Source: Methanohalophilus halophilus
GTDB lineage: Archaea; Halobacteriota; Methanosarcinia; Methanosarcinales; Methanosarcinaceae
Assembly (NCBI RefSeq): GCF_001889405.1
Contig: NZ_CP017921.1
Coordinates: forward strand, 820,057 to 884,056
DNA: 64,000 bases
Direction of reading: 5' to 3'
Part shown: piece by piece, positions 1-64,000 of the stretch
Layout of the letters: each line of letters starts with the position of its first letter
Numbering within the stretch: position 1 is the stretch's first letter
Position numbers and translations under genes: made by a program
Notes under the pieces: generated by a model
The model's input: the letters and a program-made list of their open reading frames with translations, nothing else
Database searches by the model: none
Told to the model about the DNA's origin: nothing

Positions 1-40
1 TGAAAATGTCCTTCAATATTTGTGTAACGTTTTGTTTCAT
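1..40 (-). CDS. start of a gene cut by the left window edge
   Basis: On the minus strand an ATG at 38-40 opens a frame of 13 codons (MKQNVTQILKDIF) that stays open to the window edge. A GGTGG ribosome-binding site lies 4 bases before it (45-49), and it sits 26 bases after the stop of the KaiC-like gene, so the two are probably co-transcribed. Too little is present to name a product. Confidence 0.55.
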   Translation of the reverse strand, partial: MKQNVTQILKDIF

Positions 41-66
41 TTTTCCACCAATTTAAGTTATGAATT

Positions 67-831
67 TTAAAGTACCCTCGTAGTAGTTTCAAGCTCAATT
101 CCTTTCTCGGTTACATTGTAGGGAATTGTCCGGTTTAAGGGGATCATACCTCTCATCTTACGAATCAATATGGACCTCTCGATTTCACTTCCCCTTTCCC
201 GCATTCTGAATTCAATGACACCATCACAGACATTTTTCAGATTATTTTCAACTATATTGTCATGCATGCCAGCGGTCATTGTTATCAAATGAACGGCACC
301 TGTAGCTTTTCCTACAGATGATATTATCTCGATTGTATCTACTACATTATTAAGCTCATAAGCTCGCAGGAAATAAGATATGGAATCTATAATTCCCCTG
401 TATTTTTCTTTTCTCTCTTGTGTAGCAGTTGCTTTGAGAAGATTCATAGGATCTGTATTTTGTTTTATGAAATCTTTCGCAGAAAGGGATTCTGAATATG
501 ATTTTGGGAGGACATTATAAAAGCGCAGGCTGTAGGCGTCTACGAAATTCATAGTTCCGCTTTCAATGTAATCATCTATGTCCCATCCAAAATTTTTCAT
601 TTCAGAGGTTATTTCGGAAACCGGCTGTTCTGATGTCAGGTAATAAACGTTTTCCTCATCAGTTAGTCCCCCATAAGCAAATTGCTGGGCAAATATTTCC
701 GAGCTGGCTCCGGGTTCTGCAAGTAATAGAATAGTACTTCCCCGCGGCACTCCACCACCCAGCTGCACATCAAGTCCCAGTATTCCTGTGCGTACTTTTT
801 GTGCCATGTTTTCATCGAAAGCGTAATCCAT
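67..831 (-). CDS. KaiC-like RecA-superfamily protein with degenerate P-loop
   Basis: Single-domain, 254-residue protein of the archaeal RAD55/KaiC-like class. It opens with the usual '[19 protein letters not shown]' lead-in (residues 15-33), but the position of the Walker A loop reads AEPGASSE (38-45), without the GK[ST] needed for normal ATP binding. A Walker B-like strand IIDSIS lies near 147-152. Archaeal relatives of this kind are often called HTR-like signal proteins; the actual role is unknown. ATG at 831 has GGTGA 4 bases upstream. A full two-domain KaiC protein is encoded at 13275-14642, and this one could act as an inactive partner or sensor (inference). Its promoter region (832-930) is shared back to back with hisI. 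Confidence 0.75.
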
Positions 832-873
832 GTAATCACCGCAATATCAATTATAAATTTAAATCTCCAATCT

Positions 874-883
874 TTTTATATAT
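874..883 (+). promoter_or_regulatory. TATA box for hisI
   Basis: TTTTTATATA lies about 50 bases before the hisI start, so transcription should begin near 905-910, leaving a short leader holding the GGTGA site at 922-926. A second A/T-rich block (849-861) could serve the divergent KaiC-like gene. Confidence 0.5.
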
Positions 884-930
884 TCATTCCTCTTAGTTTT
901 TATAGTTATAGTTTTATTTACGGTGATTCG

Positions 931-1293
931 ATGATAGCTATAGATGACCTGAAATTCAAAGATAACCTTATCCCGGCAATTGTGCAGGACCATGAGACCG
1001 GGGATGTATTGATGTTTGCATACATGAATCGCGAATCCCTTGAAAAAACTCTTGCTAGTGGTATTGCACATTACTGGAGCCGCAGTCGGGGGAAGTTGTG
1101 GAAAAAAGGGGAGAGTTCGGGCCACATTCAATATGTAAAGGACATCCTTGTAGATTGTGATATGGATACCCTGCTCCTGAAAGTAAGACAAGATGGGGGC
1201 GCATGCCATGTGGGTTACAGGTCATGTTTTTACAGGAATATTAAGGGAGATATAGTTGGTAAAAGGGTTTTTGATCCTGATGATGTTTATTGA
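931..1293 (+). CDS. hisI: phosphoribosyl-AMP cyclohydrolase
   Basis: Third step of histidine synthesis: opens the purine ring of phosphoribosyl-AMP to give ProFAR; cytosolic, metal dependent. The 120-residue length is that of stand-alone HisI. Visible family motifs are [16 protein letters not shown] in the first half and the zinc-ligand region with [14 protein letters not shown] near the C-terminus. The frame is open upstream to 799, but that stretch is hydrophobic, overlaps the promoter and is unlike HisI; ATG 931 has GGTGA 4 bases upstream, so I start there. It is not fused to HisE, which is a separate gene at 59545. Confidence 0.95.
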
Positions 1294-1345
1294 TCCGTAG
1301 TCATGATGCAATTAAATTAAATATCTTCGTATCATAGCAATAATT

Positions 1346-3172
1346 ATGGATAATCCTAAAGCTCTGAAGATCGTACCCGATACAAGCGTAGTTATAGATG
1401 GCCGTATTTCCCAAAAGGTGAAGGAGGGAGAGTACAGGGGATCAAAGGTTTTGATTCCCGAAGCTGTAGTGGCCGAATTGGAAGCCCAGGCAAACAGGGG
1501 GCTTGAGATCGGGCAAAAGGGGTTGGAAGAGCTTAATCAGCTTAATCGGTTTGAACAGGAAGGTCTTATAGAGATTGATTTTGTGGGGCAGCGTCCCAAC
1601 CTTGAGCAGGTGCAACTTGCAAAGGGAGGGGAAATAGATGCCCTTATACGATCAACTGCAGAGGATTTTGATGCGCTTTTTGTTACGGGGGACAGGCTCC
1701 AGGCGGACTTTGGTCGTGCCAGGGGGCTGGAGGTGGAGTACATTCATCCACCATCGGCTGAGTTAATTCCTCTGCACATAGAGAATTTTTTCACTGATGA
1801 GACGATGTCGGTACACCTGAAAAATAAAGTATCCCCGATGGCCAAAAGAGGCAGTATTGGGGACGTAAGATTTGAAAAAATCCGTGATGAACCCTGCAGC
1901 TATGGTGAACTGCATCAGATGTCTAGGGAACTTCTGGAGAGGGCCCGGGCTGACAATGAATCTTTCATTGAAATGTCTACGGGCGGGGCTTCCGTTTTGC
2001 AGATTCGTAATATGAGGATTGCTATCTCCCAGACACCATTCTCGGATGATATTGAAATTACAGCTGTGCGTCCGGTAGCCTCTGTGAAATTCGATGAATA
2101 CAGGCTCAGTGAGCAGCTTAAGGAACGTGTGGATATGCAGAGAGGCGTCCTGATCTCAGGACCTCCCGGTGCGGGGAAGTCAACTTTTGCAGCCGGGCTT
2201 GCTATATATTTGCATGAAAGTGGTTATGTTGTAAAGACTATGGAATCCCCCCGGGATCTTCAGGTGCCCCGTGAGATTACCCAGTATGCTCCCCTGGATG
2301 ATGATATGGCCAATACGGCAGATGTCCTTTTGCTTGTGAGACCGGATTATACGATTTATGATGAAGTAAGAAAAAGCCGGGATTTCGGTATTTTTGCCGA
2401 CATGAGGCTTGCGGGTGTGGGCATGGTCGGTGTAGTACATGCCAACAGAGCGGTAGATGCCGTACAGCGTCTGATAGGAAGGGTCGAGCTGGGCGTGATT
2501 CCGCAGGTAGTTGATACAGTTGTATTTATTGAAAAAGGAGAAGTTGCAAAGGTCCAGATACTGGATTTCACTGTAAAGGTTCCTTCTGGTATGACAGAAG
2601 CTGATCTTGCAAGGCCGGTAATCACAGTGTCGGATTTTGAAACAGGCAAAGTGGAGTATGAGATTTACACCTATGGTGAGCAGGTAGTTGTGATGCCTGT
2701 TGCCCTGGAATTCAAGAAACCTGCCTGGAACCTGGCCGAAGGTGAAATACGTGAGGTTGTGGAAAATTATGCCAGTGGTCCGGTAGAAGTGGAAATGGTA
2801 AATGACAGTAAGGCTGTTGTAAGGGTTTTTGAACATGATGTGCCAAAGGTAATAGGAAAGGGAGGTTCTGTGATTGACCGCATTGAAAAGATGCTGGGGG
2901 TACATATCGATGTACGCCAGTTTGACGGTCAGTCCAAAAAAGAATCCCCTATGGAAGTCAGGCCCGTTGTCGAACATACGAAGAAACACGTTGTCCTTTC
3001 AGCTCCGGAGCTGGCCAAGACCGATGTGGAGGTTTTTGTCGGTGAACAATATCTTTTCACTGCAACCGTAAGCAGGCACGGGGATATCAAGGTGCGTAAA
3101 GGTTCTCCGATTGCCGATGAGATTGTTGATGGAATCGACGAGGGTTACCCTGTATTAATAAAAATATTGTAA
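1346..3172 (+). CDS. PIN domain / PilT-VirB11-type ATPase / KH domain protein
   Basis: 608 residues in three parts. An N-terminal PIN nuclease-like domain (about 8-135) shows acidic residues in PDTSVVIDG, GEIDALI and FVTGDR. A secretion-type AAA ATPase core follows, with Walker A GPPGAGKST (272-280). A KH RNA-binding domain lies near 498-525 (VIGKGGSVIDRIE), followed by a TRAM-like tail. This architecture matches the archaeal 'ATPase, PilT family' group (COG1855 in my memory), widely conserved and largely uncharacterised. The domains suggest RNA cleavage or remodelling coupled to ATP, rather than pilus retraction (inference). It lies 52 bases after hisI on the same strand with its own A/T-rich leader. 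Confidence 0.85.
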   Translation: MDNPKALKIVPDTSVVIDGRISQKVKEGEYRGSKVLIPEAVVAELEAQANRGLEIGQKGLEELNQLNRFEQEGLIEIDFVGQRPNLEQVQLAKGGEIDALIRSTAEDFDALFVTGDRLQADFGRARGLEVEYIHPPSAELIPLHIENFFTDETMSVHLKNKVSPMAKRGSIGDVRFEKIRDEPCSYGELHQMSRELLERARADNESFIEMSTGGASVLQIRNMRIAISQTPFSDDIEITAVRPVASVKFDEYRLSEQLKERVDMQRGVLISGPPGAGKSTFAAGLAIYLHESGYVVKTMESPRDLQVPREITQYAPLDDDMANTADVLLLVRPDYTIYDEVRKSRDFGIFADMRLAGVGMVGVVHANRAVDAVQRLIGRVELGVIPQVVDTVVFIEKGEVAKVQILDFTVKVPSGMTEADLARPVITVSDFETGKVEYEIYTYGEQVVVMPVALEFKKPAWNLAEGEIREVVENYASGPVEVEMVNDSKAVVRVFEHDVPKVIGKGGSVIDRIEKMLGVHIDVRQFDGQSKKESPMEVRPVVEHTKKHVVLSAPELAKTDVEVFVGEQYLFTATVSRHGDIKVRKGSPIADEIVDGIDEGYPVLIKIL

Positions 3173-3181
3173 ATTCAATTG

Positions 3182-3946
3182 TTACATTTTTGAATATATG
3201 GTGAGGAGCCCTTCAAGGATTACATATCCTTTTTTTGATATATAGTAATCTCCTCTTTCTCCCTGCTGGAATATCATCTCTGAATCCAGGAGTTTTTGCA
3301 GGTGGAACAGGAGATTACCTCCTCTCAGGTTGGTGATTTTGGATAATTCTGAAAATCCTCTCGGACTTCCTGCTACGGCTTTTATTATGGCTAATCGCTG
3401 TTTGTTTGCCAAAGGTTCACAGATCGCAGGTACTATTTCGACGGGTATTTCGTCTATCTTTTGTTCCTTCTCCTGACGGTCATATATTTGCAGGGATTGC
3501 ATTACATCTACCTGCTTCTGGTAGAGGTTATTTACATGTGAAAAACACTGGTCGCACATTGGCATGTTCGTCATTTTGCGCAGGTTCTCTATCTCTTTCC
3601 AGTATTTTTCAATGGTATCCTTCTTCACATTATCTTTGCTTATAAGATAGGATGTCTCTCCCAGAAGTTCATTGAACTTTTGTTCACAGAAGTCCCGCAT
3701 CTTGCAATCCCTGGCCATTTTTTCCTTCAGGCACGATTCGGCATCTTTGCTTATGTATTCAATCAAAACTCTGGAAAAATTCTTTTTGAGGTCGGCTGCA
3801 AGTTGTTCAACAATATTCCGGTTGGAATTTTCAAGGAAGCGGTTGAATTCCATCCTCATTGAAGTGATTTCCTGTTTTATTTCATCAAGTTCCTGATGGG
3901 TGGGGGGCTGGTTGCTTTGGTTTTTTATGTCATTCACGTTATCCAT
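3182..3946 (-). CDS. ArsR-like winged-helix regulator with Cys-containing N-terminal part
   Basis: About 254 residues. The C-terminal 80 residues form a winged-helix domain of the ArsR type (ANKQRLAIIKAVAGSPRGF then a recognition helix and a GDYYISKKGY wing). The N-terminal two thirds is predicted helical and coiled, with several cysteines (DCKMRDFCEQK and MPMCDQCF), which could bind a metal or cluster; this is inference. I use the ATG at 3946 instead of a TTG at 3976, which would add ten residues overlapping the promoter. It converges on the PIN/KH gene (9 bases between stops) and diverges from the MTH865-like gene, sharing one promoter region. Target genes are not evident. Confidence 0.8.
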   Translation of the reverse strand: MDNVNDIKNQSNQPPTHQELDEIKQEITSMRMEFNRFLENSNRNIVEQLAADLKKNFSRVLIEYISKDAESCLKEKMARDCKMRDFCEQKFNELLGETSYLISKDNVKKDTIEKYWKEIENLRKMTNMPMCDQCFSHVNNLYQKQVDVMQSLQIYDRQEKEQKIDEIPVEIVPAICEPLANKQRLAIIKAVAGSPRGFSELSKITNLRGGNLLFHLQKLLDSEMIFQQGERGDYYISKKGYVILEGLLTIYSKM

Positions 3947-4010
3947 ATCCCGATTTAAGGTTATTTTACTGTACAAAAGCGTTTCTTGTACATTTTACTA
4001 ACGATCAAGT

Positions 4011-4021
4011 ATATATTTATA
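4011..4021. promoter_or_regulatory. TATA element between divergent genes
   Basis: ATATATTTATA reads as a TATA box on either strand. It is placed 30-40 bases before the start at 4051 and about 65-75 bases before the minus-strand start at 3946. Confidence 0.5.
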
Positions 4022-4050
4022 CATTTCCTACTGGAAAGTGGTGACATACA

Positions 4051-4290
4051 ATGTCTGTAAAAGAAGATATACACGCACAGATAAAAGGCGCCCTTGAGGG
4101 TGCACAGTTTCCTATCAAAACTCCTGAAGCCCTTCTGGCAGCTTTTCCTGCAGGGGCAGACACAACCTGTAAGTCCGGAGATGTTGAGATTACCGCCGGT
4201 GAAGCAGGTGGCTTGCTTCAGGAAAGCGATTTCCCGTTTACCAGTGCCAAGCAGGTAGCCGATTTACTTGTTGACAGGGCAGGCCTGTAA
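4051..4290 (+). CDS. MTH865-like family protein
   Basis: 79-residue small protein of the MTH865-like family, found mainly in methanogens and structurally a compact helical bundle; function unknown. Family features are the [20 protein letters not shown] start, the '[14 protein letters not shown]' middle and the repeat of the '[12 protein letters not shown]' theme at the end. ATG 4051 has GGTGA at 4040-4044. Its strong promoter and SD suggest good expression. Pyrimidine-rich DNA follows the stop. Confidence 0.85.
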
Positions 4291-4306
4291 ATCAGGGGAT
4301 TACGTC

Positions 4307-4347
4307 TAATCTCTCTTTTCCTTATTTTCCTTCCTGTCTTTTTTACC
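4307..4347 (+). terminator. pyrimidine-rich tract, likely terminator
   Basis: After the MTH865-like gene, most of 4307-4347 is T or C with several T runs ending in TTTTTT. Archaeal RNA polymerase stops at such T-rich tracts without needing a hairpin. Position fits the end of the small gene before the dehydrogenase promoter. Confidence 0.4.
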
Positions 4348-4407
4348 CGGCAAACCATCATCCTAATATATAATTATCAACAATTTACACAGCCGGGAGT
4401 TATTGTT

Positions 4408-5700
4408 ATGAAAGTTTCTATTATAGGTTCAGGTTATGTGGGTTCGGTTACAGCAGCCTGTTTTGCCGAACTGGGTCACGAAGTCATCTGTATAGATATT
4501 GATGAAGAAAGGGTAAGGCAGCTCAATGATGGTTATCCTCCTGTCTGGGAAGAGGGGCTGGAAGGGCTTATGAACAAGCATGTGGGCAAACGCCTGATCG
4601 CCACTTCTGATTATGATTATGCTGTACAGAACTCGGATATATCTTTTATCTGTGTGGGTACACCTTCCTCAGATAACGGTGAGATTGACCTTTCGATAGT
4701 CGCCGCTGCAAGTAAGAGTCTTGGGGAATCAATTGCTTCCAAAAATGCTTATCATACTGTAGTGGTGAAAAGTACGGTGATACCCGGTACAACAGAAAAT
4801 GTAGTTCGTTCCATTCTGGAAGACTATTCCGGCCGTAAAGCGGGGGACACTCTTGGGCTTGCCATGAATCCTGAATTCCTGCGTGAAGGCCGTGCTGTTC
4901 ATGATTTCCTGAATCCCGATAAAATAGTGGTAGGCTCCCTTGACAGACGTTCCGATTCCCTCGTATCCGACCTTTACAGGGATATTGATTGTGAGGTTAC
5001 CAGCGTAAATATACGTACAGCAGAGATGATCAAGTACGTGAATAATGCTTTTCTGGCCACAAAGATATCTTTTGCCAATGAGGTGGGCAACATCTGTAAA
5101 CGCCTGGATATTGATACATATCAGGTGATGGATGCTGTAGGCAGGGATTTCCGTATCAATCCGGCTTTCTTGAATAGTGGGGCGGGTTTTGGTGGCTCAT
5201 GCTTCCCCAAGGATGTCCGTGCCCTGATTGGAAGTGCAAAGGATATGGATTATTATCCTTCCCTGTTGGAATCAGTAATCGAAGTTAATGAACTGCAACC
5301 CCTCCAGATGGTTGAGATTCTCGAGGATAAGCTACCGCAGATCAAAGATAAAAGGATTGCCGTGCTGGGTCTGGCTTTCAAGAATGACACCGATGATATA
5401 CGTGAGTCCCGCTCGATTCCCGTTATCAGGAAATTGTTGGAAAAAGGAGCGGCTATCCATGCCTATGATCCCCTTGCCTCTGATAACATGAAAAAAATCT
5501 TCCCCGACATCACCTATACATCCAGTGCACAGGAAGCTCTTGAGGGTGCACAGGCTTGTCTGCTGATGACTGAATGGGACGAGTTCAGAAAACTTAACAC
5601 TGAATTTGATTCGATGGATAGGAAACTCCTGATCGATGGGCGCTATCTTCTAGACGCTGAAGAACTGGAGGATGTGGAGTATGAGGGGTTATGCTGGTGA
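4408..5700 (+). CDS. UDP-glucose/GDP-mannose dehydrogenase family protein
   Basis: 430 residues, the normal length for nucleotide-sugar 6-dehydrogenases, which oxidise a UDP- or GDP-sugar to the uronate with two NAD+. Visible are the N-terminal Rossmann motif GSGYVGS (7-13), the STVIPGTT loop, the MNPEFLREG segment, the K-x-x-N-N helix (IKYVNNAFLATK) and the catalytic cysteine Cys265 in GGSCFPKD. A C-terminal UDP-binding domain begins with VLGLAFKNDTDDIRESRS. The best guess is UDP-glucose 6-dehydrogenase supplying UDP-glucuronate for surface or N-linked glycans (AglM-like), but the sugar cannot be settled from sequence. No glycosyltransferases adjoin it. Confidence 0.9.
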   Translation: MKVSIIGSGYVGSVTAACFAELGHEVICIDIDEERVRQLNDGYPPVWEEGLEGLMNKHVGKRLIATSDYDYAVQNSDISFICVGTPSSDNGEIDLSIVAAASKSLGESIASKNAYHTVVVKSTVIPGTTENVVRSILEDYSGRKAGDTLGLAMNPEFLREGRAVHDFLNPDKIVVGSLDRRSDSLVSDLYRDIDCEVTSVNIRTAEMIKYVNNAFLATKISFANEVGNICKRLDIDTYQVMDAVGRDFRINPAFLNSGAGFGGSCFPKDVRALIGSAKDMDYYPSLLESVIEVNELQPLQMVEILEDKLPQIKDKRIAVLGLAFKNDTDDIRESRSIPVIRKLLEKGAAIHAYDPLASDNMKKIFPDITYTSSAQEALEGAQACLLMTEWDEFRKLNTEFDSMDRKLLIDGRYLLDAEELEDVEYEGLCW

Positions 5701-5709
5701 GCATTGTTC

Positions 5710-5739
5710 GATACATTGATGTATCAAAACCCTTTTTTT
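5710..5739 (+). terminator. hairpin plus T-run after the dehydrogenase gene
   Basis: GATACAT (5710-5716) and ATGTATC (5719-5725) form a 7-base inverted repeat, followed eight bases later by TTTTTTT (5733-5739). It fits an intrinsic-type terminator between the dehydrogenase and hisH. Because hisH begins only 7 bases later, the same repeat could instead be an operator. Confidence 0.5.
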
Positions 5740-5746
5740 ATCTGAC

Positions 5747-6355
5747 ATGAAAAAAATAACCATCATTGATTATGGCCTTGGCAATCTCAGGAGTGTCCAG
5801 AAAGGGCTGGAGCATGCCAAAGCTTCTGTAAATATCTCTATAGACCCTGCAGACATCGAGAACAGTGATGGGGTCGTGCTACCCGGTGTAGGGGCGTTCA
5901 GTGATGCCATGCGCAACATCGAGCCGTTCCTGGATATTCTTTATGATTATGTTGAATCAGGCAAACCCCTGCTTGGAATTTGCCTGGGTCACCAGATGCT
6001 TATGACAGATTCCGAGGAAGGAGGAATGCGGGATGGGCTGGGTTTCATTCCCGGCAACGTTATTCGTTTTCCCCATAGTAAACTTAAAGTTCCACATATG
6101 GGATGGAATTCTCTTCATATAACACAGCAACATCCTATATATGAGGGCATCGAGGATGATTCCTATGTCTATTTTGTGCATTCCTACTATGTGAGTACTG
6201 ATGATGATCATACCCTTGCCTCATGTGATTATGGTGTGGAGTTTGCGGCATCTGTTGTTAACGAGGGGGGTAATGTAATAGGAACCCAGTTCCATCCGGA
6301 GAAAAGCGGTGAAGTTGGGTTGAGAATATTAAGTAATTTTGTTAAAATGTGCTGA
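5747..6355 (+). CDS. hisH: imidazole glycerol phosphate synthase, glutaminase subunit
   Basis: 202-residue class I glutamine amidotransferase that hydrolyses glutamine and channels ammonia to HisF (encoded far away at 38097), making imidazole glycerol phosphate and AICAR. The triad is visible: Cys79 in LLGICLGHQML, and His183/Glu185 in TQFHPEKSG. The oxyanion segment LPGVGAFSDAM is present, as is PHMGWNSL typical of HisH. The AIR-synthase-like gene follows 9 bases later, so the two are likely co-transcribed. Confidence 0.96.
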   Translation: MKKITIIDYGLGNLRSVQKGLEHAKASVNISIDPADIENSDGVVLPGVGAFSDAMRNIEPFLDILYDYVESGKPLLGICLGHQMLMTDSEEGGMRDGLGFIPGNVIRFPHSKLKVPHMGWNSLHITQQHPIYEGIEDDSYVYFVHSYYVSTDDDHTLASCDYGVEFAASVVNEGGNVIGTQFHPEKSGEVGLRILSNFVKMC

Positions 6356-6364
6356 GGATTAATC

Positions 6365-7684
6365 ATGGATATTGAAGGCTATGCCAGGCATGCCCTGCTT
6401 CGTGGAGAAGATGGGATTGCCGATAAACTTGCAGAACGTATCATGGAAATAAAGGACACTGACAGACAACATGCTATTGCACTGGCAAAAGCAGCCGTTG
6501 AAGAAGCCAGGGCAACTCTGGATGTAAAGGGCGATATACTATCCCCGATCACTTCAGGAGTAACCATGGGTAAGTTCGGGGTGGGTTCCAGAGGCATCGG
6601 CGATTTCTATGCCCATGAAAAAATTGCCGAGGTAATAGGCAGCACCAAAGCTGCAGTAGACAGCACTCATCTGGATGATTCCGGAGCTGTACAGATGGAA
6701 GGAGGGGATTTCCTCATAGTCACAATCGATGGCATCCACTCCAGATTGAGTGATTTCCCCTTCCTTGCCGGTTTCCATGTGGCCAGGGCTTCTTTAAGGG
6801 ATGTTTATGTAATGGGTTCCAGGCCTCTTGCCCTGCTTTCGGATATCCATGTGGCCGATGACGGGGATGTAGCAAAGATATTCGATCATGTCGCAGGTAT
6901 CACTGCGGTATCGGAACTTACAGACATCCCTCTTGTGACCGGAAGTACCCTGCGTATTGGAGGGGATATGGTAATCGGAGATCGAATGACCGGTGGTGTC
7001 GGTGCTGTGGGTGTTGCTTCTTCGATGACTGCAAGGGAAAGAGCTGAAATCGGGGATGTGATTCTCATGACCGAAGGTGCAGGCGGCGGAACTATTTCTA
7101 CAACCGCTCTCTATTACGGGATGCATGATGTGGTGGATGAGACTATCAATATCAAGTTCCTCCAGGCATGTGAGGCACTCCTTGAAAAAGACCTGGATAA
7201 AAAAGTACATGCCATGACCGATGTTACCAACGGAGGGGTGCGCGGTGATGCAAAGGAAATTTCAAGGACTGCAGGAGTCAAGCTTGTCTTTGAAGAGGAA
7301 AACATGCGTGAGCTCGTAAATCCCCGGGTATTCGGGATGCTTGAAAGTCTCAATATAGATTATCTGGGTGTATCCCTGGATTCCCTTCTCTTAATAGTCC
7401 CTCCTGAACACGAGCAGGAAATTCTTGAAACCGTGCAAAATGCCGGTGTCGATATTGCAACAGTTGGTTACGTTGAAAAAGGACAAGGTGCCGAGCTTGT
7501 GATTGACGGGCAGCGCCGGGACTTCACTCCACGCTTCCGTGAATCTGCCTACACACCAATTAAGAAGATGGTTGGAGATACAACTCCCGATGATTTCGAG
7601 GCAATGAGCAAAGCAGTTGATAGGGCTGCTGAAGAAGCGATATCCAAAAAGAGACGTATTGTGGAGATGTTGGGGAAGCAGTGA
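6365..7684 (+). CDS. AIR synthase-related (PurM/HypE-like) protein
   Basis: 439 residues of the PurM/HypE/ThiL ATP-binding superfamily. It shows the N-terminal glycine-rich ATP segment (GKFGVGSRGIGDF), the EGGDFLIVTIDGIH metal/phosphate region, 'VMGSRPLALLSDIHVADDGD' and the C-domain motif MTDVTNGGVRGDAKEIS. It is about 100 residues longer than typical HypE and ends KKRRIVEMLGKQ, without the C-terminal PRxC tail that HypE carbamoylates, so I do not call it HypE. Similar stand-alone proteins are conserved in methanogens; the substrate is unknown. Its stop abuts that of the convergent nfeD-like gene with no base between. Confidence 0.8.
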   Translation: MDIEGYARHALLRGEDGIADKLAERIMEIKDTDRQHAIALAKAAVEEARATLDVKGDILSPITSGVTMGKFGVGSRGIGDFYAHEKIAEVIGSTKAAVDSTHLDDSGAVQMEGGDFLIVTIDGIHSRLSDFPFLAGFHVARASLRDVYVMGSRPLALLSDIHVADDGDVAKIFDHVAGITAVSELTDIPLVTGSTLRIGGDMVIGDRMTGGVGAVGVASSMTARERAEIGDVILMTEGAGGGTISTTALYYGMHDVVDETINIKFLQACEALLEKDLDKKVHAMTDVTNGGVRGDAKEISRTAGVKLVFEEENMRELVNPRVFGMLESLNIDYLGVSLDSLLLIVPPEHEQEILETVQNAGVDIATVGYVEKGQGAELVIDGQRRDFTPRFRESAYTPIKKMVGDTTPDDFEAMSKAVDRAAEEAISKKRRIVEMLGKQ

Positions 7685-8986
7685 TTACTTCCCCTTGACT
7701 TTACGGACAATGAGTACGGGTCCGTCTTTTTCCAGTATTTCCACTTTTTCTTCCGGGTTGATAATGTCTTCTGAGCGGGCTTTCCAGTATTCTCCGCTAT
7801 ATCGTACATAACCCGGATTCCCTTCGGATATGGAATCTATCGCTTCGGCAATTTCACCGCTCATTTCTTCGCCTATAATCGGCTTGCGTCCCTTGGCCTG
7901 TACCACTTTGTATATTGCAAAGGCAAAGAAGAGGCCAATTAAGACGGTGGGTACTATTACAAGATACATCATATTCCTCTGTACGTCTGCCGGCGTATAC
8001 CAGCGAGGGAAATCCATGGGTATCAGGAATATACTGCCTGCTATCAGGCATATTATTCCTGCAATCCCGAATATTCCAAATCCGGGCGCCTGCAATTCGA
8101 GGATAAGCAGGACCACCCCCAGGCCAATAAGAAACAGTGCTGCTACATTGACATCGAACCCCATACCTATTAATCCCAGACTGATGAGTATGGCACCGAA
8201 TATTTCCGCACCTGCCCCCGGGCTGGAGATTCCCAGGACAATGGCATAAATGCCTATCATAAGCAACAGGGATGATATAATTGGATTGGATATTATGTTC
8301 ATAAGGTACAGGTTCAGGCCAGGTTCATAATTGACAATGTCCGCTCCCGAGGTATTGAGCTGTCTTTCCTTGACAGTTTCACCGTCCACCTTTTCAAGCA
8401 GATCGGGGATATTTTCTGCTATATACTCGACAACATTGCTGTTTTTTGCTTCCTCAGCGTTTAGATTGAGATTTTCAGTGATAAATAACTCCGCAGCGGT
8501 CACATTCCTGTCATGCTTGCTTGCTTTTTCCTTGGATAGGGCTACGATGGCATTTATTATCTTAGAATCGTTGATGGGCTCTGAGCCACCGGCAGGGGAT
8601 GCCTGTACAGGCTGGGCCGAACCAATCACTGTGAATGGTGCCATGGCAGCGATATCGGTGCTGATAAGGATCAGTGTGCCGGCAGACCATGCTTTTGTCC
8701 CTTCGGGATATACGTAGCCGATTACAGGCACAGGTGAGGCATCAATGCTCTCTATTATGTTGAGGGTTTCCTGCAGACCTCCTCCCGGGGTATTCAGGGT
8801 AATTATCAGTGCTTCATAATCTTCAGTTTCAGCAATTGCAAGTGCATTGTTAACCATATCATCGGATACCGGTGTGATGGAATCTGACATCTCCAGTACC
8901 AGTACTTTTTCACAGCTTGCATTTGATGCGGCTGATGTCAATAGTAAAAATGCAAAAAGAAATAGGAAAAGGGCCTTTACCCTCAT
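7685..8986 (-). CDS. NfeD-type membrane-bound serine protease (ClpP class)
   Basis: 433 residues: a signal peptide (1-23), an extracytoplasmic ClpP-like protease domain (25-200), four or so membrane spans (about 225-345) and a C-terminal cytoplasmic OB-fold NfeD domain. The Ser-Lys dyad matches the studied Pyrococcus PH1510 protease: Ser101 in KAWSAGT and Lys142 in DSKIINAIVAL, 41 residues apart as in that enzyme. The TPGGGLQET loop is present. It is encoded 9 bases after a stomatin homologue, the classic pair: in Pyrococcus the protease cuts the partner stomatin. Expected role is membrane quality control or assembly of stomatin rafts. Confidence 0.93.
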   Translation of the reverse strand: MRVKALFLFLFAFLLLTSAASNASCEKVLVLEMSDSITPVSDDMVNNALAIAETEDYEALIITLNTPGGGLQETLNIIESIDASPVPVIGYVYPEGTKAWSAGTLILISTDIAAMAPFTVIGSAQPVQASPAGGSEPINDSKIINAIVALSKEKASKHDRNVTAAELFITENLNLNAEEAKNSNVVEYIAENIPDLLEKVDGETVKERQLNTSGADIVNYEPGLNLYLMNIISNPIISSLLLMIGIYAIVLGISSPGAGAEIFGAILISLGLIGMGFDVNVAALFLIGLGVVLLILELQAPGFGIFGIAGIICLIAGSIFLIPMDFPRWYTPADVQRNMMYLVIVPTVLIGLFFAFAIYKVVQAKGRKPIIGEEMSGEIAEAIDSISEGNPGYVRYSGEYWKARSEDIINPEEKVEILEKDGPVLIVRKVKGK

Positions 8987-8995
8987 GGCTCCTCC

Positions 8996-9760
8996 TTATT
9001 TGTTCTTTGAAGTGAATGCTTCGGTCAGGGCCGCTATATCTCCACTGTTAGAGGTGTTGGTGACTACAATCGTGTTGCCTTCCCGGGCAACCTCGGCTAT
9101 TGTCTGCAACTCCCTCAATTTTATTGTAGTGGGCACTTCCTGATAGAGCCTAGCGGCGTCAAGCAATTTCTGGGCAGCCTTGTACTCTCCATCTGAAAGT
9201 ATAATACGGGACCGTTTCTCACGCTCGGCCTCAGCCTGTTGGGCAATGGCCCTGAGCATCTTTTCATCAACACTCACATCCCTCAGGGTGACCGAGGTGA
9301 CCTTTATTCCCCATGGATCGGTGGAAGCATCCAGTATCTCCTGTATGTCCTTGTTGACCTCCTCTCTTCCAGAAAGAACTTCATCAAGTTCGATTCGGCC
9401 AACTACATCACGCAGGGTTGTTTGTGCCAGCATTGAGGTTGCATACTTGTAATCCTCAACTTCTGTAACTGCTGATTCGGGTTTGAGGACTTTGTAATAG
9501 ATGACTGCATCCACTGCCACTGTAACGTTATCATAGGTGATAACTGCCTGTTTCGGGACATCTATTGTTACGATACGCAAATCTACCTTGACTGCAGTAT
9601 CGATAATAGGAATTATGAAAAATACACCCGGACCCTTCACTCCGCTAAATCTGCCCAGCCTGAAGATGACCACTCGCTCATACTCCTTTACCACTTTGAT
9701 GGATTGGGACAGGATTATTACTAATACGATTAATGCAGGAATTATATATTGTTCTACCAT
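8996..9760 (-). CDS. stomatin-like SPFH (band 7) membrane protein
   Basis: 254 residues from the ATG at 9760, which has GGGAGAG 6 bases upstream; an in-frame TTG at 9790 is rejected. One N-terminal membrane segment (about 4-22) precedes the SPFH core, with the hallmark VVKEYERVVIFRLGRF and GPGVFFIIPIID, then the coiled-coil EAEREKRSRIILSDGE region. Forms oligomers at the membrane; the neighbouring NfeD protease is its likely processing partner. The last residues (SGDIAALTEAF) resemble the hydrophobic C-terminal segment that the protease recognises in Pyrococcus (inference). Confidence 0.93.
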   Translation of the reverse strand: MVEQYIIPALIVLVIILSQSIKVVKEYERVVIFRLGRFSGVKGPGVFFIIPIIDTAVKVDLRIVTIDVPKQAVITYDNVTVAVDAVIYYKVLKPESAVTEVEDYKYATSMLAQTTLRDVVGRIELDEVLSGREEVNKDIQEILDASTDPWGIKVTSVTLRDVSVDEKMLRAIAQQAEAEREKRSRIILSDGEYKAAQKLLDAARLYQEVPTTIKLRELQTIAEVAREGNTIVVTNTSNSGDIAALTEAFTSKNK

Positions 9761-9945
9761 GCTAAACTCTCCCTTTATGATACTTTGCAAACAATACTTC
9801 TAAAAGTTATTGGTGGGATGGATGGAACAGGTTGAGATCTTACTATTGTAATTCTCTGTAAGTAGATAAATTTAAACTGCCAAATAGTATCTTCTCTTTG
9901 CAGCAACCTACATAAACAAGCAGGTCAATCAGCAACACAGATACA

Positions 9946-12078
9946 ATGAAAGAAAAATGCAGTGAATGTGGCGGAACTGGTGCCCGTGAATCCTCTATAC
10001 AGAAATGTCCTGAATGTAAGGGCTCCGGGAAACCCAAATCAATGAATCTTATGGAACTTTCAGAAAAAGATGTAAACAGCTTCCTCAAAGGAAGTTCCGT
10101 ATGTGAAAAATGCGGTGGCAGCGGGGAAGTTGAAATAAAGGACCCATGTCCTTCCTGTGGAGGAGAAGGATTTCTTTACAGCTGTGACCTATGCGGTAAA
10201 TCTATCGACCATCTGATAGACGGACGCGAGATATGCAAATCATGCAATGAGGTAAAGGTTGTCCATCTGCTGGATGACTCCTGTGACATGAACGAGCTTT
10301 CTGTAGGAAAATATTACCACGCAGAGGTAAACAACCTGGCATCATTCGGGGCCTTTGTGAACCTGAATTCCAATCTGCGCGGGTTGATCCATTCAAGCAA
10401 CATAAAGGCCAAACTTGAACCCGGGGAACGGCTGGTCGTAGAGATAAATGAGATCCGTTCCGACGGGAAAATGGACCTGCTACCACGAAGTGTTGGCGAG
10501 CATAAAGTCGTAGAAGTTGAAAAGGAAATGCCGGTGCGTATCTCGTCTGAATTGAAGGATTATGTGGGTAAACTTGTGCGTATAGAAGGAGAGGTGCTCC
10601 AGGTTAAACAAACCGGTGGTCCCACCATTTTTGTAATTTCTGATGAAGGCGGGGTAATTCCCTGTGCAGCCTTTGAAAGTGCAGGGGAGCGGGCATATCC
10701 GGATATTGATTCGGATATGGTGGTCTCTCTTACGGGTGAGGTCAACCTCAGGGGAGAGGACCTGCAGCTTGAAGTCAAGAGCATGAAGCAGCTCAAAGAT
10801 GAAAGAGAACAGACTGTCAGGCAACGCATAGACCGTATACTTGACCAGAGGGCGGAACCTTCTGATATAGAATTCCTTGTCAAAAGCAAGTTTCTTGAAG
10901 ATCTGCGTCCCGCGATGAAAGATGTTGCCCGAATTATCAAAAAAGCTATCCTCAGATCACGCCCGATTTTGTTGCGCCACCATGCTGATGCTGATGGCAT
11001 GACTGCCGGAGTGGCCATTGAAAAGGCAATCCTGCCTCTTATTCGTGAAATCAACGGTCAGGATGGAGAATACTATTTCTACAAACGTGCTCCTTCAAAG
11101 GCTCCATTCTACGAGATCATGGATGTGACAAAGGATATTTCCTTTGCTCTTGAAGATGCGGATAGGCATGACCAGAAACTGCCGCTTGTTGTGATGGTGG
11201 ATAACGGTTCCACAGAGGAAGACGTACCCGCGATGAGACAGGCATTGATATATGGTATTGATATGGTTGTTGTGGACCATCATCATCCGGACAAGATCGT
11301 TGATGATTACCTGCTGGCTCATGTAAACCCTGCTCATGTGGGTGGGGATTTCGGCCAGACTGCCGGTATGCTTTCCACAGAGGTTGCACGGATGATCAAT
11401 CCTGAAGTCACTGAACAGATAAAACATCTGCCTGCAATCGCTGCTGTGGGTGATCGCTCGGAGGCCGATGAGGCCTATCAGTATATTGATCTCGTTTCTT
11501 CCAGCTATTCCCTGGAAAATTTGCAGGATATTGCCCTGGCCCTTGATTTTGAAGCCTACTGGTTGAAATTCAACAGCGGTAGGGGAATTGTAAATGACCT
11601 TCTCAATTTTGGTGATTCCACCAGGCATAAACAACTTGTAGATCTGCTGTGTGAGCAGGCAAGAGCTATGATGGATGAGCAACTTGAGGCATGTATGCCC
11701 AATGTCAAATCACAGCAACTGCCCAACGGTGCTATCATGAATGTGCTTGATGTGGAGAACTATGCTCACAAATTCACATTCCCTGCTCCTGGAAAGACCT
11801 CCGGGGAAGTTCATGACAGGATTTGCAGGAAAAATGAAGGCAAACCCATCGTTACGATTGGCTATGGGCCGGACTTTGCAGTCATACGGTCCCGTGGGGT
11901 TAAGATGAATATCCCTGAAATTGTCAGAAACCTCCATGAGGAAATTGTCGGTGGAGGGGTGAATGGTGGTGGACACCTTGTTGTCGGAAGTATCAAATTT
12001 GTGGAAGGAATGCGTAAAACAGTCCTATCCAAACTCGTGGAAAAAATAGGCCAGTATGAAGTGGATACGGAGATTTAA
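9946..12078 (+). CDS. archaeal RecJ-like DHH protein with DnaJ zinc fingers, S1 and OB domains
   Basis: 710 residues. Order of domains: DnaJ-type zinc fingers with CxxCGGTG and CxxCGGSG repeats (4-72), a further CxxC pair (about 78-101), an S1 domain (about 118-185), an OB-fold (195-280), then a DHH phosphoesterase core with RHHADADGMT (about 344-353), MVDNGSTEED and VVDHHHPDK (about 442-450), and a DHHA1-like end with GGGVNGGGHLVVGS. This matches the archaeal group described as a RecJ-like nuclease with a DnaJ-type Zn finger (COG1107). Related archaeal RecJ proteins process single-stranded DNA or RNA and some bind the replisome; the exact substrate here is unknown. Confidence 0.88.
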   Translation: MKEKCSECGGTGARESSIQKCPECKGSGKPKSMNLMELSEKDVNSFLKGSSVCEKCGGSGEVEIKDPCPSCGGEGFLYSCDLCGKSIDHLIDGREICKSCNEVKVVHLLDDSCDMNELSVGKYYHAEVNNLASFGAFVNLNSNLRGLIHSSNIKAKLEPGERLVVEINEIRSDGKMDLLPRSVGEHKVVEVEKEMPVRISSELKDYVGKLVRIEGEVLQVKQTGGPTIFVISDEGGVIPCAAFESAGERAYPDIDSDMVVSLTGEVNLRGEDLQLEVKSMKQLKDEREQTVRQRIDRILDQRAEPSDIEFLVKSKFLEDLRPAMKDVARIIKKAILRSRPILLRHHADADGMTAGVAIEKAILPLIREINGQDGEYYFYKRAPSKAPFYEIMDVTKDISFALEDADRHDQKLPLVVMVDNGSTEEDVPAMRQALIYGIDMVVVDHHHPDKIVDDYLLAHVNPAHVGGDFGQTAGMLSTEVARMINPEVTEQIKHLPAIAAVGDRSEADEAYQYIDLVSSSYSLENLQDIALALDFEAYWLKFNSGRGIVNDLLNFGDSTRHKQLVDLLCEQARAMMDEQLEACMPNVKSQQLPNGAIMNVLDVENYAHKFTFPAPGKTSGEVHDRICRKNEGKPIVTIGYGPDFAVIRSRGVKMNIPEIVRNLHEEIVGGGVNGGGHLVVGSIKFVEGMRKTVLSKLVEKIGQYEVDTEI

Positions 12079-12086
12079 TATCTCCT

Positions 12087-12698
12087 TTAATCCACTCTTG
12101 CCAGTTTAATAAGTGAATTCACCGGGACTCCGGTGATTGTTTCTGAATTTTTCTTGTCAATAATGACCGCAATTGCCACCGGGTTGGATCCGCTTTTCTT
12201 TATCTGTTCAATTACATCGGTAATCGTTGAGCCAGATGAGACCACATCATCTACAATAATGCAGTTCTTCCCTTCGACATGCCCGAAATTTCTGCTAAAA
12301 ATTCCTGTGTTTTGATCCCTCTCTTTCTGGCTGTCATATCCGTGGAATATGGAAAATTCGACACCCAATTCCTCGGCAATCATGGTGGCCATGGGTACAC
12401 CGCTTAATCCGATTCCCACTACCATGTCTGCCATCTGGTCATTTTTATCAAGGGATTCGAGTACCATGTCACACAGGGCCTGTGAAATATAACGCAGGCG
12501 GAAAGAGCTTTTACCTATGGCACTCCAGTTGACAGAGATGTCCTTGGGTGCAGGGGCTTCAGCACCTCTTTTACCCCGCATGAGAAGCCATGTGACAGTA
12601 TCCCTGGAAACATTAAGTTCATTTGCGATCTGGCCGGTAACAAGACCATTGGATTGCAGTTCGACTGCTTTTTGTATAAGTTCTTCTATATTCTTCAT
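12087..12698 (-). CDS. gfcR: PyrE-like phosphoribosyltransferase-domain transcription regulator (GfcR family)
   Basis: 203 residues. An N-terminal helix-turn-helix (about 5-42, with [19 protein letters not shown]) is followed by a type I phosphoribosyltransferase fold with the PRPP loop [12 protein letters not shown] (147-158). This fusion is usually annotated as orotate phosphoribosyltransferase-like, but the HTH points to a regulator; the haloarchaeal member GfcR activates sugar-catabolic genes. A PRPP-sensing regulator is the likely role here. It converges on the RecJ-like gene with 8 bases between stops, and lies downstream of nob1. Confidence 0.85.
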
Positions 12699-12753
12699 AT
12701 TATCCCCACGTGCTGTTTTATGATATTTATTTTCCTATACATCCTTTATAATA

Positions 12754-13230
12754 TTATATCTTTCTTTTACGTATTTTCTTGAGGGGGGATCCACAGATAG
12801 GGCATTCTTCACCATTGTCAAATCTTTTCATGCACCCGGTGCATTTTTTCCCCCAGATTATTTTGTCCTTTATCCTTGATTGGGATATGGGCTCTACCTT
12901 TATGCCAATCATACTTGCCACATTCTGCACAGCATAATCATCTGTCATGAGGACAGCATTTCTCCCATATTCCAGAGCTTTTGCCAGCACATCGATATCG
13001 GTCCCGGAAAGTTCTTCAAGATCGCCTGTACCTTCTGCCTTGCTCACGATTTTTTTCCTAAATACAGGATCTGGTTGCTCAACCTTTGCCCCGGTTTCAA
13101 GGGCGATCAACACTTCCATGCTTGTGTATTTTGCCTTAGTTTCATCGATTACTGCAGGTACTGTAACAAGCTGGCGGTCCCTGCCCTTTCGATTGATGAA
13201 AACGCCGGTGTCTGCTATGTAAATTTTCAT
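12754..13230 (-). CDS. nob1: endoribonuclease Nob1
   Basis: 158 residues: a PIN domain (about 2-110, starting IYIADTGVFI with catalytic Asp7, then LSGTDIDVLAKAL and LMTDDYAVQNVA) and a C-terminal zinc ribbon (CTGCMKRF and CPICGSPLKK), with a basic tail. Nob1 makes the final 3' cut of 16S rRNA on the pre-30S subunit. Length and order match archaeal Nob1. The basic end KKIRKRKI fits rRNA binding. Confidence 0.93.
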   Translation of the reverse strand: MKIYIADTGVFINRKGRDRQLVTVPAVIDETKAKYTSMEVLIALETGAKVEQPDPVFRKKIVSKAEGTGDLEELSGTDIDVLAKALEYGRNAVLMTDDYAVQNVASMIGIKVEPISQSRIKDKIIWGKKCTGCMKRFDNGEECPICGSPLKKIRKRKI

Positions 13231-13274
13231 GAGGCTAGATATGTTAAAGGAATATTAAAATTAAGCCCGCCTCT

Positions 13275-14642
13275 TCAGGATATTATATCGGTAAGGGGCA
13301 AGATTCCTTTAATTTCCAGCCCATTTTCGCCAATATTAATCTCATGGATTTCTTTCTTATGTTTTGAATTGAAGTTCTTGAGGACGATGAGGCCTTTTTT
13401 CAAATGTAATTTATCCGCTACATAACAGGTTGCTATGGTGCTGTCAGCATGCAAATTTTTGCCGGCTTCACCTATTGTCGGAAGTCCGGATGATATGGTT
13501 CCTGTCATCAGGAGTGTGATATTTGCATTTTTGTATTTTGCCACAAGGTGCTGGATAAAGCTAGTCCCTTCCATAGTTTTCATATGTTTTTCCACGTCAT
13601 CAACAAAAATCCTTGTTGCATTGATCTTTTCTACTTTCTGCTGAATTTCGTGAAAATGCCTGGCAAAATCATTTGTGGAGAGTTGTAATATTTCGATATT
13701 TCCTGTATGAATATATTTTTCAAGATCCATTCCTGCGGACTCAGCACGATTCAGGATGTCATTTTTGGTTTCATTAAATGAAACGATGATGCCCCTTTCA
13801 TCCTGCTCAGCTCCCTTATTTACATATCGGATACCCATCAGGGTTTTACCTGTGCCGGTGGGTCCCCCTATATAATTTGCCGAACCTACTCTCAGACCAC
13901 CACAAAGCATATAGTCCAGCCCGCATAGGCCGGTTTCAAGTAGCTTGCTTTCTTCGCGCCTGGATATCCTGTCCTGCCAGGGAAGTACTGTTATTCCTTC
14001 ACTGGTTATGGAAAAACTGTGTTTGCCCGGGATGTATTCCTGTCCCCGTAGTTTTAGCACTTCAAGATAGCGATTTCGCTGCTGCCTTTCTTCTTTATTT
14101 GTAAGATGTATTATCCCGTCTGTTACATATCCCAGAGTACTTTCTTCAATTTCCTTTTCTGACATCTCTCCGGTAACAAGTACCAGTGAATTCCATTTTT
14201 TCATTCTTTTGAAAAATTCATAGTAGAATCTTCTTCTGGTATTCTTGTCGAAACTACATCCTATGATGGTAATGGGATCAATAACGATGATCTTTGGTTT
14301 GATTTTTTCAATGGAATCCTCAAGATTCCACATGAAGGAATATATCCCTCGATCGAGGGTTTTGATATCAATGGATATCTGGTGTATGTTTCCTCTGGAG
14401 ATCCGGGATACGTCATAATGGCTCAATCTTGACACAAAGTTATTCACGATTGTGGCCGGTTCGTTGACCGAAGTAACATACAGGCAAACTTTCCCTTCTC
14501 TTGCACTTTCACATAATGCCTGTAATGCAAATGTGGTCTTCCCGCTGCCTGCAACACCAGCTATAAGGGTTGCAGAAGGGCAATTCCAACCTCCCTTGAG
14601 TATGCTGTCGAGGCCCTGGATGTGGGTGGTGACTTGTTGCAT
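13275..14642 (-). CDS. KaiC-like ATPase with two RecA domains
   Basis: 455 residues, two tandem KaiC domains. Domain 1 has an intact Walker A GVAGSGKT (29-36) and Walker B IIVIDPITI (118-126); domain 2 has GGPTGTGKT (259-267) and RIFVDDVE. It is somewhat shorter than cyanobacterial KaiC and no KaiA or KaiB is present, so a clock role is not supported. Archaeal KaiC-like proteins are autophosphorylating ATPases linked to signalling. It is divergent from nadE, with A/T-rich promoter DNA between them (14643-14760). A single-domain relative with a broken P-loop is at 67-831. Confidence 0.85.
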   Translation of the reverse strand: MQQVTTHIQGLDSILKGGWNCPSATLIAGVAGSGKTTFALQALCESAREGKVCLYVTSVNEPATIVNNFVSRLSHYDVSRISRGNIHQISIDIKTLDRGIYSFMWNLEDSIEKIKPKIIVIDPITIIGCSFDKNTRRRFYYEFFKRMKKWNSLVLVTGEMSEKEIEESTLGYVTDGIIHLTNKEERQQRNRYLEVLKLRGQEYIPGKHSFSITSEGITVLPWQDRISRREESKLLETGLCGLDYMLCGGLRVGSANYIGGPTGTGKTLMGIRYVNKGAEQDERGIIVSFNETKNDILNRAESAGMDLEKYIHTGNIEILQLSTNDFARHFHEIQQKVEKINATRIFVDDVEKHMKTMEGTSFIQHLVAKYKNANITLLMTGTISSGLPTIGEAGKNLHADSTIATCYVADKLHLKKGLIVLKNFNSKHKKEIHEINIGENGLEIKGILPLTDIIS

Positions 14643-14741
14643 TAGATGCTCCTTTATATATTCATCTAAAATATATCTTTTATTTTATTTAAACCTCATT
14701 CCTCCCGGTGTAAATGTATTAATACAATCGTCCAAATAATG

Positions 14742-14754
14742 CCACCTCAGGTGG
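14742..14754 (+). promoter_or_regulatory. hairpin that could mask the nadE ribosome-binding site
   Basis: CCACC-TCA-GGTGG forms a 5-base-pair stem with a three-base loop, and its right arm GGTGG is the ribosome-binding site for nadE, 6 bases before the ATG. Pairing would hide the site. Confidence 0.45.
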
Positions 14755-14760
14755 ATATAA

Positions 14761-15561
14761 ATGGACATTCTACAAGCAAAGGAAAGAATAGTGGATTTCA
14801 TTGGCGAGAAATGTGAGGATGCCGGTGTAACCGGTTCTGTTGTAGGTATCAGCGGGGGGGTGGATTCTGCACTTGTGGCACATCTGGCAGTGGAAGCACT
14901 TGGTGCTGAGAATGTATTTGGGTTGCATCTCCCTGAACTGAATGTCACACCACCGGAAGATGTACTGGATGCAACCGAGGTGGCCAATGGGCTCGGGATT
15001 GAATTCAGGACCATTGATATTGGGGGAATAGTTCAAACATATCTTGCAAATATGCCAGGTTCTGATCCCGCTAACAAATACGTCAACGGCAATCTGAAAG
15101 CCAGGATCAGGATGTCCATTCTTTACTATTATGCCAATCTTGACAGCAGACTTGTGGCAGGTACAGGGAACAAGACCGAAATCTTGTTAGGTTATTATAC
15201 CAAGTATGGCGATGGCGGAGTGGACCTCGAACCAATCGGGGACCTCTATAAAACTGAAGTGTTTCAAATGGCGGAAATGGTAGGTGTTCCCGGGGGAATC
15301 ATTGATAAATCCCCCTCAGCCGCTCTCTGGGAGGGCCAGACAGATGAAAAAGAATTGGGCCACTCCTATGCTACTATTGACAGCATCCTGATAAAAATGC
15401 TTGCACAAGAGGAGGCCAGTGCAGTGGCATTAGAATGCGGTGTCCCAGAATCCGAGCTGGACAAACTTCTCCAGCGTGTCGATTCCAATATGCACAAAAG
15501 AATGCTACCTCCTGTAGCTGACCTTGCAGATATAAGGACTTCGAATTACCTTGAAGGGTGA
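14761..15561 (+). CDS. nadE: NH3-dependent NAD+ synthetase
   Basis: 266 residues, the short ammonia-using form without a nitrilase domain. It adenylates nicotinate adenine dinucleotide and amidates it to NAD+. The PP-loop SGGVDS (31-36) is followed by the GTGNKTEILLGYYTKYGDGG motif and PSAALWEGQTDEKELG. The preceding hairpin (14742-14754) may control its translation. Its last 16 bases overlap the 3' end of the convergent tiaS gene. Confidence 0.95.
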   Translation: MDILQAKERIVDFIGEKCEDAGVTGSVVGISGGVDSALVAHLAVEALGAENVFGLHLPELNVTPPEDVLDATEVANGLGIEFRTIDIGGIVQTYLANMPGSDPANKYVNGNLKARIRMSILYYYANLDSRLVAGTGNKTEILLGYYTKYGDGGVDLEPIGDLYKTEVFQMAEMVGVPGGIIDKSPSAALWEGQTDEKELGHSYATIDSILIKMLAQEEASAVALECGVPESELDKLLQRVDSNMHKRMLPPVADLADIRTSNYLEG

Positions 15562-16823
15562 ATATCCTTTCCTTCTTTCCGGATAAGAGGCATCGAAAGA
15601 TGCCTGCGGGCACAGGGGGGTACCTCATATATTCCGGGTTTGATCTCTCTTTCAACTTTGGACCTTGCGGCTTTATCTGCCCGTGTTTTGCAATGCCTGC
15701 ATCGATATCCCTGTCCCTTCCCGGCGGATTTCATACTCTTTTCACATTTGGGGCACAGGGGGTTGACCTTCCTGTATTTTTCCGTAAGTTCGATCACATC
15801 AATTTTTTCAATATTAAGTGTCTTATTCTTGACACTTCCGTATATTGTTATATGATCTCCCGGGAGAAGTTTGCGAATTAGTTCCCGGAAGTTTTTTGTG
15901 GGTTCAAAAGCGGCACATTCCATTTCCTCTCCCTCTTTGTCCCTGAAAAGGAATAAGGTGTGTCCTCCTTCAATTGTACGGGGGTTTGAAGCCACAAACC
16001 CCTGGATTATATATGATTCCATGTCCTGCAGCTTGCTGATACTTTCTGCTGGAATCAGATGCATATCGGTTCCCTGGTTTGTCTTATATATTGCATGCCT
16101 TTCGGTAACCTCTCCCTCTATCATGGAGGCGGCATGGGAGATGTATTCGGGTGTCTTTCCCCGAATTCCATAAAGGACAGGATCTGGTGAATGAGGCACG
16201 CAGACTACCATATTGTTTGCAATATCACGGTTGTCCCATGTATGGGGATAGGTGGCATCATCTGCCCGGATTACACTATTTTCATTTACAAATCGCTGTG
16301 TGCCCCATGCTTCTTTCTGCCTGTATGAGAGGTATTCATAAGTGTGGTCCCACTCTTCTTCCAGCATGGCACCGCAGCCGGCCAGTGCTCCTATCAGCCC
16401 ACGACTGTTTTTGTACCCTCTTCCATCAAGTTCGTATTTTTCAACGAGGCCTTTTGCTTCCTGGATTGTAATTACGTGTTGTACAGCACGTTTGAAAAAG
16501 GCGGTCAGGGCAGTTTTAACTTCATCATTGTTATTTTCGAGAAAGACCACACCTGGATTTGTATTTTCATCCTCCATCTGTGCCAGTTCTTCTATTCTCT
16601 GTATTACATGTTTTTTGATTTTTTCAGATTCAGATGTTTCTATTTTGATTGCAACTGCAGCATTTCCCCGTGTTTTGAAGGGTATGGTGGGATTCAACCT
16701 TATAAGCAGGGGCAGACCGGCGGGCTTTCCATACGCTTTAAGTTCATCCATCAATAGAGCACCCAGGTATGTGGTGCACATCCCAAGACTGCGGGAATCT
16801 GTATCATCAAAGCTTATAATCAT
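15546..16823 (-). CDS. tiaS: tRNA(Ile2) 2-agmatinylcytidine synthetase
   Basis: About 425 residues. TiaS attaches agmatine to C34 of tRNA-Ile2 (CAU) so that it reads AUA; ATP dependent. Visible are the N-terminal IISFDDTDS motif, the central YKNSRGLIGALAG region, an OB-fold near 275-350 (ITIYGSVKNKTLNIEKI) and a C-terminal zinc ribbon (CPKCEKSM and CRHCK). I place the start at 16823, giving MIISFDDTDS as in relatives; longer starts at 16838 and 16880 run into the TATA element. Agmatine would come from PdaD (44758). Confidence 0.93.
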   Translation of the reverse strand: MIISFDDTDSRSLGMCTTYLGALLMDELKAYGKPAGLPLLIRLNPTIPFKTRGNAAVAIKIETSESEKIKKHVIQRIEELAQMEDENTNPGVVFLENNNDEVKTALTAFFKRAVQHVITIQEAKGLVEKYELDGRGYKNSRGLIGALAGCGAMLEEEWDHTYEYLSYRQKEAWGTQRFVNENSVIRADDATYPHTWDNRDIANNMVVCVPHSPDPVLYGIRGKTPEYISHAASMIEGEVTERHAIYKTNQGTDMHLIPAESISKLQDMESYIIQGFVASNPRTIEGGHTLFLFRDKEGEEMECAAFEPTKNFRELIRKLLPGDHITIYGSVKNKTLNIEKIDVIELTEKYRKVNPLCPKCEKSMKSAGKGQGYRCRHCKTRADKAARSKVEREIKPGIYEVPPCARRHLSMPLIRKEGKDIHPSR

Positions 16824-16852
16824 GTTTTTTCTAATCATGCATTTGTGGGTGG

Positions 16853-16865
16853 ATATATTTATATA
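16853..16865. promoter_or_regulatory. shared TATA element between tiaS and the HTH regulator
   Basis: ATATATTTATATA can act as a TATA box in both directions. It lies about 27-39 bases before the start at 16892, implying a very short leader, and about 30-40 bases before the tiaS start. Confidence 0.5.
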
Positions 16866-16891
16866 GATGTGCAAGGACATTATAGTTTGTC

Positions 16892-17851
16892 ATGACAAAA
16901 GACATTCTAATACATCAAATCATTGATGTACTGGAAAAGAGTAATTTTACTGTATCTAGCCGCTGTAACATTAGACCTCGTAGTTTTGATCTGGCGGCAA
17001 GGCAGGATGGTGTACTTCTTTTCTGTAAGGCATTATATAATATTGATAGCCTGAATGAAGAAACAGCATCTGAAATGAAAGCATTGGCAGGATATCTCGG
17101 TGGTACTCCGATGCTTATTGGGGCAAAAACGCGTGATCAGATGCTTGAAGATAGCGTAGTCTATGTCCGGTATGAGATTCCTGCTCTAAATGTCCAGACC
17201 CTTTATGATTATTTTGTAGAAGGCATACCTCCTCTGATTTCAGCGGCTCCCGGTGGTCTCTATGTTTCCATTGATGGTGATGTGTTGCGGGATGCCAGAA
17301 GTCAACTTTCGATGTCTATTGGTTCCCTGGCGTCACATCTGGGAGTATCCCGGCGTACTATTAGTAAATATGAGGAAGGCTGCATGGATGCTTCTATTGA
17401 TGTTGTACTCGAATTGGAAGAATTGCTTGATGTGGCGCTTGCAAAATCCATTGATATTTTGGGTCCGTTTCACCGTTCTCGTCAGGAACCTGATGAAAAT
17501 GACACCTTAAAGCCTCCTACAGATGGTATCCTGAGTTTCATTTACGGGCTCGGTTATGATGTACTTTCAATATCCCAGGCACCTTTTAATGCAGTATCCA
17601 GGGACTGTTCCACTACTTTCCTTACCGGAGTAAGTAAATACAGCAATGCCATGATAAAGCGAGCTCATTTGATGAGCAATATATCTACCATCACACGTAC
17701 AAGATCGGTTTATATCATTGAAGGAGAGAGTAAAATTACATCGGTAGAACACACAGTCCTGATTGAAAGAAAGGAATTGGATTCCCTTTCGGATTCTGAA
17801 GAATTGGATGATCTTATAAGTGAAAGGACCAGTGCGACTGTTGATTATTGA
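16892..17851 (+). CDS. archaeal Xre-type HTH transcription regulator
   Basis: 319 residues, matching the conserved archaeal 'putative HTH-type transcriptional regulatory protein' family (COG1395). The N-terminal half resembles a restriction-endonuclease-like fold often seen in this family (RSFDLAARQDGVLLFCKAL). A canonical HTH is at about 140-165 (SLASHLGVSRRTISKYEEG). The C-terminal half is of unknown function. It may recognise sites near its own promoter or in the one-carbon cluster that begins 55 bases downstream (inference only). Confidence 0.85.
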   Translation: MTKDILIHQIIDVLEKSNFTVSSRCNIRPRSFDLAARQDGVLLFCKALYNIDSLNEETASEMKALAGYLGGTPMLIGAKTRDQMLEDSVVYVRYEIPALNVQTLYDYFVEGIPPLISAAPGGLYVSIDGDVLRDARSQLSMSIGSLASHLGVSRRTISKYEEGCMDASIDVVLELEELLDVALAKSIDILGPFHRSRQEPDENDTLKPPTDGILSFIYGLGYDVLSISQAPFNAVSRDCSTTFLTGVSKYSNAMIKRAHLMSNISTITRTRSVYIIEGESKITSVEHTVLIERKELDSLSDSEELDDLISERTSATVDY

Positions 17852-17906
17852 TTTTTGGATTGTTTTTCCAAAACTATAATATATGGCAATTCCCTTAGGA
17901 TGGGCA

Positions 17907-18515
17907 ATGACTCTCAACATTGCAGTCCTGATATCCGGCAGGGGCTCTAATCTACAGTCAATTATTGATAATGTAGAAAGTGGTTACATCCCAAATGCCT
18001 GTGTCAGTGTGGTTATAAGTGATAAAAAGGACGCTTATGGTCTTAGAAGGGCTATGGACCAAGGCATAAATGCTGTTTTTATCGACCCGGCTGCTTATCA
18101 ATCCAAAGAAAATTTTGAGAATGCACTTCTGGAAGCTCTTGCAAAATTCAGTACGGATGTGCTCTTACTTGCCGGTTTCATGCGAATCCTGGGTTCCAAT
18201 GTGATAAAAGCCTACAGTAACAGGATAATGAATATCCATCCTGCCCTCTTGCCTTCTTTTAAAGGACTGCATGCCCAGAAACAGGCGCTGGATTATGGTG
18301 TAAAAATCGCAGGTTGCACTGTACATTTTGTTGACGAAGGGATGGATTCCGGCCCAATTATTCTACAAAAAAGCGTACCTGTACTTGATTCAGATACAGA
18401 AGACTCCCTTTCTGAAAGAATACTTGCACAGGAACATATCATTTTCCCCGAAGCAGTTAAGTTGTTTGCCGAAGGAAGACTGGACGTAAAAGGAAGACGT
18501 GTACATATATTATAA
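17907..18515 (+). CDS. purN: phosphoribosylglycinamide formyltransferase
   Basis: 202 residues from ATG 17907. It transfers a formyl group from 10-formyl-tetrahydrofolate to GAR in purine synthesis. The GAR site VLISGRGSNLQSII, the formate/folate site NIHPALLPSFKG and the catalytic Asp in FVDEGMDSGPI are all present. An upstream ATG at 17883 lies on the TATA-like ATAATATAT, and 17907 has AGGATG upstream, so I use the latter. A folate-dependent PurN instead of PurT/PurP-type chemistry fits the glyA-folD genes right after it. Confidence 0.94.
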   Translation: MTLNIAVLISGRGSNLQSIIDNVESGYIPNACVSVVISDKKDAYGLRRAMDQGINAVFIDPAAYQSKENFENALLEALAKFSTDVLLLAGFMRILGSNVIKAYSNRIMNIHPALLPSFKGLHAQKQALDYGVKIAGCTVHFVDEGMDSGPIILQKSVPVLDSDTEDSLSERILAQEHIIFPEAVKLFAEGRLDVKGRRVHIL

Positions 18516-18551
18516 TCATCTCATAAATTCAAAGATACAAGGAGGAACAAT

Positions 18552-19793
18552 ATGTCTTATATTTCAGAAACAGATCCCGATATTGCCAGAGCACTGGAGC
18601 TCGAGGCCGAAAGACAGGACTATAAACTCAACCTTATAGCATCAGAGAATTACACAAGCAGGGCGGTAATGGAAGCTCAGGGTTCCATTATGACCAACAA
18701 GTATGCAGAAGGCTACTCCGGTAAGAGATATTACGGAGGCTGTGAATTTGTTGATATTGCAGAGGATTTGGCGATTGAAAGGGCTAAGGAAATTTTTGGT
18801 GCCGAGCATGTGAACGTCCAGCCGCATTCAGGTTCAGGTGCCAATATGGCTGTTTACTTCTCCGTCCTCAATCCAGGTGACAAGATAATGGCAATGGATC
18901 TTTCACATGGAGGTCACCTATCCCATGGAAGTCCTGTAAGTTTTTCAGGTAAACTTTATGATATTGTACCTTACGGAGTAGCAGAGGAAACCGAAGAGCT
19001 GGATTATGATGCCCTCGAAGAAATGGCAAAAAAGGAAAAACCCCGGATGATAGTGACCGGTGCTTCTGCATATTCCCGCACGATCGATTTCAAGCGTTTC
19101 AGGGAAATCGCTGATTCTGTGGATGCATACCTGCTTGCGGACGTTGCTCATATAGCAGGCCTAATTGCAGCCGGTGAACATCCAAGTCCGGTGCCATATG
19201 CTGATTTTGTAACAACGACCACACACAAAACACTGAGGGGTCCCCGTGGAGGTATGGTCATGTGTTCTGAAGAATATGCAAAAGGTGTGGATAAAACAGT
19301 CTTCCCCGGTCTTCAGGGGGGCCCTCTTATGCATATTATTGCTGCCAAGGCAGTTGCGTTTAAGGAAGCTCTTTCTGATAAGTTCAAGCAGGACCAGAAA
19401 CAGACCGTGAAAAATGCAAAAGCTCTCTGTGCAAACCTGATAGACCGTGATTTTGATATTGTGGCCGGTGGCACGGATAATCATCTTATGCTTATCAATC
19501 TCAACAAATATGATCTGACTGGTAAGGAGACTGAGACCTATATGAGCAATGGTGGGATTGTTATCAACAAGAACACTATACCTTTCGAAACCCGTGGTCC
19601 CTTTATCACAAGCGGTCTGCGTGCAGGCACTCCTGCAGTAACCACTCGTGGTATGAAGGAAGCCCAGATGGAAGATGTTGCTAACTTCATAGAAACAGTA
19701 ATTCATAATCCAAAAGATCAGTCTGTACTGGATCAGGTAAATGCTGATGTACAGCAGCTGTGCAGTGACTTCCCGATATACAAGCATCTATAA
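18552..19793 (+). CDS. glyA: serine hydroxymethyltransferase
   Basis: 413 residues, standard length. PLP enzyme converting serine and a tetrahydropterin to glycine and the methylene carrier. PLP lysine is Lys226 in [14 protein letters not shown]; other family segments are [34 protein letters not shown] and DVAHIAGLI. It sits between purN and folD, which points to tetrahydrofolate and not tetrahydrosarcinapterin as its carrier, as reported for Methanosarcina barkeri. GGAGG precedes the start by 7 bases. Confidence 0.97.
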
Positions 19794-19802
19794 GGTGATT
19801 TA

Positions 19803-20663
19803 ATGGCGGGTGAAGCTAAACAGGGAATCATAGACGGCAGAGCTATTTCAAAGCAAATTGAGGCTGAATTAACAGAAGAAATATCTTCTATGAAGGCCGA
19901 TGCCGGTATAATCCCGGGTCTTGCAACTATCCTTGTGGGGCAGGACCCAGCCTCGCAATTGTATGTACGACTGAAACATAAAGCATGTGACAGGGTAGGA
20001 ATTTATGCGGAGGATCAGAAACTCGACGCCTCTATTACCCAGGAAGAACTGCTGGATGTGATCGAGAATTTGAACACACGTGCAGATATCCATGGTATAC
20101 TGCTTCAGTTGCCCCTGCCGCCACATCTGGATGCAAAAGAAGCCATGCAGGCTATTGACCCGGCAAAAGATGTGGATGGTTTTCACCCCTATAACATGGG
20201 TAACCTGATGATCGGTGACGAGGGCTTTGTTCCCTGCACACCTGCGGGGATAATCCTCGCTCTTGAATATTATGATGTCGACATTGAGGGAAAGGATGCT
20301 GTGATAGTCGGCCACAGTAATGTAGTTGGTAAACCCATGGCAGCAATGCTCTTAAACCGCAATGCTACAGTGTCGGTATGCCATGTTTACACCAAAGACC
20401 TTAAAAGTTACACCACCGGTGCCGATATACTTGTAGTTGCAGCCGGTGTCAAGCATCTCATCAAAGAAGATATGGTCAAGAAAGGAGCTGTTGTTTTTGA
20501 TGTGGGAATCACCGAAGAAGAAGGCAAGATATATGGTGATGTGGACTTTGAGAATGTTGTGAATAAAGCCTCACTTGTTACACCGGTGCCAGGGGGCGTG
20601 GGGCCTATGACCATAGCAACGCTTCTGACACATGTGACCTTTGCTGCAAAGGAAATTGAGTAA
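19803..20663 (+). CDS. folD: bifunctional methylene-THF dehydrogenase / methenyl-THF cyclohydrolase
   Basis: 286 residues. FolD oxidises methylene-tetrahydrofolate with NAD(P)+ and hydrolyses the methenyl form, giving the 10-formyl donor for PurN. Motifs include [14 protein letters not shown] with the catalytic lysine, [36 protein letters not shown] and the C-terminal [16 protein letters not shown] lies 3-4 bases before the ATG; glyA ends 9 bases upstream, so translation is probably coupled. Confidence 0.97.
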
Positions 20664-20699
20664 TCATCCTGTTAAATATAAAATCATCTGGTAATTTCA

Positions 20700-21938
20700 A
20701 TGGTCGTCGATGTTGACATATGTGGACTAAAGGTAGGGGACAATCATCCTGTAAGATTGATGGGTGTATTGAATCTCAGCCATGAATCCTTTTATAAGGG
20801 GTCTGTTGTCAGGGAAGATTCTCTCATTGATGCCGCTTCTGTCATGCTGGAGGAAGGTGCAAATGTGCTCGATATAGGCGGGCGTTCCACCTGGCCACTT
20901 GCAGAACCCATTAGCAAGGAAATAGAGCGGGAACGATTACTTCCTGCAATAGATGCCCTTGCAGGAAACGTGGATGCTGTTCTTTCAGTGGATACAGTGT
21001 TTGCGGATATTGCCGACCAGTGTCTTGACAGGGGCGCTGACCTTGTAAATGATGTTTCCGGTTTCACGATTGATGAAAACATGGTGGATGTGGTGGCAGA
21101 CCATGCATGTCCTGCTGTTGTAATGGCCTCCCGGAAAGTGCCGGGTGACGTGCTTGGGATGGATGCAGTTATGGATTCCCTGGAGGCAATCATTGAGCTG
21201 TGTGAAGGGAAGGGTATTGATACGGACCGGTTAATTCTGGATCCTGCTATTGGTAAATGGGTCCCCGAAAAGGATCCGATATACGATTTTGAGACCTTTG
21301 ACCGTTTTGAACGTCTGCAGACATTTGGTAAACCAGTTCTTGCGGCCCTTTCCCGTAAATCTTTCATAGGTGAGGTCCTGAACAAGCCTGCTGCTGAAAG
21401 ATTATATGGAAGTCTGGCCGCAACCGCAATTGCTGTGCATAAAGGAGCGCACATTATACGCACCCACGATGTGGCTGCGACAACTGATGCTGTGCGAATA
21501 GCTGAGGCGATAAGGGGCAGAATTCCCTGTCAGAAAGCGGGTGAAAGGCAGGTGAGAATGCTGGAAATTACCGATCCGGATGATTCTGTAAAGGTGATGA
21601 AATCCCTGGATGTGACTTCCACCGGCGCACAGGTTATGAAAAATAAATCCGTGATGTTCAATCTGCTTGTGAGCAATATCACAACCACAGAAGCCCTTAT
21701 AATCAAGCAGGAGATCCTGGCAAGAGGCGGGGATGCATGTCTTGAGCGAAATGCTGTATCACATGAGACTGAGAATACCGATCTTGTTGTAATGGGCACC
21801 CTTTTGCAGTTGAAAAAGCTTGTTGCAAAACTACAGGGCCAGGCAAGGAATTTGCCTCAGATAGCCGCGATGATGGATACAGTTCTGGATGAATATAATG
21901 ATGTAAAATATCGTTATTCTTCCTGGAAGTTTGATTAA
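20700..21938 (+). CDS. dihydropteroate synthase-like protein with extra C-terminal domain
   Basis: 412 residues. The first 275 form a dihydropteroate synthase barrel with family signatures in changed form: VLNLSHESFYKG (usual N-V-T-P-D-S-F), DIGGRSTWP, VLSVDTV, NDVSGF, DPAIGKW, ALSRKSFIG and RTHDVA. Residues 280-412 are an additional domain that I cannot identify and that bacterial FolP lacks. Archaeal 'dihydropteroate synthase-related' proteins share this layout. Position after purN-glyA-folD suggests it makes the pterin-pABA unit of the folate carrier, but the altered substrate loop leaves room for another pterin or arylamine acceptor. Confidence 0.82.
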   Translation: MVVDVDICGLKVGDNHPVRLMGVLNLSHESFYKGSVVREDSLIDAASVMLEEGANVLDIGGRSTWPLAEPISKEIERERLLPAIDALAGNVDAVLSVDTVFADIADQCLDRGADLVNDVSGFTIDENMVDVVADHACPAVVMASRKVPGDVLGMDAVMDSLEAIIELCEGKGIDTDRLILDPAIGKWVPEKDPIYDFETFDRFERLQTFGKPVLAALSRKSFIGEVLNKPAAERLYGSLAATAIAVHKGAHIIRTHDVAATTDAVRIAEAIRGRIPCQKAGERQVRMLEITDPDDSVKVMKSLDVTSTGAQVMKNKSVMFNLLVSNITTTEALIIKQEILARGGDACLERNAVSHETENTDLVVMGTLLQLKKLVAKLQGQARNLPQIAAMMDTVLDEYNDVKYRYSSWKFD

Positions 21939-21989
21939 TCTCTTTTTCGATTGTTTATTGTGGTGGATGACGGGTCTTTTTATACTGCT

Positions 21990-22160
21990 ACGTTCCAAAT
22001 ATTATATATATCATAATACCGTGCGATATGCACTAAAAGATTTGCTGCATGCTCGTACATAAAAACCGGAATTTTATTGCAGGATTTATTTTGTCCTGTG
22101 GGTTAAATTAATTATATCTATGGATGATATCTTATTAATGAACTGATTAACTGGAGGCAA
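21990..22160 (+). promoter_or_regulatory. leader and promoter region of the hydantoinase-like gene
   Basis: The 228 bases between the DHPS-like gene and 22167 hold no gene I can support. They contain an A/T-rich promoter-like block around 21998-22018 (ATTATATATATCATAAT), a short inverted repeat CAGGA/TCCTG near 22080-22099, and a clear GGAGG ribosome-binding site near 22152. Confidence 0.35.
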
Positions 22161-22166
22161 TTTATT

Positions 22167-24092
22167 ATGCAATACAGTATGGGGATTGATGCAGGTGGCA
22201 CATATACGGATTCGGTTATTATCAGGGATTCGGACGGAGCAGTTATCGACTCTAATAAAGCTCTTACCACTTATCCGGACCTTCTTGGAGGAATAAGAAA
22301 TTCGCTTGACGGGTTGGACCAGGAGTATCTCACAAATGTAAAATTGGTATCTGTCTCCACAACCCTGTCCACGAACACTATTCTGGAAAAAACCGGTTAC
22401 CCTGTGGCATTGTTGATGATCGGGGATTATTCGATTCCTGAAGGACATTCTATTGACAATTCCATTGTAATTAAGGGAGGACATGGCTCTTATGGGGAGG
22501 AAATAGCCCCTCTGGATGAGCAGGCCATCAGGGATTATGTGAAAAAAATGGAGGAGAAAGTGTCAGCTTTTGCCATTTCTTCCTATTTTAGTGTACGTAA
22601 CCCAAACCATGAACTGCGTGCAAAAGAGATCGTAAAAGAACTTACCGGGATGCCTGTGGTCTGCGGCCATGAGCTGTCCCAGGCACTGGGGGCTTATGAA
22701 AGAGGAGTTACTGCTTATCTCAATGCCCAGTTGATACCTATAACAAGTCAGTTCATAGAAACAGTTATTGGTGAAATGGAAAGGCGTAACATTAATGCTC
22801 GTCTTTTGATGCTCAAATGTGATGGTTCAGTGGTGGGTATTGATGAGGCCAAGGAAAAACCCATTGAATCCATATTTTCAGGTCCTGCCGCAAGTCTTGT
22901 TGGCGCTTCCTACCTATCGGATTCTCCTACATGTCTTGCTATTGATGTCGGTGGTACCAGTACCGATGTAGCCATGGTAAATGACGGGTTGCCCGAGATT
23001 ACCGACAGGGGCGCAGTAGTGGGAGGCTGGCAGACCAAAGTACAGGCCATACGCATGGAAACCTCTGCTATGGGTGGAGATAGCCACGTATGGATCAAAG
23101 CCCAGAAGATAAACATTGGCCCTCGCAGGGTCATGCCTCTATGTGTAGCAGCTTCGAAGTGGCCATCGATTATTGATAAGCTCAAACTTTCACGTACTCC
23201 TTCCAAAATGCAGATGTGTGAGAATATCCAGCCTACCAAATTCTTTGTTAAAACGGGCAAAGAGATTCCAAACATCAGTAAGCTTGAGCAGGAGATTTTG
23301 GATAATATAGGTGATGAACCTGTTTCTGTAACTGAAATCTTCATCGACAGATTGCCTTCTCCTCTGCTATTGGACAGGCTGATTCAGAAAAGACTGGTGC
23401 AGGCTATCGGCTTTACTCCTACGGATGCATTACATGTACTCGGCGAATATGATGCCTGGAATGCAGAAGCATCCCGAATAGGTGCAAACACATTGGGCAG
23501 GTTGACTTTTCTGGAAAAAAGCAAGTTTTCCAAAGCTGTAAAATCCAAATTTGCCCATAATATGGCATTATACATAATGGCTTATCTTCTCCGGAAGGTG
23601 GATAAAGAGGAAATTGAGACAATCATTGCAAACCAGAAAGAGTTTTTCAGTCATTTCAAAGTCGATGTGCCGGTAATACTTCTGGGTGGGCCTGTAAGTG
23701 CCTATATAAATGAAGTGAATGAGTTGCTAGATGCCGACATAATCCTCCCTGAACATGCGGAAGTTGGTAATGCTGTGGGGGCACTTGTGGGTAAAGGTAT
23801 CAAACGTGTGGAGATCCTGATTCGTACAGTATCCAAGGGTAACAAAACAGGCATAATGATGTTTTCCCCGCATGGCAGGCAAAAATTCCCGGGTTATCCG
23901 GATGCACTTGAAGCAGCTGAAAAACTCGGCAGGGAAATGGTGCTTGAATACATGAAAGAAGCCGGTCTGGATCGCGGAGATGTTAAAGTGGAAGTCAGCA
24001 AGCAGGAAATCAAACTCCATGAAGGTGGTGGCTTGCCGATTGAGACCAAGCTGACTTTTGTGGGTATAGGAATGCCTGAGATTGAAAAATAA
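22167..24092 (+). CDS. hydantoinase/oxoprolinase family ATPase-like protein
   Basis: 641 residues of the hydantoinase A/oxoprolinase family, which has an actin-like (ASKHA) ATP-binding fold and couples ATP hydrolysis to opening of a cyclic amide. The first phosphate loop is MGIDAGGTYTD (5-15), the second IDVGGTSTDVA, and STTLSTNTILE and SGPAASLVGASYL are also typical. A late GGPVSAY...EHAEVGNAVGALVG segment is conserved. No HyuB-type partner is adjacent; instead metV and metF follow, suggesting a role linked to reductase assembly or pterin chemistry (inference). Start ATG has GGAGG upstream. Confidence 0.85.
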   Translation: MQYSMGIDAGGTYTDSVIIRDSDGAVIDSNKALTTYPDLLGGIRNSLDGLDQEYLTNVKLVSVSTTLSTNTILEKTGYPVALLMIGDYSIPEGHSIDNSIVIKGGHGSYGEEIAPLDEQAIRDYVKKMEEKVSAFAISSYFSVRNPNHELRAKEIVKELTGMPVVCGHELSQALGAYERGVTAYLNAQLIPITSQFIETVIGEMERRNINARLLMLKCDGSVVGIDEAKEKPIESIFSGPAASLVGASYLSDSPTCLAIDVGGTSTDVAMVNDGLPEITDRGAVVGGWQTKVQAIRMETSAMGGDSHVWIKAQKINIGPRRVMPLCVAASKWPSIIDKLKLSRTPSKMQMCENIQPTKFFVKTGKEIPNISKLEQEILDNIGDEPVSVTEIFIDRLPSPLLLDRLIQKRLVQAIGFTPTDALHVLGEYDAWNAEASRIGANTLGRLTFLEKSKFSKAVKSKFAHNMALYIMAYLLRKVDKEEIETIIANQKEFFSHFKVDVPVILLGGPVSAYINEVNELLDADIILPEHAEVGNAVGALVGKGIKRVEILIRTVSKGNKTGIMMFSPHGRQKFPGYPDALEAAEKLGREMVLEYMKEAGLDRGDVKVEVSKQEIKLHEGGGLPIETKLTFVGIGMPEIEK

Positions 24093-24125
24093 GGAGGTTT
24101 GGATGCAATTATTCGCCCTCCTTTT
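24091..24125 (+). terminator. hairpin after the hydantoinase-like gene
   Basis: AAGGAGG (24091-24097) pairs with CCTCCTT (24117-24123), a 7-base stem with a 19-base loop, running into TTTT. It overlaps the stop codon. It fits a terminator or attenuator; the left arm is also a perfect ribosome-binding site for a 12-codon reading frame (24103-24141). Confidence 0.45.
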
Positions 24126-24210
24126 CCCCCTTCATGAATAGAATAAGGCTAATTTTTCAAGACACTGGTAAACTTTAATACCATCTTTTCCTTTTGCAGA
24201 ATGGATACCT

Positions 24211-24816
24211 ATGATAATCTCCTCTTCCAAACCCTTTGAAGAAATCCTGGAAAACCTCGATGATTCCGGCAAGATATTTGTGCTGGGCTGCGGGGTCTGC
24301 GCCACAAAGTTACATGTGGGTGGGGAACCCGAAGTTGAGGCTATGTGCCGCAAACTACGGGATGCGGGAAAAGAAGTAATTGGTGGAGGAATTGCAAAAG
24401 CTGCATGCAGCTTTAAATCAAGGGAGAGTTTGCTGGAGAATGGTCCTGCAATTGAAAAAGCCGACACCATTATAGTTATGTCCTGTGGCAGCGGTCTTTC
24501 TGTGGTTTCCTCTCTTGTGGATGTGCCGGTGCATCCGGCAACAAACACCGATTCACTGGGAGGATATTCAGAAGGCCATGTCCGGCAAGACCTGTGTGCC
24601 ATGTGTGGCAGCTGTATAGCAGATTCTTTTGGTGGTGTATGTCCGACGGCACGCTGTCCCAAGGGCCTTATGAATGGTCCCTGTGGTGGTGCAATGGAAG
24701 GAAAATGCGAGGTGGATCCTGACAGGGAATGTGCCTGGGAATTGATCTACTTAAGGCTCAAAGAGATTGGCCGGCTGGACCTGCTGGAGAGGATTTTCGA
24801 GCCGAAGGAATATTGA
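24211..24816 (+). CDS. metV: MetV-like zinc/iron-sulfur partner of methylene-THF reductase
   Basis: 201 residues of the 'methylene-tetrahydrofolate reductase C-terminal' family, which occurs as a separate subunit (MetV) next to MetF in acetogens. The first part is a Rossmann-like domain (KIFVLGCGVCATKLH, ADTIIVMSCGSG); the end is very Cys rich (DLCAMCGSC, GVCPTARCPKG, MNGPCGGAMEGKCEVD), suiting a zinc or Fe-S site. In acetogens MetV is needed for MetF activity. It precedes metF by 34 bases. Confidence 0.88.
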   Translation: MIISSSKPFEEILENLDDSGKIFVLGCGVCATKLHVGGEPEVEAMCRKLRDAGKEVIGGGIAKAACSFKSRESLLENGPAIEKADTIIVMSCGSGLSVVSSLVDVPVHPATNTDSLGGYSEGHVRQDLCAMCGSCIADSFGGVCPTARCPKGLMNGPCGGAMEGKCEVDPDRECAWELIYLRLKEIGRLDLLERIFEPKEY

Positions 24817-24850
24817 AGGCTGGGTATTAATATTTCCTTTTCCCGGTTCG

Positions 24851-25768
24851 ATGAGTTTAAAAACCAATGTCACATATTATCCTGCCATGCCCTCTGCCTT
24901 CAAGGAAAAGCTGCTGTCCGATGACTTTGTAATCACCTCAGAGATATCGCCTCCCAAGGGCGTGGATGTCTCCTCGGCCTTTGAGGAAGCAGGACTGATT
25001 AAGGATTACGTGGATGCATTCAACGTTACCGACAACCAGCGTGCGGTTATGCGCATGTCTCCCCTGGCAATGGGTCACCTGTTAAAGGAGCAGGGATTGG
25101 ACGTTATTATGCAGTTTACATGCAGGGATCGTAATCGTCTGGCTCTCCAGTCGGATCTACTCGGCGCTTATGCAATGGGTATGGAAAATGTCTGTATAAT
25201 GTCCGGGGATTACCCGACAAAAGGGGATAATCCCGGTGCAAAACCGGTGTATGATCTTGATTCGGTACAACTGCTCGGGGCAATGAACCGGTTGGAGGAA
25301 GGATACGATATTGCAGGCAACCCGCTGGAATCATCTCCCTCCTTTACAAAAGGGGCGGTATGCAATACCGAACCTGATCAACCACTACAACTAATGAAAC
25401 TCGAAAAGAAAGCACATATGGGAATTGATTTTTTCCAGACTCAGGCCGTCTATGATATCGGGCATTTTGAAACATTCATGGACAGTATTTCTCATATGGA
25501 TGTACCGGTGCTTGCAGGGCTTATTCCTCTCAAATCCGCCCATATGGCCCGTTTCATGAATGAAAAGATTCCTGGTATCCGGGTAGGGGATGAACTGATA
25601 GCACGCATGGAATCCTCAACTGACCCTGCAGAAGAAGGCCTTCTAATATGTGCCGAACAAATTCGTGAATTAAGGAAGGTGTGCAGGGGCATACATCTCA
25701 TGCCCATTGGCCATTACAGTCACATAACGGCCCTCTTTGAAATGGCCGGTTTACATGAAAAAAACTGA
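24851..25768 (+). CDS. metF: methylenetetrahydrofolate reductase catalytic subunit
   Basis: 305 residues of the MTHFR TIM-barrel family: reduces methylene- to methyl-tetrahydrofolate with FAD. Segments seen are FVITSEISPPKGVDVSS, VTDNQRAVMRMSP, MQFTCRDRNR (folate/FAD site), GDYPTKGDNPGAKPVYDLDS and FFQTQAVYD. The frame runs back to 24767 inside metV, but that part is unlike MetF; ATG 24851 has no clear SD and a TATA-like TTAATATTT about 20 bases ahead, so it may be leaderless. The methyl product could feed methionine or another biosynthetic need, separate from the sarcinapterin route used for methanogenesis (Mer). Confidence 0.92.
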   Translation: MSLKTNVTYYPAMPSAFKEKLLSDDFVITSEISPPKGVDVSSAFEEAGLIKDYVDAFNVTDNQRAVMRMSPLAMGHLLKEQGLDVIMQFTCRDRNRLALQSDLLGAYAMGMENVCIMSGDYPTKGDNPGAKPVYDLDSVQLLGAMNRLEEGYDIAGNPLESSPSFTKGAVCNTEPDQPLQLMKLEKKAHMGIDFFQTQAVYDIGHFETFMDSISHMDVPVLAGLIPLKSAHMARFMNEKIPGIRVGDELIARMESSTDPAEEGLLICAEQIRELRKVCRGIHLMPIGHYSHITALFEMAGLHEKN

Positions 25769-25790
25769 TTACCCCCTCTAAGGGATTATT

Positions 25791-27035
25791 ATGCTTACAC
25801 AGATTGATCATGCCAAAAACGGTGAATTGACCGCTGAGATGCAGCAGGTCGCAGTACAGGAAAATATGGACTCTGGCACGGTACTATCCCGCGTCTTAGG
25901 GGGCAGCCTCGTAATTATGACAAGGCAGGGCAATCCTCCGGTTGCAATCGGGGAAGGAGCTACTACCAAGATCAATGTAAATCTAGGCAGTTCTGCTGCG
26001 AGTATTGATCCCTCCTCAGAGATTGAAAAGGCCCGGATTGCAGAAAAATACGGTGCCGATACCATAACCGATCTTTCAATGGGAGGAGACATCCAGCAGA
26101 TTCGCAAAGCAATTATTGAAAACACCACCTTGCCATTGACTACGGTCCCTGTGTATCAGGCCGTTGTGGAATGTGGCCTGAAAAATGTCACTTCAGCTGA
26201 CATACTTTCTTATCTCAGATCCCAGGTAGCTGAAGGTATAAGTTCCGTTGTATTGCACTGTGTTGAAAAACAAATGCTTGAAAAAGTTAAAGGTTCAGGC
26301 AGGCTGATGGGCATGGTTTCCAAAGGTGGCTCATTTACCAGTGTCTTCATGCTTGTGAGTGGCTGTGAAAATCCATTTCTTGAAAACTTCGATGAGGTAA
26401 TGGAAATTCTACGGGATAAGGATGTGGTGCTGTCTTTGGGTAATACTATGAGAAGTGGTTGTATCCATGACAGGCCGGATCAGGCCCAGCTGATGGAGAT
26501 GGAAAACAATGCAGCCCTTGCAAAACGTGCCAATGAATGTGGTGTACAGGTAATCATAGAAGGAATGGGTGGCCATGTGGCGGCATCTTCCATTCCTGAA
26601 TATGTTGGGACCTATCGTTCCAAATCCTGCCATCCCCTTTTTGTGGCAGGTCCTCTGCCTACGGATATTGCCCTGGGTTATGATCATATCGCAGGTGCTG
26701 TAGGGGCAAGTATGGCAAGCGGTGCAGGTGCCGACTATCTCTGTTACATAACTCCTTCCGAGCACCTTTCCCTGCCAACCCCTGATCAGGTAAGGGAAGG
26801 TCTGGTTGCTTTCAAGATAGCGGCTCATATAGGTGACTCGATGAAATATGGTATGGCAGAAAAAGATCGTCTGCTTGCAAAAAGACGCGCCAGTTTTGAT
26901 TGGGAAGGGCAGATGGAACTTGCTTTTGATCCGGACCGTCCAAGGGATTTTTGTCCGATGGAGGGTCCATGTTCCATGTGTGGGGAATACTGTGCCATCC
27001 AGATAATGGGGGAATATCTTGCAGAAGGTGAGTAA
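25791..27035 (+). CDS. thiC: ThiC-like phosphomethylpyrimidine synthase
   Basis: 414 residues, the short archaeal length. ThiC is a radical-SAM enzyme that rearranges aminoimidazole ribotide to HMP-phosphate for thiamine. Recognisable parts are DLSMGGDI, TTVPVYQA, GTMRSGC-like NTMRSGCIHD, EGMGGHVA, GPLPTDIALGYDHIAGAVG and the cluster end GPCSMCGEYC. That cluster motif is CX2CX3C as read here, whereas enteric ThiC has CX2CX4C. Archaeal genomes often carry two paralogues, and BzaF, which makes 5-hydroxybenzimidazole for cobamides, is a close relative, so thiamine is probable but not certain. cofE follows by 10 bases. Confidence 0.88.
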   Translation: MLTQIDHAKNGELTAEMQQVAVQENMDSGTVLSRVLGGSLVIMTRQGNPPVAIGEGATTKINVNLGSSAASIDPSSEIEKARIAEKYGADTITDLSMGGDIQQIRKAIIENTTLPLTTVPVYQAVVECGLKNVTSADILSYLRSQVAEGISSVVLHCVEKQMLEKVKGSGRLMGMVSKGGSFTSVFMLVSGCENPFLENFDEVMEILRDKDVVLSLGNTMRSGCIHDRPDQAQLMEMENNAALAKRANECGVQVIIEGMGGHVAASSIPEYVGTYRSKSCHPLFVAGPLPTDIALGYDHIAGAVGASMASGAGADYLCYITPSEHLSLPTPDQVREGLVAFKIAAHIGDSMKYGMAEKDRLLAKRRASFDWEGQMELAFDPDRPRDFCPMEGPCSMCGEYCAIQIMGEYLAEGE

Positions 27036-27045
27036 ATCCCCTTCA

Positions 27046-27816
27046 ATGCAGCTTATAGGTGTCAGGACCCCCATAATAAATTCCGGGGACAACGTTGTAG
27101 AGGTACTTTCAAAAGCTTTTGCAGAACAATCCATCACTCTGGAAAATGGTGACGTGGTAGTGCTGGCTGAATCTGCAGTTGCTACAGCTGAAGGAAGGAT
27201 AGTGAATCTTTCAGACATAAGTCCCACGCAACAGGCATTGAAACTGGCCCACCGCTACAGTCTGGATCCGCGGGAAATGGAATTGGTGTTGCAGGAATGT
27301 GATGAAGTATTCGGAGGGGTTCCCGGTGCAGCATTGACTATAACTAAAGGAAATCTTTCTCCCAACGCAGGAATTGATGGTTCCAATGCCCCGGCTGGCC
27401 ATGTTGTCCTGCTTCCTGAAGATGCCGATAAAAGTGCTTCAGTTATCAGGAAAGGACTCAGGGAAAAATTTGAATGTGATATCGGTGTAATTGTGGGTGA
27501 CAGTCGTACCCAGCCCCTGCGACTGGGGTGTGTGGGTGTGGCGCTTGGTACCTCCGGCTTGATTCCGGTCGAGGATGCCAGGGGAGAAAGTGACCTGTTT
27601 GGCAATATCCTCCATATCACTCATAAGGCTGTGGCGGATAATATCATGTCTGCCTGCCAGCTTGTAATGGGTGAGGGTGGAGAAAGTGTTCCCTGTGTAA
27701 TTGTGAGGAATGCACCGGTCAGGCTGGTGGATGAAGATGTGCCTATGCCCCTCTTTTCCAGGGAAGAATGCATGTATTACAGCAATATTCGTAATAACGG
27801 TACTTCGAAACCCTGA
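27046..27816 (+). CDS. cofE: coenzyme F420-0:L-glutamate ligase
   Basis: 256 residues from ATG 27046; a TTG at 27019 would overlap thiC and lacks support. CofE adds one or two glutamates to F420-0 using GTP, completing the hydride carrier central to methanogenesis. Family features: GVRTPIINSGDNV near the start, NGDVVVLAESAVATAEGR, KGNLSPNAGIDGSNAPAG, GVIVGDSRTQPLRLG and ARGESDLFG. A methanogen marker. Adjacent to thiC and in the same direction as the folate-type genes. Confidence 0.94.
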   Translation: MQLIGVRTPIINSGDNVVEVLSKAFAEQSITLENGDVVVLAESAVATAEGRIVNLSDISPTQQALKLAHRYSLDPREMELVLQECDEVFGGVPGAALTITKGNLSPNAGIDGSNAPAGHVVLLPEDADKSASVIRKGLREKFECDIGVIVGDSRTQPLRLGCVGVALGTSGLIPVEDARGESDLFGNILHITHKAVADNIMSACQLVMGEGGESVPCVIVRNAPVRLVDEDVPMPLFSREECMYYSNIRNNGTSKP

Positions 27817-27831
27817 TTCTCTCGCCAGCAA

Positions 27832-27840
27832 ATTTATATA
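27832..27840 (+). promoter_or_regulatory. TATA box for the thioredoxin transcript
   Basis: ATTTATATA lies 110 bases before the thioredoxin start; expected transcription start near 27863-27867, giving a leader of about 85 bases that contains the small frame described at 27878-27952. Confidence 0.5.
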
Positions 27841-27877
27841 GGATAAAACCATGATTTTGTATGGTTGGTGCAATACC

Positions 27878-27952
27878 GTGCAACCTACGGTAAAGCATTT
27901 CAAAGATACTGTTGTAGATATATTTGGTAATATTCAAGGTGATATCGGATGA
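27878..27952 (+). CDS. possible small coupled reading frame before thioredoxin
   Basis: A frame from GTG 27878 (24 residues, starting MQPTVKHFKDTV) or ATG 27851 (33 residues) ends at TGA 27950-27952, overlapping the thioredoxin ATG at 27949 as ATGA. The overlap suggests coupled translation or a leader peptide. The ATG version begins before the transcription start expected from the TATA box. No homology is recognised and it may be chance. Confidence 0.25.
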   Translation: MQPTVKHFKDTVVDIFGNIQGDIG

Positions 27953-28218
27953 GTAATGTTGTATTATATGATTTCAGCGCCACCTGGTGTGGCCCATGCA
28001 AGATGCAGAAACCAATTCTTGAGAACCTGGAGAAAGAACTCGGCGACAAGGTCGATATAAAGGAAGTTGATGTGGACCAGAGTCCGGATCTTGCCGGGAA
28101 ATATGGAATTCATGCGGTACCTACCCTGATCATCGAAAAAGATGGTTCGGAAATTAAAAGGTATACCGGTGTAACCAGTGCCGATATACTGAGTGCTGAA
28201 CTCAAGAAATTATTCTGA
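27949..28218 (+). CDS. thioredoxin
   Basis: 89-residue thioredoxin with the redox site WCGPC (13-17), Asp-containing strand VVLYDFSATW, and the cis-proline loop HAVPTLI. Short archaeal length resembles the M. jannaschii and M. thermautotrophicus thioredoxins. Cytosolic disulfide reductant; in methanogens such proteins reduce enzymes of methanogenesis and biosynthesis. Stands alone between cofE and an MBL hydrolase. Confidence 0.94.
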   Translation: MSNVVLYDFSATWCGPCKMQKPILENLEKELGDKVDIKEVDVDQSPDLAGKYGIHAVPTLIIEKDGSEIKRYTGVTSADILSAELKKLF

Positions 28219-28251
28219 TACACTCCTCTTTCTTTTTTCTTCTTTTTTCGG
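28219..28251 (+). terminator. T-rich tract after thioredoxin
   Basis: The 33 bases after the stop are almost all pyrimidine, with two TTTTTT runs. This is the usual form of an archaeal terminator. Confidence 0.5.
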
Positions 28252-28297
28252 AAAGAGTATATAACTTGTAATCCTCTCCTCTCCTGAGGTATAACAA

Positions 28298-29305
28298 GTG
28301 CAGCGTTTGGTCAGGATGGGTATGATGCCGTATAGGCAAAAAAACGCTCGTGGAGGTTTTAAGCCCCACCTGGCTGTAAAATTCAGAAGTGAAGAAGGAA
28401 GCTTGCGTTCTTTTTTTATTGATTCTACAAGGGTTGCGGCAAAGTATCCGCAGCCGGACGCTTATTTGATAACCCATGCCCATTCCGACCATCATGGCAG
28501 TTCAGCAATGCTGTCTGGGTGCTCAATATGTACGGAAAAAACAATGAATGCCCTGGAGGTACGGCATAGGCGTGACTTTAAAGGCAATCTGGCAGGGGAA
28601 AATGGTTTTATTGACTATAGGGGCGTAAGAATACGAACCTATCCAACCCATCACACTGACGGTTCTGTGGCCTTTGGGTGGGAGAATGAAAACGGGATGC
28701 GTATTCTTGCAACAGGTGATGTGAAAGATGCCTCTAATCTTCCCGCTTGCGATGTACTCATAACCGAGGCAAATTATGGGGATCCTGCGGACCTTTCCTG
28801 TTATTTTGAGGATGATCTGGACGGATTTTATGCGGCTCTTGGATCCCCTCAGGATGTAGCATTTGGCGCGTATCCCTTTGGGAAGGCGCAAAGGGTTGTC
28901 AGACTTATCAGGCAATCAGGTTATCAGGGGCCAATAGGGATGGATGAGAGGTCGCAGGAACTTACACAAAACCTGCTTGAGGATGCAGGTGAACTTGTTT
29001 CGATGGATGAAGGAGTCGGAGTCAATGTAGTTTCTCCGGGTAAACTCGAAGACCTTCCCCTTTATATGTCCAAATACATGATTACAGGACGCAGGGATCA
29101 CCGGTTTCCCTCCATTAATATTAGCGATCACCTGGATGCTTCAGGCCTGGAAAAAATGGTTCTGGATATCGATCCTGAATTTGTGGTTGTCTATCATCCC
29201 GGGGGACATCGTCCCTCCAGATTTGCTTGTCATCTGAATTCATTGGGATATGATGCCGTTTGCCTTGCGGATATCAATAATGTTGTCAGCAATGAATTTA
29301 TGTAA
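28298..29305 (+). CDS. MBL-fold metallo-hydrolase (exonuclease-like)
   Basis: 335 residues of the metallo-beta-lactamase fold. The metal motif HAHSDHH lies near residues 60-66 and later ligands are in TYPTHHTDGSVAFG, LATGDVKDA and VVYHPGGHRPS. It resembles the archaeal 'mRNA 3'-end processing exonuclease' branch in size but lacks the long beta-CASP insert of true CPSF proteins. I start at GTG 28298, which has GAGGT at 28286-28290; no better ATG gives the conserved N-terminus. Substrate unknown. Confidence 0.8.
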   Translation: MQRLVRMGMMPYRQKNARGGFKPHLAVKFRSEEGSLRSFFIDSTRVAAKYPQPDAYLITHAHSDHHGSSAMLSGCSICTEKTMNALEVRHRRDFKGNLAGENGFIDYRGVRIRTYPTHHTDGSVAFGWENENGMRILATGDVKDASNLPACDVLITEANYGDPADLSCYFEDDLDGFYAALGSPQDVAFGAYPFGKAQRVVRLIRQSGYQGPIGMDERSQELTQNLLEDAGELVSMDEGVGVNVVSPGKLEDLPLYMSKYMITGRRDHRFPSINISDHLDASGLEKMVLDIDPEFVVVYHPGGHRPSRFACHLNSLGYDAVCLADINNVVSNEFM

Positions 29306-29320
29306 TAGGTGGTCACCTAT
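29305..29320. repeat. perfect 7-base inverted repeat
   Basis: ATAGGTG-GT-CACCTAT begins at the stop codon of the MBL gene and precedes the promoter-like GTTTATATAGG (29329-29339) of the EMC6-like gene. Either an operator or part of a terminator. Confidence 0.4.
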
Positions 29321-29389
29321 GAATAAACGTTTATATAGGTTATTGTGTTGTATGTTCATTTATAATATCCATTCAGGAGAAGATGCCCC

Positions 29390-29776
29390 TTGAAAAATAA
29401 AGCGAATAAATCAAAAAAGGAAAATAAGCCTGCTGAAGGGGAAAAGGCTTCTGCTGCAGAAGTGGCCAAAGCTACTAAGGTCATGACCCCCGAGGAGAAG
29501 AGAGCAGCTCATGTTGAGGGTATCGTGAAGACTGCAGTTGCTGCTTTCATAGGAATTTTTGCAGGTATCATAGCATTCAATGTACTGGGAATAGGAGCGG
29601 AGTCAAAATGGTATGCTATCCTTGTAATTGTTGCAATACTTGCCTATTATGCCCAGCGGTTGATTTTCCCAAAGATCAACATCGATACCAAGGAATTTGG
29701 TATGAAAGACTGGTTTTACGTAGAGTTCATAGTTGTTGACTTTTGCCTTGTCACATGGACATTACTTTTGAACTGA
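29390..29776 (+). CDS. EMC6-like membrane protein
   Basis: 128 residues: a highly charged Lys/Glu-rich cytoplasmic N-terminus (1-40), then three membrane spans at about 46-67, 74-93 and 108-127. Length and topology agree with archaeal homologues of EMC6, a core subunit of the eukaryotic ER membrane protein complex that works with the EMC3/YidC-type insertase. The start is TTG 29390, supported by GGAGA upstream at about 29377; a nearby ATG at 29384 leads to a stop after five codons. rli follows 30 bases later. Membrane insertion is an inferred role. Confidence 0.7.
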   Translation: MKNKANKSKKENKPAEGEKASAAEVAKATKVMTPEEKRAAHVEGIVKTAVAAFIGIFAGIIAFNVLGIGAESKWYAILVIVAILAYYAQRLIFPKINIDTKEFGMKDWFYVEFIVVDFCLVTWTLLLN

Positions 29777-29806
29777 TATCCACCCTTATCTGGCAGGTAT
29801 TTTGAT

Positions 29807-31573
29807 ATGCGAATTGCAGTACTGAATAAAGATAGATGTCAGCCCAGAAGATGCAGCCACGAATGTGAGAAATATTGTCCCCGGGTCAGAACGGGCGACG
29901 AAACCATCATTTTTGGAGAAGATGGTAAACCCATAATTTCAGAAGAGATGTGTGTGGGTTGTGGTATATGTGTCAATAAATGCCCCTTTGACGCCATTAT
30001 GATTATTGGCCTGCCCGAGGAACTGGATAAACCAATCCATCGCTACGGTACCAATGGCTTTGCGCTCTACGGCCTGCCTTCAGTTGAAACCGGCAGGGTA
30101 ACCGGTATTCTGGGGCCCAACGGTATCGGAAAAAGTACCTGTGTGCAGATTCTTTCAGGAAACATGATCCCCAATTTTGGTGGTGAGGAAGGAAGCTGGG
30201 ATGATGTACTTGAATATTATTCAGGAACCTCTATGTATGAATATTTCAGCAAGGTTGCAGAAGGCACTATAAAAGTTTCCCAGAAACCCCAGTATGTGGA
30301 TATGATCCCCCAAGCTTTCAACGGTAAAACCCGGGAATTGCTTGAAAATACAGATGAATGCGGCAGACTGGATGATCTTGTGAATAAACTTGGTTTATCT
30401 AATATAATGGATCGCAATATCGGGGACTTGAGCGGAGGGGAACTCCAGAGGGTAGCGATTGCTGCCTGTGCTGCCAAAGATGCCGATTTCTACTTTTTTG
30501 ATGAGATAAGTCCCTATCTTGACATTTACCAGCGTATAAAAGTGTCCCAGTTAATTCAGGAAATTTCACAGGATAAGGCCGTACTTGTTGTAGAACACGA
30601 CCTGGCAATTCTGGACATGCTATCTGATGTGGTGCATGTTGCTTATGGTATGCCTTCCGGTTATGGTGTGATTACTCATCCCAAGGGAGTGCGTATTGCC
30701 ATCAATCAGTATCTCAAAGGCTATCTTCCCGAGGAGAATGTGCGTGTCAGGCCGGATAGTATTAATTTTGAGGTTCATCCCCCAAGAGCTGAAAAGGAAG
30801 TTGGCACACTTGTGGAATATGAGGGCTTTTCCAAGAAGTATGATAAGTTCAGCCTCAAAGCCGATGAAGGTTCCCTTAGAAACGGTGAAGTGCTCGGTGT
30901 TGTCGGTCCCAATGGAATTGGTAAGTCCACTTTCGTAAAGGTTCTTGCAGGCGAGGAAGAACCGGATGGTGGAGAAATGGATTTTGACATATCTATTTCC
31001 TACAAGCCCCAGTATATCGTAGTTGACCAGAATCTTCCGGTTAAGTATTTCCTCAGGGGAATCTCTTCAAAGGTCGACACCAGTTACTATGAGGCAGAGA
31101 TTGCCAAACCACTCCAGCTTGAAAGGCTCTATGACCGCTCCCTGACTGATCTTAGTGGTGGTGAATTACAGAGGGTTGCAATAGCAGCCTGTTTGACCAG
31201 GGATGCAGATATGTATATTCTTGATGAACCCAGTGCTCATCTTGATGTCGAACAGCGCTCTCAGGCCACCAAGACAATCAAGCGTTTTGCTGAGAACAAT
31301 AAGAAAACCGCCATGGTTGTAGATCATGATATTTACATGATCGATATGCTCAGTGAAAGATTGATCGTATTTGAAGGTGAGCCGGCTGTATATGGTGAAG
31401 CCCATTCCCCGACCGGTATGCAGGAAGGAATGAATAAGTTCCTCTCCAATCTGGACATTACTTTCCGACGCGATGAAGACACGTCCCGGCCCAGGGTCAA
31501 TAAAAAGGACTCGCATCTGGACAGGTTGCAAAAATCCAAGGGCGAATACTATTATTACAATCTGGATGAATAA
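29807..31573 (+). CDS. ribosome recycling ATPase RLI/ABCE1
   Basis: 588 residues. ABCE1 splits ribosomes after termination together with aRF1/Pelota. N-terminal ferredoxin-like domain with two 4Fe-4S motifs (CQPRRCSHECEKYCP and CVGCGICVNKCP), then two ABC domains, each with GPNGIGKST and an LSGGELQR signature, and Walker B FFDEISPYLD and ILDEPSAHLD. The first has the family-typical replacement of EP by EIS. The C-terminal hinge ends with 'RPRVNKKDSHLDRLQK'. Essential and highly conserved in archaea and eukaryotes. Confidence 0.97.
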   Translation: MRIAVLNKDRCQPRRCSHECEKYCPRVRTGDETIIFGEDGKPIISEEMCVGCGICVNKCPFDAIMIIGLPEELDKPIHRYGTNGFALYGLPSVETGRVTGILGPNGIGKSTCVQILSGNMIPNFGGEEGSWDDVLEYYSGTSMYEYFSKVAEGTIKVSQKPQYVDMIPQAFNGKTRELLENTDECGRLDDLVNKLGLSNIMDRNIGDLSGGELQRVAIAACAAKDADFYFFDEISPYLDIYQRIKVSQLIQEISQDKAVLVVEHDLAILDMLSDVVHVAYGMPSGYGVITHPKGVRIAINQYLKGYLPEENVRVRPDSINFEVHPPRAEKEVGTLVEYEGFSKKYDKFSLKADEGSLRNGEVLGVVGPNGIGKSTFVKVLAGEEEPDGGEMDFDISISYKPQYIVVDQNLPVKYFLRGISSKVDTSYYEAEIAKPLQLERLYDRSLTDLSGGELQRVAIAACLTRDADMYILDEPSAHLDVEQRSQATKTIKRFAENNKKTAMVVDHDIYMIDMLSERLIVFEGEPAVYGEAHSPTGMQEGMNKFLSNLDITFRRDEDTSRPRVNKKDSHLDRLQKSKGEYYYYNLDE

Positions 31574-31576
31574 TTT

Positions 31577-31879
31577 TCATCCTCTTTTTGCAAGGTACCA
31601 GGTGAGAAATTCACTGTAAATGATTATTCCTGTCAGTGTAGTCCATACTATGAACAGGATATGGTAGTTATTTATTGGGACATTTCCACCATCAAGCATG
31701 AAATGCTGTATGGACAGGAAGGTTGCGGTGGGCTCAGGTACAATAATTGTTGCAAGTATAATGGGTATTGTGAGCAGCAGTATTGCAAAAAAGGACGAAT
31801 ACCTGAAAAATATGAACAATACAGCAACGGATAATATCAGAAAAAGGGCAATTGATATTGAGAAGGCTACTATGTCCAT
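31577..31879 (-). CDS. small membrane protein, unknown
   Basis: 100 residues with three predicted membrane segments (about 5-27, 30-52 and 73-95). Not recognised. It is the last gene of the nickel-transporter run on the minus strand, 21 bases after the surface-type protein, and converges on rli with 3 bases between stops. May belong to the transporter or simply share the transcript. Confidence 0.6.
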   Translation of the reverse strand: MDIVAFSISIALFLILSVAVLFIFFRYSSFFAILLLTIPIILATIIVPEPTATFLSIQHFMLDGGNVPINNYHILFIVWTTLTGIIIYSEFLTWYLAKRG

Positions 31880-31900
31880 TTAAATCCTCTTTACTTTCAA

Positions 31901-33622
31901 TCAACGTTTTTTATTTATATATAAGTATGCGATCAGGGGGCCGGTTACAATCACCATGAGCAGTACAGCATAGATGCCAATGAGCGTTTTTGCTCCCATG
32001 TTATCTCTGGTCGGGTGGTTTGAATCTTTCGTATGGCCGTCTGCATTGTCATCCTGTATATTTATTGTATAAGTATCGGTTTTTTCCTGGCCGGCAGTCC
32101 CATCGTCACTTTCATATTCAAGCACAGTCGCAGGTAAATGAACTGCAGGGACGTCAGGTGTCTTGATGGTGTATTCAATGGTTTTTTCTTCCAGGGGTTT
32201 CAGTTTGCCAGCCCAGGATAGCTCCCCTCCAATAACATCCACCTCATCAGGAACGCTTTCCACGACCTCCACATTCGAGGTTATGGTTCCTATGTTGGAT
32301 GCTGTCAGGGATATTCTGACATGTTCCCCGATTTTAGGAGTAGTCTTGTTTAGTTTCCTGTCTATTTCCAGTTTAGTACCTTCGACTACTACCGGGAAGT
32401 TTCCATCAGAGACCACTTCATATGAATTGCCCTTATATTCAAAACTGGCAGTTGCGGGTTTGATTTCATATCTTCCTGCTTCTGTGGGCATAGCGGTATA
32501 ATTGATTGTGTCACTGCTGTTAGAAGGAATAACCAAATCCCATTTTGGATTGGGCTTATCCATTAGCAGGAAAGAGGAAGGGAGGTCGTCCTGAAGATGG
32601 ACAATCGTTTTTGAAGAAGCATAATTATGGATTGTGAGGTTTACCGACAAGTTGGAAGTAGTGTTTATGTTTTTTTCCATTATTTCCTTGTTGATGGATA
32701 TGAAGGGAAGAATGGTAACTGTGGCTTTTGCGGAATCATCATACTCGTTGCCCAGATAATCAAAACCTTTTAGGTTAAGTGTAATTTCGGTATCTATCTT
32801 ACGGGGTTGTTCGGCTATTCGAATAATCAGGTCAGTGGTGGAGTTTTTGCCGGGCTTGAGGGTTTGAGGAACATTTTTCTGGATTCCTATATCTCCAACA
32901 GGAGTTTCTGTTTCAAGGGAAATTCCCCGCAGGGTCAGCTCTCCTGTGTTCTGGATGGATGCTGTTGCATGGATCTGATTGTTGCATCTGTATGTCTCCC
33001 TGATGCCTGTGAGGTTTAGTTGAACAGAGGCTTCACCGGGGGTGTATACCTCAACCACTGCTGATGTACTATCGACATAGGATGCCCTGAGCATAATTTC
33101 CCTGTTGTATTTCAGGACATCCCCGCGTTTGAATCCCTGCTCTTGATTTTTGTTATTATGCTTTATGTCAAGATATGCGGTCTTTGTAGCTTCATCGATT
33201 GCTTGCAGTTTCACATCTGTATTTTCATAGGATACATTGTTTCCTGCACCAAGCCTGTAACTTTCTCTCAGTATCCATACTTTCTCAAACTCATGGAATG
33301 CAGCATCAAAAGTAACTTGGCCCTTGTTTATTTCTGTGACATTAACCCTTAATGTGTTTCCATGGACATATTCATTGTTGGCGCTGTCATCAACACGGAA
33401 ATGCCCAACATAGTTATCATTGAGATAGAGAACTAATTCTGCGTTTCCATTCTCAATATTGTAGGGTTTTATGGTATAACTATCAATGAATGCCCTTTCC
33501 CCTTCCTTCAGAGAATAGGAACCCTGATTGACCCATATGTCCTCATGCTGGTGGTCATATGCAAAAACAGGATTGCATAGTAGTAACAGGATTAATATTG
33601 CGGGAATACACCTTGAAGGCAT
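31901..33622 (-). CDS. large surface-type protein with Ig-like/CARDB-type repeats
   Basis: 573 residues from the ATG at 33622, which gives a textbook signal peptide (about 1-21, ending NPVFA); an upstream ATG at 33679 overlaps nikO and is less likely. The ectodomain begins YDHQHEDIW, then has an N-terminal beta domain and two or three Ig-like or DUF11-type repeats (ATASIQNTGELTLRGISLE, VNLTIHNYASSKT, ISLTASNIGTITSNV). Many N-x-S/T sites suggest glycosylation. One C-terminal membrane anchor (last 30 residues) ends in KKR. Being directly after nikO suggests a cell-surface component linked to nickel uptake; unproven. Confidence 0.75.
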   Translation of the reverse strand: MPSRCIPAILILLLLCNPVFAYDHQHEDIWVNQGSYSLKEGERAFIDSYTIKPYNIENGNAELVLYLNDNYVGHFRVDDSANNEYVHGNTLRVNVTEINKGQVTFDAAFHEFEKVWILRESYRLGAGNNVSYENTDVKLQAIDEATKTAYLDIKHNNKNQEQGFKRGDVLKYNREIMLRASYVDSTSAVVEVYTPGEASVQLNLTGIRETYRCNNQIHATASIQNTGELTLRGISLETETPVGDIGIQKNVPQTLKPGKNSTTDLIIRIAEQPRKIDTEITLNLKGFDYLGNEYDDSAKATVTILPFISINKEIMEKNINTTSNLSVNLTIHNYASSKTIVHLQDDLPSSFLLMDKPNPKWDLVIPSNSSDTINYTAMPTEAGRYEIKPATASFEYKGNSYEVVSDGNFPVVVEGTKLEIDRKLNKTTPKIGEHVRISLTASNIGTITSNVEVVESVPDEVDVIGGELSWAGKLKPLEEKTIEYTIKTPDVPAVHLPATVLEYESDDGTAGQEKTDTYTINIQDDNADGHTKDSNHPTRDNMGAKTLIGIYAVLLMVIVTGPLIAYLYINKKR

Positions 33623-33659
33623 CTTCTCCACATATATGTTGCATTGTCTATAAAAGTTG

Positions 33660-34583
33660 TTATATCCCACGGTCTTCATGGTGGTTATAATTGTTGAGGC
33701 ATTCGTTTACATCCCTGTGGGTATGTTCATGAATGTGCAGGTGGACATGTCCTTTGCCACCTTCTATCGTTTTTGTTAATTCGTCAACTGCTTCGTTGAT
33801 ACTTAAGGGCAATTTCTCACAATCATATCCAAAACATGTGAGTACCTGGAAGAGTTTGAATACATCCGGTGCCTCCAGGTTGTTATCCCTGAGTAATTGC
33901 CAGTCTGAAAATATTTCGCGGGGTGTACCTTCAGCAATAATTTCCCGATTTATGATATATATCCGGTCAACAAGTTCCGGAAGAGTATTTACTTCATGGC
34001 TTGCAATTATGGTTGTAATCCCCTCACTGTTGAGGCGATTTACGAGTTTGATCAGTTCCGCTTTGCTTCTGGGGTCAAGATTTGCAGTGGGCTCGTCAAG
34101 GATCAGGATTTCCGGTCCCATTGAAAGGACAGCAGCAATTGCAGCCCTCTTTTTCTGGCCATAACTGAGGTTATGGGGTACCCTTTCCTCAAATCCAGAA
34201 AGGCCCACTGTTTTCAGTGCAGAAGATACCCTCTTCTGTACCTCTTCTTTATTCAGTTCCATGTTGATGGGCCCAAACGCCACATCATCAAAGATTGTTG
34301 GCATGAACAGCTGGTCATCCGGGTCCTGAAATACGACTCCTACTCTGTGTATCCTTTCCTCGGTCTTGAGGCTGGAAATATCCTGGTTGAATATGCTGAC
34401 CTCACCATCGGGATTCTTGATAATCCCGTTTAAATGCATGAAAAGGGTGGTCTTACCCGCCCCGTTGGGGCCCAATATACCGATTTTTTCTCCCTTTTTG
34501 ACATGTAGTTCTATATCTTTTAATGCGAGTGTCCCATCGGGATATGCATAATTTAAATTACGGACACTTATTGCTTCATTCAT
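33660..34583 (-). CDS. nikO: nickel ECF transporter ATP-binding protein
   Basis: 307 residues. ABC ATPase powering the NikMLQ membrane complex. Walker A GPNGAGKTTL, Q-loop FQDPDDQLF, signature LSYGQKKR, Walker B ILILDEPTANLD and switch His in IIASHEVNTL are all present; the DPDDQLFMPTIFDDVAFG segment is characteristic of the CbiO/NikO class. The last 35 residues form a His-rich tail (HVHLHIHEHTHRD and YNHHEDRG), unusual for this family and likely to bind metal. It starts directly at the end of nikQ with no gap. Confidence 0.93.
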   Translation of the reverse strand: MNEAISVRNLNYAYPDGTLALKDIELHVKKGEKIGILGPNGAGKTTLFMHLNGIIKNPDGEVSIFNQDISSLKTEERIHRVGVVFQDPDDQLFMPTIFDDVAFGPINMELNKEEVQKRVSSALKTVGLSGFEERVPHNLSYGQKKRAAIAAVLSMGPEILILDEPTANLDPRSKAELIKLVNRLNSEGITTIIASHEVNTLPELVDRIYIINREIIAEGTPREIFSDWQLLRDNNLEAPDVFKLFQVLTCFGYDCEKLPLSINEAVDELTKTIEGGKGHVHLHIHEHTHRDVNECLNNYNHHEDRGI

Positions 34584-35345
34584 TCAGAACACCAGGTGGT
34601 AGGTATGTAACAGGATCGCAACCGCTATAATGGTGATACCTGCCAGATAATCTTTTCCTTTCATATGAAATTCCACGATAGTGCATGGTTTGCCCGTATA
34701 TCCTTTTGCAATCATTGCCTGGTATACCCTTTCAGCCCGGTCATAACTTTTGACAAGGAGCATTCCGATAAGGTTTCCTGTTATAGAAAGAGCATATTTA
34801 CCTGTTGCCGGACGAAAACCCTTTGATCTTATGGCCTTCCACATCCGCTGGAACTCATCAGTTATCACAAAAATATAGCGGTATGTGAACATAAGCATCT
34901 GTACTATAGTGGAGGGTACCTTCAGGGAATAAAGGGCCTTGATGGTGGTATCAAAACTTGCGGTTGCAAGCATAATGACCACCAGTGTAACAGCTGCAAT
35001 TGCCCGTAGCATTATGAGGCTTGCAAGATAGACCCCTTCATATGAAATAGTGAAATAGCCGGTTCCAAATATTCCTCTGCCTTCCACTGTAAATGGCAAT
35101 ATGAAAAAAAGGGGTAATAGAATTAGTACTGCCCATTTGACCCTGTGCAAAACAAACATTTTAGGTAACCCGGAGATGACCAATGTCATCAGGCTGGCAA
35201 AGAGGGCTATTAGAGCAAGGCTTAACTGGGGCAGGAAGACAAATGAAAATATAAGGATAAAAAAGGCCACCATTTTCATCCTGTGGTCCAGGGAGTGGAT
35301 AGGTGAATCCATCTCTGCATAACGGTCAATATGGGGATATTCCAT
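34584..35345 (-). CDS. nikQ: nickel ECF transporter transmembrane (T) component
   Basis: 253 residues, CbiQ/NikQ family, with about five or six membrane spans. The coupling motif of T components is seen as MWKAIRSKGFRP and AERVYQAMIAKGY, the two alanine/arginine-containing helices that contact the ATPase. The N-terminus contains HIDRYAEMDSPIHSLDHRMK, matching 'D.Y...S..H.LDPR' of the family. It lies between nikL and nikO in one operon. Confidence 0.92.
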   Translation of the reverse strand: MEYPHIDRYAEMDSPIHSLDHRMKMVAFFILIFSFVFLPQLSLALIALFASLMTLVISGLPKMFVLHRVKWAVLILLPLFFILPFTVEGRGIFGTGYFTISYEGVYLASLIMLRAIAAVTLVVIMLATASFDTTIKALYSLKVPSTIVQMLMFTYRYIFVITDEFQRMWKAIRSKGFRPATGKYALSITGNLIGMLLVKSYDRAERVYQAMIAKGYTGKPCTIVEFHMKGKDYLAGITIIAVAILLHTYHLVF

Positions 35346-35357
35346 TAAAGTTACACC

Positions 35358-35825
35358 TTATTCCTTCTGCATTTTACGGGCACGTGCATACAATCCGATT
35401 CCGGCAAATCCCATAATGTATCCGATTCCTGCTACAATGTTGGCTGTGAGGGGTAATTCCGTGTCATCTGTGGAATTGTTTTCTTCCGCAGATTTTCCCT
35501 CACCCTTGAGGTCGATTTCAATTTCATCCTGATGTCCCATCTGGGAGACAATTATACGGTATTCATCCACTCCGAGTTTCGGGGAGAAATAGTACATGCC
35601 ATCTTCATCGGTTACATCTTCAATGTAAATCTCCTCTTCACCGTCTTTTATGGCATAGATCGTAATATCGGCGTTGGCTATGGGGTCGCCGCCACCATAC
35701 CAGGCCTTTACCTCTACCTCGTTTACCTGGTGCATGAGATAAACACGATGTCCAGAAACTGCTGGAGTTGTAAGCATTGCAAGAATGAGGGCCAGCATCA
35801 GTAGATTTATTATCCGTTTATTCAT
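35358..35825 (-). CDS. nikL: NikL-type auxiliary component of nickel transporter
   Basis: 155 residues: N-terminal signal or membrane segment (1-24, ending TPAVSG), an extracellular carboxypeptidase-regulatory/Ig-like domain (about 26-112, with VYLMHQVNEVEVKAWYGGG), an acidic Ser/Thr-rich linker and a C-terminal membrane anchor (about 127-147). Domain order and its place between nikM and nikQ match NikL of NikKMLQO systems. The first residues after the predicted cleavage are HRVYLMH, possible metal ligands. ATGA overlap of 4 bases with nikM. Confidence 0.85.
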   Translation of the reverse strand: MNKRIINLLMLALILAMLTTPAVSGHRVYLMHQVNEVEVKAWYGGGDPIANADITIYAIKDGEEEIYIEDVTDEDGMYYFSPKLGVDEYRIIVSQMGHQDEIEIDLKGEGKSAEENNSTDDTELPLTANIVAGIGYIMGFAGIGLYARARKMQKE

Positions 35826-36448
35826 TTTTGTGACCTCCTTTCAGGTAACATTTCAGGTTTAACCTTCAGCAAAAATCCTACTACAGAGCCTGTCACAAGG
35901 GCTTCGACTATCATAATTGGGACATGGGCTGCAATAGCCGCATAAGCTACTTCGGTGAATTCCTCGCCTGTTGTGATAAGTACAAGGGCCATCAGAAGGG
36001 CTGTTAGCAGGGTCGCAATTCCGCCGCAGATAATTCCCAGAACAGATGGATTGATACCCACCGAATATCCCTTCTTGAATATGAATGCTACAATCAAGGC
36101 CGGTATTCCCACATTCAATGTGTTCACCCCGATCACCGTAATTCCTCCGTGCTGGAACAGGAATGCCTGTAGTATAAGGCCCACAAAGATTGCAGGGTAG
36201 GCAAGGGTGCCCAGCAGGACCCCGAGTAAACCGTTGAGGATCAGGTGTACAGATGTGGGTCCCAGGGATATGTGTATCAGGGAAGCAACAAAAAAAGCAG
36301 CTGTCAATATGGATATTTTCGGTATCTGTTCCAGTGGGTCTTCTCTCCTTTTACTCCACCAGAGTGTCAGGGCAAGCAATATTGCAGTAGCTGCCCAGCC
36401 TGCTGCAATTACTGTCGGGGAAAGCACACCATCTGTAATATGTACCAT
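35822..36448 (-). CDS. nikM: nickel ECF transporter substrate-binding membrane component
   Basis: 208 residues from ATG 36448, preceded by GAGG 6 bases upstream; a longer frame from 36469 would bury the essential N-terminus. CbiM/NikM proteins bind the metal at their first residues, and this one begins MVHITDGVLSP where the studied ones begin M-H-I-x-D/E-G. Further family parts are HISLGPTSVHLILNG and FLFQHGGITVIGVNTLNVG. About six or seven membrane spans. The nickel specificity is inferred from neighbouring nikL/nikK rather than CbiN. Confidence 0.92.
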   Translation of the reverse strand: MVHITDGVLSPTVIAAGWAATAILLALTLWWSKRREDPLEQIPKISILTAAFFVASLIHISLGPTSVHLILNGLLGVLLGTLAYPAIFVGLILQAFLFQHGGITVIGVNTLNVGIPALIVAFIFKKGYSVGINPSVLGIICGGIATLLTALLMALVLITTGEEFTEVAYAAIAAHVPIMIVEALVTGSVVGFLLKVKPEMLPERRSQK

Positions 36449-36520
36449 TGGATTCCTCTTATGAAACAAATGAATGTAAACATTTAGTGTTATGGTAGCC
36501 TTATGAAGTATGATTTGATA

Positions 36521-36547
36521 TAAAAAAAGATTGGGGAATTATTCCCC
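36521..36547 (-). terminator. hairpin plus T-run between nikK and nikM
   Basis: On the minus strand GGGGAATAATTCCCC (36547-36533) is followed by AATC and then seven T (36528-36522). It starts 4 bases after the nikK stop. A stem of 5-7 bases with a U-run fits partial termination, letting nikK be made in excess over the membrane parts. Confidence 0.6.
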
Positions 36548-36551
36548 GTGA

Positions 36552-37544
36552 TTATTTTCTTCTGACGAGGAAGATTGCTCCAAGGATAGCGGCAATAGCC
36601 AGTATTCCTTCAAAGCCGGGAGCACTTTCAGTGGTGGATTCCGTAGATTCCTTTGCTTCTTGTGCAAGTTGTTTTGCTTCATCCACTTCCTGCTGGAGTT
36701 CTGCATAGTCACCATTTGCATCTTCTGCGGGGAATTCCTTGATCACCGGTATGATGAACACTCCACGTGTTGCTTTGCCGGCTTCAGGTTCCATGGTAGC
36801 ACCCACAAACCAGATGCCGGGTTCGTCAAGGGTATAAGAGAAATCTCCCTGTGCATTGGATTTCGTGAGTCTTGTAAAGACCATCGGGGCGTCATAGGGA
36901 TACATTTCCTCTGCTTCTTCCACAACCTCTTTACCTTCTTCAAGGTCGTGATAGATCTCAATTTCCACATCTGCACCTACCAGCGGTTCATCGTTGTGGA
37001 GGGCCTGGCCTGCAAACACAAATCCTTCTTCCATGCCATAGGGTCTCATGTAGGGCACGATTTCCGTTTCCTGTCCTACTTCACTATCCCAGCCCAACCA
37101 CATCTCTTCTCCGCAGTGGATCACGGCTTTGGTGTAATCAATGAGTTCTTCCTCACCGTCTTCATATTTAACTGCGATAACAGTGTCTCCCAGCTGGTCC
37201 ACGGTGAATGATGTCTTGTAGGCAACAAAAGTGCCATCATTGCCTTCCTCATCCATTCCTTCCACGGTAGTCTCCTCCACTGTGAGGGTTTCTGTTGTCC
37301 CGTCAGGTTTTGTGATGGTCACTTCGGGTATCGAGCTAACATCAAAAGATATGTGTTCATAAGGATGTCCCCACATGATATAGATGGTTTTTTCCTCTCC
37401 GAGTTCTGCAATATAATCTTCGGGTGCAACGTCCCACATATTGTCGTCGTCTGATGGGAATACCATGGTGAAATGGGCACTGGCCGTTCCAATCGTGGCT
37501 GCCAGCATAATAGCCAGTAATAGTGTTGTGATTATTTTTCTCAT
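36552..37544 (-). CDS. nikK: NikK-type extracytoplasmic nickel-binding protein with PGF-CTERM-like tail
   Basis: 330 residues. Signal peptide (1-23) ending GTASA, so the mature protein begins HFTMVFPSDDDN; N-terminal His after cleavage is typical of DUF4198-type metal proteins. Two beta-rich domains follow (about 24-265), an acidic, Gln/Glu-rich linker, and the tail APGFEGILAIAAILGAIF plus basic end VRRK, which has all features of a PGF-CTERM sorting signal for archaeosortase A. AGGAG lies just before the ATG. First gene of the nickel operon. Confidence 0.85.
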   Translation of the reverse strand: MRKIITTLLLAIMLAATIGTASAHFTMVFPSDDDNMWDVAPEDYIAELGEEKTIYIMWGHPYEHISFDVSSIPEVTITKPDGTTETLTVEETTVEGMDEEGNDGTFVAYKTSFTVDQLGDTVIAVKYEDGEEELIDYTKAVIHCGEEMWLGWDSEVGQETEIVPYMRPYGMEEGFVFAGQALHNDEPLVGADVEIEIYHDLEEGKEVVEEAEEMYPYDAPMVFTRLTKSNAQGDFSYTLDEPGIWFVGATMEPEAGKATRGVFIIPVIKEFPAEDANGDYAELQQEVDEAKQLAQEAKESTESTTESAPGFEGILAIAAILGAIFLVRRK

Positions 37545-37560
37545 TTTCCTACTCCTTATG

Positions 37561-37628
37561 TGTGATTATTATATGCAGAAAAAGCAATAAGTGTTACTAA
37601 TATTTATTATTTTGTGATTATGTTGCAT
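37561..37628. promoter_or_regulatory. nikK promoter region with direct repeats
   Basis: TGTGATTAT occurs at 37561-37569 and again at 37613-37621, 52 bases apart, each followed by an A/T stretch and TGCA. Between them are GTGTTAC (37591-37597) and an A/T block (37599-37612) that reads AATAATAAATATT on the minus strand, a plausible TATA element for nikK. GTGTTAY also occurs before nikM (36487-36493). Confidence 0.35.
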
Positions 37629-37696
37629 ATATGATGTACTACTACGATTAAATCAATGGTTCCACAATACATTTTTCATATGTTGAATAAAAAAAA

Positions 37697-37975
37697 TTAA
37701 GCACATGCCCCGACGGCATGCGGGCTATGGACATAGAAAACATAGAAACTTTGCACATCCCTCTTCTTAAGGAATGTTGCCTTTTCCCGATCCTCGATAT
37801 GCTGGGCAAACACAATCCATTTACCATCGGAAGTTTCCCTGCAATCGGTGATCTGGGGTATGTCGCATTCTCTTTTGTCCTGCAGCACTACGTGTGCACT
37901 GACAAATGAATCATGCGGCATGTCATGTAGCATATGTCTCACGGGTGAGGCATATGCACGCCTGCTATACATCAT
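37697..37975 (-). CDS. small hypothetical protein
   Basis: 92 residues from the paired ATG codons at 37975, which have GGGAGTGG about 5 bases upstream; the frame is open to 38023 but that part has no such support. Sequence begins MMYSRRAYASPVRHMLHDM and contains several His and Cys. Not recognised. It lies between the nickel operon and hisF with its own A/T-rich upstream DNA, so it may be a real single gene. Confidence 0.45.
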   Translation of the reverse strand: MMYSRRAYASPVRHMLHDMPHDSFVSAHVVLQDKRECDIPQITDCRETSDGKWIVFAQHIEDREKATFLKKRDVQSFYVFYVHSPHAVGACA

Positions 37976-38096
37976 ACAACCACTCCCGTTTTTAGTCAAC
38001 AATAGAATGTATTTATTGAACATATATGTAATTTACGAAGTAGGTTCTGCATCTCTACAACAATATTTAATACAATAATACTTCATTGTCATTTGC

Positions 38097-38918
38097 ATGC
38101 TCACAAAAAGAATCATCCCATGTCTTGACGTAACTCTGGATGAAGCCGGCGGGACCGTAGTCAAGGGTGTGGAATTCCTTGACCTCAGGAAAGCCGGAGA
38201 TCCGGTGGAACTGGCAAAACGCTATAATGAACAGGGAGCTGACGAACTGGTTTTCCTGGATATTACGGCATCCCATGAAGGCAGGGATACCATGATCGAT
38301 GTAATACAGCGCACAGCCAATGAGGTTTTCATTCCCCTGACAGTGGGAGGAGGAATTGGTTCGGTAGAGCGTATTCGTGAGATCCTGCGTGCGGGTGCTG
38401 ATAAGGTTTCCATCAACACCGCAGCGGTCAAAAACCCTCAACTTGTGCGGGAAGGTGCGGACATATTTGGCTCCCAGTGTATTGTTGTTGCTATTGATTG
38501 TAAGCGCAATACAGATGTTGAGAACAATCCGGATAAGACCATCATCGAACTTGAGGACGGAAGCCGGGTATGGTATGAAGTTGTCATCTATGGCGGACGC
38601 AAACGTACCGGTGTCGATACTGTACAGTGGGCAAAGAAGGTGGAAGAGCTGGGTGCGGGTGAGATCCTGCTGACCAGTATGGACCGTGACGGTACCTATG
38701 ACGGCTTTGACCTGCCGATAACCCGCAAGCTTTCCGAGGAACTGGAAATCCCGATCATTGCATCAGGCGGGGTAGGTGGCCCTGAACACATGCAGGAAGG
38801 ATTTGTAGAAGGCAAAGCTGATGCAGGACTGGCTGCCAGTATTTTCCATTTCGGGGAATATACGGTTGACGATGTGAAAAAACACCTGCGTAAGAACAAC
38901 GTGCCTGTACGACCCTGA
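38097..38918 (+). CDS. hisF: imidazole glycerol phosphate synthase, cyclase subunit
   Basis: 273 residues, TIM barrel. With HisH it converts PRFAR and ammonia to imidazole glycerol phosphate and AICAR. Catalytic Asp in IPCLDVT and in [10 protein letters not shown] are present, as are [18 protein letters not shown] and IIASGGVGG. No clear SD; the A/T-rich TTTAATACAATAAT about 30 bases ahead suggests a nearly leaderless transcript. The MazG-like gene follows 10 bases on. Confidence 0.96.
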
Positions 38919-38928
38919 GGTGGCAGTA

Positions 38929-39216
38929 ATGGAGATAGCAGCATTCCAGCAACTGATGCGTGACCTTTATCTGGAAAACGACAAAAGACGGGGTAAAACA
39001 GCGACTACCCTCTGGCTGGTGGAAGAGATTGGAGAGCTTGCAGAGGCCATTCGCCGGGATGATCGGGAGAACATCCGGGAAGAACTTGCCGATTGTTTTG
39101 CCTGGATCGGAGCGCTGGCAAACCTCTATGGGATAGACCTGGAGGAGGCATTCAGCGAGAAATATCCACAGAGTTGTCCCACCTGTGGAAGGAATCCGTG
39201 TATCTGCACGGATTAA
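38929..39216 (+). CDS. MazG-like nucleotide pyrophosphohydrolase with C-terminal zinc motif
   Basis: 95 residues from ATG 38929, with GAGGTGG just upstream. All-alpha NTP pyrophosphatase fold: WLVEEIGELAEAI and NIREELADCFAWIGALAN supply the EExxE and ExxD metal ligands. The tail SCPTCGRNPCICTD looks like a small zinc knuckle and is not part of the basic fold. Likely removes aberrant or excess nucleotides; not HisE, which is separate. Probably co-transcribed with hisF. Confidence 0.85.
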   Translation: MEIAAFQQLMRDLYLENDKRRGKTATTLWLVEEIGELAEAIRRDDRENIREELADCFAWIGALANLYGIDLEEAFSEKYPQSCPTCGRNPCICTD

Positions 39217-39277
39217 TGTTTTTTTGTAATTTTCCCGGCAGCATTTATATAACGCCCGTTCATATGCACACCAGACA

Positions 39278-41674
39278 ATGAACAAAAAACCGGAACTTCT
39301 TGCTCCTGCAGGTGACTATGATTCCCTGGTGGCTGCGGTCCAGAACGGGGCCGATGCGGTCTATCTCGGGGGTTCGGCCTTCAGTGCACGGGGTTATGCA
39401 GATAATTTCCCGGATGTCAATCTCGGGGAAGCGATTGATTATGCCCATCTTTACGGGGTCAGGGTCTATGTGACCGTAAATACCCTGATAAAGGACAGTG
39501 AGTTTTCGCAGGCCATGGATCTTTTGACTGAATTATGCAATAGGGGAGTGGATGCTGTCATCATACAGGATATCGGCTTGCTTGCCGCCTGCCGTAGCCA
39601 TCTCCCGCAAATGCCCGTTCATGCCAGTACCCAGATGACAGTACATAACACTGAGTCAGTGAAATTGCTGGAACGATACGGGGTAAAACGTGTGGTCCTC
39701 TCCCGCGAGATGAGTCTGGAAGAGATTGCTTCAATGAATGATAACACAAATATGGAACTTGAGGTCTTCGTGCACGGAGCCCTCTGTATCTCGTATTCCG
39801 GACAGTGTCTTATGAGTAGCATGATAGGGGGAAGAAGTGGCAACAGAGGCTACTGCGCCCAGCCCTGCCGCAGGCAGTATTCGCTTAGTTGTGATGATGA
39901 AATTGTTACAGCAGGCTACCTGCTAAGTCCCAATGACCTGTGTGCAGCCCGTTTGATTCCGGAGCTGGTAGCAGCGGGTGTGGATTCTTTCAAGATAGAG
40001 GGCAGGATGAAAAAACCCGAATACGTGGCGGGTGTGGTCTCCCTCTATCGCAGGTTCATTGATCGTTATTTTGCAGACCCCACAAATTTCCATGTGGCCG
40101 AATCAGAGATACGTTATCTTGAACAGCTCTTTAACCGGGGTTTCACTTCAGCCTATCTTGAAGGAGGTACCCGGGACATGATGGGTACCGTCTCACCGGG
40201 TAACCGGGGCATCCCCATTGGGACAATTGTGGGAATTGGCAGGTACATGGATCGTGCTGTAGTTTCCCTTGAAGAAGACATTAATGTAGGTGACGGGGTT
40301 GTTTCGGGATCAGGTGATGGTGAGAAGATAGGTGTGATCTATCGGGCAGGCAGACAGGAAAAGAGCGCATCGGCCGGGGATACGATAGAGATTTCTTTCT
40401 CCGGATGCCTGCAGGAAGGGGATATCCTTTACCGTACTCTGGACAGCCGCCAGAAAAAAAAGTTGCAACAGACCTATACCTCTGCTGCACCACAGCGTAA
40501 AATTCCGATCAGCATGCAGCTGAAGGCGCGGTGGGGTCATCCTCTAACACTGTCAGTGGAGGATAGGGATTGCAATACCGTCTCCCTTCATTCTGACTAT
40601 GTGGTCGAGGGGGCCAAAGGAAAAGCAGCCTCTGAAAAACAGTTGCATAAACAATTGGCAAAGCTGGGAAATACGGCTTTTGATCCCTCCTCTATATATG
40701 TAAAAATGGATGACGGGATTTTCGTTCCTGTTGGGGTGCTGAATGAGCTGCGCAACGATGCTGTGGACCTTCTACACAAAAAACGAACCGAACAATATCA
40801 CCGGGAATGCAGCAAACCTCCCCTTGAGCCGTTGGATAGTAGTGCTGAGTCCAATACAAACCCGTTGCTCTGTGTGGCTGTATCCTCGGTTGAAGATGCG
40901 GAGGCTGCTGTGGCTGCAGGTGCAGATGTGATCTATTTCGCAGGATTGCACATGCCTTCGGTTGATGAAATTACTACAGTTAAAAAGCAATGCCAGAGTG
41001 GGCAAACATCCCTTTATCTATCCACCCCGCGAATCATTAAAAACGGGGAAATGAAAGACCTTTTCTGGCTGCTGGAAGAGGCACGGGAATGCAGTGGGCT
41101 GCTTGTGGCCAACATGGGGATGATCGGGCTGGCATCGGAAAAGGAAATTCCTTTTGTTATCGACGTCCCGCTGAATATTTTCAACCACCATTCCTGTACC
41201 GTCCTGAAAAACCTCGGAGCCCGAAGGGTCACGACATCTCCGGAACTGACACTGGATGAGCTTGGTCAGGTCGCTGACAGTTGCAGCGGTCTGGAATGCA
41301 TCGTAGAAGGCAACTTCGAGGTAATGGTCTCAGAATATTGCCCCCTTTCGGACGCTGCAGGATGTTCGGATTCCTGTCGCAAGGTGGAAAGTGCACTTGT
41401 TGACAGGAAAGGTTATTCCTTCCCTTTGAAAATGGATGAACACTGCCGGATGCACCTGCTTAACTCCCGGGGATTGAGCATGCTTGATTACCTCGGGGAT
41501 GTGATCGCTACAGGGGTTTCTGCTATACGTATCGAAGCCCGCTGGGAGTCGCCGGGTGATATCGGCAGTCTGGTTGGCCTTTACAGGCAGGTTCTGGACG
41601 GCAGGGCGGATACAAGGAAAATGCGTGCAGGCAAAAAATATACCACTGGTCACTTCTATCGGGGTGTACTATGA
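39278..41674 (+). CDS. U32 family peptidase-like protein with DUF3656-type extension
   Basis: 798 residues. The first 300 hold the U32 core (PELLAPAGDYDSLVAAVQNGADAVYLGG, VYVTVNTLI, HASTQMTVHN, VFVHGALCISYSGQCLMSS and RGYCAQPCR with conserved cysteines). A beta-rich DUF3656-like middle follows, then a second barrel-like part (from about 535, VSSVEDAEAAVAAGADVIYFAG) with its own cysteines (CPLSDAAGCSDSC). Bacterial relatives such as RlhA and TrhP hydroxylate rRNA or tRNA bases; the archaeal role is unproven, RNA modification being more likely than proteolysis. Confidence 0.85.
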   Translation: MNKKPELLAPAGDYDSLVAAVQNGADAVYLGGSAFSARGYADNFPDVNLGEAIDYAHLYGVRVYVTVNTLIKDSEFSQAMDLLTELCNRGVDAVIIQDIGLLAACRSHLPQMPVHASTQMTVHNTESVKLLERYGVKRVVLSREMSLEEIASMNDNTNMELEVFVHGALCISYSGQCLMSSMIGGRSGNRGYCAQPCRRQYSLSCDDEIVTAGYLLSPNDLCAARLIPELVAAGVDSFKIEGRMKKPEYVAGVVSLYRRFIDRYFADPTNFHVAESEIRYLEQLFNRGFTSAYLEGGTRDMMGTVSPGNRGIPIGTIVGIGRYMDRAVVSLEEDINVGDGVVSGSGDGEKIGVIYRAGRQEKSASAGDTIEISFSGCLQEGDILYRTLDSRQKKKLQQTYTSAAPQRKIPISMQLKARWGHPLTLSVEDRDCNTVSLHSDYVVEGAKGKAASEKQLHKQLAKLGNTAFDPSSIYVKMDDGIFVPVGVLNELRNDAVDLLHKKRTEQYHRECSKPPLEPLDSSAESNTNPLLCVAVSSVEDAEAAVAAGADVIYFAGLHMPSVDEITTVKKQCQSGQTSLYLSTPRIIKNGEMKDLFWLLEEARECSGLLVANMGMIGLASEKEIPFVIDVPLNIFNHHSCTVLKNLGARRVTTSPELTLDELGQVADSCSGLECIVEGNFEVMVSEYCPLSDAAGCSDSCRKVESALVDRKGYSFPLKMDEHCRMHLLNSRGLSMLDYLGDVIATGVSAIRIEARWESPGDIGSLVGLYRQVLDGRADTRKMRAGKKYTTGHFYRGVL

Positions 41675-42111
41675 AAGTATTCCTGTCAGGTTCTATCAGG
41701 GGAGGCAGGCAAAACCTCCCGGTTTATCAGCAAATGGTACAGATTGTAGAAAATCAGGGGCACGATGTGGCCAGTCTGCATGTGGCTGACCCACATGTTG
41801 AAGAAAATGAAACAGGCATGTCTGAAGCCGAAATTTTTGAAAGGGACATGCACTTGCTTGATGGCTGTGACTGCATGGTTGCAGAGGTCTCTCTTGCCTC
41901 CACAGGTGTTGGCTATGAGGTATGCTCTGCCCTGAACCTTGGTATTCCGGTGCAATGTGTCTACCGTGAAGGTTCAACGGTCTCTGCAATGCTGCTGGGA
42001 AACACCAATCACCTGATTCTTTTGGATGCTTACAGTGAAGACAAAGATCTCGAAGCCCTCATCCCGTCTTTTTTGGACTTTGTAAGCGGTGAAGATGCGC
42101 AGGTGGAATGA
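41671..42111 (+). CDS. nucleoside 2-deoxyribosyltransferase-like hydrolase
   Basis: 146 residues, N-deoxyribosyltransferase fold. The start KVFLSGSIRGGRQ fits the phosphate-binding GSIRGG loop of the DNPH1/RCL branch, which hydrolyses deoxynucleoside 5'-monophosphates; the catalytic Glu is probably in VAEVSLASTGVGYEVCSAL. It overlaps the U32 gene by 4 bases (ATGA), so translation is coupled. Role in nucleotide clean-up is inferred from the family. Confidence 0.8.
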   Translation: MKVFLSGSIRGGRQNLPVYQQMVQIVENQGHDVASLHVADPHVEENETGMSEAEIFERDMHLLDGCDCMVAEVSLASTGVGYEVCSALNLGIPVQCVYREGSTVSAMLLGNTNHLILLDAYSEDKDLEALIPSFLDFVSGEDAQVE

Positions 42112-42188
42112 CCTTTCAGGTCAGTATGGATGAAAGGCAAGCCCCTGCATTGGAAACAAATATATAATTATGCTGCATATTTTAGTGT

Positions 42189-42437
42189 ATGGTAGGATCA
42201 GAAATAATTCTCGTTCTTGTAGCGCTCATTGTAGCCCTTCTGATATATAAGGTGCTCAAGACCGTAAAAGGGCTCATAGTAAACACCATTCTAGGCCTTG
42301 CTATTATAGTGGGAGCAAATGTCATTTTTGGGTTGGGCATAGCTTACTCGGCCGTGGTAATCCTGACATGTGCTATTGGCGGACCAATCGGAGCCTTACT
42401 GGTTATCCTGCTCAACCATCTTGGCATCTTCTTCTGA
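42189..42437 (+). CDS. BofA-like small membrane protein
   Basis: 82 residues with two or three membrane spans (about 4-20, 28-50 and 55-80). The glycine-rich second half (GLAIIVGANVIFGLGIAY, GGPIGALLVILLNHLGI) matches the pro-sigmaK processing inhibitor BofA family. Bacillus BofA restrains an intramembrane protease; methanogens have no sigma factors, so the role here is unknown. Its last 42 bases overlap the convergent methyltransferase gene. Confidence 0.8.
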   Translation: MVGSEIILVLVALIVALLIYKVLKTVKGLIVNTILGLAIIVGANVIFGLGIAYSAVVILTCAIGGPIGALLVILLNHLGIFF

Positions 42438-43046
42438 AGGTTTGCGGGCTACAAGGAAAATCGAATGGCGGATGTATTCTTCGCCTCTGAATATCTTTTT
42501 TTTCAGTCTGTTTTCTTTTTTACTGATATCCAGTTTATCAAAAAGACCCTCTAATTCTTCCATGGTGAAATAGTGGTAGATAATTCCATTTTTGCGCCGG
42601 AATGTATGCTGCTCCACGGCAGCCCCCCCATAGCGCATGTCCTCCCTGCCAAAAGCCTCGAAGATAAGTTTCCCTTCCGGTTTCAGTACATTCGTCATCT
42701 GGTCTGCAGCCTGTTTTCTTTCCGCCTCAAACAGGTGCTGGAGTACTCCCTGACACAGTACCACATCAAAAGAGTCCTCAGGGAAAGGAAGGTCTGTAAT
42801 GCTTGCCCTGCATAACGGCAATTCTGCCTTTTCCTGTAATCTCAAAAGGCCACGCTGGGAGACATCACAGCCCATGGTTGTATATTCACGTGAGAGGGGT
42901 ATGGCATACCTGCCGTGGCCGCAGCCGGCATCCAGTATAAGTTCCCCTCCCTCAAGTTCCTCCTGCAGGGAGGATATATCGAGGGGTCCCGCCCACCGGA
43001 CATGACGGTATTCCTCGTCCCAGGCGCTGAAATGTTCGCAGGCCAT
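42396..43046 (-). CDS. class I SAM-dependent methyltransferase
   Basis: 216 residues. SAM motif I is LILDAGCGHGRYAIPL, followed by the acidic motif II (MGCDVS), post-I DLPFPEDSFDVVLCQGVLQHL. The substrate is not predictable. Its start is directly after lysK (1 base), so the two are probably one transcript, which might hint at a tRNA or translation substrate. The C-terminal end overlaps the BofA-like gene in opposite direction. Confidence 0.85.
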   Translation of the reverse strand: MACEHFSAWDEEYRHVRWAGPLDISSLQEELEGGELILDAGCGHGRYAIPLSREYTTMGCDVSQRGLLRLQEKAELPLCRASITDLPFPEDSFDVVLCQGVLQHLFEAERKQAADQMTNVLKPEGKLIFEAFGREDMRYGGAAVEQHTFRRKNGIIYHYFTMEELEGLFDKLDISKKENRLKKKIFRGEEYIRHSIFLVARKPSEEDAKMVEQDNQ

Positions 43047-43047
43047 A

Positions 43048-44631
43048 TCAGGGCCTGTAATCTGCGGCTTCCCTGAATCGTCGGATCAGGAATTCCTTTT
43101 CCAGTGAGGACAGGAACCATCCGGCTTTTGGCCCGGAAGCCTGGCCCAGCAGGGAGATGTAGAGCGCTTTGAACAAATCCTTCGGGCTGATTTTGAATTC
43201 GTCTCCCAGTACTTTCTCCATCTCCTTGTGCAGCCTGCCGTCCTCTTCCTTTGCGGAATAGACAAGGTTGTGATAATCAGAACCGTCAAGTTCTGCGCTT
43301 TCTTCAAGTGCATCGGCAAGGGTTGTCAGGAATGCTCGTTGTTTGTCGGAAAGGGTGGCTGCAAGCTCGGGCAGTTTCTCCTGGACGCTGAATTTTGCGA
43401 AGGGAGGGGCATACATATCAAGCCAGTTGCCCACATTATCGGCGAGCTGCTTTATGCATTCCGTATTTTCGGTATCGTAACCTGCCCGTTCCACGATTTT
43501 CAATATCCTGTCGAAATCCCCGTGAGCTACCTGATGAATGGTTGTCATATGCTTGAATGGGATTTCCGTATGGCACAGGCTGCTTGCATGAGAAAGTTCC
43601 TTTACACGCCTGTCATATTCGGAACTTGTGTCGGTGTGGTGAAGTTTTTCATATTGGTCCACAAGAGTGAGAAGGGGTTGTGCAGGGTCAAAACGGATGT
43701 GTTTTTCAGGTTTTGTCCGGATGATCAGATACCTAAGAACTTCTGGGGGTACAACTTTGAGCATATCTGCAATGGATACAACCACGCCAGTGGATGAGGA
43801 CATCGCCCCTTCCTTGCCCAGCATGATCCATTCATAGACAATAGGGTGTGGGGGTTCGCAGCCAAATATTTCCCTGGCGATACGTTTGCCCGTGTCATAG
43901 GAGCCACCCCTGGAGGCGTGATCCTTACCGAAAGGTTCCACGCTCACACCGAGGATCTGCCAGCGGGCAGGCCAGTCCACACGCCAGGTAAGTTTCCCGC
44001 CGCCCTGCATGGGTACAGTGCCACTGTGGCCGCAGGAACAGGTATAATCCACTGTTTCTTCCCTTTCATCGAAACCAGTAACCTTTGTGGTATTGATCTT
44101 TCCGCACTCCATGCAGATGGGGTTGAAGGGATTCCAGTCATCAGTAGGCTCCTTTCCGGAAACCTCTTTCAGGATGGCTGCAATCTCATCTCTCTTTTTC
44201 AGGGCAGTTTTAATGGCCTCGTTATACCTGCCGGATTTGTACAGTTCATCTGCCAGGTAGACTTCAGGCTTGATTCCCAGCCGGTGCAGGGAATCCAGGA
44301 AAGGTTGCAGGAAATGATCTGCATAATTCTTGCATTTACCACAGGGACAGGGAATCTCGGAGAGGGGTTTGCCCACATGTTCCTCATAACTTTCATCCAA
44401 AAACGGATAGACCTTTCTCAGAGGGTCGTAGGTGTCTGCAATGTAGATCAGTTCTGCGTTTGCATCCTTGTCCAGTAATGCACGATATGCGGCATCGGCC
44501 GTCACAACCTCCCGCATGTTCCCGACATGGATGTGGCCGGAGGGGGTGATACCGGTTGCAACGAGGTGTGTATTTCCCTTTTCAAGGGTTTCTTCAGCAA
44601 CAACATCTGCCCAGTGTGTAATTTCTGCCAT
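43048..44631 (-). CDS. lysK: lysyl-tRNA synthetase, class I
   Basis: 527 residues from ATG 44631, with GGTGA 5 bases upstream; an in-frame GTG at 44640 is rejected. Class I LysRS with the HIGH-like [14 protein letters not shown], the KMSKS-like GAMSSSTG, and several CxxC zinc motifs (CPCGKC, CMECGK, CSCGH). Class I LysRS is typical of euryarchaea; Methanosarcina carries both classes, and only this one lies in the window. Confidence 0.95.
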
Positions 44632-44757
44632 TATGTTCACCGATAATGATTTTATTCAAAATTTCTATGATTATATGCCTTTCTAAAGGTGTCATGTTTT
44701 AAGTCAATATCTGTAGGCATCGAAATTTATTTATCAATAAGGCTCTATCGGACAGCC

Positions 44758-45300
44758 ATGATTCCTTCCAGGGCGTTCCTCACAAAGGGAACTGGTGTCC
44801 ATCGGGATAAACTGGCTTCCTTTGAACTTGCGTTAAGGGATGCAGGTATTGAAAAATATAATCTTGTGAGTGTTTCCAGTATCCTTCCCCCGGGTTGCAG
44901 GATGATTCCAAAGGAGGAGGGTCTTGAATATCTCAGTCCCGGTGAGATTGTCTATTCCGTACTTGCTCGCAACCAGACCAATGAAGCTCATCGCCTGGTA
45001 GCTTCGGCAGTGGGAACGGCGGTACCTGTGAATGAGGACAATTACGGATACATTTCAGAACATCATTCCTTCGGGGAAGATGAGGATACCGCAGGGATGT
45101 ATGCAGAGGATATTGCTGCCACAATGCTCGCAACCACCCTGGGCATTGAATTTGATGCCGATTCTGCCTGGCAGGAAAGGGAACAGCTCTACAGGGCCAG
45201 TGGGCATATTATTAATACTTCTCATTTCTGCCAGACCGCCAAAGGTGACAAGAGCGGCCTCTGGACAACCGTTGTGGCTGCTATGGTATTTGTTGAATAA
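44758..45300 (+). CDS. pdaD: pyruvoyl-dependent arginine decarboxylase
   Basis: 180 residues from ATG 44758. The proenzyme cuts itself within VSVSSILPPG; by homology with M. jannaschii PdaD the cut is Ser40-Ser41, turning Ser41 into the pyruvoyl group. It decarboxylates arginine to agmatine for polyamines and for the tRNA-Ile2 modification by TiaS. Further motifs: GCRMIPKEEGLEYLSPG and the GYISEHHSFGEDEDTAG metal/substrate region. TATA-like ATTTATTTATC lies about 30 bases ahead, so it may be leaderless; the extra 23 residues of the open frame are rejected. Confidence 0.95.
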   Translation: MIPSRAFLTKGTGVHRDKLASFELALRDAGIEKYNLVSVSSILPPGCRMIPKEEGLEYLSPGEIVYSVLARNQTNEAHRLVASAVGTAVPVNEDNYGYISEHHSFGEDEDTAGMYAEDIAATMLATTLGIEFDADSAWQEREQLYRASGHIINTSHFCQTAKGDKSGLWTTVVAAMVFVE

Positions 45301-45301
45301 T

Positions 45302-46345
45302 TCAATCAGTAAATTCTGTGGTGATTTCTTCCAGATCGCAGAAATCAGACCTGAAATTATAGGCCCCTGCATTTATGAAAGTAATCGGATCACCAATTTG
45401 CGGCCTCTTTTCGAGATAAACACGGTACCTGAACAGATCCATTGAACAGGGTGTACAACCCTTGATCACATAGGCTTCTCCTTCATGACTGCTGACCTCA
45501 TTCTCCACACGCAGTTTTACAGGTACCAGAATTGCATCCATATCACTGTTGTACACAGAAGCATTCACGATAACATTGTCCTCATAAACCGCCATCACAC
45601 GGGTTACCAGTTTGCCGGCAGGTGCGGCGATATACCTGCCGGGTTCAATCATGAGGGATATGTCCCTGTCATGCAACCATTTCCTGAAATCTGTAATTCT
45701 TTTGAAAATACCTCCGATAACATCGGCATTACTGTTGGCATAAACCGAAGGCAAACCTCCCCCTATATTGAGAATATCGATGGCATCCAGTGTCTCAGGA
45801 CTGATTACATCTTCGATATCCCGCTGGAGTTTCCATTCGCTCACATTTTGGGTCTTCCTGTGGAAATGTATGCCAAGTTTACCGATATTAGGGCTGTCCG
45901 CCAGTTCGCCAATGCGCCGGTTTATGGTCGCAGAAGGCATACCAAAGACAAAATAGCGTTCGGTACGGATGGAATTTTCGCGCAGTTTGAGCCTGAGCAT
46001 AAGGTTGACCTTGCGGTTGGTGTCCTTTAGGTTTGCAAGCAGGACATCCAGGTCGTGCTCGTTGTCCAGAATGAAATTCCGAATGCCCCTGTCGTAGAGG
46101 TCCTTTGCCTGGGCACTGCTCCACCCCTGTGCCAGAAATACCGCTCTGGATAGATCATTTATGTGTTTCAGTTCGTTTTCCATATGGACACTGAAAAGAC
46201 AATCCGTCATCTCTTCAAGTACGGAGGTTACTTTGGGGTTGGTCTTGGAACTGTATGTGACAATGTCAGCTATATCTTCCACCAGATCATACTGCTGCAT
46301 AATCACGTTTTTTGAAAGAATGAATTTGGGATCAGGGACTGTCAT
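45302..46345 (-). CDS. PLP-dependent decarboxylase (ornithine/arginine decarboxylase fold III)
   Basis: 347 residues with an alanine-racemase barrel and C-terminal beta domain. PLP lysine is probably Lys34 in YSSKTNPKV. GKLGIHFHRKTQ, DILNIGGGLPS and IEPGRYIAA follow the family order; the C-terminal cysteine segment is KGCTPCSMDLFRY. Substrate may be ornithine, lysine, diaminopimelate or carboxynorspermidine. It follows dys by 13 bases, so a polyamine decarboxylase is favoured. Confidence 0.85.
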   Translation of the reverse strand: MTVPDPKFILSKNVIMQQYDLVEDIADIVTYSSKTNPKVTSVLEEMTDCLFSVHMENELKHINDLSRAVFLAQGWSSAQAKDLYDRGIRNFILDNEHDLDVLLANLKDTNRKVNLMLRLKLRENSIRTERYFVFGMPSATINRRIGELADSPNIGKLGIHFHRKTQNVSEWKLQRDIEDVISPETLDAIDILNIGGGLPSVYANSNADVIGGIFKRITDFRKWLHDRDISLMIEPGRYIAAPAGKLVTRVMAVYEDNVIVNASVYNSDMDAILVPVKLRVENEVSSHEGEAYVIKGCTPCSMDLFRYRVYLEKRPQIGDPITFINAGAYNFRSDFCDLEEITTEFTD

Positions 46346-46358
46346 TTTATAAATCTCT

Positions 46359-47309
46359 TTACTTATTTTCTATATTCAGTAATCCTTCTTCGTACAGTTC
46401 ATCCAGTGCCCGTGTCATTGCTAGGGGGAAGGTTATGCTGACATCACCGATAACTGTGGCAATATCACTTTCGTCCTTAACTTTGCCCCAGGATTTTGCT
46501 TCACTTGTATTGGCACCGGACATGCTGCCGGAAGTGCGGTGGGCTGTGGTCATGTATACGGCGTATTCCGCCCCTCCATTGAGCAATGTGGCAAGGATTG
46601 CATGATGTTTGGATATTGAACCACCCAGAGCGATTACTCCCTTCCTGTCATCATGACTGGTTGTAAGGAGAATGTTGCCGAAATCCTTCACAACGTCCAC
46701 TATGAAATCCGGGTTTTCCTGCTGGAAAAGATACAGGTGGAATCCGAAGGCACCATCGGTTATGGCGGGACAGAAAACAGGCACATCATTCTTTGCTGCC
46801 TGGTACAGGATTGAATTTTGATCATCCAGTAGCAGGCCGATTTCCCGCAGCATCTCTGATACAGACCATCGGTTTTGCTTTGCGTAGAGTTTCCTGAGAA
46901 TATCCGTGATCATATCTTCGAAATTCATGTAACTTTGATTCTGGATCAGGAGATTCCCGATTCTGTTTATTCCTCTCTCATGGAGTTCCACATCGTCGGT
47001 ATTGAAGTTGCCGATGGAGAAAACTTCCCCTGTAGCCTTCATTATATCTTCTTCAAGGCCCCCGACTGTTGTAACAAGTACATCTGCAATTCCCAATTCG
47101 ATGAGCTGGGCAAAAAATCCTCTCAGCCCGGAAGTAACCATGTTAGAGGTAAATGTAAGGAAAACCTTTGCTGAATCCTTTTTCATCTTGACTATTACTT
47201 CGGATGCCCTATGCAGTTCTACACTCTGAAAACCCACATTCTCATAGGAATTAACGAGTTCTGACACTCTCATGTCTTTTTTCCAGTGGAGATCCTTTAC
47301 CTGAACCAT
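46359..47309 (-). CDS. dys: deoxyhypusine synthase
   Basis: 316 residues. Transfers an aminobutyl group from a polyamine to a lysine of aIF5A using NAD+. Visible are TSNMVTSGLRGFFAQL, TTVGGLEEDI, VPVFCPAITDGAFGFHL and the active site SEAKSWGKVKDE with the catalytic lysine (equivalent of human Lys329). In archaea the polyamine donor can differ and agmatine may be involved. Operon with the downstream PLP decarboxylase; a divergent promoter region with dtxR lies upstream. Confidence 0.95.
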   Translation of the reverse strand: MVQVKDLHWKKDMRVSELVNSYENVGFQSVELHRASEVIVKMKKDSAKVFLTFTSNMVTSGLRGFFAQLIELGIADVLVTTVGGLEEDIMKATGEVFSIGNFNTDDVELHERGINRIGNLLIQNQSYMNFEDMITDILRKLYAKQNRWSVSEMLREIGLLLDDQNSILYQAAKNDVPVFCPAITDGAFGFHLYLFQQENPDFIVDVVKDFGNILLTTSHDDRKGVIALGGSISKHHAILATLLNGGAEYAVYMTTAHRTSGSMSGANTSEAKSWGKVKDESDIATVIGDVSITFPLAMTRALDELYEEGLLNIENK

Positions 47310-47412
47310 TGTATATCACGACTTTTAGGAAACAATTCATGTTCTTATTCACTTAAAAAGTTGTTCGGCATTTGTGTGCGAGCGTTAAATATATATTTAT
47401 AGATTCTCTACT

Positions 47413-47431
47413 TGACTTTCGCATAACCTAA
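47413..47431 (+). promoter_or_regulatory. candidate DtxR/IdeR-type iron box
   Basis: The 19 bases TGACTTTCGCATAACCTAA agree at 14 of 19 positions with the bacterial DtxR box, with the right half TAACCTAA exact. It abuts a TATA-like TAATATAATAT (47428-47439) before the DtxR-family gene, a natural place for iron autorepression. Confidence 0.4.
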
Positions 47432-47472
47432 TATAATATGTATTCTAATTTTCCTCTGGCAGTGGGTCATTT

Positions 47473-48162
47473 ATGTATACCGAGAGAACCGAAGAATATC
47501 TGGAAACCATACAGGGTTTGATCAATCGCACCAGTTCCCCGGCCAAGAACAAGGATATAGCAAAGGAACTTGAAATATCTCCGGCAACAGTTACTGAAAT
47601 GATACAGCGCCTATCGGATGAAGGCCTTGTGACTCATGCTCCTTATCGCGGGGTTGAATTGACTGAATCCGGAATAACACAGGCCAATAATCTTCAGCGC
47701 AAACATCTGGTGCTCAAGAACTTTTTCACCAGGGTACTTGATATAAATGAAGAAGTAGCGGACCAGGAAGCCTGTGCGCTCGAACATGTTATGTCAGATG
47801 TTGTACTTGAAAGAATGTGCTCTTATCTGGCAGAAAAAGGTCTTTGCGATATTTCTGAAACCACTCTGCCTTCTAAATGTAGTTTGAGCAGGGAACATTA
47901 TATTTCTCTTGTAGAAATGAATGAAAAGACTAAAGGAAAAGTGGTAATGGTTGCCCTGCCAAAAGAGACCAAGGATAGGCTCACTTCACTGGGGATGGTT
48001 GCAGGTGAGGATATTGAAATCAAAAGAAAACAAAAACAGGGATGTATTTCTATAATTACCAAGGGTACTGAAATAGCCCTGGGAAATGAAGTGGCAGAGA
48101 AAATTTTTGTAAAACCTGCAGAAAAAGAGCACAGTCTGCGGAGACGTGGTAAACATTCCTGA
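47473..48162 (+). CDS. DtxR-family metal-dependent regulator with FeoA-like domain
   Basis: 229 residues. N-terminal winged helix (1-65: SSPAKNKDIAKELEISPATVTEMIQRL), a metal-binding dimerisation domain (66-140: GITQANNLQRKHLVLKNFF, DQEACALEHVMSD with Glu/His ligands) and a C-terminal SH3-like FeoA domain (about 155-222: GKVVMVALP, RLTSLGMVAGEDIEI). Expected to repress iron uptake when Fe2+ is bound. It overlaps feoB by 17 bases, so feoB is the obvious target. Confidence 0.92.
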   Translation: MYTERTEEYLETIQGLINRTSSPAKNKDIAKELEISPATVTEMIQRLSDEGLVTHAPYRGVELTESGITQANNLQRKHLVLKNFFTRVLDINEEVADQEACALEHVMSDVVLERMCSYLAEKGLCDISETTLPSKCSLSREHYISLVEMNEKTKGKVVMVALPKETKDRLTSLGMVAGEDIEIKRKQKQGCISIITKGTEIALGNEVAEKIFVKPAEKEHSLRRRGKHS

Positions 48163-50119
48163 TTCATGCTGCGGTGCAGCCGAAAAACGCATGCATGATG
48201 GCGATCATGACATGACAATTGCCTTTGTTGGCAATCCCAGTGTAGGTAAAAGCGCTTTTTTTTCCAGGGTCACCGGTGTGGGTGTCATGGTTTCCAATTA
48301 TCCGGGAACCACCGTGGAAATGACACGTGGGACTGTAAAGGTTGGCCGGAAGAAGATAGATATTGTGGATTTGCCAGGTATTTATTCACTGGGTACGTCC
48401 ACAGAGGATGAACGGGTCTCAAAGGAATACCTGCTGCGTGAATATCCTGATGTAATCGTGAATGTGGTGGATGCCACACGCCTAGAACGTAACCTGTATC
48501 TTACCCTCCAGATACTGGAACTCGGTGTACCCGTAGTAATTGCCCTCAATCAGCTGGACGCCGCCAGGGAAATGGGTATTGATATTGACGCCCCTAAATT
48601 ATCCCAGATACTTGGTGTGCCGGTTGTACCTACTGTTGCCACCAAGGGAATCGGGCTTGATGAAGTCCTGAAAGAAGCAGTAGATCCATCCCTTTCACCA
48701 GAAGGGCGAATCCGTGTTCACTATGATAATCATATAACTGAAGCTATCAATGACCTTGGTGTGGATTTTCCTGATACGGCTTCTGTAATAAAATTGCGTG
48801 CTCTTGAAAATGACGCTGATTTTGTGCGCATGTGCTGCAGACCCCACGAAGCAGACCTGCTTCTATCAAAGGCTTCAGAAATGGCTTCAGGGATTGAAGA
48901 TGTCCACGACATGGCGATTTCAGATACCATGGCAAGGGACCTCTACGGGGAAGCTGGACAGATTGCAGACTCTGTCCTGTCAATTGTGGAAAAGGACACT
49001 TCTCTAAAGCATCGTATTGATGACATGCTCACATCTGAATATGTGGGTGTCGTGGGTCTTGCAGCGGCCCTTTTACTTACTTTCCTTCTGGTTTTCAGGG
49101 TTGGAGGATTCCTGGAAGAGGGGATCGTCCATCTTTTTGAAACCTACCTGATAGCTCCGGTTGAAGCGGAACTTGCAACAAGCAATCCTATTGTGCGCAA
49201 TGTGATTATCTACTCCCTGCTGGGCATAGAGGCTGGATTTGCCATTGCAATTCCCTACATAGGGATTTTTTATATTATTCTCTCCATTTTCGAGGATTCG
49301 GGATACCTGACCCGCGCAGCCTTCCTGCTGGATAACCTTACTCACAGGATGGGGTTGCATGGCAGGGCAGTAATCCCCCTGGTCCTGGGACTGGGCTGTA
49401 ATGTACCGGCTATCATGGCTACCCGTGCATTGAATACATTGAGAGAGAGGCGTATCGCTTCGGTTCTCATATCTCTTATTCCATGCTCTGCAAGGACTGT
49501 TATTATTCTGGGACTTGTAGGAACATTTGTAGGTTATTGGGCTGCAGTATCAATATATGTGCTGGAAATCTTTATAATTTTCATAACCGGCTGGATACTT
49601 GGTAGGGGTCTTCCGGGGGAGCGAACCGGTTTTATAATGGAAATGGGTCCGTTGAGGCATCCTGATGTTGTATCCACTCTTAAAAAGACCTGGCTCAGGA
49701 TACGTGAGTTCATCTACATTGCTTTTCCTCTATTGATAGTGGGGAGTGCATTACTGGGTGGGCTGGATACCCTGGGTATCCTGGATATTTTCGAGAATGC
49801 CGTATCCCCTATATCTGTAGGGATTCTCGGTCTGCCTGCTTTTGCTGCCACAGCACTTGTATTCGGTATCCTGCGCAAGGAAATGGCGCTTGAGATTCTG
49901 GCGGTGCTTGCGGGTACTGCTAATTTTGCAATGGTATTGACGCCTCTGCAGATGTACGTGTTTGCTGTAATTACAACAATATATATTCCCTGTGTTGCAA
50001 CCATTGCAATACTAAAACATGAGCTGGGTACAAAGGATACGGTTATGATTTCCACATTCACGATACTCCTTGCATTCACCGTGGGCGCCTTAATCTACCA
50101 AATTGGAATGCATTTGTAA
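48146..50119 (+). CDS. feoB: ferrous iron transporter FeoB
   Basis: 657 residues. N-terminal G domain: G1 GNPSVGKSAFF, G2 in VSNYPGTTVE, G3 DLPGIYSL, G4 NQLD; a helical region to about 275; then Gate-type membrane helices (about 290-650) with LGLGCNVPAIMATR. A CC pair precedes the G domain (PDSCCGAAEK). The GTG at 48146 overlaps dtxR; ATG codons at 48191 and 48212 are possible alternative starts. Fe2+ import at the cytoplasmic membrane; FeoA function may be supplied by the regulator's fused domain. Confidence 0.94.
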   Translation: MVNIPDSCCGAAEKRMHDGDHDMTIAFVGNPSVGKSAFFSRVTGVGVMVSNYPGTTVEMTRGTVKVGRKKIDIVDLPGIYSLGTSTEDERVSKEYLLREYPDVIVNVVDATRLERNLYLTLQILELGVPVVIALNQLDAAREMGIDIDAPKLSQILGVPVVPTVATKGIGLDEVLKEAVDPSLSPEGRIRVHYDNHITEAINDLGVDFPDTASVIKLRALENDADFVRMCCRPHEADLLLSKASEMASGIEDVHDMAISDTMARDLYGEAGQIADSVLSIVEKDTSLKHRIDDMLTSEYVGVVGLAAALLLTFLLVFRVGGFLEEGIVHLFETYLIAPVEAELATSNPIVRNVIIYSLLGIEAGFAIAIPYIGIFYIILSIFEDSGYLTRAAFLLDNLTHRMGLHGRAVIPLVLGLGCNVPAIMATRALNTLRERRIASVLISLIPCSARTVIILGLVGTFVGYWAAVSIYVLEIFIIFITGWILGRGLPGERTGFIMEMGPLRHPDVVSTLKKTWLRIREFIYIAFPLLIVGSALLGGLDTLGILDIFENAVSPISVGILGLPAFAATALVFGILRKEMALEILAVLAGTANFAMVLTPLQMYVFAVITTIYIPCVATIAILKHELGTKDTVMISTFTILLAFTVGALIYQIGMHL

Positions 50120-50170
50120 AACAGGTAAAAATCGACAGGTTTTTAAAAACAATCAACGGTGTTAACCTTA

Positions 50171-50389
50171 ATGACTCGCATCACTGATCCCCGGAAAAGA
50201 AACGCAATATCTGTTTTGCAAGATATTTTTGAAATGAACAATATGAGGGAACCTGTGGGTGAAGAGGTTGATTCATTGCTCGAAACCATGGGCACACATG
50301 CCAATCTCGTAGAAGGCGGTGTTTTATTAAAAGAAGATTTTAGTGATACTGTCACCGATTTGCCACTGAGGGTCAATGAAGGAATGTAA
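50171..50389 (+). CDS. small conserved-looking hypothetical protein
   Basis: 72 residues (MTRITDPRKRNAISVLQDI...), acidic, no membrane segment or Cys. Not recognised. ATG 50171 is preferred over a GTG at 50159. It follows feoB by 51 bases on the same strand and ends 2 bases before the stop of the convergent TPD gene. Codon use looks like its neighbours. Confidence 0.6.
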   Translation: MTRITDPRKRNAISVLQDIFEMNNMREPVGEEVDSLLETMGTHANLVEGGVLLKEDFSDTVTDLPLRVNEGM

Positions 50390-50391
50390 TT

Positions 50392-51183
50392 TTACCAGTC
50401 AGGCGTGAGATTGAGCAGTTTAACTACATCCCGCAGGATGTCTGGATCAAACTCATCATCTATCCTGTAGTCACTTATTACGTGGCCTTCAAGGCTGATT
50501 CCATCCACGTAACCGTACCAGTAGATAATCATTCCACTGCCGTATAATTCTTCATAGTGGGAAAACTGCTTTTTGAGATAGGTCTGATGATCGTTTTCGT
50601 TACCAAATACGGCTTTGCTTTCGATCCAGCTTATCTGCTGTCCCCGGATCTCAACAGGATCTGGAAGTAAAAAATCAGGTGTCTTTTCTGCACTTTGCTT
50701 TCTCAATTCTTCTTCTGTCAGATATTCGATATTTCTGTATTCAAGCCACCTGGCTACAATCATTTCTCCTAATATTCCTTTCCTGGCCTGAAAAGAGTGG
50801 GCTTCAGGTGAGAAATAGAGGTCTATTTCAAGGGCTTCCTTTATTTCAGATGCAAGCCGGTTATCTTCTATCTCATCGAGATGGTTGAATACATATTTCT
50901 TGGACATCCCCATCTCTTTTAGCAGTGTTGTGGCTATAAGTGTAGGAGGGAATTTGTATTCTTCTGAAAGTTGAATTATACTACTGCCGCTTTTCCATTT
51001 TTTGAGCAGTAAAGCACTTTTATTCTGGATAATGTAGTATTTTTTCTTGACATAATCGATAATTTTCTGGTGCAGGATGGAAGCGACTACGCCTACTGGC
51101 TGGCAGTAATCCAGGGCCAGTTTTTCGAAATCTGAAGCATCCGTGACGCTTCGGTGTATCTCATCGTATTCAGTTTTGTCCAT
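50392..51183 (-). CDS. TPD-motif nuclease-like protein (CDIN1/C15orf41 relative)
   Basis: 263 residues. The C-terminal half carries the TPD signature KTPDFLLPDPV and SWIESKAVFG, which form the PD-(D/E)xK nuclease active site; N-terminal half is helical (EEYKFPPTLIATTLLKEMG, HTH-like). It is related to the human CDAN1-interacting nuclease 1 family, whose archaeal members are uncharacterised. The start overlaps the glycosylase gene by 14 bases, so the two are translationally coupled and may act in the same DNA-repair step. Confidence 0.82.
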   Translation of the reverse strand: MDKTEYDEIHRSVTDASDFEKLALDYCQPVGVVASILHQKIIDYVKKKYYIIQNKSALLLKKWKSGSSIIQLSEEYKFPPTLIATTLLKEMGMSKKYVFNHLDEIEDNRLASEIKEALEIDLYFSPEAHSFQARKGILGEMIVARWLEYRNIEYLTEEELRKQSAEKTPDFLLPDPVEIRGQQISWIESKAVFGNENDHQTYLKKQFSHYEELYGSGMIIYWYGYVDGISLEGHVISDYRIDDEFDPDILRDVVKLLNLTPDW

Positions 51184-51790
51184 CCTTGTTCCCCTTCAGG
51201 AGACATTTGTCGCACTGCCTGGTTGAACAGTACCTTTTAGCATACTCAACTATCAGGGCGTGGTATTCCTTATACATTTCCACATCATTTGGAATGTTTT
51301 TCTCAAATGTTTCCTGCAGCTGGTGATAATTACCCTCAATTCCTATACATCGCATTATTCTGGTTGTATATGCATCAATTACAAAACGGGGTTTTCCGGC
51401 AGCATATAACAGGATGCTATCTGCGGTTTCAGGTCCGATACCCTTTAATTCAAGTAAATGCCTGCGTAGTTTTTCTGCTGGAAGTGAAAAAAGTACTTCT
51501 TCACCGTGATTATAAAAAAAGTTTGATATTCCTTTTAACCTGCTGGCTTTTTGTCTGTAAAATCCGGTACATCTGATATCCTCTTCAAGTTCCTGCAGAT
51601 CCATCTCTGCCAGTTTGCCGGCTTCAAGAACATTTTTCTGTTTGAGGTTATCGATAGCTTTATCCACATTAGTCCATTTTGTCTGCTGTGTAAGCATTGC
51701 TCCCACGATAACTTCAAAAGGGGTTTCAGCAGGCCACCACTGCTGTGAACCAAATTCCCGGATTAGTGTGTCATAGACAGACTGCAGCAT
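51170..51790 (-). CDS. HhH-GPD DNA glycosylase, endonuclease III-related (MagIII-like)
   Basis: 206 residues. Helix-hairpin-helix LKGIGPETADSILLYAAGK, then the catalytic Asp in FVIDAYTTRI. The lyase lysine of endonuclease III (GRKTA) is replaced, reading GPETA, so the enzyme should be a monofunctional glycosylase like Helicobacter MagIII. The C-terminal cluster region has only three cysteines (YCSTRQCDKC) instead of four. Substrate likely alkylated or other damaged bases. Confidence 0.87.
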   Translation of the reverse strand: MLQSVYDTLIREFGSQQWWPAETPFEVIVGAMLTQQTKWTNVDKAIDNLKQKNVLEAGKLAEMDLQELEEDIRCTGFYRQKASRLKGISNFFYNHGEEVLFSLPAEKLRRHLLELKGIGPETADSILLYAAGKPRFVIDAYTTRIMRCIGIEGNYHQLQETFEKNIPNDVEMYKEYHALIVEYAKRYCSTRQCDKCLLKGNKDGQN

Positions 51791-51812
51791 CTATGCGTGC
51801 ATATTATCTGCT

Positions 51813-52193
51813 TTATCTGTCGGACCAGAACTCTTCTTCATAATCATCTGGAAGGTCAAGTTCCATTGCTTTGTCTATACTTTTCCTCTTTCCTTCTGTG
51901 GATATCTCTCTGTTTTTTTCTTCCGTGGGAGCCTTATTGCTCTCTGGTTGTGGGATTTCCTCTGTGGGTTCTCTGGAATCTACCGGTGGCTCTGTCCTGT
52001 CCCTGAGTTTTTCCTTCACACGCTGGGCATATTCATCCACTACAGATTCGGAACTCTTTCTCATTTTTGTGGTCTGATTATATCCAACGGAACAATTTTC
52101 ATCACCGGTACGCCAATCCACATGGTAGAGGTGACACTTTCTTTTTTTGCACACCTGGGTCCCATCAATGGGACATATTTCCGGTAAAGACAT
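51813..52193 (-). CDS. hypothetical protein with N-terminal Cys/His cluster
   Basis: 126 residues. The first 35 residues hold CPIDGTQVCKKRKCHLYHVDW and a further Cys at GDENC, which may bind zinc or a cluster. The rest is charged, low-complexity Glu/Pro/Lys (about 50-110), ending YEEEFWSDR. Not recognised. Lies 22 bases before the glycosylase gene and 27 bases after prs in the same direction. Confidence 0.6.
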   Translation of the reverse strand: MSLPEICPIDGTQVCKKRKCHLYHVDWRTGDENCSVGYNQTTKMRKSSESVVDEYAQRVKEKLRDRTEPPVDSREPTEEIPQPESNKAPTEEKNREISTEGKRKSIDKAMELDLPDDYEEEFWSDR

Positions 52194-52220
52194 TCATTAC
52201 ACTCCTCATATAGGTGAATA

Positions 52221-53069
52221 TTAGAGGCTTTTAAGGGTGTCGGCTATCAGGGGGGCTACCGAAATACTGCTCTGTGGTTTTTCAAGGGTATCAGTGGATA
52301 TAATCTCCTTGACACCGGCATTGTAAAGACGCACCACAGCATTGCGTGCAAGTACGGGGTGTATACAGGCAACATATATGTCTGCTGCACCCTGCTCTTT
52401 AAGCATACGGATAGATTCTGACATGGTACCACCGGTTGCAATCATGTCGTCCAGCAGTATCAGGTCCCTTCCGCTCACATCAATCTCTTTTTCAGCAATC
52501 GTTACACTTTCTCCGTTATGCCTTGTTTTTTCAAGTTGTTCGTAGGGAATGCCTATATCTGCAGATGCACTTTTTGCAAGTTCGAGGGCACCGACATCCG
52601 GGGAGATTATGAGTGGATCTGTCAGGTTCAGGGAACGTATATGATTCCCGATCAAGTGTGAAGCGTCAAGGTCAAAGGAATCGGCATTGAAATGTTCAAG
52701 TATGCTCCTCTCATGTATGTTTACCGTGAAAACCCTGTCAGCGTTAATGGTTCTGGCAATTGCACGCGCACTGACGGGTTCTCCCCGGTTGAAGACTTTG
52801 TCCTGTCTGGCATATCCCATATAGGGTATTACAACGTTGATGGTTGGTGCTTCCTCACAAGCATCTATTAATTGTAGCAAGGCTACATAATCGCTATCTG
52901 TAGGTGTGCTCTGTATGATAGTAACATCATCGATGCTGTCATCCCTGATGCGGGTATACAGTTCCCCGTCAGGGAATCTTTTATAGTCACATATTGTGGG
53001 AGGCGTATTGAGTTGCTGTGCCACTCTGGAGGCAAGCAATTGGGAAGCTGGTCCGGCTATTATTTTCAC
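52221..53069 (-). CDS. prs: ribose-phosphate pyrophosphokinase
   Basis: 282 residues, the shorter archaeal form. Makes PRPP from ribose 5-phosphate and ATP. Features: CDYKRFPDGELYTRI, IPYMGYARQDKVF, VNIHERSILEHF, and the PRPP loop LILLDDMIATGGTMSES. It supplies PRPP for the histidine, purine and pyrimidine genes seen in this window. The 62-base gap after moaC may hold its own promoter. Confidence 0.96.
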   Translation of the reverse strand: MKIIAGPASQLLASRVAQQLNTPPTICDYKRFPDGELYTRIRDDSIDDVTIIQSTPTDSDYVALLQLIDACEEAPTINVVIPYMGYARQDKVFNRGEPVSARAIARTINADRVFTVNIHERSILEHFNADSFDLDASHLIGNHIRSLNLTDPLIISPDVGALELAKSASADIGIPYEQLEKTRHNGESVTIAEKEIDVSGRDLILLDDMIATGGTMSESIRMLKEQGAADIYVACIHPVLARNAVVRLYNAGVKEIISTDTLEKPQSSISVAPLIADTLKSL

Positions 53070-53131
53070 ATCATTCCCTCACTTTTTTGATAATGGCTAT
53101 GAATGTATTGGTGACTTATAAGAATTGGGTA

Positions 53132-53599
53132 TCAGCTTTCTTTCACTTTATGGATTACCCCAATATCAGTGATCCGGGTATGGGGATAGTTTCCGGTTGC
53201 ATCCTTTTCAAGTGCCTTGACCATGTCCCATATTGCAAGGAGGGCACAGCTTACGCCTGTAATTGCTTCCATTTCCACGCCGGTCTGGCCTCTGGATTTG
53301 ACCGACAGGTCAACAGTAATCCTGTCCTCACGTATCTCAAAATCCATGTCGATACCGGTTATCGGGATCTGGTGGCACATAGGAATGAGCTCAGGAGTCT
53401 TTTTGACAGCCATTATGGCGGCAATGCGGGCGGTGGCCAGTACATTGCCCTTTTCGACATCTCCCTTTTGGATTTCTCCAATGGTTTCTTCACAAAGGAA
53501 TATACTGCCCCGGGCAAGAGCACTGCGTTTCACTTGACTTTTTTCGGACACGTCTACCATATGGACATGGCCATCCTTGATGTGAGTGAATTCTCCCAC
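53132..53599 (-). CDS. moaC: cyclic pyranopterin monophosphate synthase
   Basis: 155 residues. Second step of molybdopterin formation, needed for tungsten/molybdenum formylmethanofuran dehydrogenase. Family landmarks: HMVDVSEKSQVKRSALARG, KGNVLATARIAAIMAVKKTPELIPMCHQIPI, TGVEMEAITGVSCALLAIWDMVKALEKD. Located between a small protein and prs in one minus-strand run. Confidence 0.96.
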   Translation of the reverse strand: MGEFTHIKDGHVHMVDVSEKSQVKRSALARGSIFLCEETIGEIQKGDVEKGNVLATARIAAIMAVKKTPELIPMCHQIPITGIDMDFEIREDRITVDLSVKSRGQTGVEMEAITGVSCALLAIWDMVKALEKDATGNYPHTRITDIGVIHKVKES

Positions 53600-53612
53600 G
53601 GATTCGCCTCAT

Positions 53613-53798
53613 TTAATCTATTCTGAGATTCTGGCGCTGCTCATAATCCTCAAGTTTTTCCCCGAGGGCCTGGTGTAGTGTCCGGGCTTCCCCAACACTT
53701 AATTTGATGATTTCTTCATCTTCTCCGTGGCTGATTATAACTCGCAGTCTGTTCCTTTCAATATCCACTACAATATTCCTGTCTTTTGTGTGTGTCAT
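53613..53798 (-). CDS. small hypothetical protein
   Basis: 61 residues from ATG 53798, preceded by AGGTGA 6 bases upstream. Charged, likely beta then alpha (RLRVIISHGEDEEIIKL then VGEARTLHQALGEKLEDYEQ). Not recognised. Sits 12 bases after nnr and 13 before moaC, so it is part of the same transcript. Confidence 0.65.
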   Translation of the reverse strand: MTHTKDRNIVVDIERNRLRVIISHGEDEEIIKLSVGEARTLHQALGEKLEDYEQRQNLRID

Positions 53799-53810
53799 TT
53801 GATTCACCTT

Positions 53811-55277
53811 TCATTGTTTCATAATGTCTGTAATATGTTCGATCACATCGGTTGCCAGCAATCCGTACCCCTTTTTTGCAAAAGCAACATCTCCTGCCTC
53901 TCCATTAACAAATGCTGCACAGCAAGCGGCATTCAACGCATCCGTGCGACAGAACAGGGCACCAACGATTCCCGTGAGCACATCTCCTGTGCCGCCAACG
54001 GACATACCTGCATTTCCGCTATAGTTATGTCTTATGTATCTGCCGTCAGAAATTATATCGGTTTTTCCCTTAAGGACGGTTATAACTTCATTTTCCCGGC
54101 AAAAATCCTGTAACATTTTGGCTCTTGCAGGCAGTTCTTTTTCAACCTCTTTTCCTATAAGTCCGGTTAATTCCCGGGAATGGGGTGTAAGTATCATTTC
54201 ACAATTTTCAGGAGAGGGTAGTTGTAATCCATTAAGGGCATCTGCGTCCACAACAACTTTCTTGCATAAAGGAAGGATTTGGTGTATTGCCTGACGTATT
54301 TTTTCTTCGTTGCCCAGCCCCATTCCAATAACCACCACATCGTGTGCATGAATAAGGTCTTTTAAGACATCAATATCTTTTGTATGCAGGAGGTCAGAGG
54401 ATAATTTCCTGACAATGAGGTTGGGGGAAAATGAGGCAATTGTATCCGAAACATTTGCCGGGGATGCAATGGTCACGATGTCTGCACCAGTGCGCAGGGC
54501 AGCCATTGCTGACAGGGCTGGTGCTCCGGAGTATCTGCCTCCTCCGATTATAAGTACCCTGCCGGACTGTCCTTTATGTGAATCAATATGTCGTTTGAGC
54601 AGAGGTTCCAGATCCCCCCAGTTTACAGCATCTTCTGCGTCCCTGCAAACACCGATATTAACAACTTCGACATCTCCTGTGTATTCACCCTGATTTTCGA
54701 GTCCGGTTTTCATTCTGTGGAATGTCAGGGTTGTATCTGCCATGACAGTATTCTCAATCTCACCAGTAGCAGGATCAAGGCCTGAGGGAGTGTCTACTGC
54801 AACCACATAGGAATTGCCGGTATTTATGGCATCTATTAATGTAGCTACAGGTTCCCTGGCAGGTCCCCGGATGCTCATGCCAAGCAGGCCGTCTACAATG
54901 ACATCCGCTTCTTTGAACCATTGGAAAATGCCGGATTGTGTAGAATCCGTAATTTCAGCCAGGTCATTAATACCACAATGTTTCAATAAATTGAAATTTT
55001 CCAATGCGTCATTTGTTCTTATGCCGGTTGCTTTCCCCGCCAGGACCACCCTAACACTGATATTATCATAATAACTTAGATGGCGGGCAGCAACAAATGC
55101 ATCGCCGCCATTATTTCCCCTTCCTGCCACAATCAATACATTGTTGTGAGCATCCAGGGATAACACTTTACGTGCAATTGCAGCTCCTGCATTTTCCATA
55201 AGCTGTATCCCTTTCAATCCCAGATGTGTGCAGTTTGTGTCTATGGCTTTCATTCTGTCAGGTGTAATAGATTGCAT
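53811..55277 (-). CDS. nnr: bifunctional NAD(P)H-hydrate epimerase / ADP-dependent dehydratase
   Basis: 488 residues. N-terminal YjeF epimerase (about 1-215: NVLIVAGRGNNGGDAFVAARHL, VVDGLLGM), C-terminal ribokinase-like dehydratase (about 220-485: RVLIIGGGRYSGAPALSAMAAL, ILTPHSREL, NAGMSVGGTGDVLTG with the catalytic GTGD). Repairs hydrated NAD(P)H. Upstream DNA up to 55350 is shared with the divergent DHH gene. Confidence 0.95.
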   Translation of the reverse strand: MQSITPDRMKAIDTNCTHLGLKGIQLMENAGAAIARKVLSLDAHNNVLIVAGRGNNGGDAFVAARHLSYYDNISVRVVLAGKATGIRTNDALENFNLLKHCGINDLAEITDSTQSGIFQWFKEADVIVDGLLGMSIRGPAREPVATLIDAINTGNSYVVAVDTPSGLDPATGEIENTVMADTTLTFHRMKTGLENQGEYTGDVEVVNIGVCRDAEDAVNWGDLEPLLKRHIDSHKGQSGRVLIIGGGRYSGAPALSAMAALRTGADIVTIASPANVSDTIASFSPNLIVRKLSSDLLHTKDIDVLKDLIHAHDVVVIGMGLGNEEKIRQAIHQILPLCKKVVVDADALNGLQLPSPENCEMILTPHSRELTGLIGKEVEKELPARAKMLQDFCRENEVITVLKGKTDIISDGRYIRHNYSGNAGMSVGGTGDVLTGIVGALFCRTDALNAACCAAFVNGEAGDVAFAKKGYGLLATDVIEHITDIMKQ

Positions 55278-55352
55278 TCTTTCCCCTGTCCTTTATTGTT
55301 CTTCTGAGTAAATGAAATTTCTGCTGTATTAACCATTATTCACCGATTTGAG

Positions 55353-55368
55353 ACGAAAACGTCTTAAT
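55353..55368. repeat. short inverted repeat at the divergent promoter
   Basis: ACGAAAACGT with flanks AGACG and CGTCT forms a 5-base inverted repeat around AAAA, between nnr and the DHH gene. May be an operator. Confidence 0.25.
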
Positions 55369-55408
55369 AGTTAGGGATATTTCATCTTTTACAGGGAGGT
55401 ATATTTTC

Positions 55409-56875
55409 ATTCCCGCCACACCAAAAGAAAATGAACCTGAAAGGACACGTTTTAAGCCTACCTATCTGATACTCGGAAGTGGAAGTATTGGTTTTGCCAC
55501 AGCAAAGGCATTGAGGGAATTAGGGAAAGACCTTATTATAGTAGATAAGGACCCACAAAAAGTCGAAACTCTGCGTGAGGAAGCCTATGAGGCGATAGTG
55601 GGTGATATTTCTGAGATCGAAACCCTACGTGGCCTTCAGACCAAAAAACTATCCGGTGTATTGATTGTCAGTTCAGACAACGAGGCCAATAAACAGGCTC
55701 TCAGGAATGTGAAAAAACATTTCCGTCCTTCTCTCTACTGTGTTGCAAGGGCATCAGATGTAATTAATCTGCAGGAAATGGAAGAAATTGGTGCGGATTT
55801 TGTATTCATGCCATCCCGGATAGTATCAAAATCCCTTTCAAGATCCCTTGAACGTGCTGAATCTGTGCGAATTGGTAACCAGCTATCCCAGTGGTTCAGC
55901 AAAAATACCGGTAAAACCCTTGCTGTAGTGGTTCATGACAACCCTGATCCCGATGCTATAGCAGGTGCCTTGGCCCTTAAACTCATGGCCGAAAATTATG
56001 GTCTGCATCCCACGATTCTCTATAATGGTGAAATAGGCCACCAGGAGAACAAGGCATTTGTAAATCTGCTGGGTATCAATCTCGAGCATATGGAAGGTCA
56101 TGATATATCTGAATTTGATGAGATTGCACTTGTCGATTGTGCGGTGGCAGGGTCAAATAATATGCTTTCAGAAGGAACACATATTGGTGTGGTAATAGAC
56201 CACCATCCTGTGGGTGATGCTGAAATAGATGCTGATTTTATTGATGTTCGCCCCAACGTGGGGGCTTCTGCTACTATAATGACCAAGTACCTGCAGGAAT
56301 TGAATATAGATATCAGCAGTGAAATTGCCACAGCCCTCCTGTACGGCATTCGTACCGATACGCTGGATTTTAAACGCAATACCGACCCCAATGATCTTTC
56401 AGCTGCTTCTTTCCTTTACCCGATGGCCGACCATGAAGTTCTGGACCAGCTTGAAAGGCCGTCAATGTCCATTGAAACCCTTGATGTGCTCGGCCAGGCT
56501 ATCAAGAACCGGCAGGTCGTTGGTAGCTACCTGCTTTCCAATGTGGGAAACATCCGGGACAGGGATACTCTTCCCCAGGCAGCCGATTACTTACTCAATC
56601 TTGAGGGTATATTTACCACAATAGTTTTTGGTGTAAGTGATGAAGTTATCTATGTTTCAGGACGCAGCAATGATATCCGTGTCAATCTGGGTGCCATACT
56701 GAAAAAGGCCTTTGGTGAGGGTTCTGCCGGTGGCCATTCCACAGCTGCAGGTGCACAGATTGCTCTGGGTGTTTTCAGTGACATAAAGGACCGTCAGACT
56801 TTACTGAAACTTGTGGATGAGGCAGTCGTTAAGAAATTCCTCAAGGCTGTCGGGGTAGAGGAAGTGGATGAATAA
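55409..56875 (+). CDS. TrkA-N / DHH-DHHA1 phosphoesterase protein, apparent AUU start
   Basis: About 488 residues. An N-terminal NAD-binding TrkA-N domain (about 20-135), whose first strand and glycine loop read YLILGSGSIGFATAKAL, then DHH motifs DNPDPDAIAGAL, ALVDCA and VIDHHP, and a DHHA1 end GEGSAGGHSTAAGA. The first ATG/GTG/TTG in frame is a TTG at 55511, which would remove the glycine loop. The upstream frame is open to a stop at 55349 but holds no ATG, GTG or TTG. ATT 55409 is placed 9 bases after a perfect GGGAGG (55394-55399), so I propose AUU. Function: nucleotide-regulated phosphoesterase (oligonucleotide or cyclic dinucleotide), unproven. Confidence 0.8.
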   Translation: MPATPKENEPERTRFKPTYLILGSGSIGFATAKALRELGKDLIIVDKDPQKVETLREEAYEAIVGDISEIETLRGLQTKKLSGVLIVSSDNEANKQALRNVKKHFRPSLYCVARASDVINLQEMEEIGADFVFMPSRIVSKSLSRSLERAESVRIGNQLSQWFSKNTGKTLAVVVHDNPDPDAIAGALALKLMAENYGLHPTILYNGEIGHQENKAFVNLLGINLEHMEGHDISEFDEIALVDCAVAGSNNMLSEGTHIGVVIDHHPVGDAEIDADFIDVRPNVGASATIMTKYLQELNIDISSEIATALLYGIRTDTLDFKRNTDPNDLSAASFLYPMADHEVLDQLERPSMSIETLDVLGQAIKNRQVVGSYLLSNVGNIRDRDTLPQAADYLLNLEGIFTTIVFGVSDEVIYVSGRSNDIRVNLGAILKKAFGEGSAGGHSTAAGAQIALGVFSDIKDRQTLLKLVDEAVVKKFLKAVGVEEVDE

Positions 56876-56882
56876 GATCTGA

Positions 56883-57524
56883 ATGAAGGAAAAAGAATAT
56901 CGTTCACTTATTTTAAAGGACCTGAAAAAACAGGTCATGGACTCTATTTCTATATCTCTTCATGAATTGGTCGTGGAAATAGTCCGTACCGGTTTCAGAT
57001 GCAGTGGATGTGGCAGATGCTGCAAGTTTTCCACAGGAGATAACAGCGTACTGCTAACCTATTTTGATATTGATAACTTGAAAAAAAGCGGCAATATAAA
57101 TGCGATTGAACCGACGGTAGCAGAAGAGGATATGTTTCTGGCAGATACTGAAGGTAATGTACATACATTTGGCTGGAGGCTCAAAAGGAAAAAAAATGGA
57201 GAGTGTGTCTTCCTAGATGAGGGCGGATGCACCATATATCCATTGAGGCCCCTTCTCTGCAGGACCTATCCTTTCTATATCGCAGAAGGCAAGCTGGAAA
57301 TTTCTGAATGCGGTGGTAAGGGCAGGGTTTTACCTCTTTATCATGCGCGCAGGCTTGCAAATGAAGTGTTACAACGCTATATTATTGAACTTCGGGATAC
57401 CATGATGACCTACAGGCATTTTAACAATGAATCTGTATCACTGGTTATGGATTTTCTGCCAAAGTCTGATTTTCAATTAATTGTACATGATAGCAGGGGT
57501 AAATGGAAACTCGATGACGAATGA
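56883..57524 (+). CDS. YkgJ family cysteine cluster protein
   Basis: 213 residues. The cysteine pattern is RCSGCGRCCKF, then CVFLDEGGCTIYPLRPLLCRTYPF and ISECGGKG, as in the YkgJ/UPF0153 family thought to bind zinc or an Fe-S cluster; function unknown. Follows the DHH gene by 7 bases on the same strand. Confidence 0.9.
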   Translation: MKEKEYRSLILKDLKKQVMDSISISLHELVVEIVRTGFRCSGCGRCCKFSTGDNSVLLTYFDIDNLKKSGNINAIEPTVAEEDMFLADTEGNVHTFGWRLKRKKNGECVFLDEGGCTIYPLRPLLCRTYPFYIAEGKLEISECGGKGRVLPLYHARRLANEVLQRYIIELRDTMMTYRHFNNESVSLVMDFLPKSDFQLIVHDSRGKWKLDDE

Positions 57525-57575
57525 TTCTATCGATTGGTTTATTTATTATATCACACATTATTTTTGCTGATTATC

Positions 57576-58862
57576 ATGTCTGTCAATGACTCTCATCCAA
57601 TGACTATTTCAGAAAAGATATTTTCCCGTGCCTCGGGTAAGGAAGTCAAAGCCGGGGACTTCGTCCTTGCAAATATTGACCTTGCAATGACCCATGACAT
57701 CACCGGTCCGCTGGCGGTTGATGGTTTCTATGAAATCATGGAAGGCAGGGAAGAGAAAAAAGTGTGGGACCCCAGCAAGATTGTAATCCTGTTTGACCAT
57801 CAGGTCCCGGCTGATTCTCTCCATGCAGCAAAGAATCACATTATGCTGCGTGAGTTTGCACAGGAGCAGAATATTCTCAATTATGACGTTTATGAAGGGG
57901 TCTGCCATCAGGTGGTGCCCGAAAAGGGACATGTGAAACCCGGTGATCTTGTAGTAGGTTCGGATTCACATACATGTGCCTATGGTTCCCTGGGTGCTTT
58001 TTCCACCGGCGTGGGCTCTACTGATATGGCAGCGGTGCTTGCTTCTGGCAAACTCTGGTTCCGTGTTCCCCAGACCATCCGCTTTGAGGTTGAAGGAAAA
58101 CTGCCCGAGAGGGTTTATTCCAAGGACCTCATTCTTCACCTGATAGGAGATGTGGGTGTTGAAGGTGCAAGATACATGGCTGCAGAATATGCAGGCTCTA
58201 CAGTACGTTCCCTTTCTATCTCAGAAAGGATGACCATGTCCAATATGGCCATAGAGATGGGAGGAAAGGCAGGTATCATCGAACCGGATGGTGTTACCGA
58301 AAAATACCTGCAGGAAAGAATTCCCGGCTATAAGCTTGATCCCGAGTGGGTTTCCGATGAGGGTGCGGATTACCAGGATATCCGTCACTACGATGTGTCG
58401 AACCTGGAGCCACAGCTTGCCTGTCCTCATAATGTTGACAATGTAAAGCCCGTTTCAGAAGTAGAAGGAACAAAAGTGGATCAGGTCTTTGTGGGCTCCT
58501 GTACCAACGGCAGGTTCGAGGACCTTGAAATTGTTGCCAATATGATGGGTGATGAACCTGTTGCAGAGGGTGTAAGGCTTCTGGTTATCCCTGCTTCAAG
58601 GACTGAATACCTGAAAGCCCTCAGAGCCGGATATATAGAACAGTTCATGGAAGCCGGTGCAATTGTGGAATCTGCATGTTGTGGACCATGTATGGGTGGC
58701 TCGTTCGGCCTTCTGGGTGACGGTGAAGTTGGCCTGGCAACCTCCAACAGGAATTTCCGTGGCAGGGAAGGAAGTGCTGAATCCTTTGTATATCTGGGTT
58801 CTCCTGCGACAGCCGCAGCTGCTGCACTGACAGGTGAAATAACCGATCCAAGAAAAATATAA
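57576..58862 (+). CDS. aconitase-family 3-isopropylmalate/homoaconitate dehydratase large subunit
   Basis: 428 residues from ATG 57576. Iron-sulfur hydro-lyase. Substrate and cluster motifs: [22 protein letters not shown]-like [21 protein letters not shown], and the 4Fe-4S ligands in GSCTNGR and [12 protein letters not shown]. Methanogens have two of these: LeuC for leucine and HacA for 2-oxosuberate in coenzyme B. Without the small subunit (not in this window) I cannot choose. The hydrophobic lead-in of the longer frame (57534) is rejected. Confidence 0.9.
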
Positions 58863-58983
58863 GTAAGCAGTAGACGGGAGACCACAAAAAATATATTTAT
58901 CAATGTTAATTGGATGATAAGACGTTGGCTGAAAAGCTTAAAGGTATCCCGTCATATTGGTTTTTCTTCCAACGTCATCCTAT

Positions 58984-59415
58984 TTATTTTCGGATAAGAT
59001 ATTTTATTACGTCTACCGGGCTCAGTATCCCGATTGGCCTGTATGACGCACCTACTTTATCCTCTGACATTACTATCAGGCGATGTATGTGTTTTTCAGC
59101 CATCTGTTTTGCTGCATCCTTTAGTTTCATACCTGGATTCACGGTTTCAACAGATGATGCCATTAGGTCTTCTATTGAGGCAATTTCCCAGTTTTTCTCT
59201 CCGAGTCTGGAGAGAATATCCATTTCGGAAACAAATCCAAAGGTTTCACCATTTTCGTCAACCGCCACAACAGCAGAAACATCACGATTTGCCATTGTTT
59301 CTGCTACCTCTGCTGCGGTTGCATCCATTGGCACTGTAACCACTCCTCTGCTCATTGCATCTTTTACCTGCATATTTTCCCCTATCATTTTTCTGACTCC
59401 TTGGAAAGGTATCAT
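58984..59415 (-). CDS. two-CBS-domain protein
   Basis: 143 residues with a CBS pair (VKDAMSRGVVTVPMDATAAEVAETM and the IEDLMASSVETVNPGMKLKDAAKQM repeat). Binds adenine nucleotides in related proteins and acts as an energy sensor. ATG 59415 has GAGG about 9 bases upstream. Partner unknown; ATGs at 59388 and 59373 are also possible. A second CBS protein is at 59843. Confidence 0.88.
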   Translation of the reverse strand: MIPFQGVRKMIGENMQVKDAMSRGVVTVPMDATAAEVAETMANRDVSAVVAVDENGETFGFVSEMDILSRLGEKNWEIASIEDLMASSVETVNPGMKLKDAAKQMAEKHIHRLIVMSEDKVGASYRPIGILSPVDVIKYLIRK

Positions 59416-59544
59416 TTACCTCTTCCTCATTTTATTTATTTTTTGCAGGCATATATAGGCATTGGCTGTTGGAGGAGGGAAAATCATATAATATCATATA
59501 TCCTTTGGAAAACTTGTATTCCTTTCTTCAGGGAGTGATTATCA

Positions 59545-59838
59545 ATGAGTTCAATTTCAGTTCTAGAAGATGTATATGATGTTATAGAAGACCGCAAAGA
59601 AAACGCAGTTGAGGGTTCTTATGTATGCTCTCTCTTGAAGCACAATAAAGGGATGGATAAGATTCTGGAAAAAATAGGTGAAGAATCCACCGAAGTAATC
59701 CTTGCCGCAAAAAATGGACAGAAGGACAGGATCATTGAGGAATCCTGCGATTTGTTTTTCCACATGCTGGTTATGCTTTCAGCCAACAATATTACCCTGG
59801 ACGAGATATCTGCTGAGATGAAAGGCAGACGTCACTGA
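59545..59838 (+). CDS. hisE: phosphoribosyl-ATP pyrophosphatase
   Basis: 97 residues, stand-alone HisE. Cleaves PR-ATP to PR-AMP, the substrate of HisI (931). All-alpha MazG-like fold with SYVCSLLKHNKGMDKILEKIGEESTEVILAAKN and EESCDLFFHMLVML. GGGAG lies 10 bases before the ATG. Confidence 0.95.
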   Translation: MSSISVLEDVYDVIEDRKENAVEGSYVCSLLKHNKGMDKILEKIGEESTEVILAAKNGQKDRIIEESCDLFFHMLVMLSANNITLDEISAEMKGRRH

Positions 59839-59842
59839 TATT

Positions 59843-60718
59843 TTAGTAAACGGCAAGTTCGTGCAGTACATCGGTTTTTGATAACAGTCCTGCAGGCTCG
59901 TCGTTGAGTGTCACCACAAGTCTTCCGATATCGTACTTGTTGAACATCTGGACTGCATCACTGAGGGAAGAATTCCCGTTAATGGTGATAAGGTCCTTTG
60001 TCATAATATCTTTGACTTTGAGGGTCATTTTTCCACTCGCAAGAGCTTCTCCTATATCTGTGAACGTCACGATACCGACCATTTTGCCATTATCTTCCAC
60101 GGGTGCGCCGTGTATATTGTTGCTAACCAGTATTCTGGCAGCTTCCTGAATGGTTGAATTGACGCTCACATAAATTGGCTGGTGAGTTATGTAATGTTTG
60201 ACGGATTTTTTGGGTAGTGAAACCATTTCATTTATTGAGAATAGAAGGGAGTTTTCGGTATCATCCCTGCCTACGATTTCCCCGCGGACTGTCAGCCTGT
60301 TAACAGGTGTTGGCCCTACCTGCACCTGGTCTCCTTCGAGGAAACTGCGGACATTGCCTATTACTTTAATCCTGCCATTGCAAAGGTCGGGATGCCTGAC
60401 TGTTGTGAATATAATCTCAGCAGCTGTAGCTCCCTGTACAAGTTCCCCGTTACGATAGATGGGCACAATTGCTTCATGTTCCATGGATGTGACACAAAGA
60501 GCTTCATAGGCGGTACCCGTTGCACGGTATCCTCCCTTTGGACCGGGGACTCCTTCTACAAGTCCCAGCATTTTCAGTGACTGCATCTGGTTTCGAACTG
60601 TCCCTGGATTGCGGTCAATCAGATTGGCGATCTCTTCCCCTTTAACGGCCGAATCTTTCTGGCGCTGTAAATTTATCAATGCAATTAGTATTTCTTTCTG
60701 GATTGGAGTAAGTTCCAT
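59843..60718 (-). CDS. HTH regulator with two CBS domains
   Basis: 291 residues from ATG 60718 (GGTGG 6 bases upstream). N-terminal winged helix (1-65: LTPIQKEILIALINLQRQK, VKGEEIANLIDRNPGTVRNQM), a middle domain (70-170) and a C-terminal CBS pair (about 175-290: HQPIYVSVNSTIQEAARILV and VKDIMTKDLITINGNSSLSDA). Such archaeal proteins are inferred to sense adenine nucleotides and control transcription. Divergent from NOG1. Confidence 0.87.
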   Translation of the reverse strand: MELTPIQKEILIALINLQRQKDSAVKGEEIANLIDRNPGTVRNQMQSLKMLGLVEGVPGPKGGYRATGTAYEALCVTSMEHEAIVPIYRNGELVQGATAAEIIFTTVRHPDLCNGRIKVIGNVRSFLEGDQVQVGPTPVNRLTVRGEIVGRDDTENSLLFSINEMVSLPKKSVKHYITHQPIYVSVNSTIQEAARILVSNNIHGAPVEDNGKMVGIVTFTDIGEALASGKMTLKVKDIMTKDLITINGNSSLSDAVQMFNKYDIGRLVVTLNDEPAGLLSKTDVLHELAVY

Positions 60719-60835
60719 GATGACCACCGTTTTATAACAAGAAATAATCAAAAGCTGTATTTATAAATAGTGTTTTTGCAGAATAAAGACTATATATCTT
60801 ACTTGTGTTTGTCGCAATCGGAAGGTAATCGTATC

Positions 60836-61786
60836 ATGATATTTGAGAAGATTAGTACAGTACCTACAGAAGATGAACTTGTGGACAAGGCTTTCAGGCG
60901 AGCCAGTCGTGCAAATGCAGGTAAGGAGAGAGGAGGTAGGGAGGCTGCTCTGAAAGCAGATGAATCAATGGTACTTACTGCAGGTAACATCCTGACAGAT
61001 AATCTCTCCAACATTGTGAGGAGGTTCCCCAGCTTTGAAACCATACCACCTTTTTATTATGAACTGGCCCAGATTCTTGTAGATGTCGACAGGATGAGGC
61101 AATCATTATCCCGGCTTGACTGGGCATCTTATAAGATTCATGATCTCTCTAGGGAATATGTCCAGAAAATGAGAGGTGCCCCTTCATCACCACAGGTGCG
61201 AAGAGAAGCTTTTGGCAGGATGGCTTCCGTTATTTCATCCATCAAGAAGGATCTTTTGTATCTGAATGAAGCCCGCAACAAACTTCGCAAGCTTCCGGAT
61301 GTGAGGGAAGAACCCACAATAGTTGTGGCAGGTTATCCCAATGTGGGTAAGTCGAGTTTTGTGGCTGCTGTCACCGATGCAAGGCCAGAGGTTGCTTCAT
61401 ACCCCTTTACAACCAAGGGTGTTACGATAGGTCACTTTATGCGAGGATATAACCGTTATCAAGTAATTGATACCCCCGGTCTGCTCGATCGCCCGATGTC
61501 GGATCGCAATGAAGTGGAGATGCAGGCTATAACTGCTCTGAAATATCTTGATGCAGTGGTAATTTTCATCCTTGATCCCAGCGAAACCTGTGGCTATGAA
61601 ATGTCCCAGCAGGTAAAATTGCTTGATGATGTACGGGATAATTTTGGATTGCCTGTGCTGGTCGCTGCAAACAAATTGGACCTTTGCGAACATAACACTG
61701 TTAAAGTGGATATTGAAATGTCCACCCTCTCCGGTGAAGGAATAGATGAGGCGCTTTCATTGTTGCTCGAGCGCCTGCAAGAATAA
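60836..61786 (+). CDS. NOG1-like GTPase
   Basis: 316 residues. Obg/NOG1 class: G1 AGYPNVGKSSF, G3 DTPGLLDRP, G4 ANKLDLC, with the NOG1 N-terminal helices (EDELVDKAFRRASRAN, FYYELAQILVDVDRMRQSL). Involved in large-subunit ribosome assembly in eukaryotes; archaeal role inferred. ATG 60836 has GAAGGT 9 bases upstream; the ORF to 60770 is rejected. Ends one base from the convergent aminotransferase. Confidence 0.92.
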   Translation: MIFEKISTVPTEDELVDKAFRRASRANAGKERGGREAALKADESMVLTAGNILTDNLSNIVRRFPSFETIPPFYYELAQILVDVDRMRQSLSRLDWASYKIHDLSREYVQKMRGAPSSPQVRREAFGRMASVISSIKKDLLYLNEARNKLRKLPDVREEPTIVVAGYPNVGKSSFVAAVTDARPEVASYPFTTKGVTIGHFMRGYNRYQVIDTPGLLDRPMSDRNEVEMQAITALKYLDAVVIFILDPSETCGYEMSQQVKLLDDVRDNFGLPVLVAANKLDLCEHNTVKVDIEMSTLSGEGIDEALSLLLERLQE

Positions 61787-61787
61787 T

Positions 61788-62894
61788 TTAAAGCGTTTCT
61801 TTCATAATTTCCATTGCTTTTTTTATGTTTTGCATGGAGGTGGCGTATGATATTCGCATATGTCCTGCTCCACCTTCGCCGAATGCTTCGCCCGGCACGA
61901 CCACTACTCCATTTGCGATAAGTTGCTGGGCGTATTCGGGTTCGACTTCGGGGAATGCATAAAATGCACCGGCGGGCTTGTGGCATTTGATGCCCATCCC
62001 ATTGAGCCCTTCTATGAGTACATCCCTGCGCTTTTTAAATTCTTCGCGCATATGTACAACCGGGTCAAGTGGTCCCTGAATGGCAGCAAGGGCAGCCCTC
62101 TGGGAAATGGAACATGCACAAGCCTGTACATATTGATGAACTTTTAACATTTGCTGGATGTATTCTGAAGGAGCGGTAACGTATCCCAGTCTCCAGCCGG
62201 TCATCGAATAGGTCTTTGATGTTGCATTCACGGTAATTACATTGTCTGAATATTGGGCGGGGCTGACATGTTCTCCTTCATAGATAAAATGCTCATAGAC
62301 CTCATCAGAAATCAGTGTAATGTCATAGTCATCTGCAATCTCGGCAAATCCTTTAATATCCTTTTTCGTCTGGACGGCCCCTGTGGGATTGGAAGGGGAA
62401 TTCACGATAAAAGCTTTGGTTTTTGAGGTGATTTTTTCCATCACGTCTTCGGGTTGCATTCTCAGGTCATCGGATAGGGGCACACCGATTCCTTTCCCTC
62501 CCATGATTCCTGCAAGGGATGCGTATGATACGAAACCCGGATCTGCAAGAAGAACTTCATCACCCGGGTTTACCAGTGATGCAAGTGCTATTTCCAGGGC
62601 CTCTGAGGCACCGGATGTTACGATTATATCATCCGGTGTAGTGGCAATTGCATTTTCTTCCCGGAACTTTTTGCTCAATGCCTCCCTGAGTTCTATGATG
62701 CCGGGTCCCAGGGTATAGCCTGTAAATCCTTCATTTATGGCATCTATAGCACCCTTTTTTACATGTTCGGGTGTGTCGAAATCCGGCTGGCCCAATCCAA
62801 GATTGATGGCATCCGATCCGGCCGCTTCGAATATCTTGCGGATGCCGGATATATCAATGTCCTGTACCCTCTGTGAGAATTTCCCGGCAAACAT
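61788..62894 (-). CDS. class I/II aminotransferase (aspartate-type)
   Basis: 368 residues. PLP lysine in NATSKTYSMTGWRLGYV; also NSPSNPTGAV, SDEVYEHF and the C-terminal MRISYATS with the substrate-binding Arg. Closest in style to archaeal aspartate or aromatic aminotransferases; specificity unclear. Starts 3 bases after hxlB, so same transcript. Confidence 0.92.
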   Translation of the reverse strand: MFAGKFSQRVQDIDISGIRKIFEAAGSDAINLGLGQPDFDTPEHVKKGAIDAINEGFTGYTLGPGIIELREALSKKFREENAIATTPDDIIVTSGASEALEIALASLVNPGDEVLLADPGFVSYASLAGIMGGKGIGVPLSDDLRMQPEDVMEKITSKTKAFIVNSPSNPTGAVQTKKDIKGFAEIADDYDITLISDEVYEHFIYEGEHVSPAQYSDNVITVNATSKTYSMTGWRLGYVTAPSEYIQQMLKVHQYVQACACSISQRAALAAIQGPLDPVVHMREEFKKRRDVLIEGLNGMGIKCHKPAGAFYAFPEVEPEYAQQLIANGVVVVPGEAFGEGGAGHMRISYATSMQNIKKAMEIMKETL

Positions 62895-62897
62895 GTT

Positions 62898-63500
62898 TCA
62901 CTCCAGTTTGGCGTGGCGCGATTTTAGATCTGCTTCTGATGCACCTGTGATAAAGATCAATTCTGCAACAAGGGCATCAAGGAAGACAAGGGAAGAAATT
63001 TCAAAGGAAGTGCCCAGGGGTGTGAGGTGGGAATATTCTCCTCTCATGTGTCTTTCAAGATAGCCGCCGGCGTCTTCCTTGCTGCGTCCCTGTATCTCCA
63101 GAGTTGCATCTGATATATGGCCAAGTGTGGAATCCTTGTTGGAGGTTACTGTTATCAGGGTTGCTCCGATATCCTTTGCAATTCTTCCCAGATCTGATAC
63201 GGAGCGCGTTTCACCTGATCCGGAAATGGCGATTACTACATCGTTTTTGTGTACTGCAGGAGTTGTAGATTCTCCTACAACATAACTTGTAAATCCCAGG
63301 TGCATGAGACGCATAGCAAAAGCTTTTCCAACAAGGCCCGACCTCCCTGCTCCCATTATAAAAATGGAATCTGCATCCATTACATACTCAATGGTTTTTT
63401 TGATACTTTCCTTGTCGATTCTCTGTGCTATGTTCTTTATTTGATCGGCCATCAATTCCATGGATAATGTGAGGTGTTCACATTCATTACAGGTATTCAT
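62898..63500 (-). CDS. hxlB: 6-phospho-3-hexuloisomerase
   Basis: 200 residues with an SIS fold: SIFIMGAGRSGLVGKAFAMRL, VVIAISGSGETRSV, and the MRGEYSHLTPLGTSFE region with catalytic residues. Converts 6-phospho-3-hexulose and fructose 6-phosphate; in methanogens the ribulose monophosphate pathway runs toward ribose 5-phosphate. No hxlA is in the window. N-terminal extension MNTCNECEHL has a CxxC pair. Confidence 0.92.
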   Translation of the reverse strand: MNTCNECEHLTLSMELMADQIKNIAQRIDKESIKKTIEYVMDADSIFIMGAGRSGLVGKAFAMRLMHLGFTSYVVGESTTPAVHKNDVVIAISGSGETRSVSDLGRIAKDIGATLITVTSNKDSTLGHISDATLEIQGRSKEDAGGYLERHMRGEYSHLTPLGTSFEISSLVFLDALVAELIFITGASEADLKSRHAKLE

Positions 63501-63505
63501 TCTCT

Positions 63506-64000
63506 TTATTTCTCCTGTTTTTCTTTATTGTTATCCTTGTAATTTATGTTTTTTACTTTCCAGTCATCAATTTCCTCGAGATGTTCAGTTAACCGGGTGA
63601 TGTCTGAATCATCCCCATTCCAGTATATATCTATCTTTACATCTCTCTGCTGCAATTTTCTGACTATATGTTCTGCAAAAAAGAAAAGGGCCTTTTTGTT
63701 ATAGAAGGGAATGTGGAATGTAGCCCTGTAACCACCTTCACATTTAGCATAGGATACCAATACATATCCATGACTTTCATATTCTGTTATTTTCTCAAAA
63801 GGACAAACAATTTCCACTTCATGGACAGCGGATTTATCAATCCGGGAAATAGAAATAAGGATTCTTCCAACCACGACTTCAGGAGTTTGCCTGCCAAACC
63901 ACACCGATATTTTTCCGTAGGTACAAATGACATTGACGTCATCTCTACCCATTTCATAAGATGAAAGGGATTGGTTGCTGGTATTTTCCTTAATGTCTCT
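63506..64000 (-). CDS. hypothetical protein, start probably outside the window
   Basis: At least 164 codons. The first ATG inside the window is at 63952 (148 residues), but no SD precedes it and the frame stays open through 16 more codons to the edge, so the real start is probably beyond 64000. Mixed alpha/beta with many aromatic residues (YESHGYVLVSYAKCEGGYR, PFYNKKALFFFAEHIV), basic Lys-rich tail. Not recognised. It precedes hxlB by 5 bases. Confidence 0.65.
   Translation of the reverse strand, partial: RDIKENTSNQSLSSYEMGRDDVNVICTYGKISVWFGRQTPEVVVGRILISISRIDKSAVHEVEIVCPFEKITEYESHGYVLVSYAKCEGGYRATFHIPFYNKKALFFFAEHIVRKLQQRDVKIDIYWNGDDSDITRLTEHLEEIDDWKVKNINYKDNNKEKQEK

Follow-up and report, generated by a model that had tools for sequence, protein, structure and literature searches.

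Background

Congenital dyserythropoietic anaemia type I is caused by mutations in CDIN1. We take this human protein (C15orf41) to belong to Pfam family PF14811, whose archaeal members we call TPD. Publications on CDIN1 are cited here from partial texts, in which the human protein is laid out as two HTH domains followed by a nuclease (PMC7261414) and a human-archaeal E value of 1e-34 is given for the family (PMC7092493). Its partner Codanin-1 (CDAN1) has younger roots than CDIN1 itself (PMC7092493), and has been compared with CNOT1, the scaffold of the CCR4-NOT complex (PMC11911400). According to the same partial texts, RNA and RNA stem-loops were inactive as substrates with CDIN1-Codanin-1, as were Holliday junctions and flaps (PMC7261414); no nuclease activity of CDIN1 has been published (PMC13370696), and neither a substrate nor an activity has been established (PMC11911400, PMC13370696, PMC7261414). 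Because the word 'abasic' is absent from the available portions of PMC7261414 and PMC13370696, an abasic substrate seems to be untried there. Among the matches listed in a literature search, which returned titles, none tied CDIN1, C15orf41 or PF14811 to a glycosylase, to aRF1 or to NMD3.

The other described system that bears on the locus is the HhH-GPD superfamily of DNA glycosylases. MagIII, MpgII and the uracil-DNA glycosylase (UDG) of M. jannaschii have Glu at the position of the lyase Lys (PMC11754123, partial text). In the same source, a crenarchaeal HhH-GPD relative with this Glu, and with Ser in place of the catalytic Asp, increased the cleavage of AP-containing single-stranded DNA.

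The locus and its two proteins

The window analysed here is a stretch of 64,000 nucleotides from Methanohalophilus halophilus. The features considered below are as follows, with the evidence for each in parentheses.

50392..51183, minus strand: TPD (PF14811, CDIN1-type) PD-(D/E)xK protein, 263 aa, with a helical N-terminal part (Pfam, alignments, model)
51170..51183, minus strand: 3' end of the glycosylase gene and 5' end of TPD, which overlap by 14 nt (ORF coordinates)
51170..51790, minus strand: MagIII/MpgII-like HhH-GPD DNA glycosylase, 206 aa, with Glu121, Asp139 and Cys188/193/196 (Pfam, alignment)
51813..52193, minus strand: orf4, a small protein whose N-terminus is rich in Cys and whose C-terminal end is acidic (between Prs and the glycosylase or TPD)
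52221..53069, minus strand: ribose-phosphate pyrophosphokinase (Prs), upstream in the same string (Pfam, neighbour lists)
53132..53599, minus strand: MoaC, string member (Pfam, neighbour lists)
53811..55277, minus strand: NAD(P)H-hydrate epimerase/dehydratase (Nnr), string member (Pfam, neighbour lists)

Elsewhere in the window, the plus strand carries at 47473-50119 two genes that overlap by 17 nt, one for a DtxR-type regulator with a fused FeoA domain and one for FeoB.

The preliminary description of this DNA had named the two overlapping genes as a MagIII-like glycosylase and a CDIN1-type nuclease, and both identities were borne out. The TPD protein scores 163.1 bits against PF14811, for which the Pfam cut-off is 27. 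In alignments of 20 and 51 TPD sequences, E140, T168-P169-D170, E188-S189-K190 and Q206 are invariant, and the PD-(D/E)xK catalytic residues (the TPD motif and ExK) are conserved. Like human CDIN1, then, the protein combines membership of PF14811 with PD-(D/E)xK residues and a helical part ahead of the nuclease domain; unlike human CDIN1, which works with Codanin-1, its gene follows that of a glycosylase. The link to CDIN1 stands by virtue of the Pfam family and the published E value (PMC7092493, partial text), and is silent on substrate.

A structure model of TPD was obtained with a pLDDT of 94 and a pTM of 0.88. Residues 135-252 of the model found AF1548 as their best match in VIA (Z 7.3), with a restriction enzyme second (6.9), both within the range of Z below 8 where, as the tool warns, a match may reflect no more than a common arrangement; residues 1-121 were barely tested by this comparison. 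Lower matches were to restriction enzymes and to viral cap-snatching endonucleases. The modelled nuclease core thus appears to resemble DNA cutters and RNA cutters alike, and because Z stays below 8 we name no closer nuclease family. Foldseek returned zero matches to the model at E <= 0.001, and a sequence search of solved structures found no credible relative, the best E value being 0.82. An alanine racemase that appeared at E 0.013 in a profile search of solved structures was taken as a chance match.

The glycosylase matches the HhH-GPD family at 63.6 bits (Pfam cut-off 26.2), and among solved structures its best match is 1pu6, the MagIII of H. pylori, at 97 bits. Its score against the curated MagIII equivalog NF010494 is 123.3 bits, short of the cut-off of 192, and by this sequence measure the protein is MagIII-like only. 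It shares the HhH-GPD fold and the catalytic Asp (Asp139 of the GPD motif) with EndoIII (nth), but differs from it in scoring 70.4 bits against TIGR01083, where 211.7 are required, in having Glu121 aligned with the lyase Lys, and in lacking the fourth Cys of the cluster. The remaining three, Cys188/193/196, form a C-x4-C-x2-C arrangement, which is a further difference from MagIII. Three Cys are common to 10 MagIII-like rows of the alignment, linked and unlinked to TPD, the exceptions being L059 and L060 with one Cys each; L156 and L157, the two EndoIII-type proteins that the window's genome encodes, retain the Lys and all four Cys. The missing lyase Lys and the three-Cys cluster reported earlier were therefore confirmed, and the Glu at the Lys position is that of H. 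pylori MagIII, T. maritima MpgII and the M. jannaschii UDG. A retained Asp together with Lys replaced by Glu makes it likely that the enzyme is monofunctional, as had been claimed; what does not carry over is the certainty of that claim, because the crenarchaeal protein with the same Glu increased the cleavage of AP-containing single-stranded DNA (PMC11754123, partial text).

The glycosylase gene is the upstream member of the pair, and the overlap of 14 bases claimed for it is exact: the ORFs at 50392-51183 and 51170-51790 share positions 51170-51183. Since related species have kept the pair, both ORFs are real genes. A GAAGGGG lies 7 nt 5' of the TPD ATG, and co-translation of the two genes is probable. 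As evidence for a functional tie, however, we dropped the overlap, because 7 of the 40 neighbouring same-strand pairs in the window overlap (counted over mechanically listed ORFs of at least 90 aa). At other loci the glycosylase gene overlaps that of an F420 oxidoreductase by 4 nt (L062) and that of a class II aldolase by 28 nt (L066), so for this gene an overlap with an unrelated neighbour is nothing unusual; at another locus it adjoins a proteasome subunit gene (L063).

Linkage of the two genes across relatives

The survey covered a single phylum, through 392 genomes sampled evenly from a larger group, and a named collection comprising the best 80 of 118 TPD relatives; what lies beyond the phylum is represented by a few Hydrothermarchaeota-like loci. 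PF14811 is present in 115 of the 392 genomes: 60 of the window's own family (f1), 4 of f2, taken as ANME-2, and 51 of f9, presumably Archaeoglobaceae-like. Among the 64 TPD genomes of the order (f1 and f2), 41 have the glycosylase directly upstream of TPD on the same strand, and this adjacency is limited to six genera of one family. Within those genera, the pair is retained in all 41 sampled TPD genomes (g1 7/7, g3 8/8, g5 20/20, g6 2/2, g13 1/1, g16 3/3). The preliminary description had suggested a survey of linkage as a check on its proposal of a two-part repair unit; outside the six genera, ours finds the genes unlinked (0/15 in g14, which includes Methanosarcina, 0/4 in g15 and 0/4 in f2), an outcome that by the terms of that description speaks against the unit.

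At a threshold of 88 bits, which was our choice, the glycosylase type is absent from 52 of the 115 TPD genomes; it occurs in the other 63, adjacent to TPD in 41 of them. Conversely, 72 of the 135 genomes with the glycosylase type are without TPD. In other words, the two genes do not stay together across relatives, and an obligate pair is ruled out by the genomes that hold one alone.

The best 80 of 118 named loci give a similar picture: 36 are linked, 40 are without such an upstream glycosylase, and 4 end too close to TPD to be classed. Linked loci come from Methanohalophilus, Methanolobus, Methanococcoides, Methanomethylovorans, Methanosalsum and one ANME-3 genome, and unlinked loci from Methanosarcina, Methanimicrococcus, ANME-2 and Pyrohabitans. 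One locus, L116, was absent from the ORF-based lists and was entered as linked through tblastn. The majority of linked pairs overlap or almost abut. Sixty named loci reach 4 kb or more upstream of TPD: 25 of them have Prs and the glycosylase there, 24 Prs only, 3 the glycosylase only, and 8 neither, which gives 49 loci with upstream Prs and 28 with an upstream glycosylase. Methanosarcina loci have the same Nnr-MoaC-Prs-orf4 string followed by TPD, with no glycosylase. The orf4 gene, which matched no Pfam family, sits upstream of TPD at many Methanosarcinaceae loci, including some without the glycosylase.

In a tree of 54 glycosylases, 38 linked rows and one from a locus without TPD (L064) fall on one fork, whose support of 87/89 lies below the tree tool's star mark; two label changes are needed to account for 'linked'. 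The neighbours of this fork include unlinked glycosylases from ANME-2 and from other families. Methanosarcina-type glycosylases branch outside the others, a position that may be false because long branches meet there, with EndoIII. As the tree and distribution would have it, the glycosylase and TPD were probably joined in one event.

In six ANME-3-like loci, a label that rests on L108 and its tree clade, the setting of the pair differs: it follows a YhbY gene (82.6 bits in L096). Three of these loci extend at least 4 kb upstream, and they have neither Prs nor MoaC there. The order is YhbY, glycosylase and TPD, then, where the contig reaches, a convergent Rad50 gene; Rad50 and Mre11 beside TPD are presumed to be such from their sequences. 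Since the pair outlived this one rearrangement, the ANME-3-like context is a point for a functional tie.

Taking sequences, motifs, distribution and neighbours together, we infer as the best explanation that the two enzymes are cotranscribed but functionally separable, their genes being paired as a matter of local operon layout and not as the halves of a dedicated repair machine, and we consider this reasonably probable.

Other upstream partners of TPD

The genes found upstream of TPD elsewhere bear on what TPD may do. We examined 49 of the 51 TPD loci of f9, leaving out G287 and G306. In 32 of them, a gene for an NMD3-domain protein of about 90 aa is directly upstream of TPD (gap below 200 nt), with an overlap in 22; the two such proteins that were scanned score 34.1 and 34.5 bits (Pfam cut-off 24.9). 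The remaining 17 loci, classified by eye with one per class scanned, have DHH (8), TGT-related (2), divergent PHP (3) and other genes (4); L173, where an NMD3-like ORF lies 351 nt upstream, was counted as other. A MutS_V gene is among the further upstream neighbours. TPD follows aRF1 by 9-51 nt in all four f2 loci (L048-L051; one scanned), and also in named ANME-2 loci. The neighbour cluster labelled 'pelota' merges aRF1 and Pelota, which NCBIfam separates (L048 is aRF1, L040 is Pelota).

Two of the 49 f9 loci have an EndoIII-type gene upstream of NMD3-TPD, called by domain scan in L040 and by tree position in L191. At both (L040:4828-6620 and L191:2409-4097), the EndoIII-type, NMD3-domain and TPD genes of these Archaeoglobaceae-like genomes form one overlapping run.

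By their sequence assignments, the partners of TPD seem to lean to translation, and TPD and CDIN1 could accordingly be surveillance nucleases for RNA or the ribosome, in mRNA or rRNA quality control, with the glycosylase a later and incidental operon partner. The frequent and often overlapping NMD3-domain gene and the aRF1 gene speak for such a role, as do the two TGT-related genes and the YhbY gene before the ANME-3-like pair (one of each scanned), and a core that resembles RNA cutters as well as DNA cutters would suit it. However, genes for RNA and translation are common neighbours in archaea, and other partners (Prs, PHP, MutS_V) are not RNA-related. The numbers are raw neighbour counts within lineages, whose members are not independent; because each partner is common to one lineage, independent cases are few. 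The partial texts on the human protein point both ways, with CDAN1 likened to CNOT1 (PMC11911400) but RNA and RNA stem-loops inactive with CDIN1-Codanin-1 (PMC7261414). We judge a surveillance role to be unlikely.

Each gene without the other

Within the window's family, one genome (G227, locus L064) keeps the glycosylase in the string with TPD absent. In Methanohalophilus profundi (L004/L077) the glycosylase is intact and TPD is split by a frameshift, which could be a pseudogene or a sequencing error. Another genome of the window's genus (G006, locus L012) has one in-frame TAG in the glycosylase gene and one in the TPD gene. These may reflect pyrrolysine read-through or decay; we assume that TAG is used for pyrrolysine in this family.

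Genes for Xth, an AP endonuclease of the ExoIII type (322 bits, cut-off 99), and for a separate EndoIII (251 bits, cut-off 212) are present in the window's own genome, whose EndoIV match is below the cut-off. With an Xth-type AP endonuclease and EndoIII present, no AP endonuclease is missing.

These observations weigh on the repair unit of the preliminary description, in which TPD may cut the DNA at the abasic site that the glycosylase leaves; the gene overlap would then fix the ratio of the two enzymes. Such a unit would make sense of the overlap itself, of a glycosylase whose lyase Lys is replaced by Glu, of a pair retained in every sampled TPD genome of six genera and through one change of context, and of a second glycosylase, the EndoIII-type gene, near TPD in two f9 loci; the absence of 'abasic' from the available portions of PMC7261414 and PMC13370696 leaves room for a substrate that seems untried there. 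But the linkage is bound to one lineage, either gene occurs alone elsewhere, and the genome already has an ExoIII-type AP endonuclease and an EndoIII, so that we find a dedicated unit distinctly unlikely. That TPD is instead a resolvase-like repair nuclease for branched DNA is very unlikely: Rad50-Mre11 genes are convergent to TPD in Methanosarcina and ANME-3-like genomes and the model has restriction-enzyme-like fold matches, but genes on the opposite strand do not form one operon with TPD, and Holliday junctions and flaps were inactive with CDIN1-Codanin-1 (PMC7261414, partial text).

Proposed roles and significance

If the two enzymes are cotranscribed but functionally separable, as we prefer to think, the MagIII/MpgII-like glycosylase would flip a damaged base out of the helix, with Asp139 activating water, and, having Glu instead of Lys, would probably leave an abasic site for the genome's ExoIII-type AP endonuclease to incise. 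TPD would act in a pathway of its own, independent of the glycosylase, as a metal-dependent PD-(D/E)xK phosphodiesterase (D170, E188, K190) whose helical N-terminal part may bind nucleic acid. The two genes would have been brought together a single time, in a common ancestor of some Methanosarcinaceae, and the glycosylase gene would since have stood in the Nnr-MoaC-Prs-orf4-TPD string with orf4 on one side and TPD on the other.

For the family as a whole, linkage to a glycosylase does not serve generally as the clue to CDIN1 that the preliminary description had seen in it; the NMD3-domain gene and aRF1 are other recurrent partners. A surveillance role would matter more, because the human substrate is not established and Codanin-1 has been likened to CNOT1; if true, it would fit that published likeness (PMC11911400, partial text). 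Archaea carry single-gene versions of CDIN1, some of them in cultured species.
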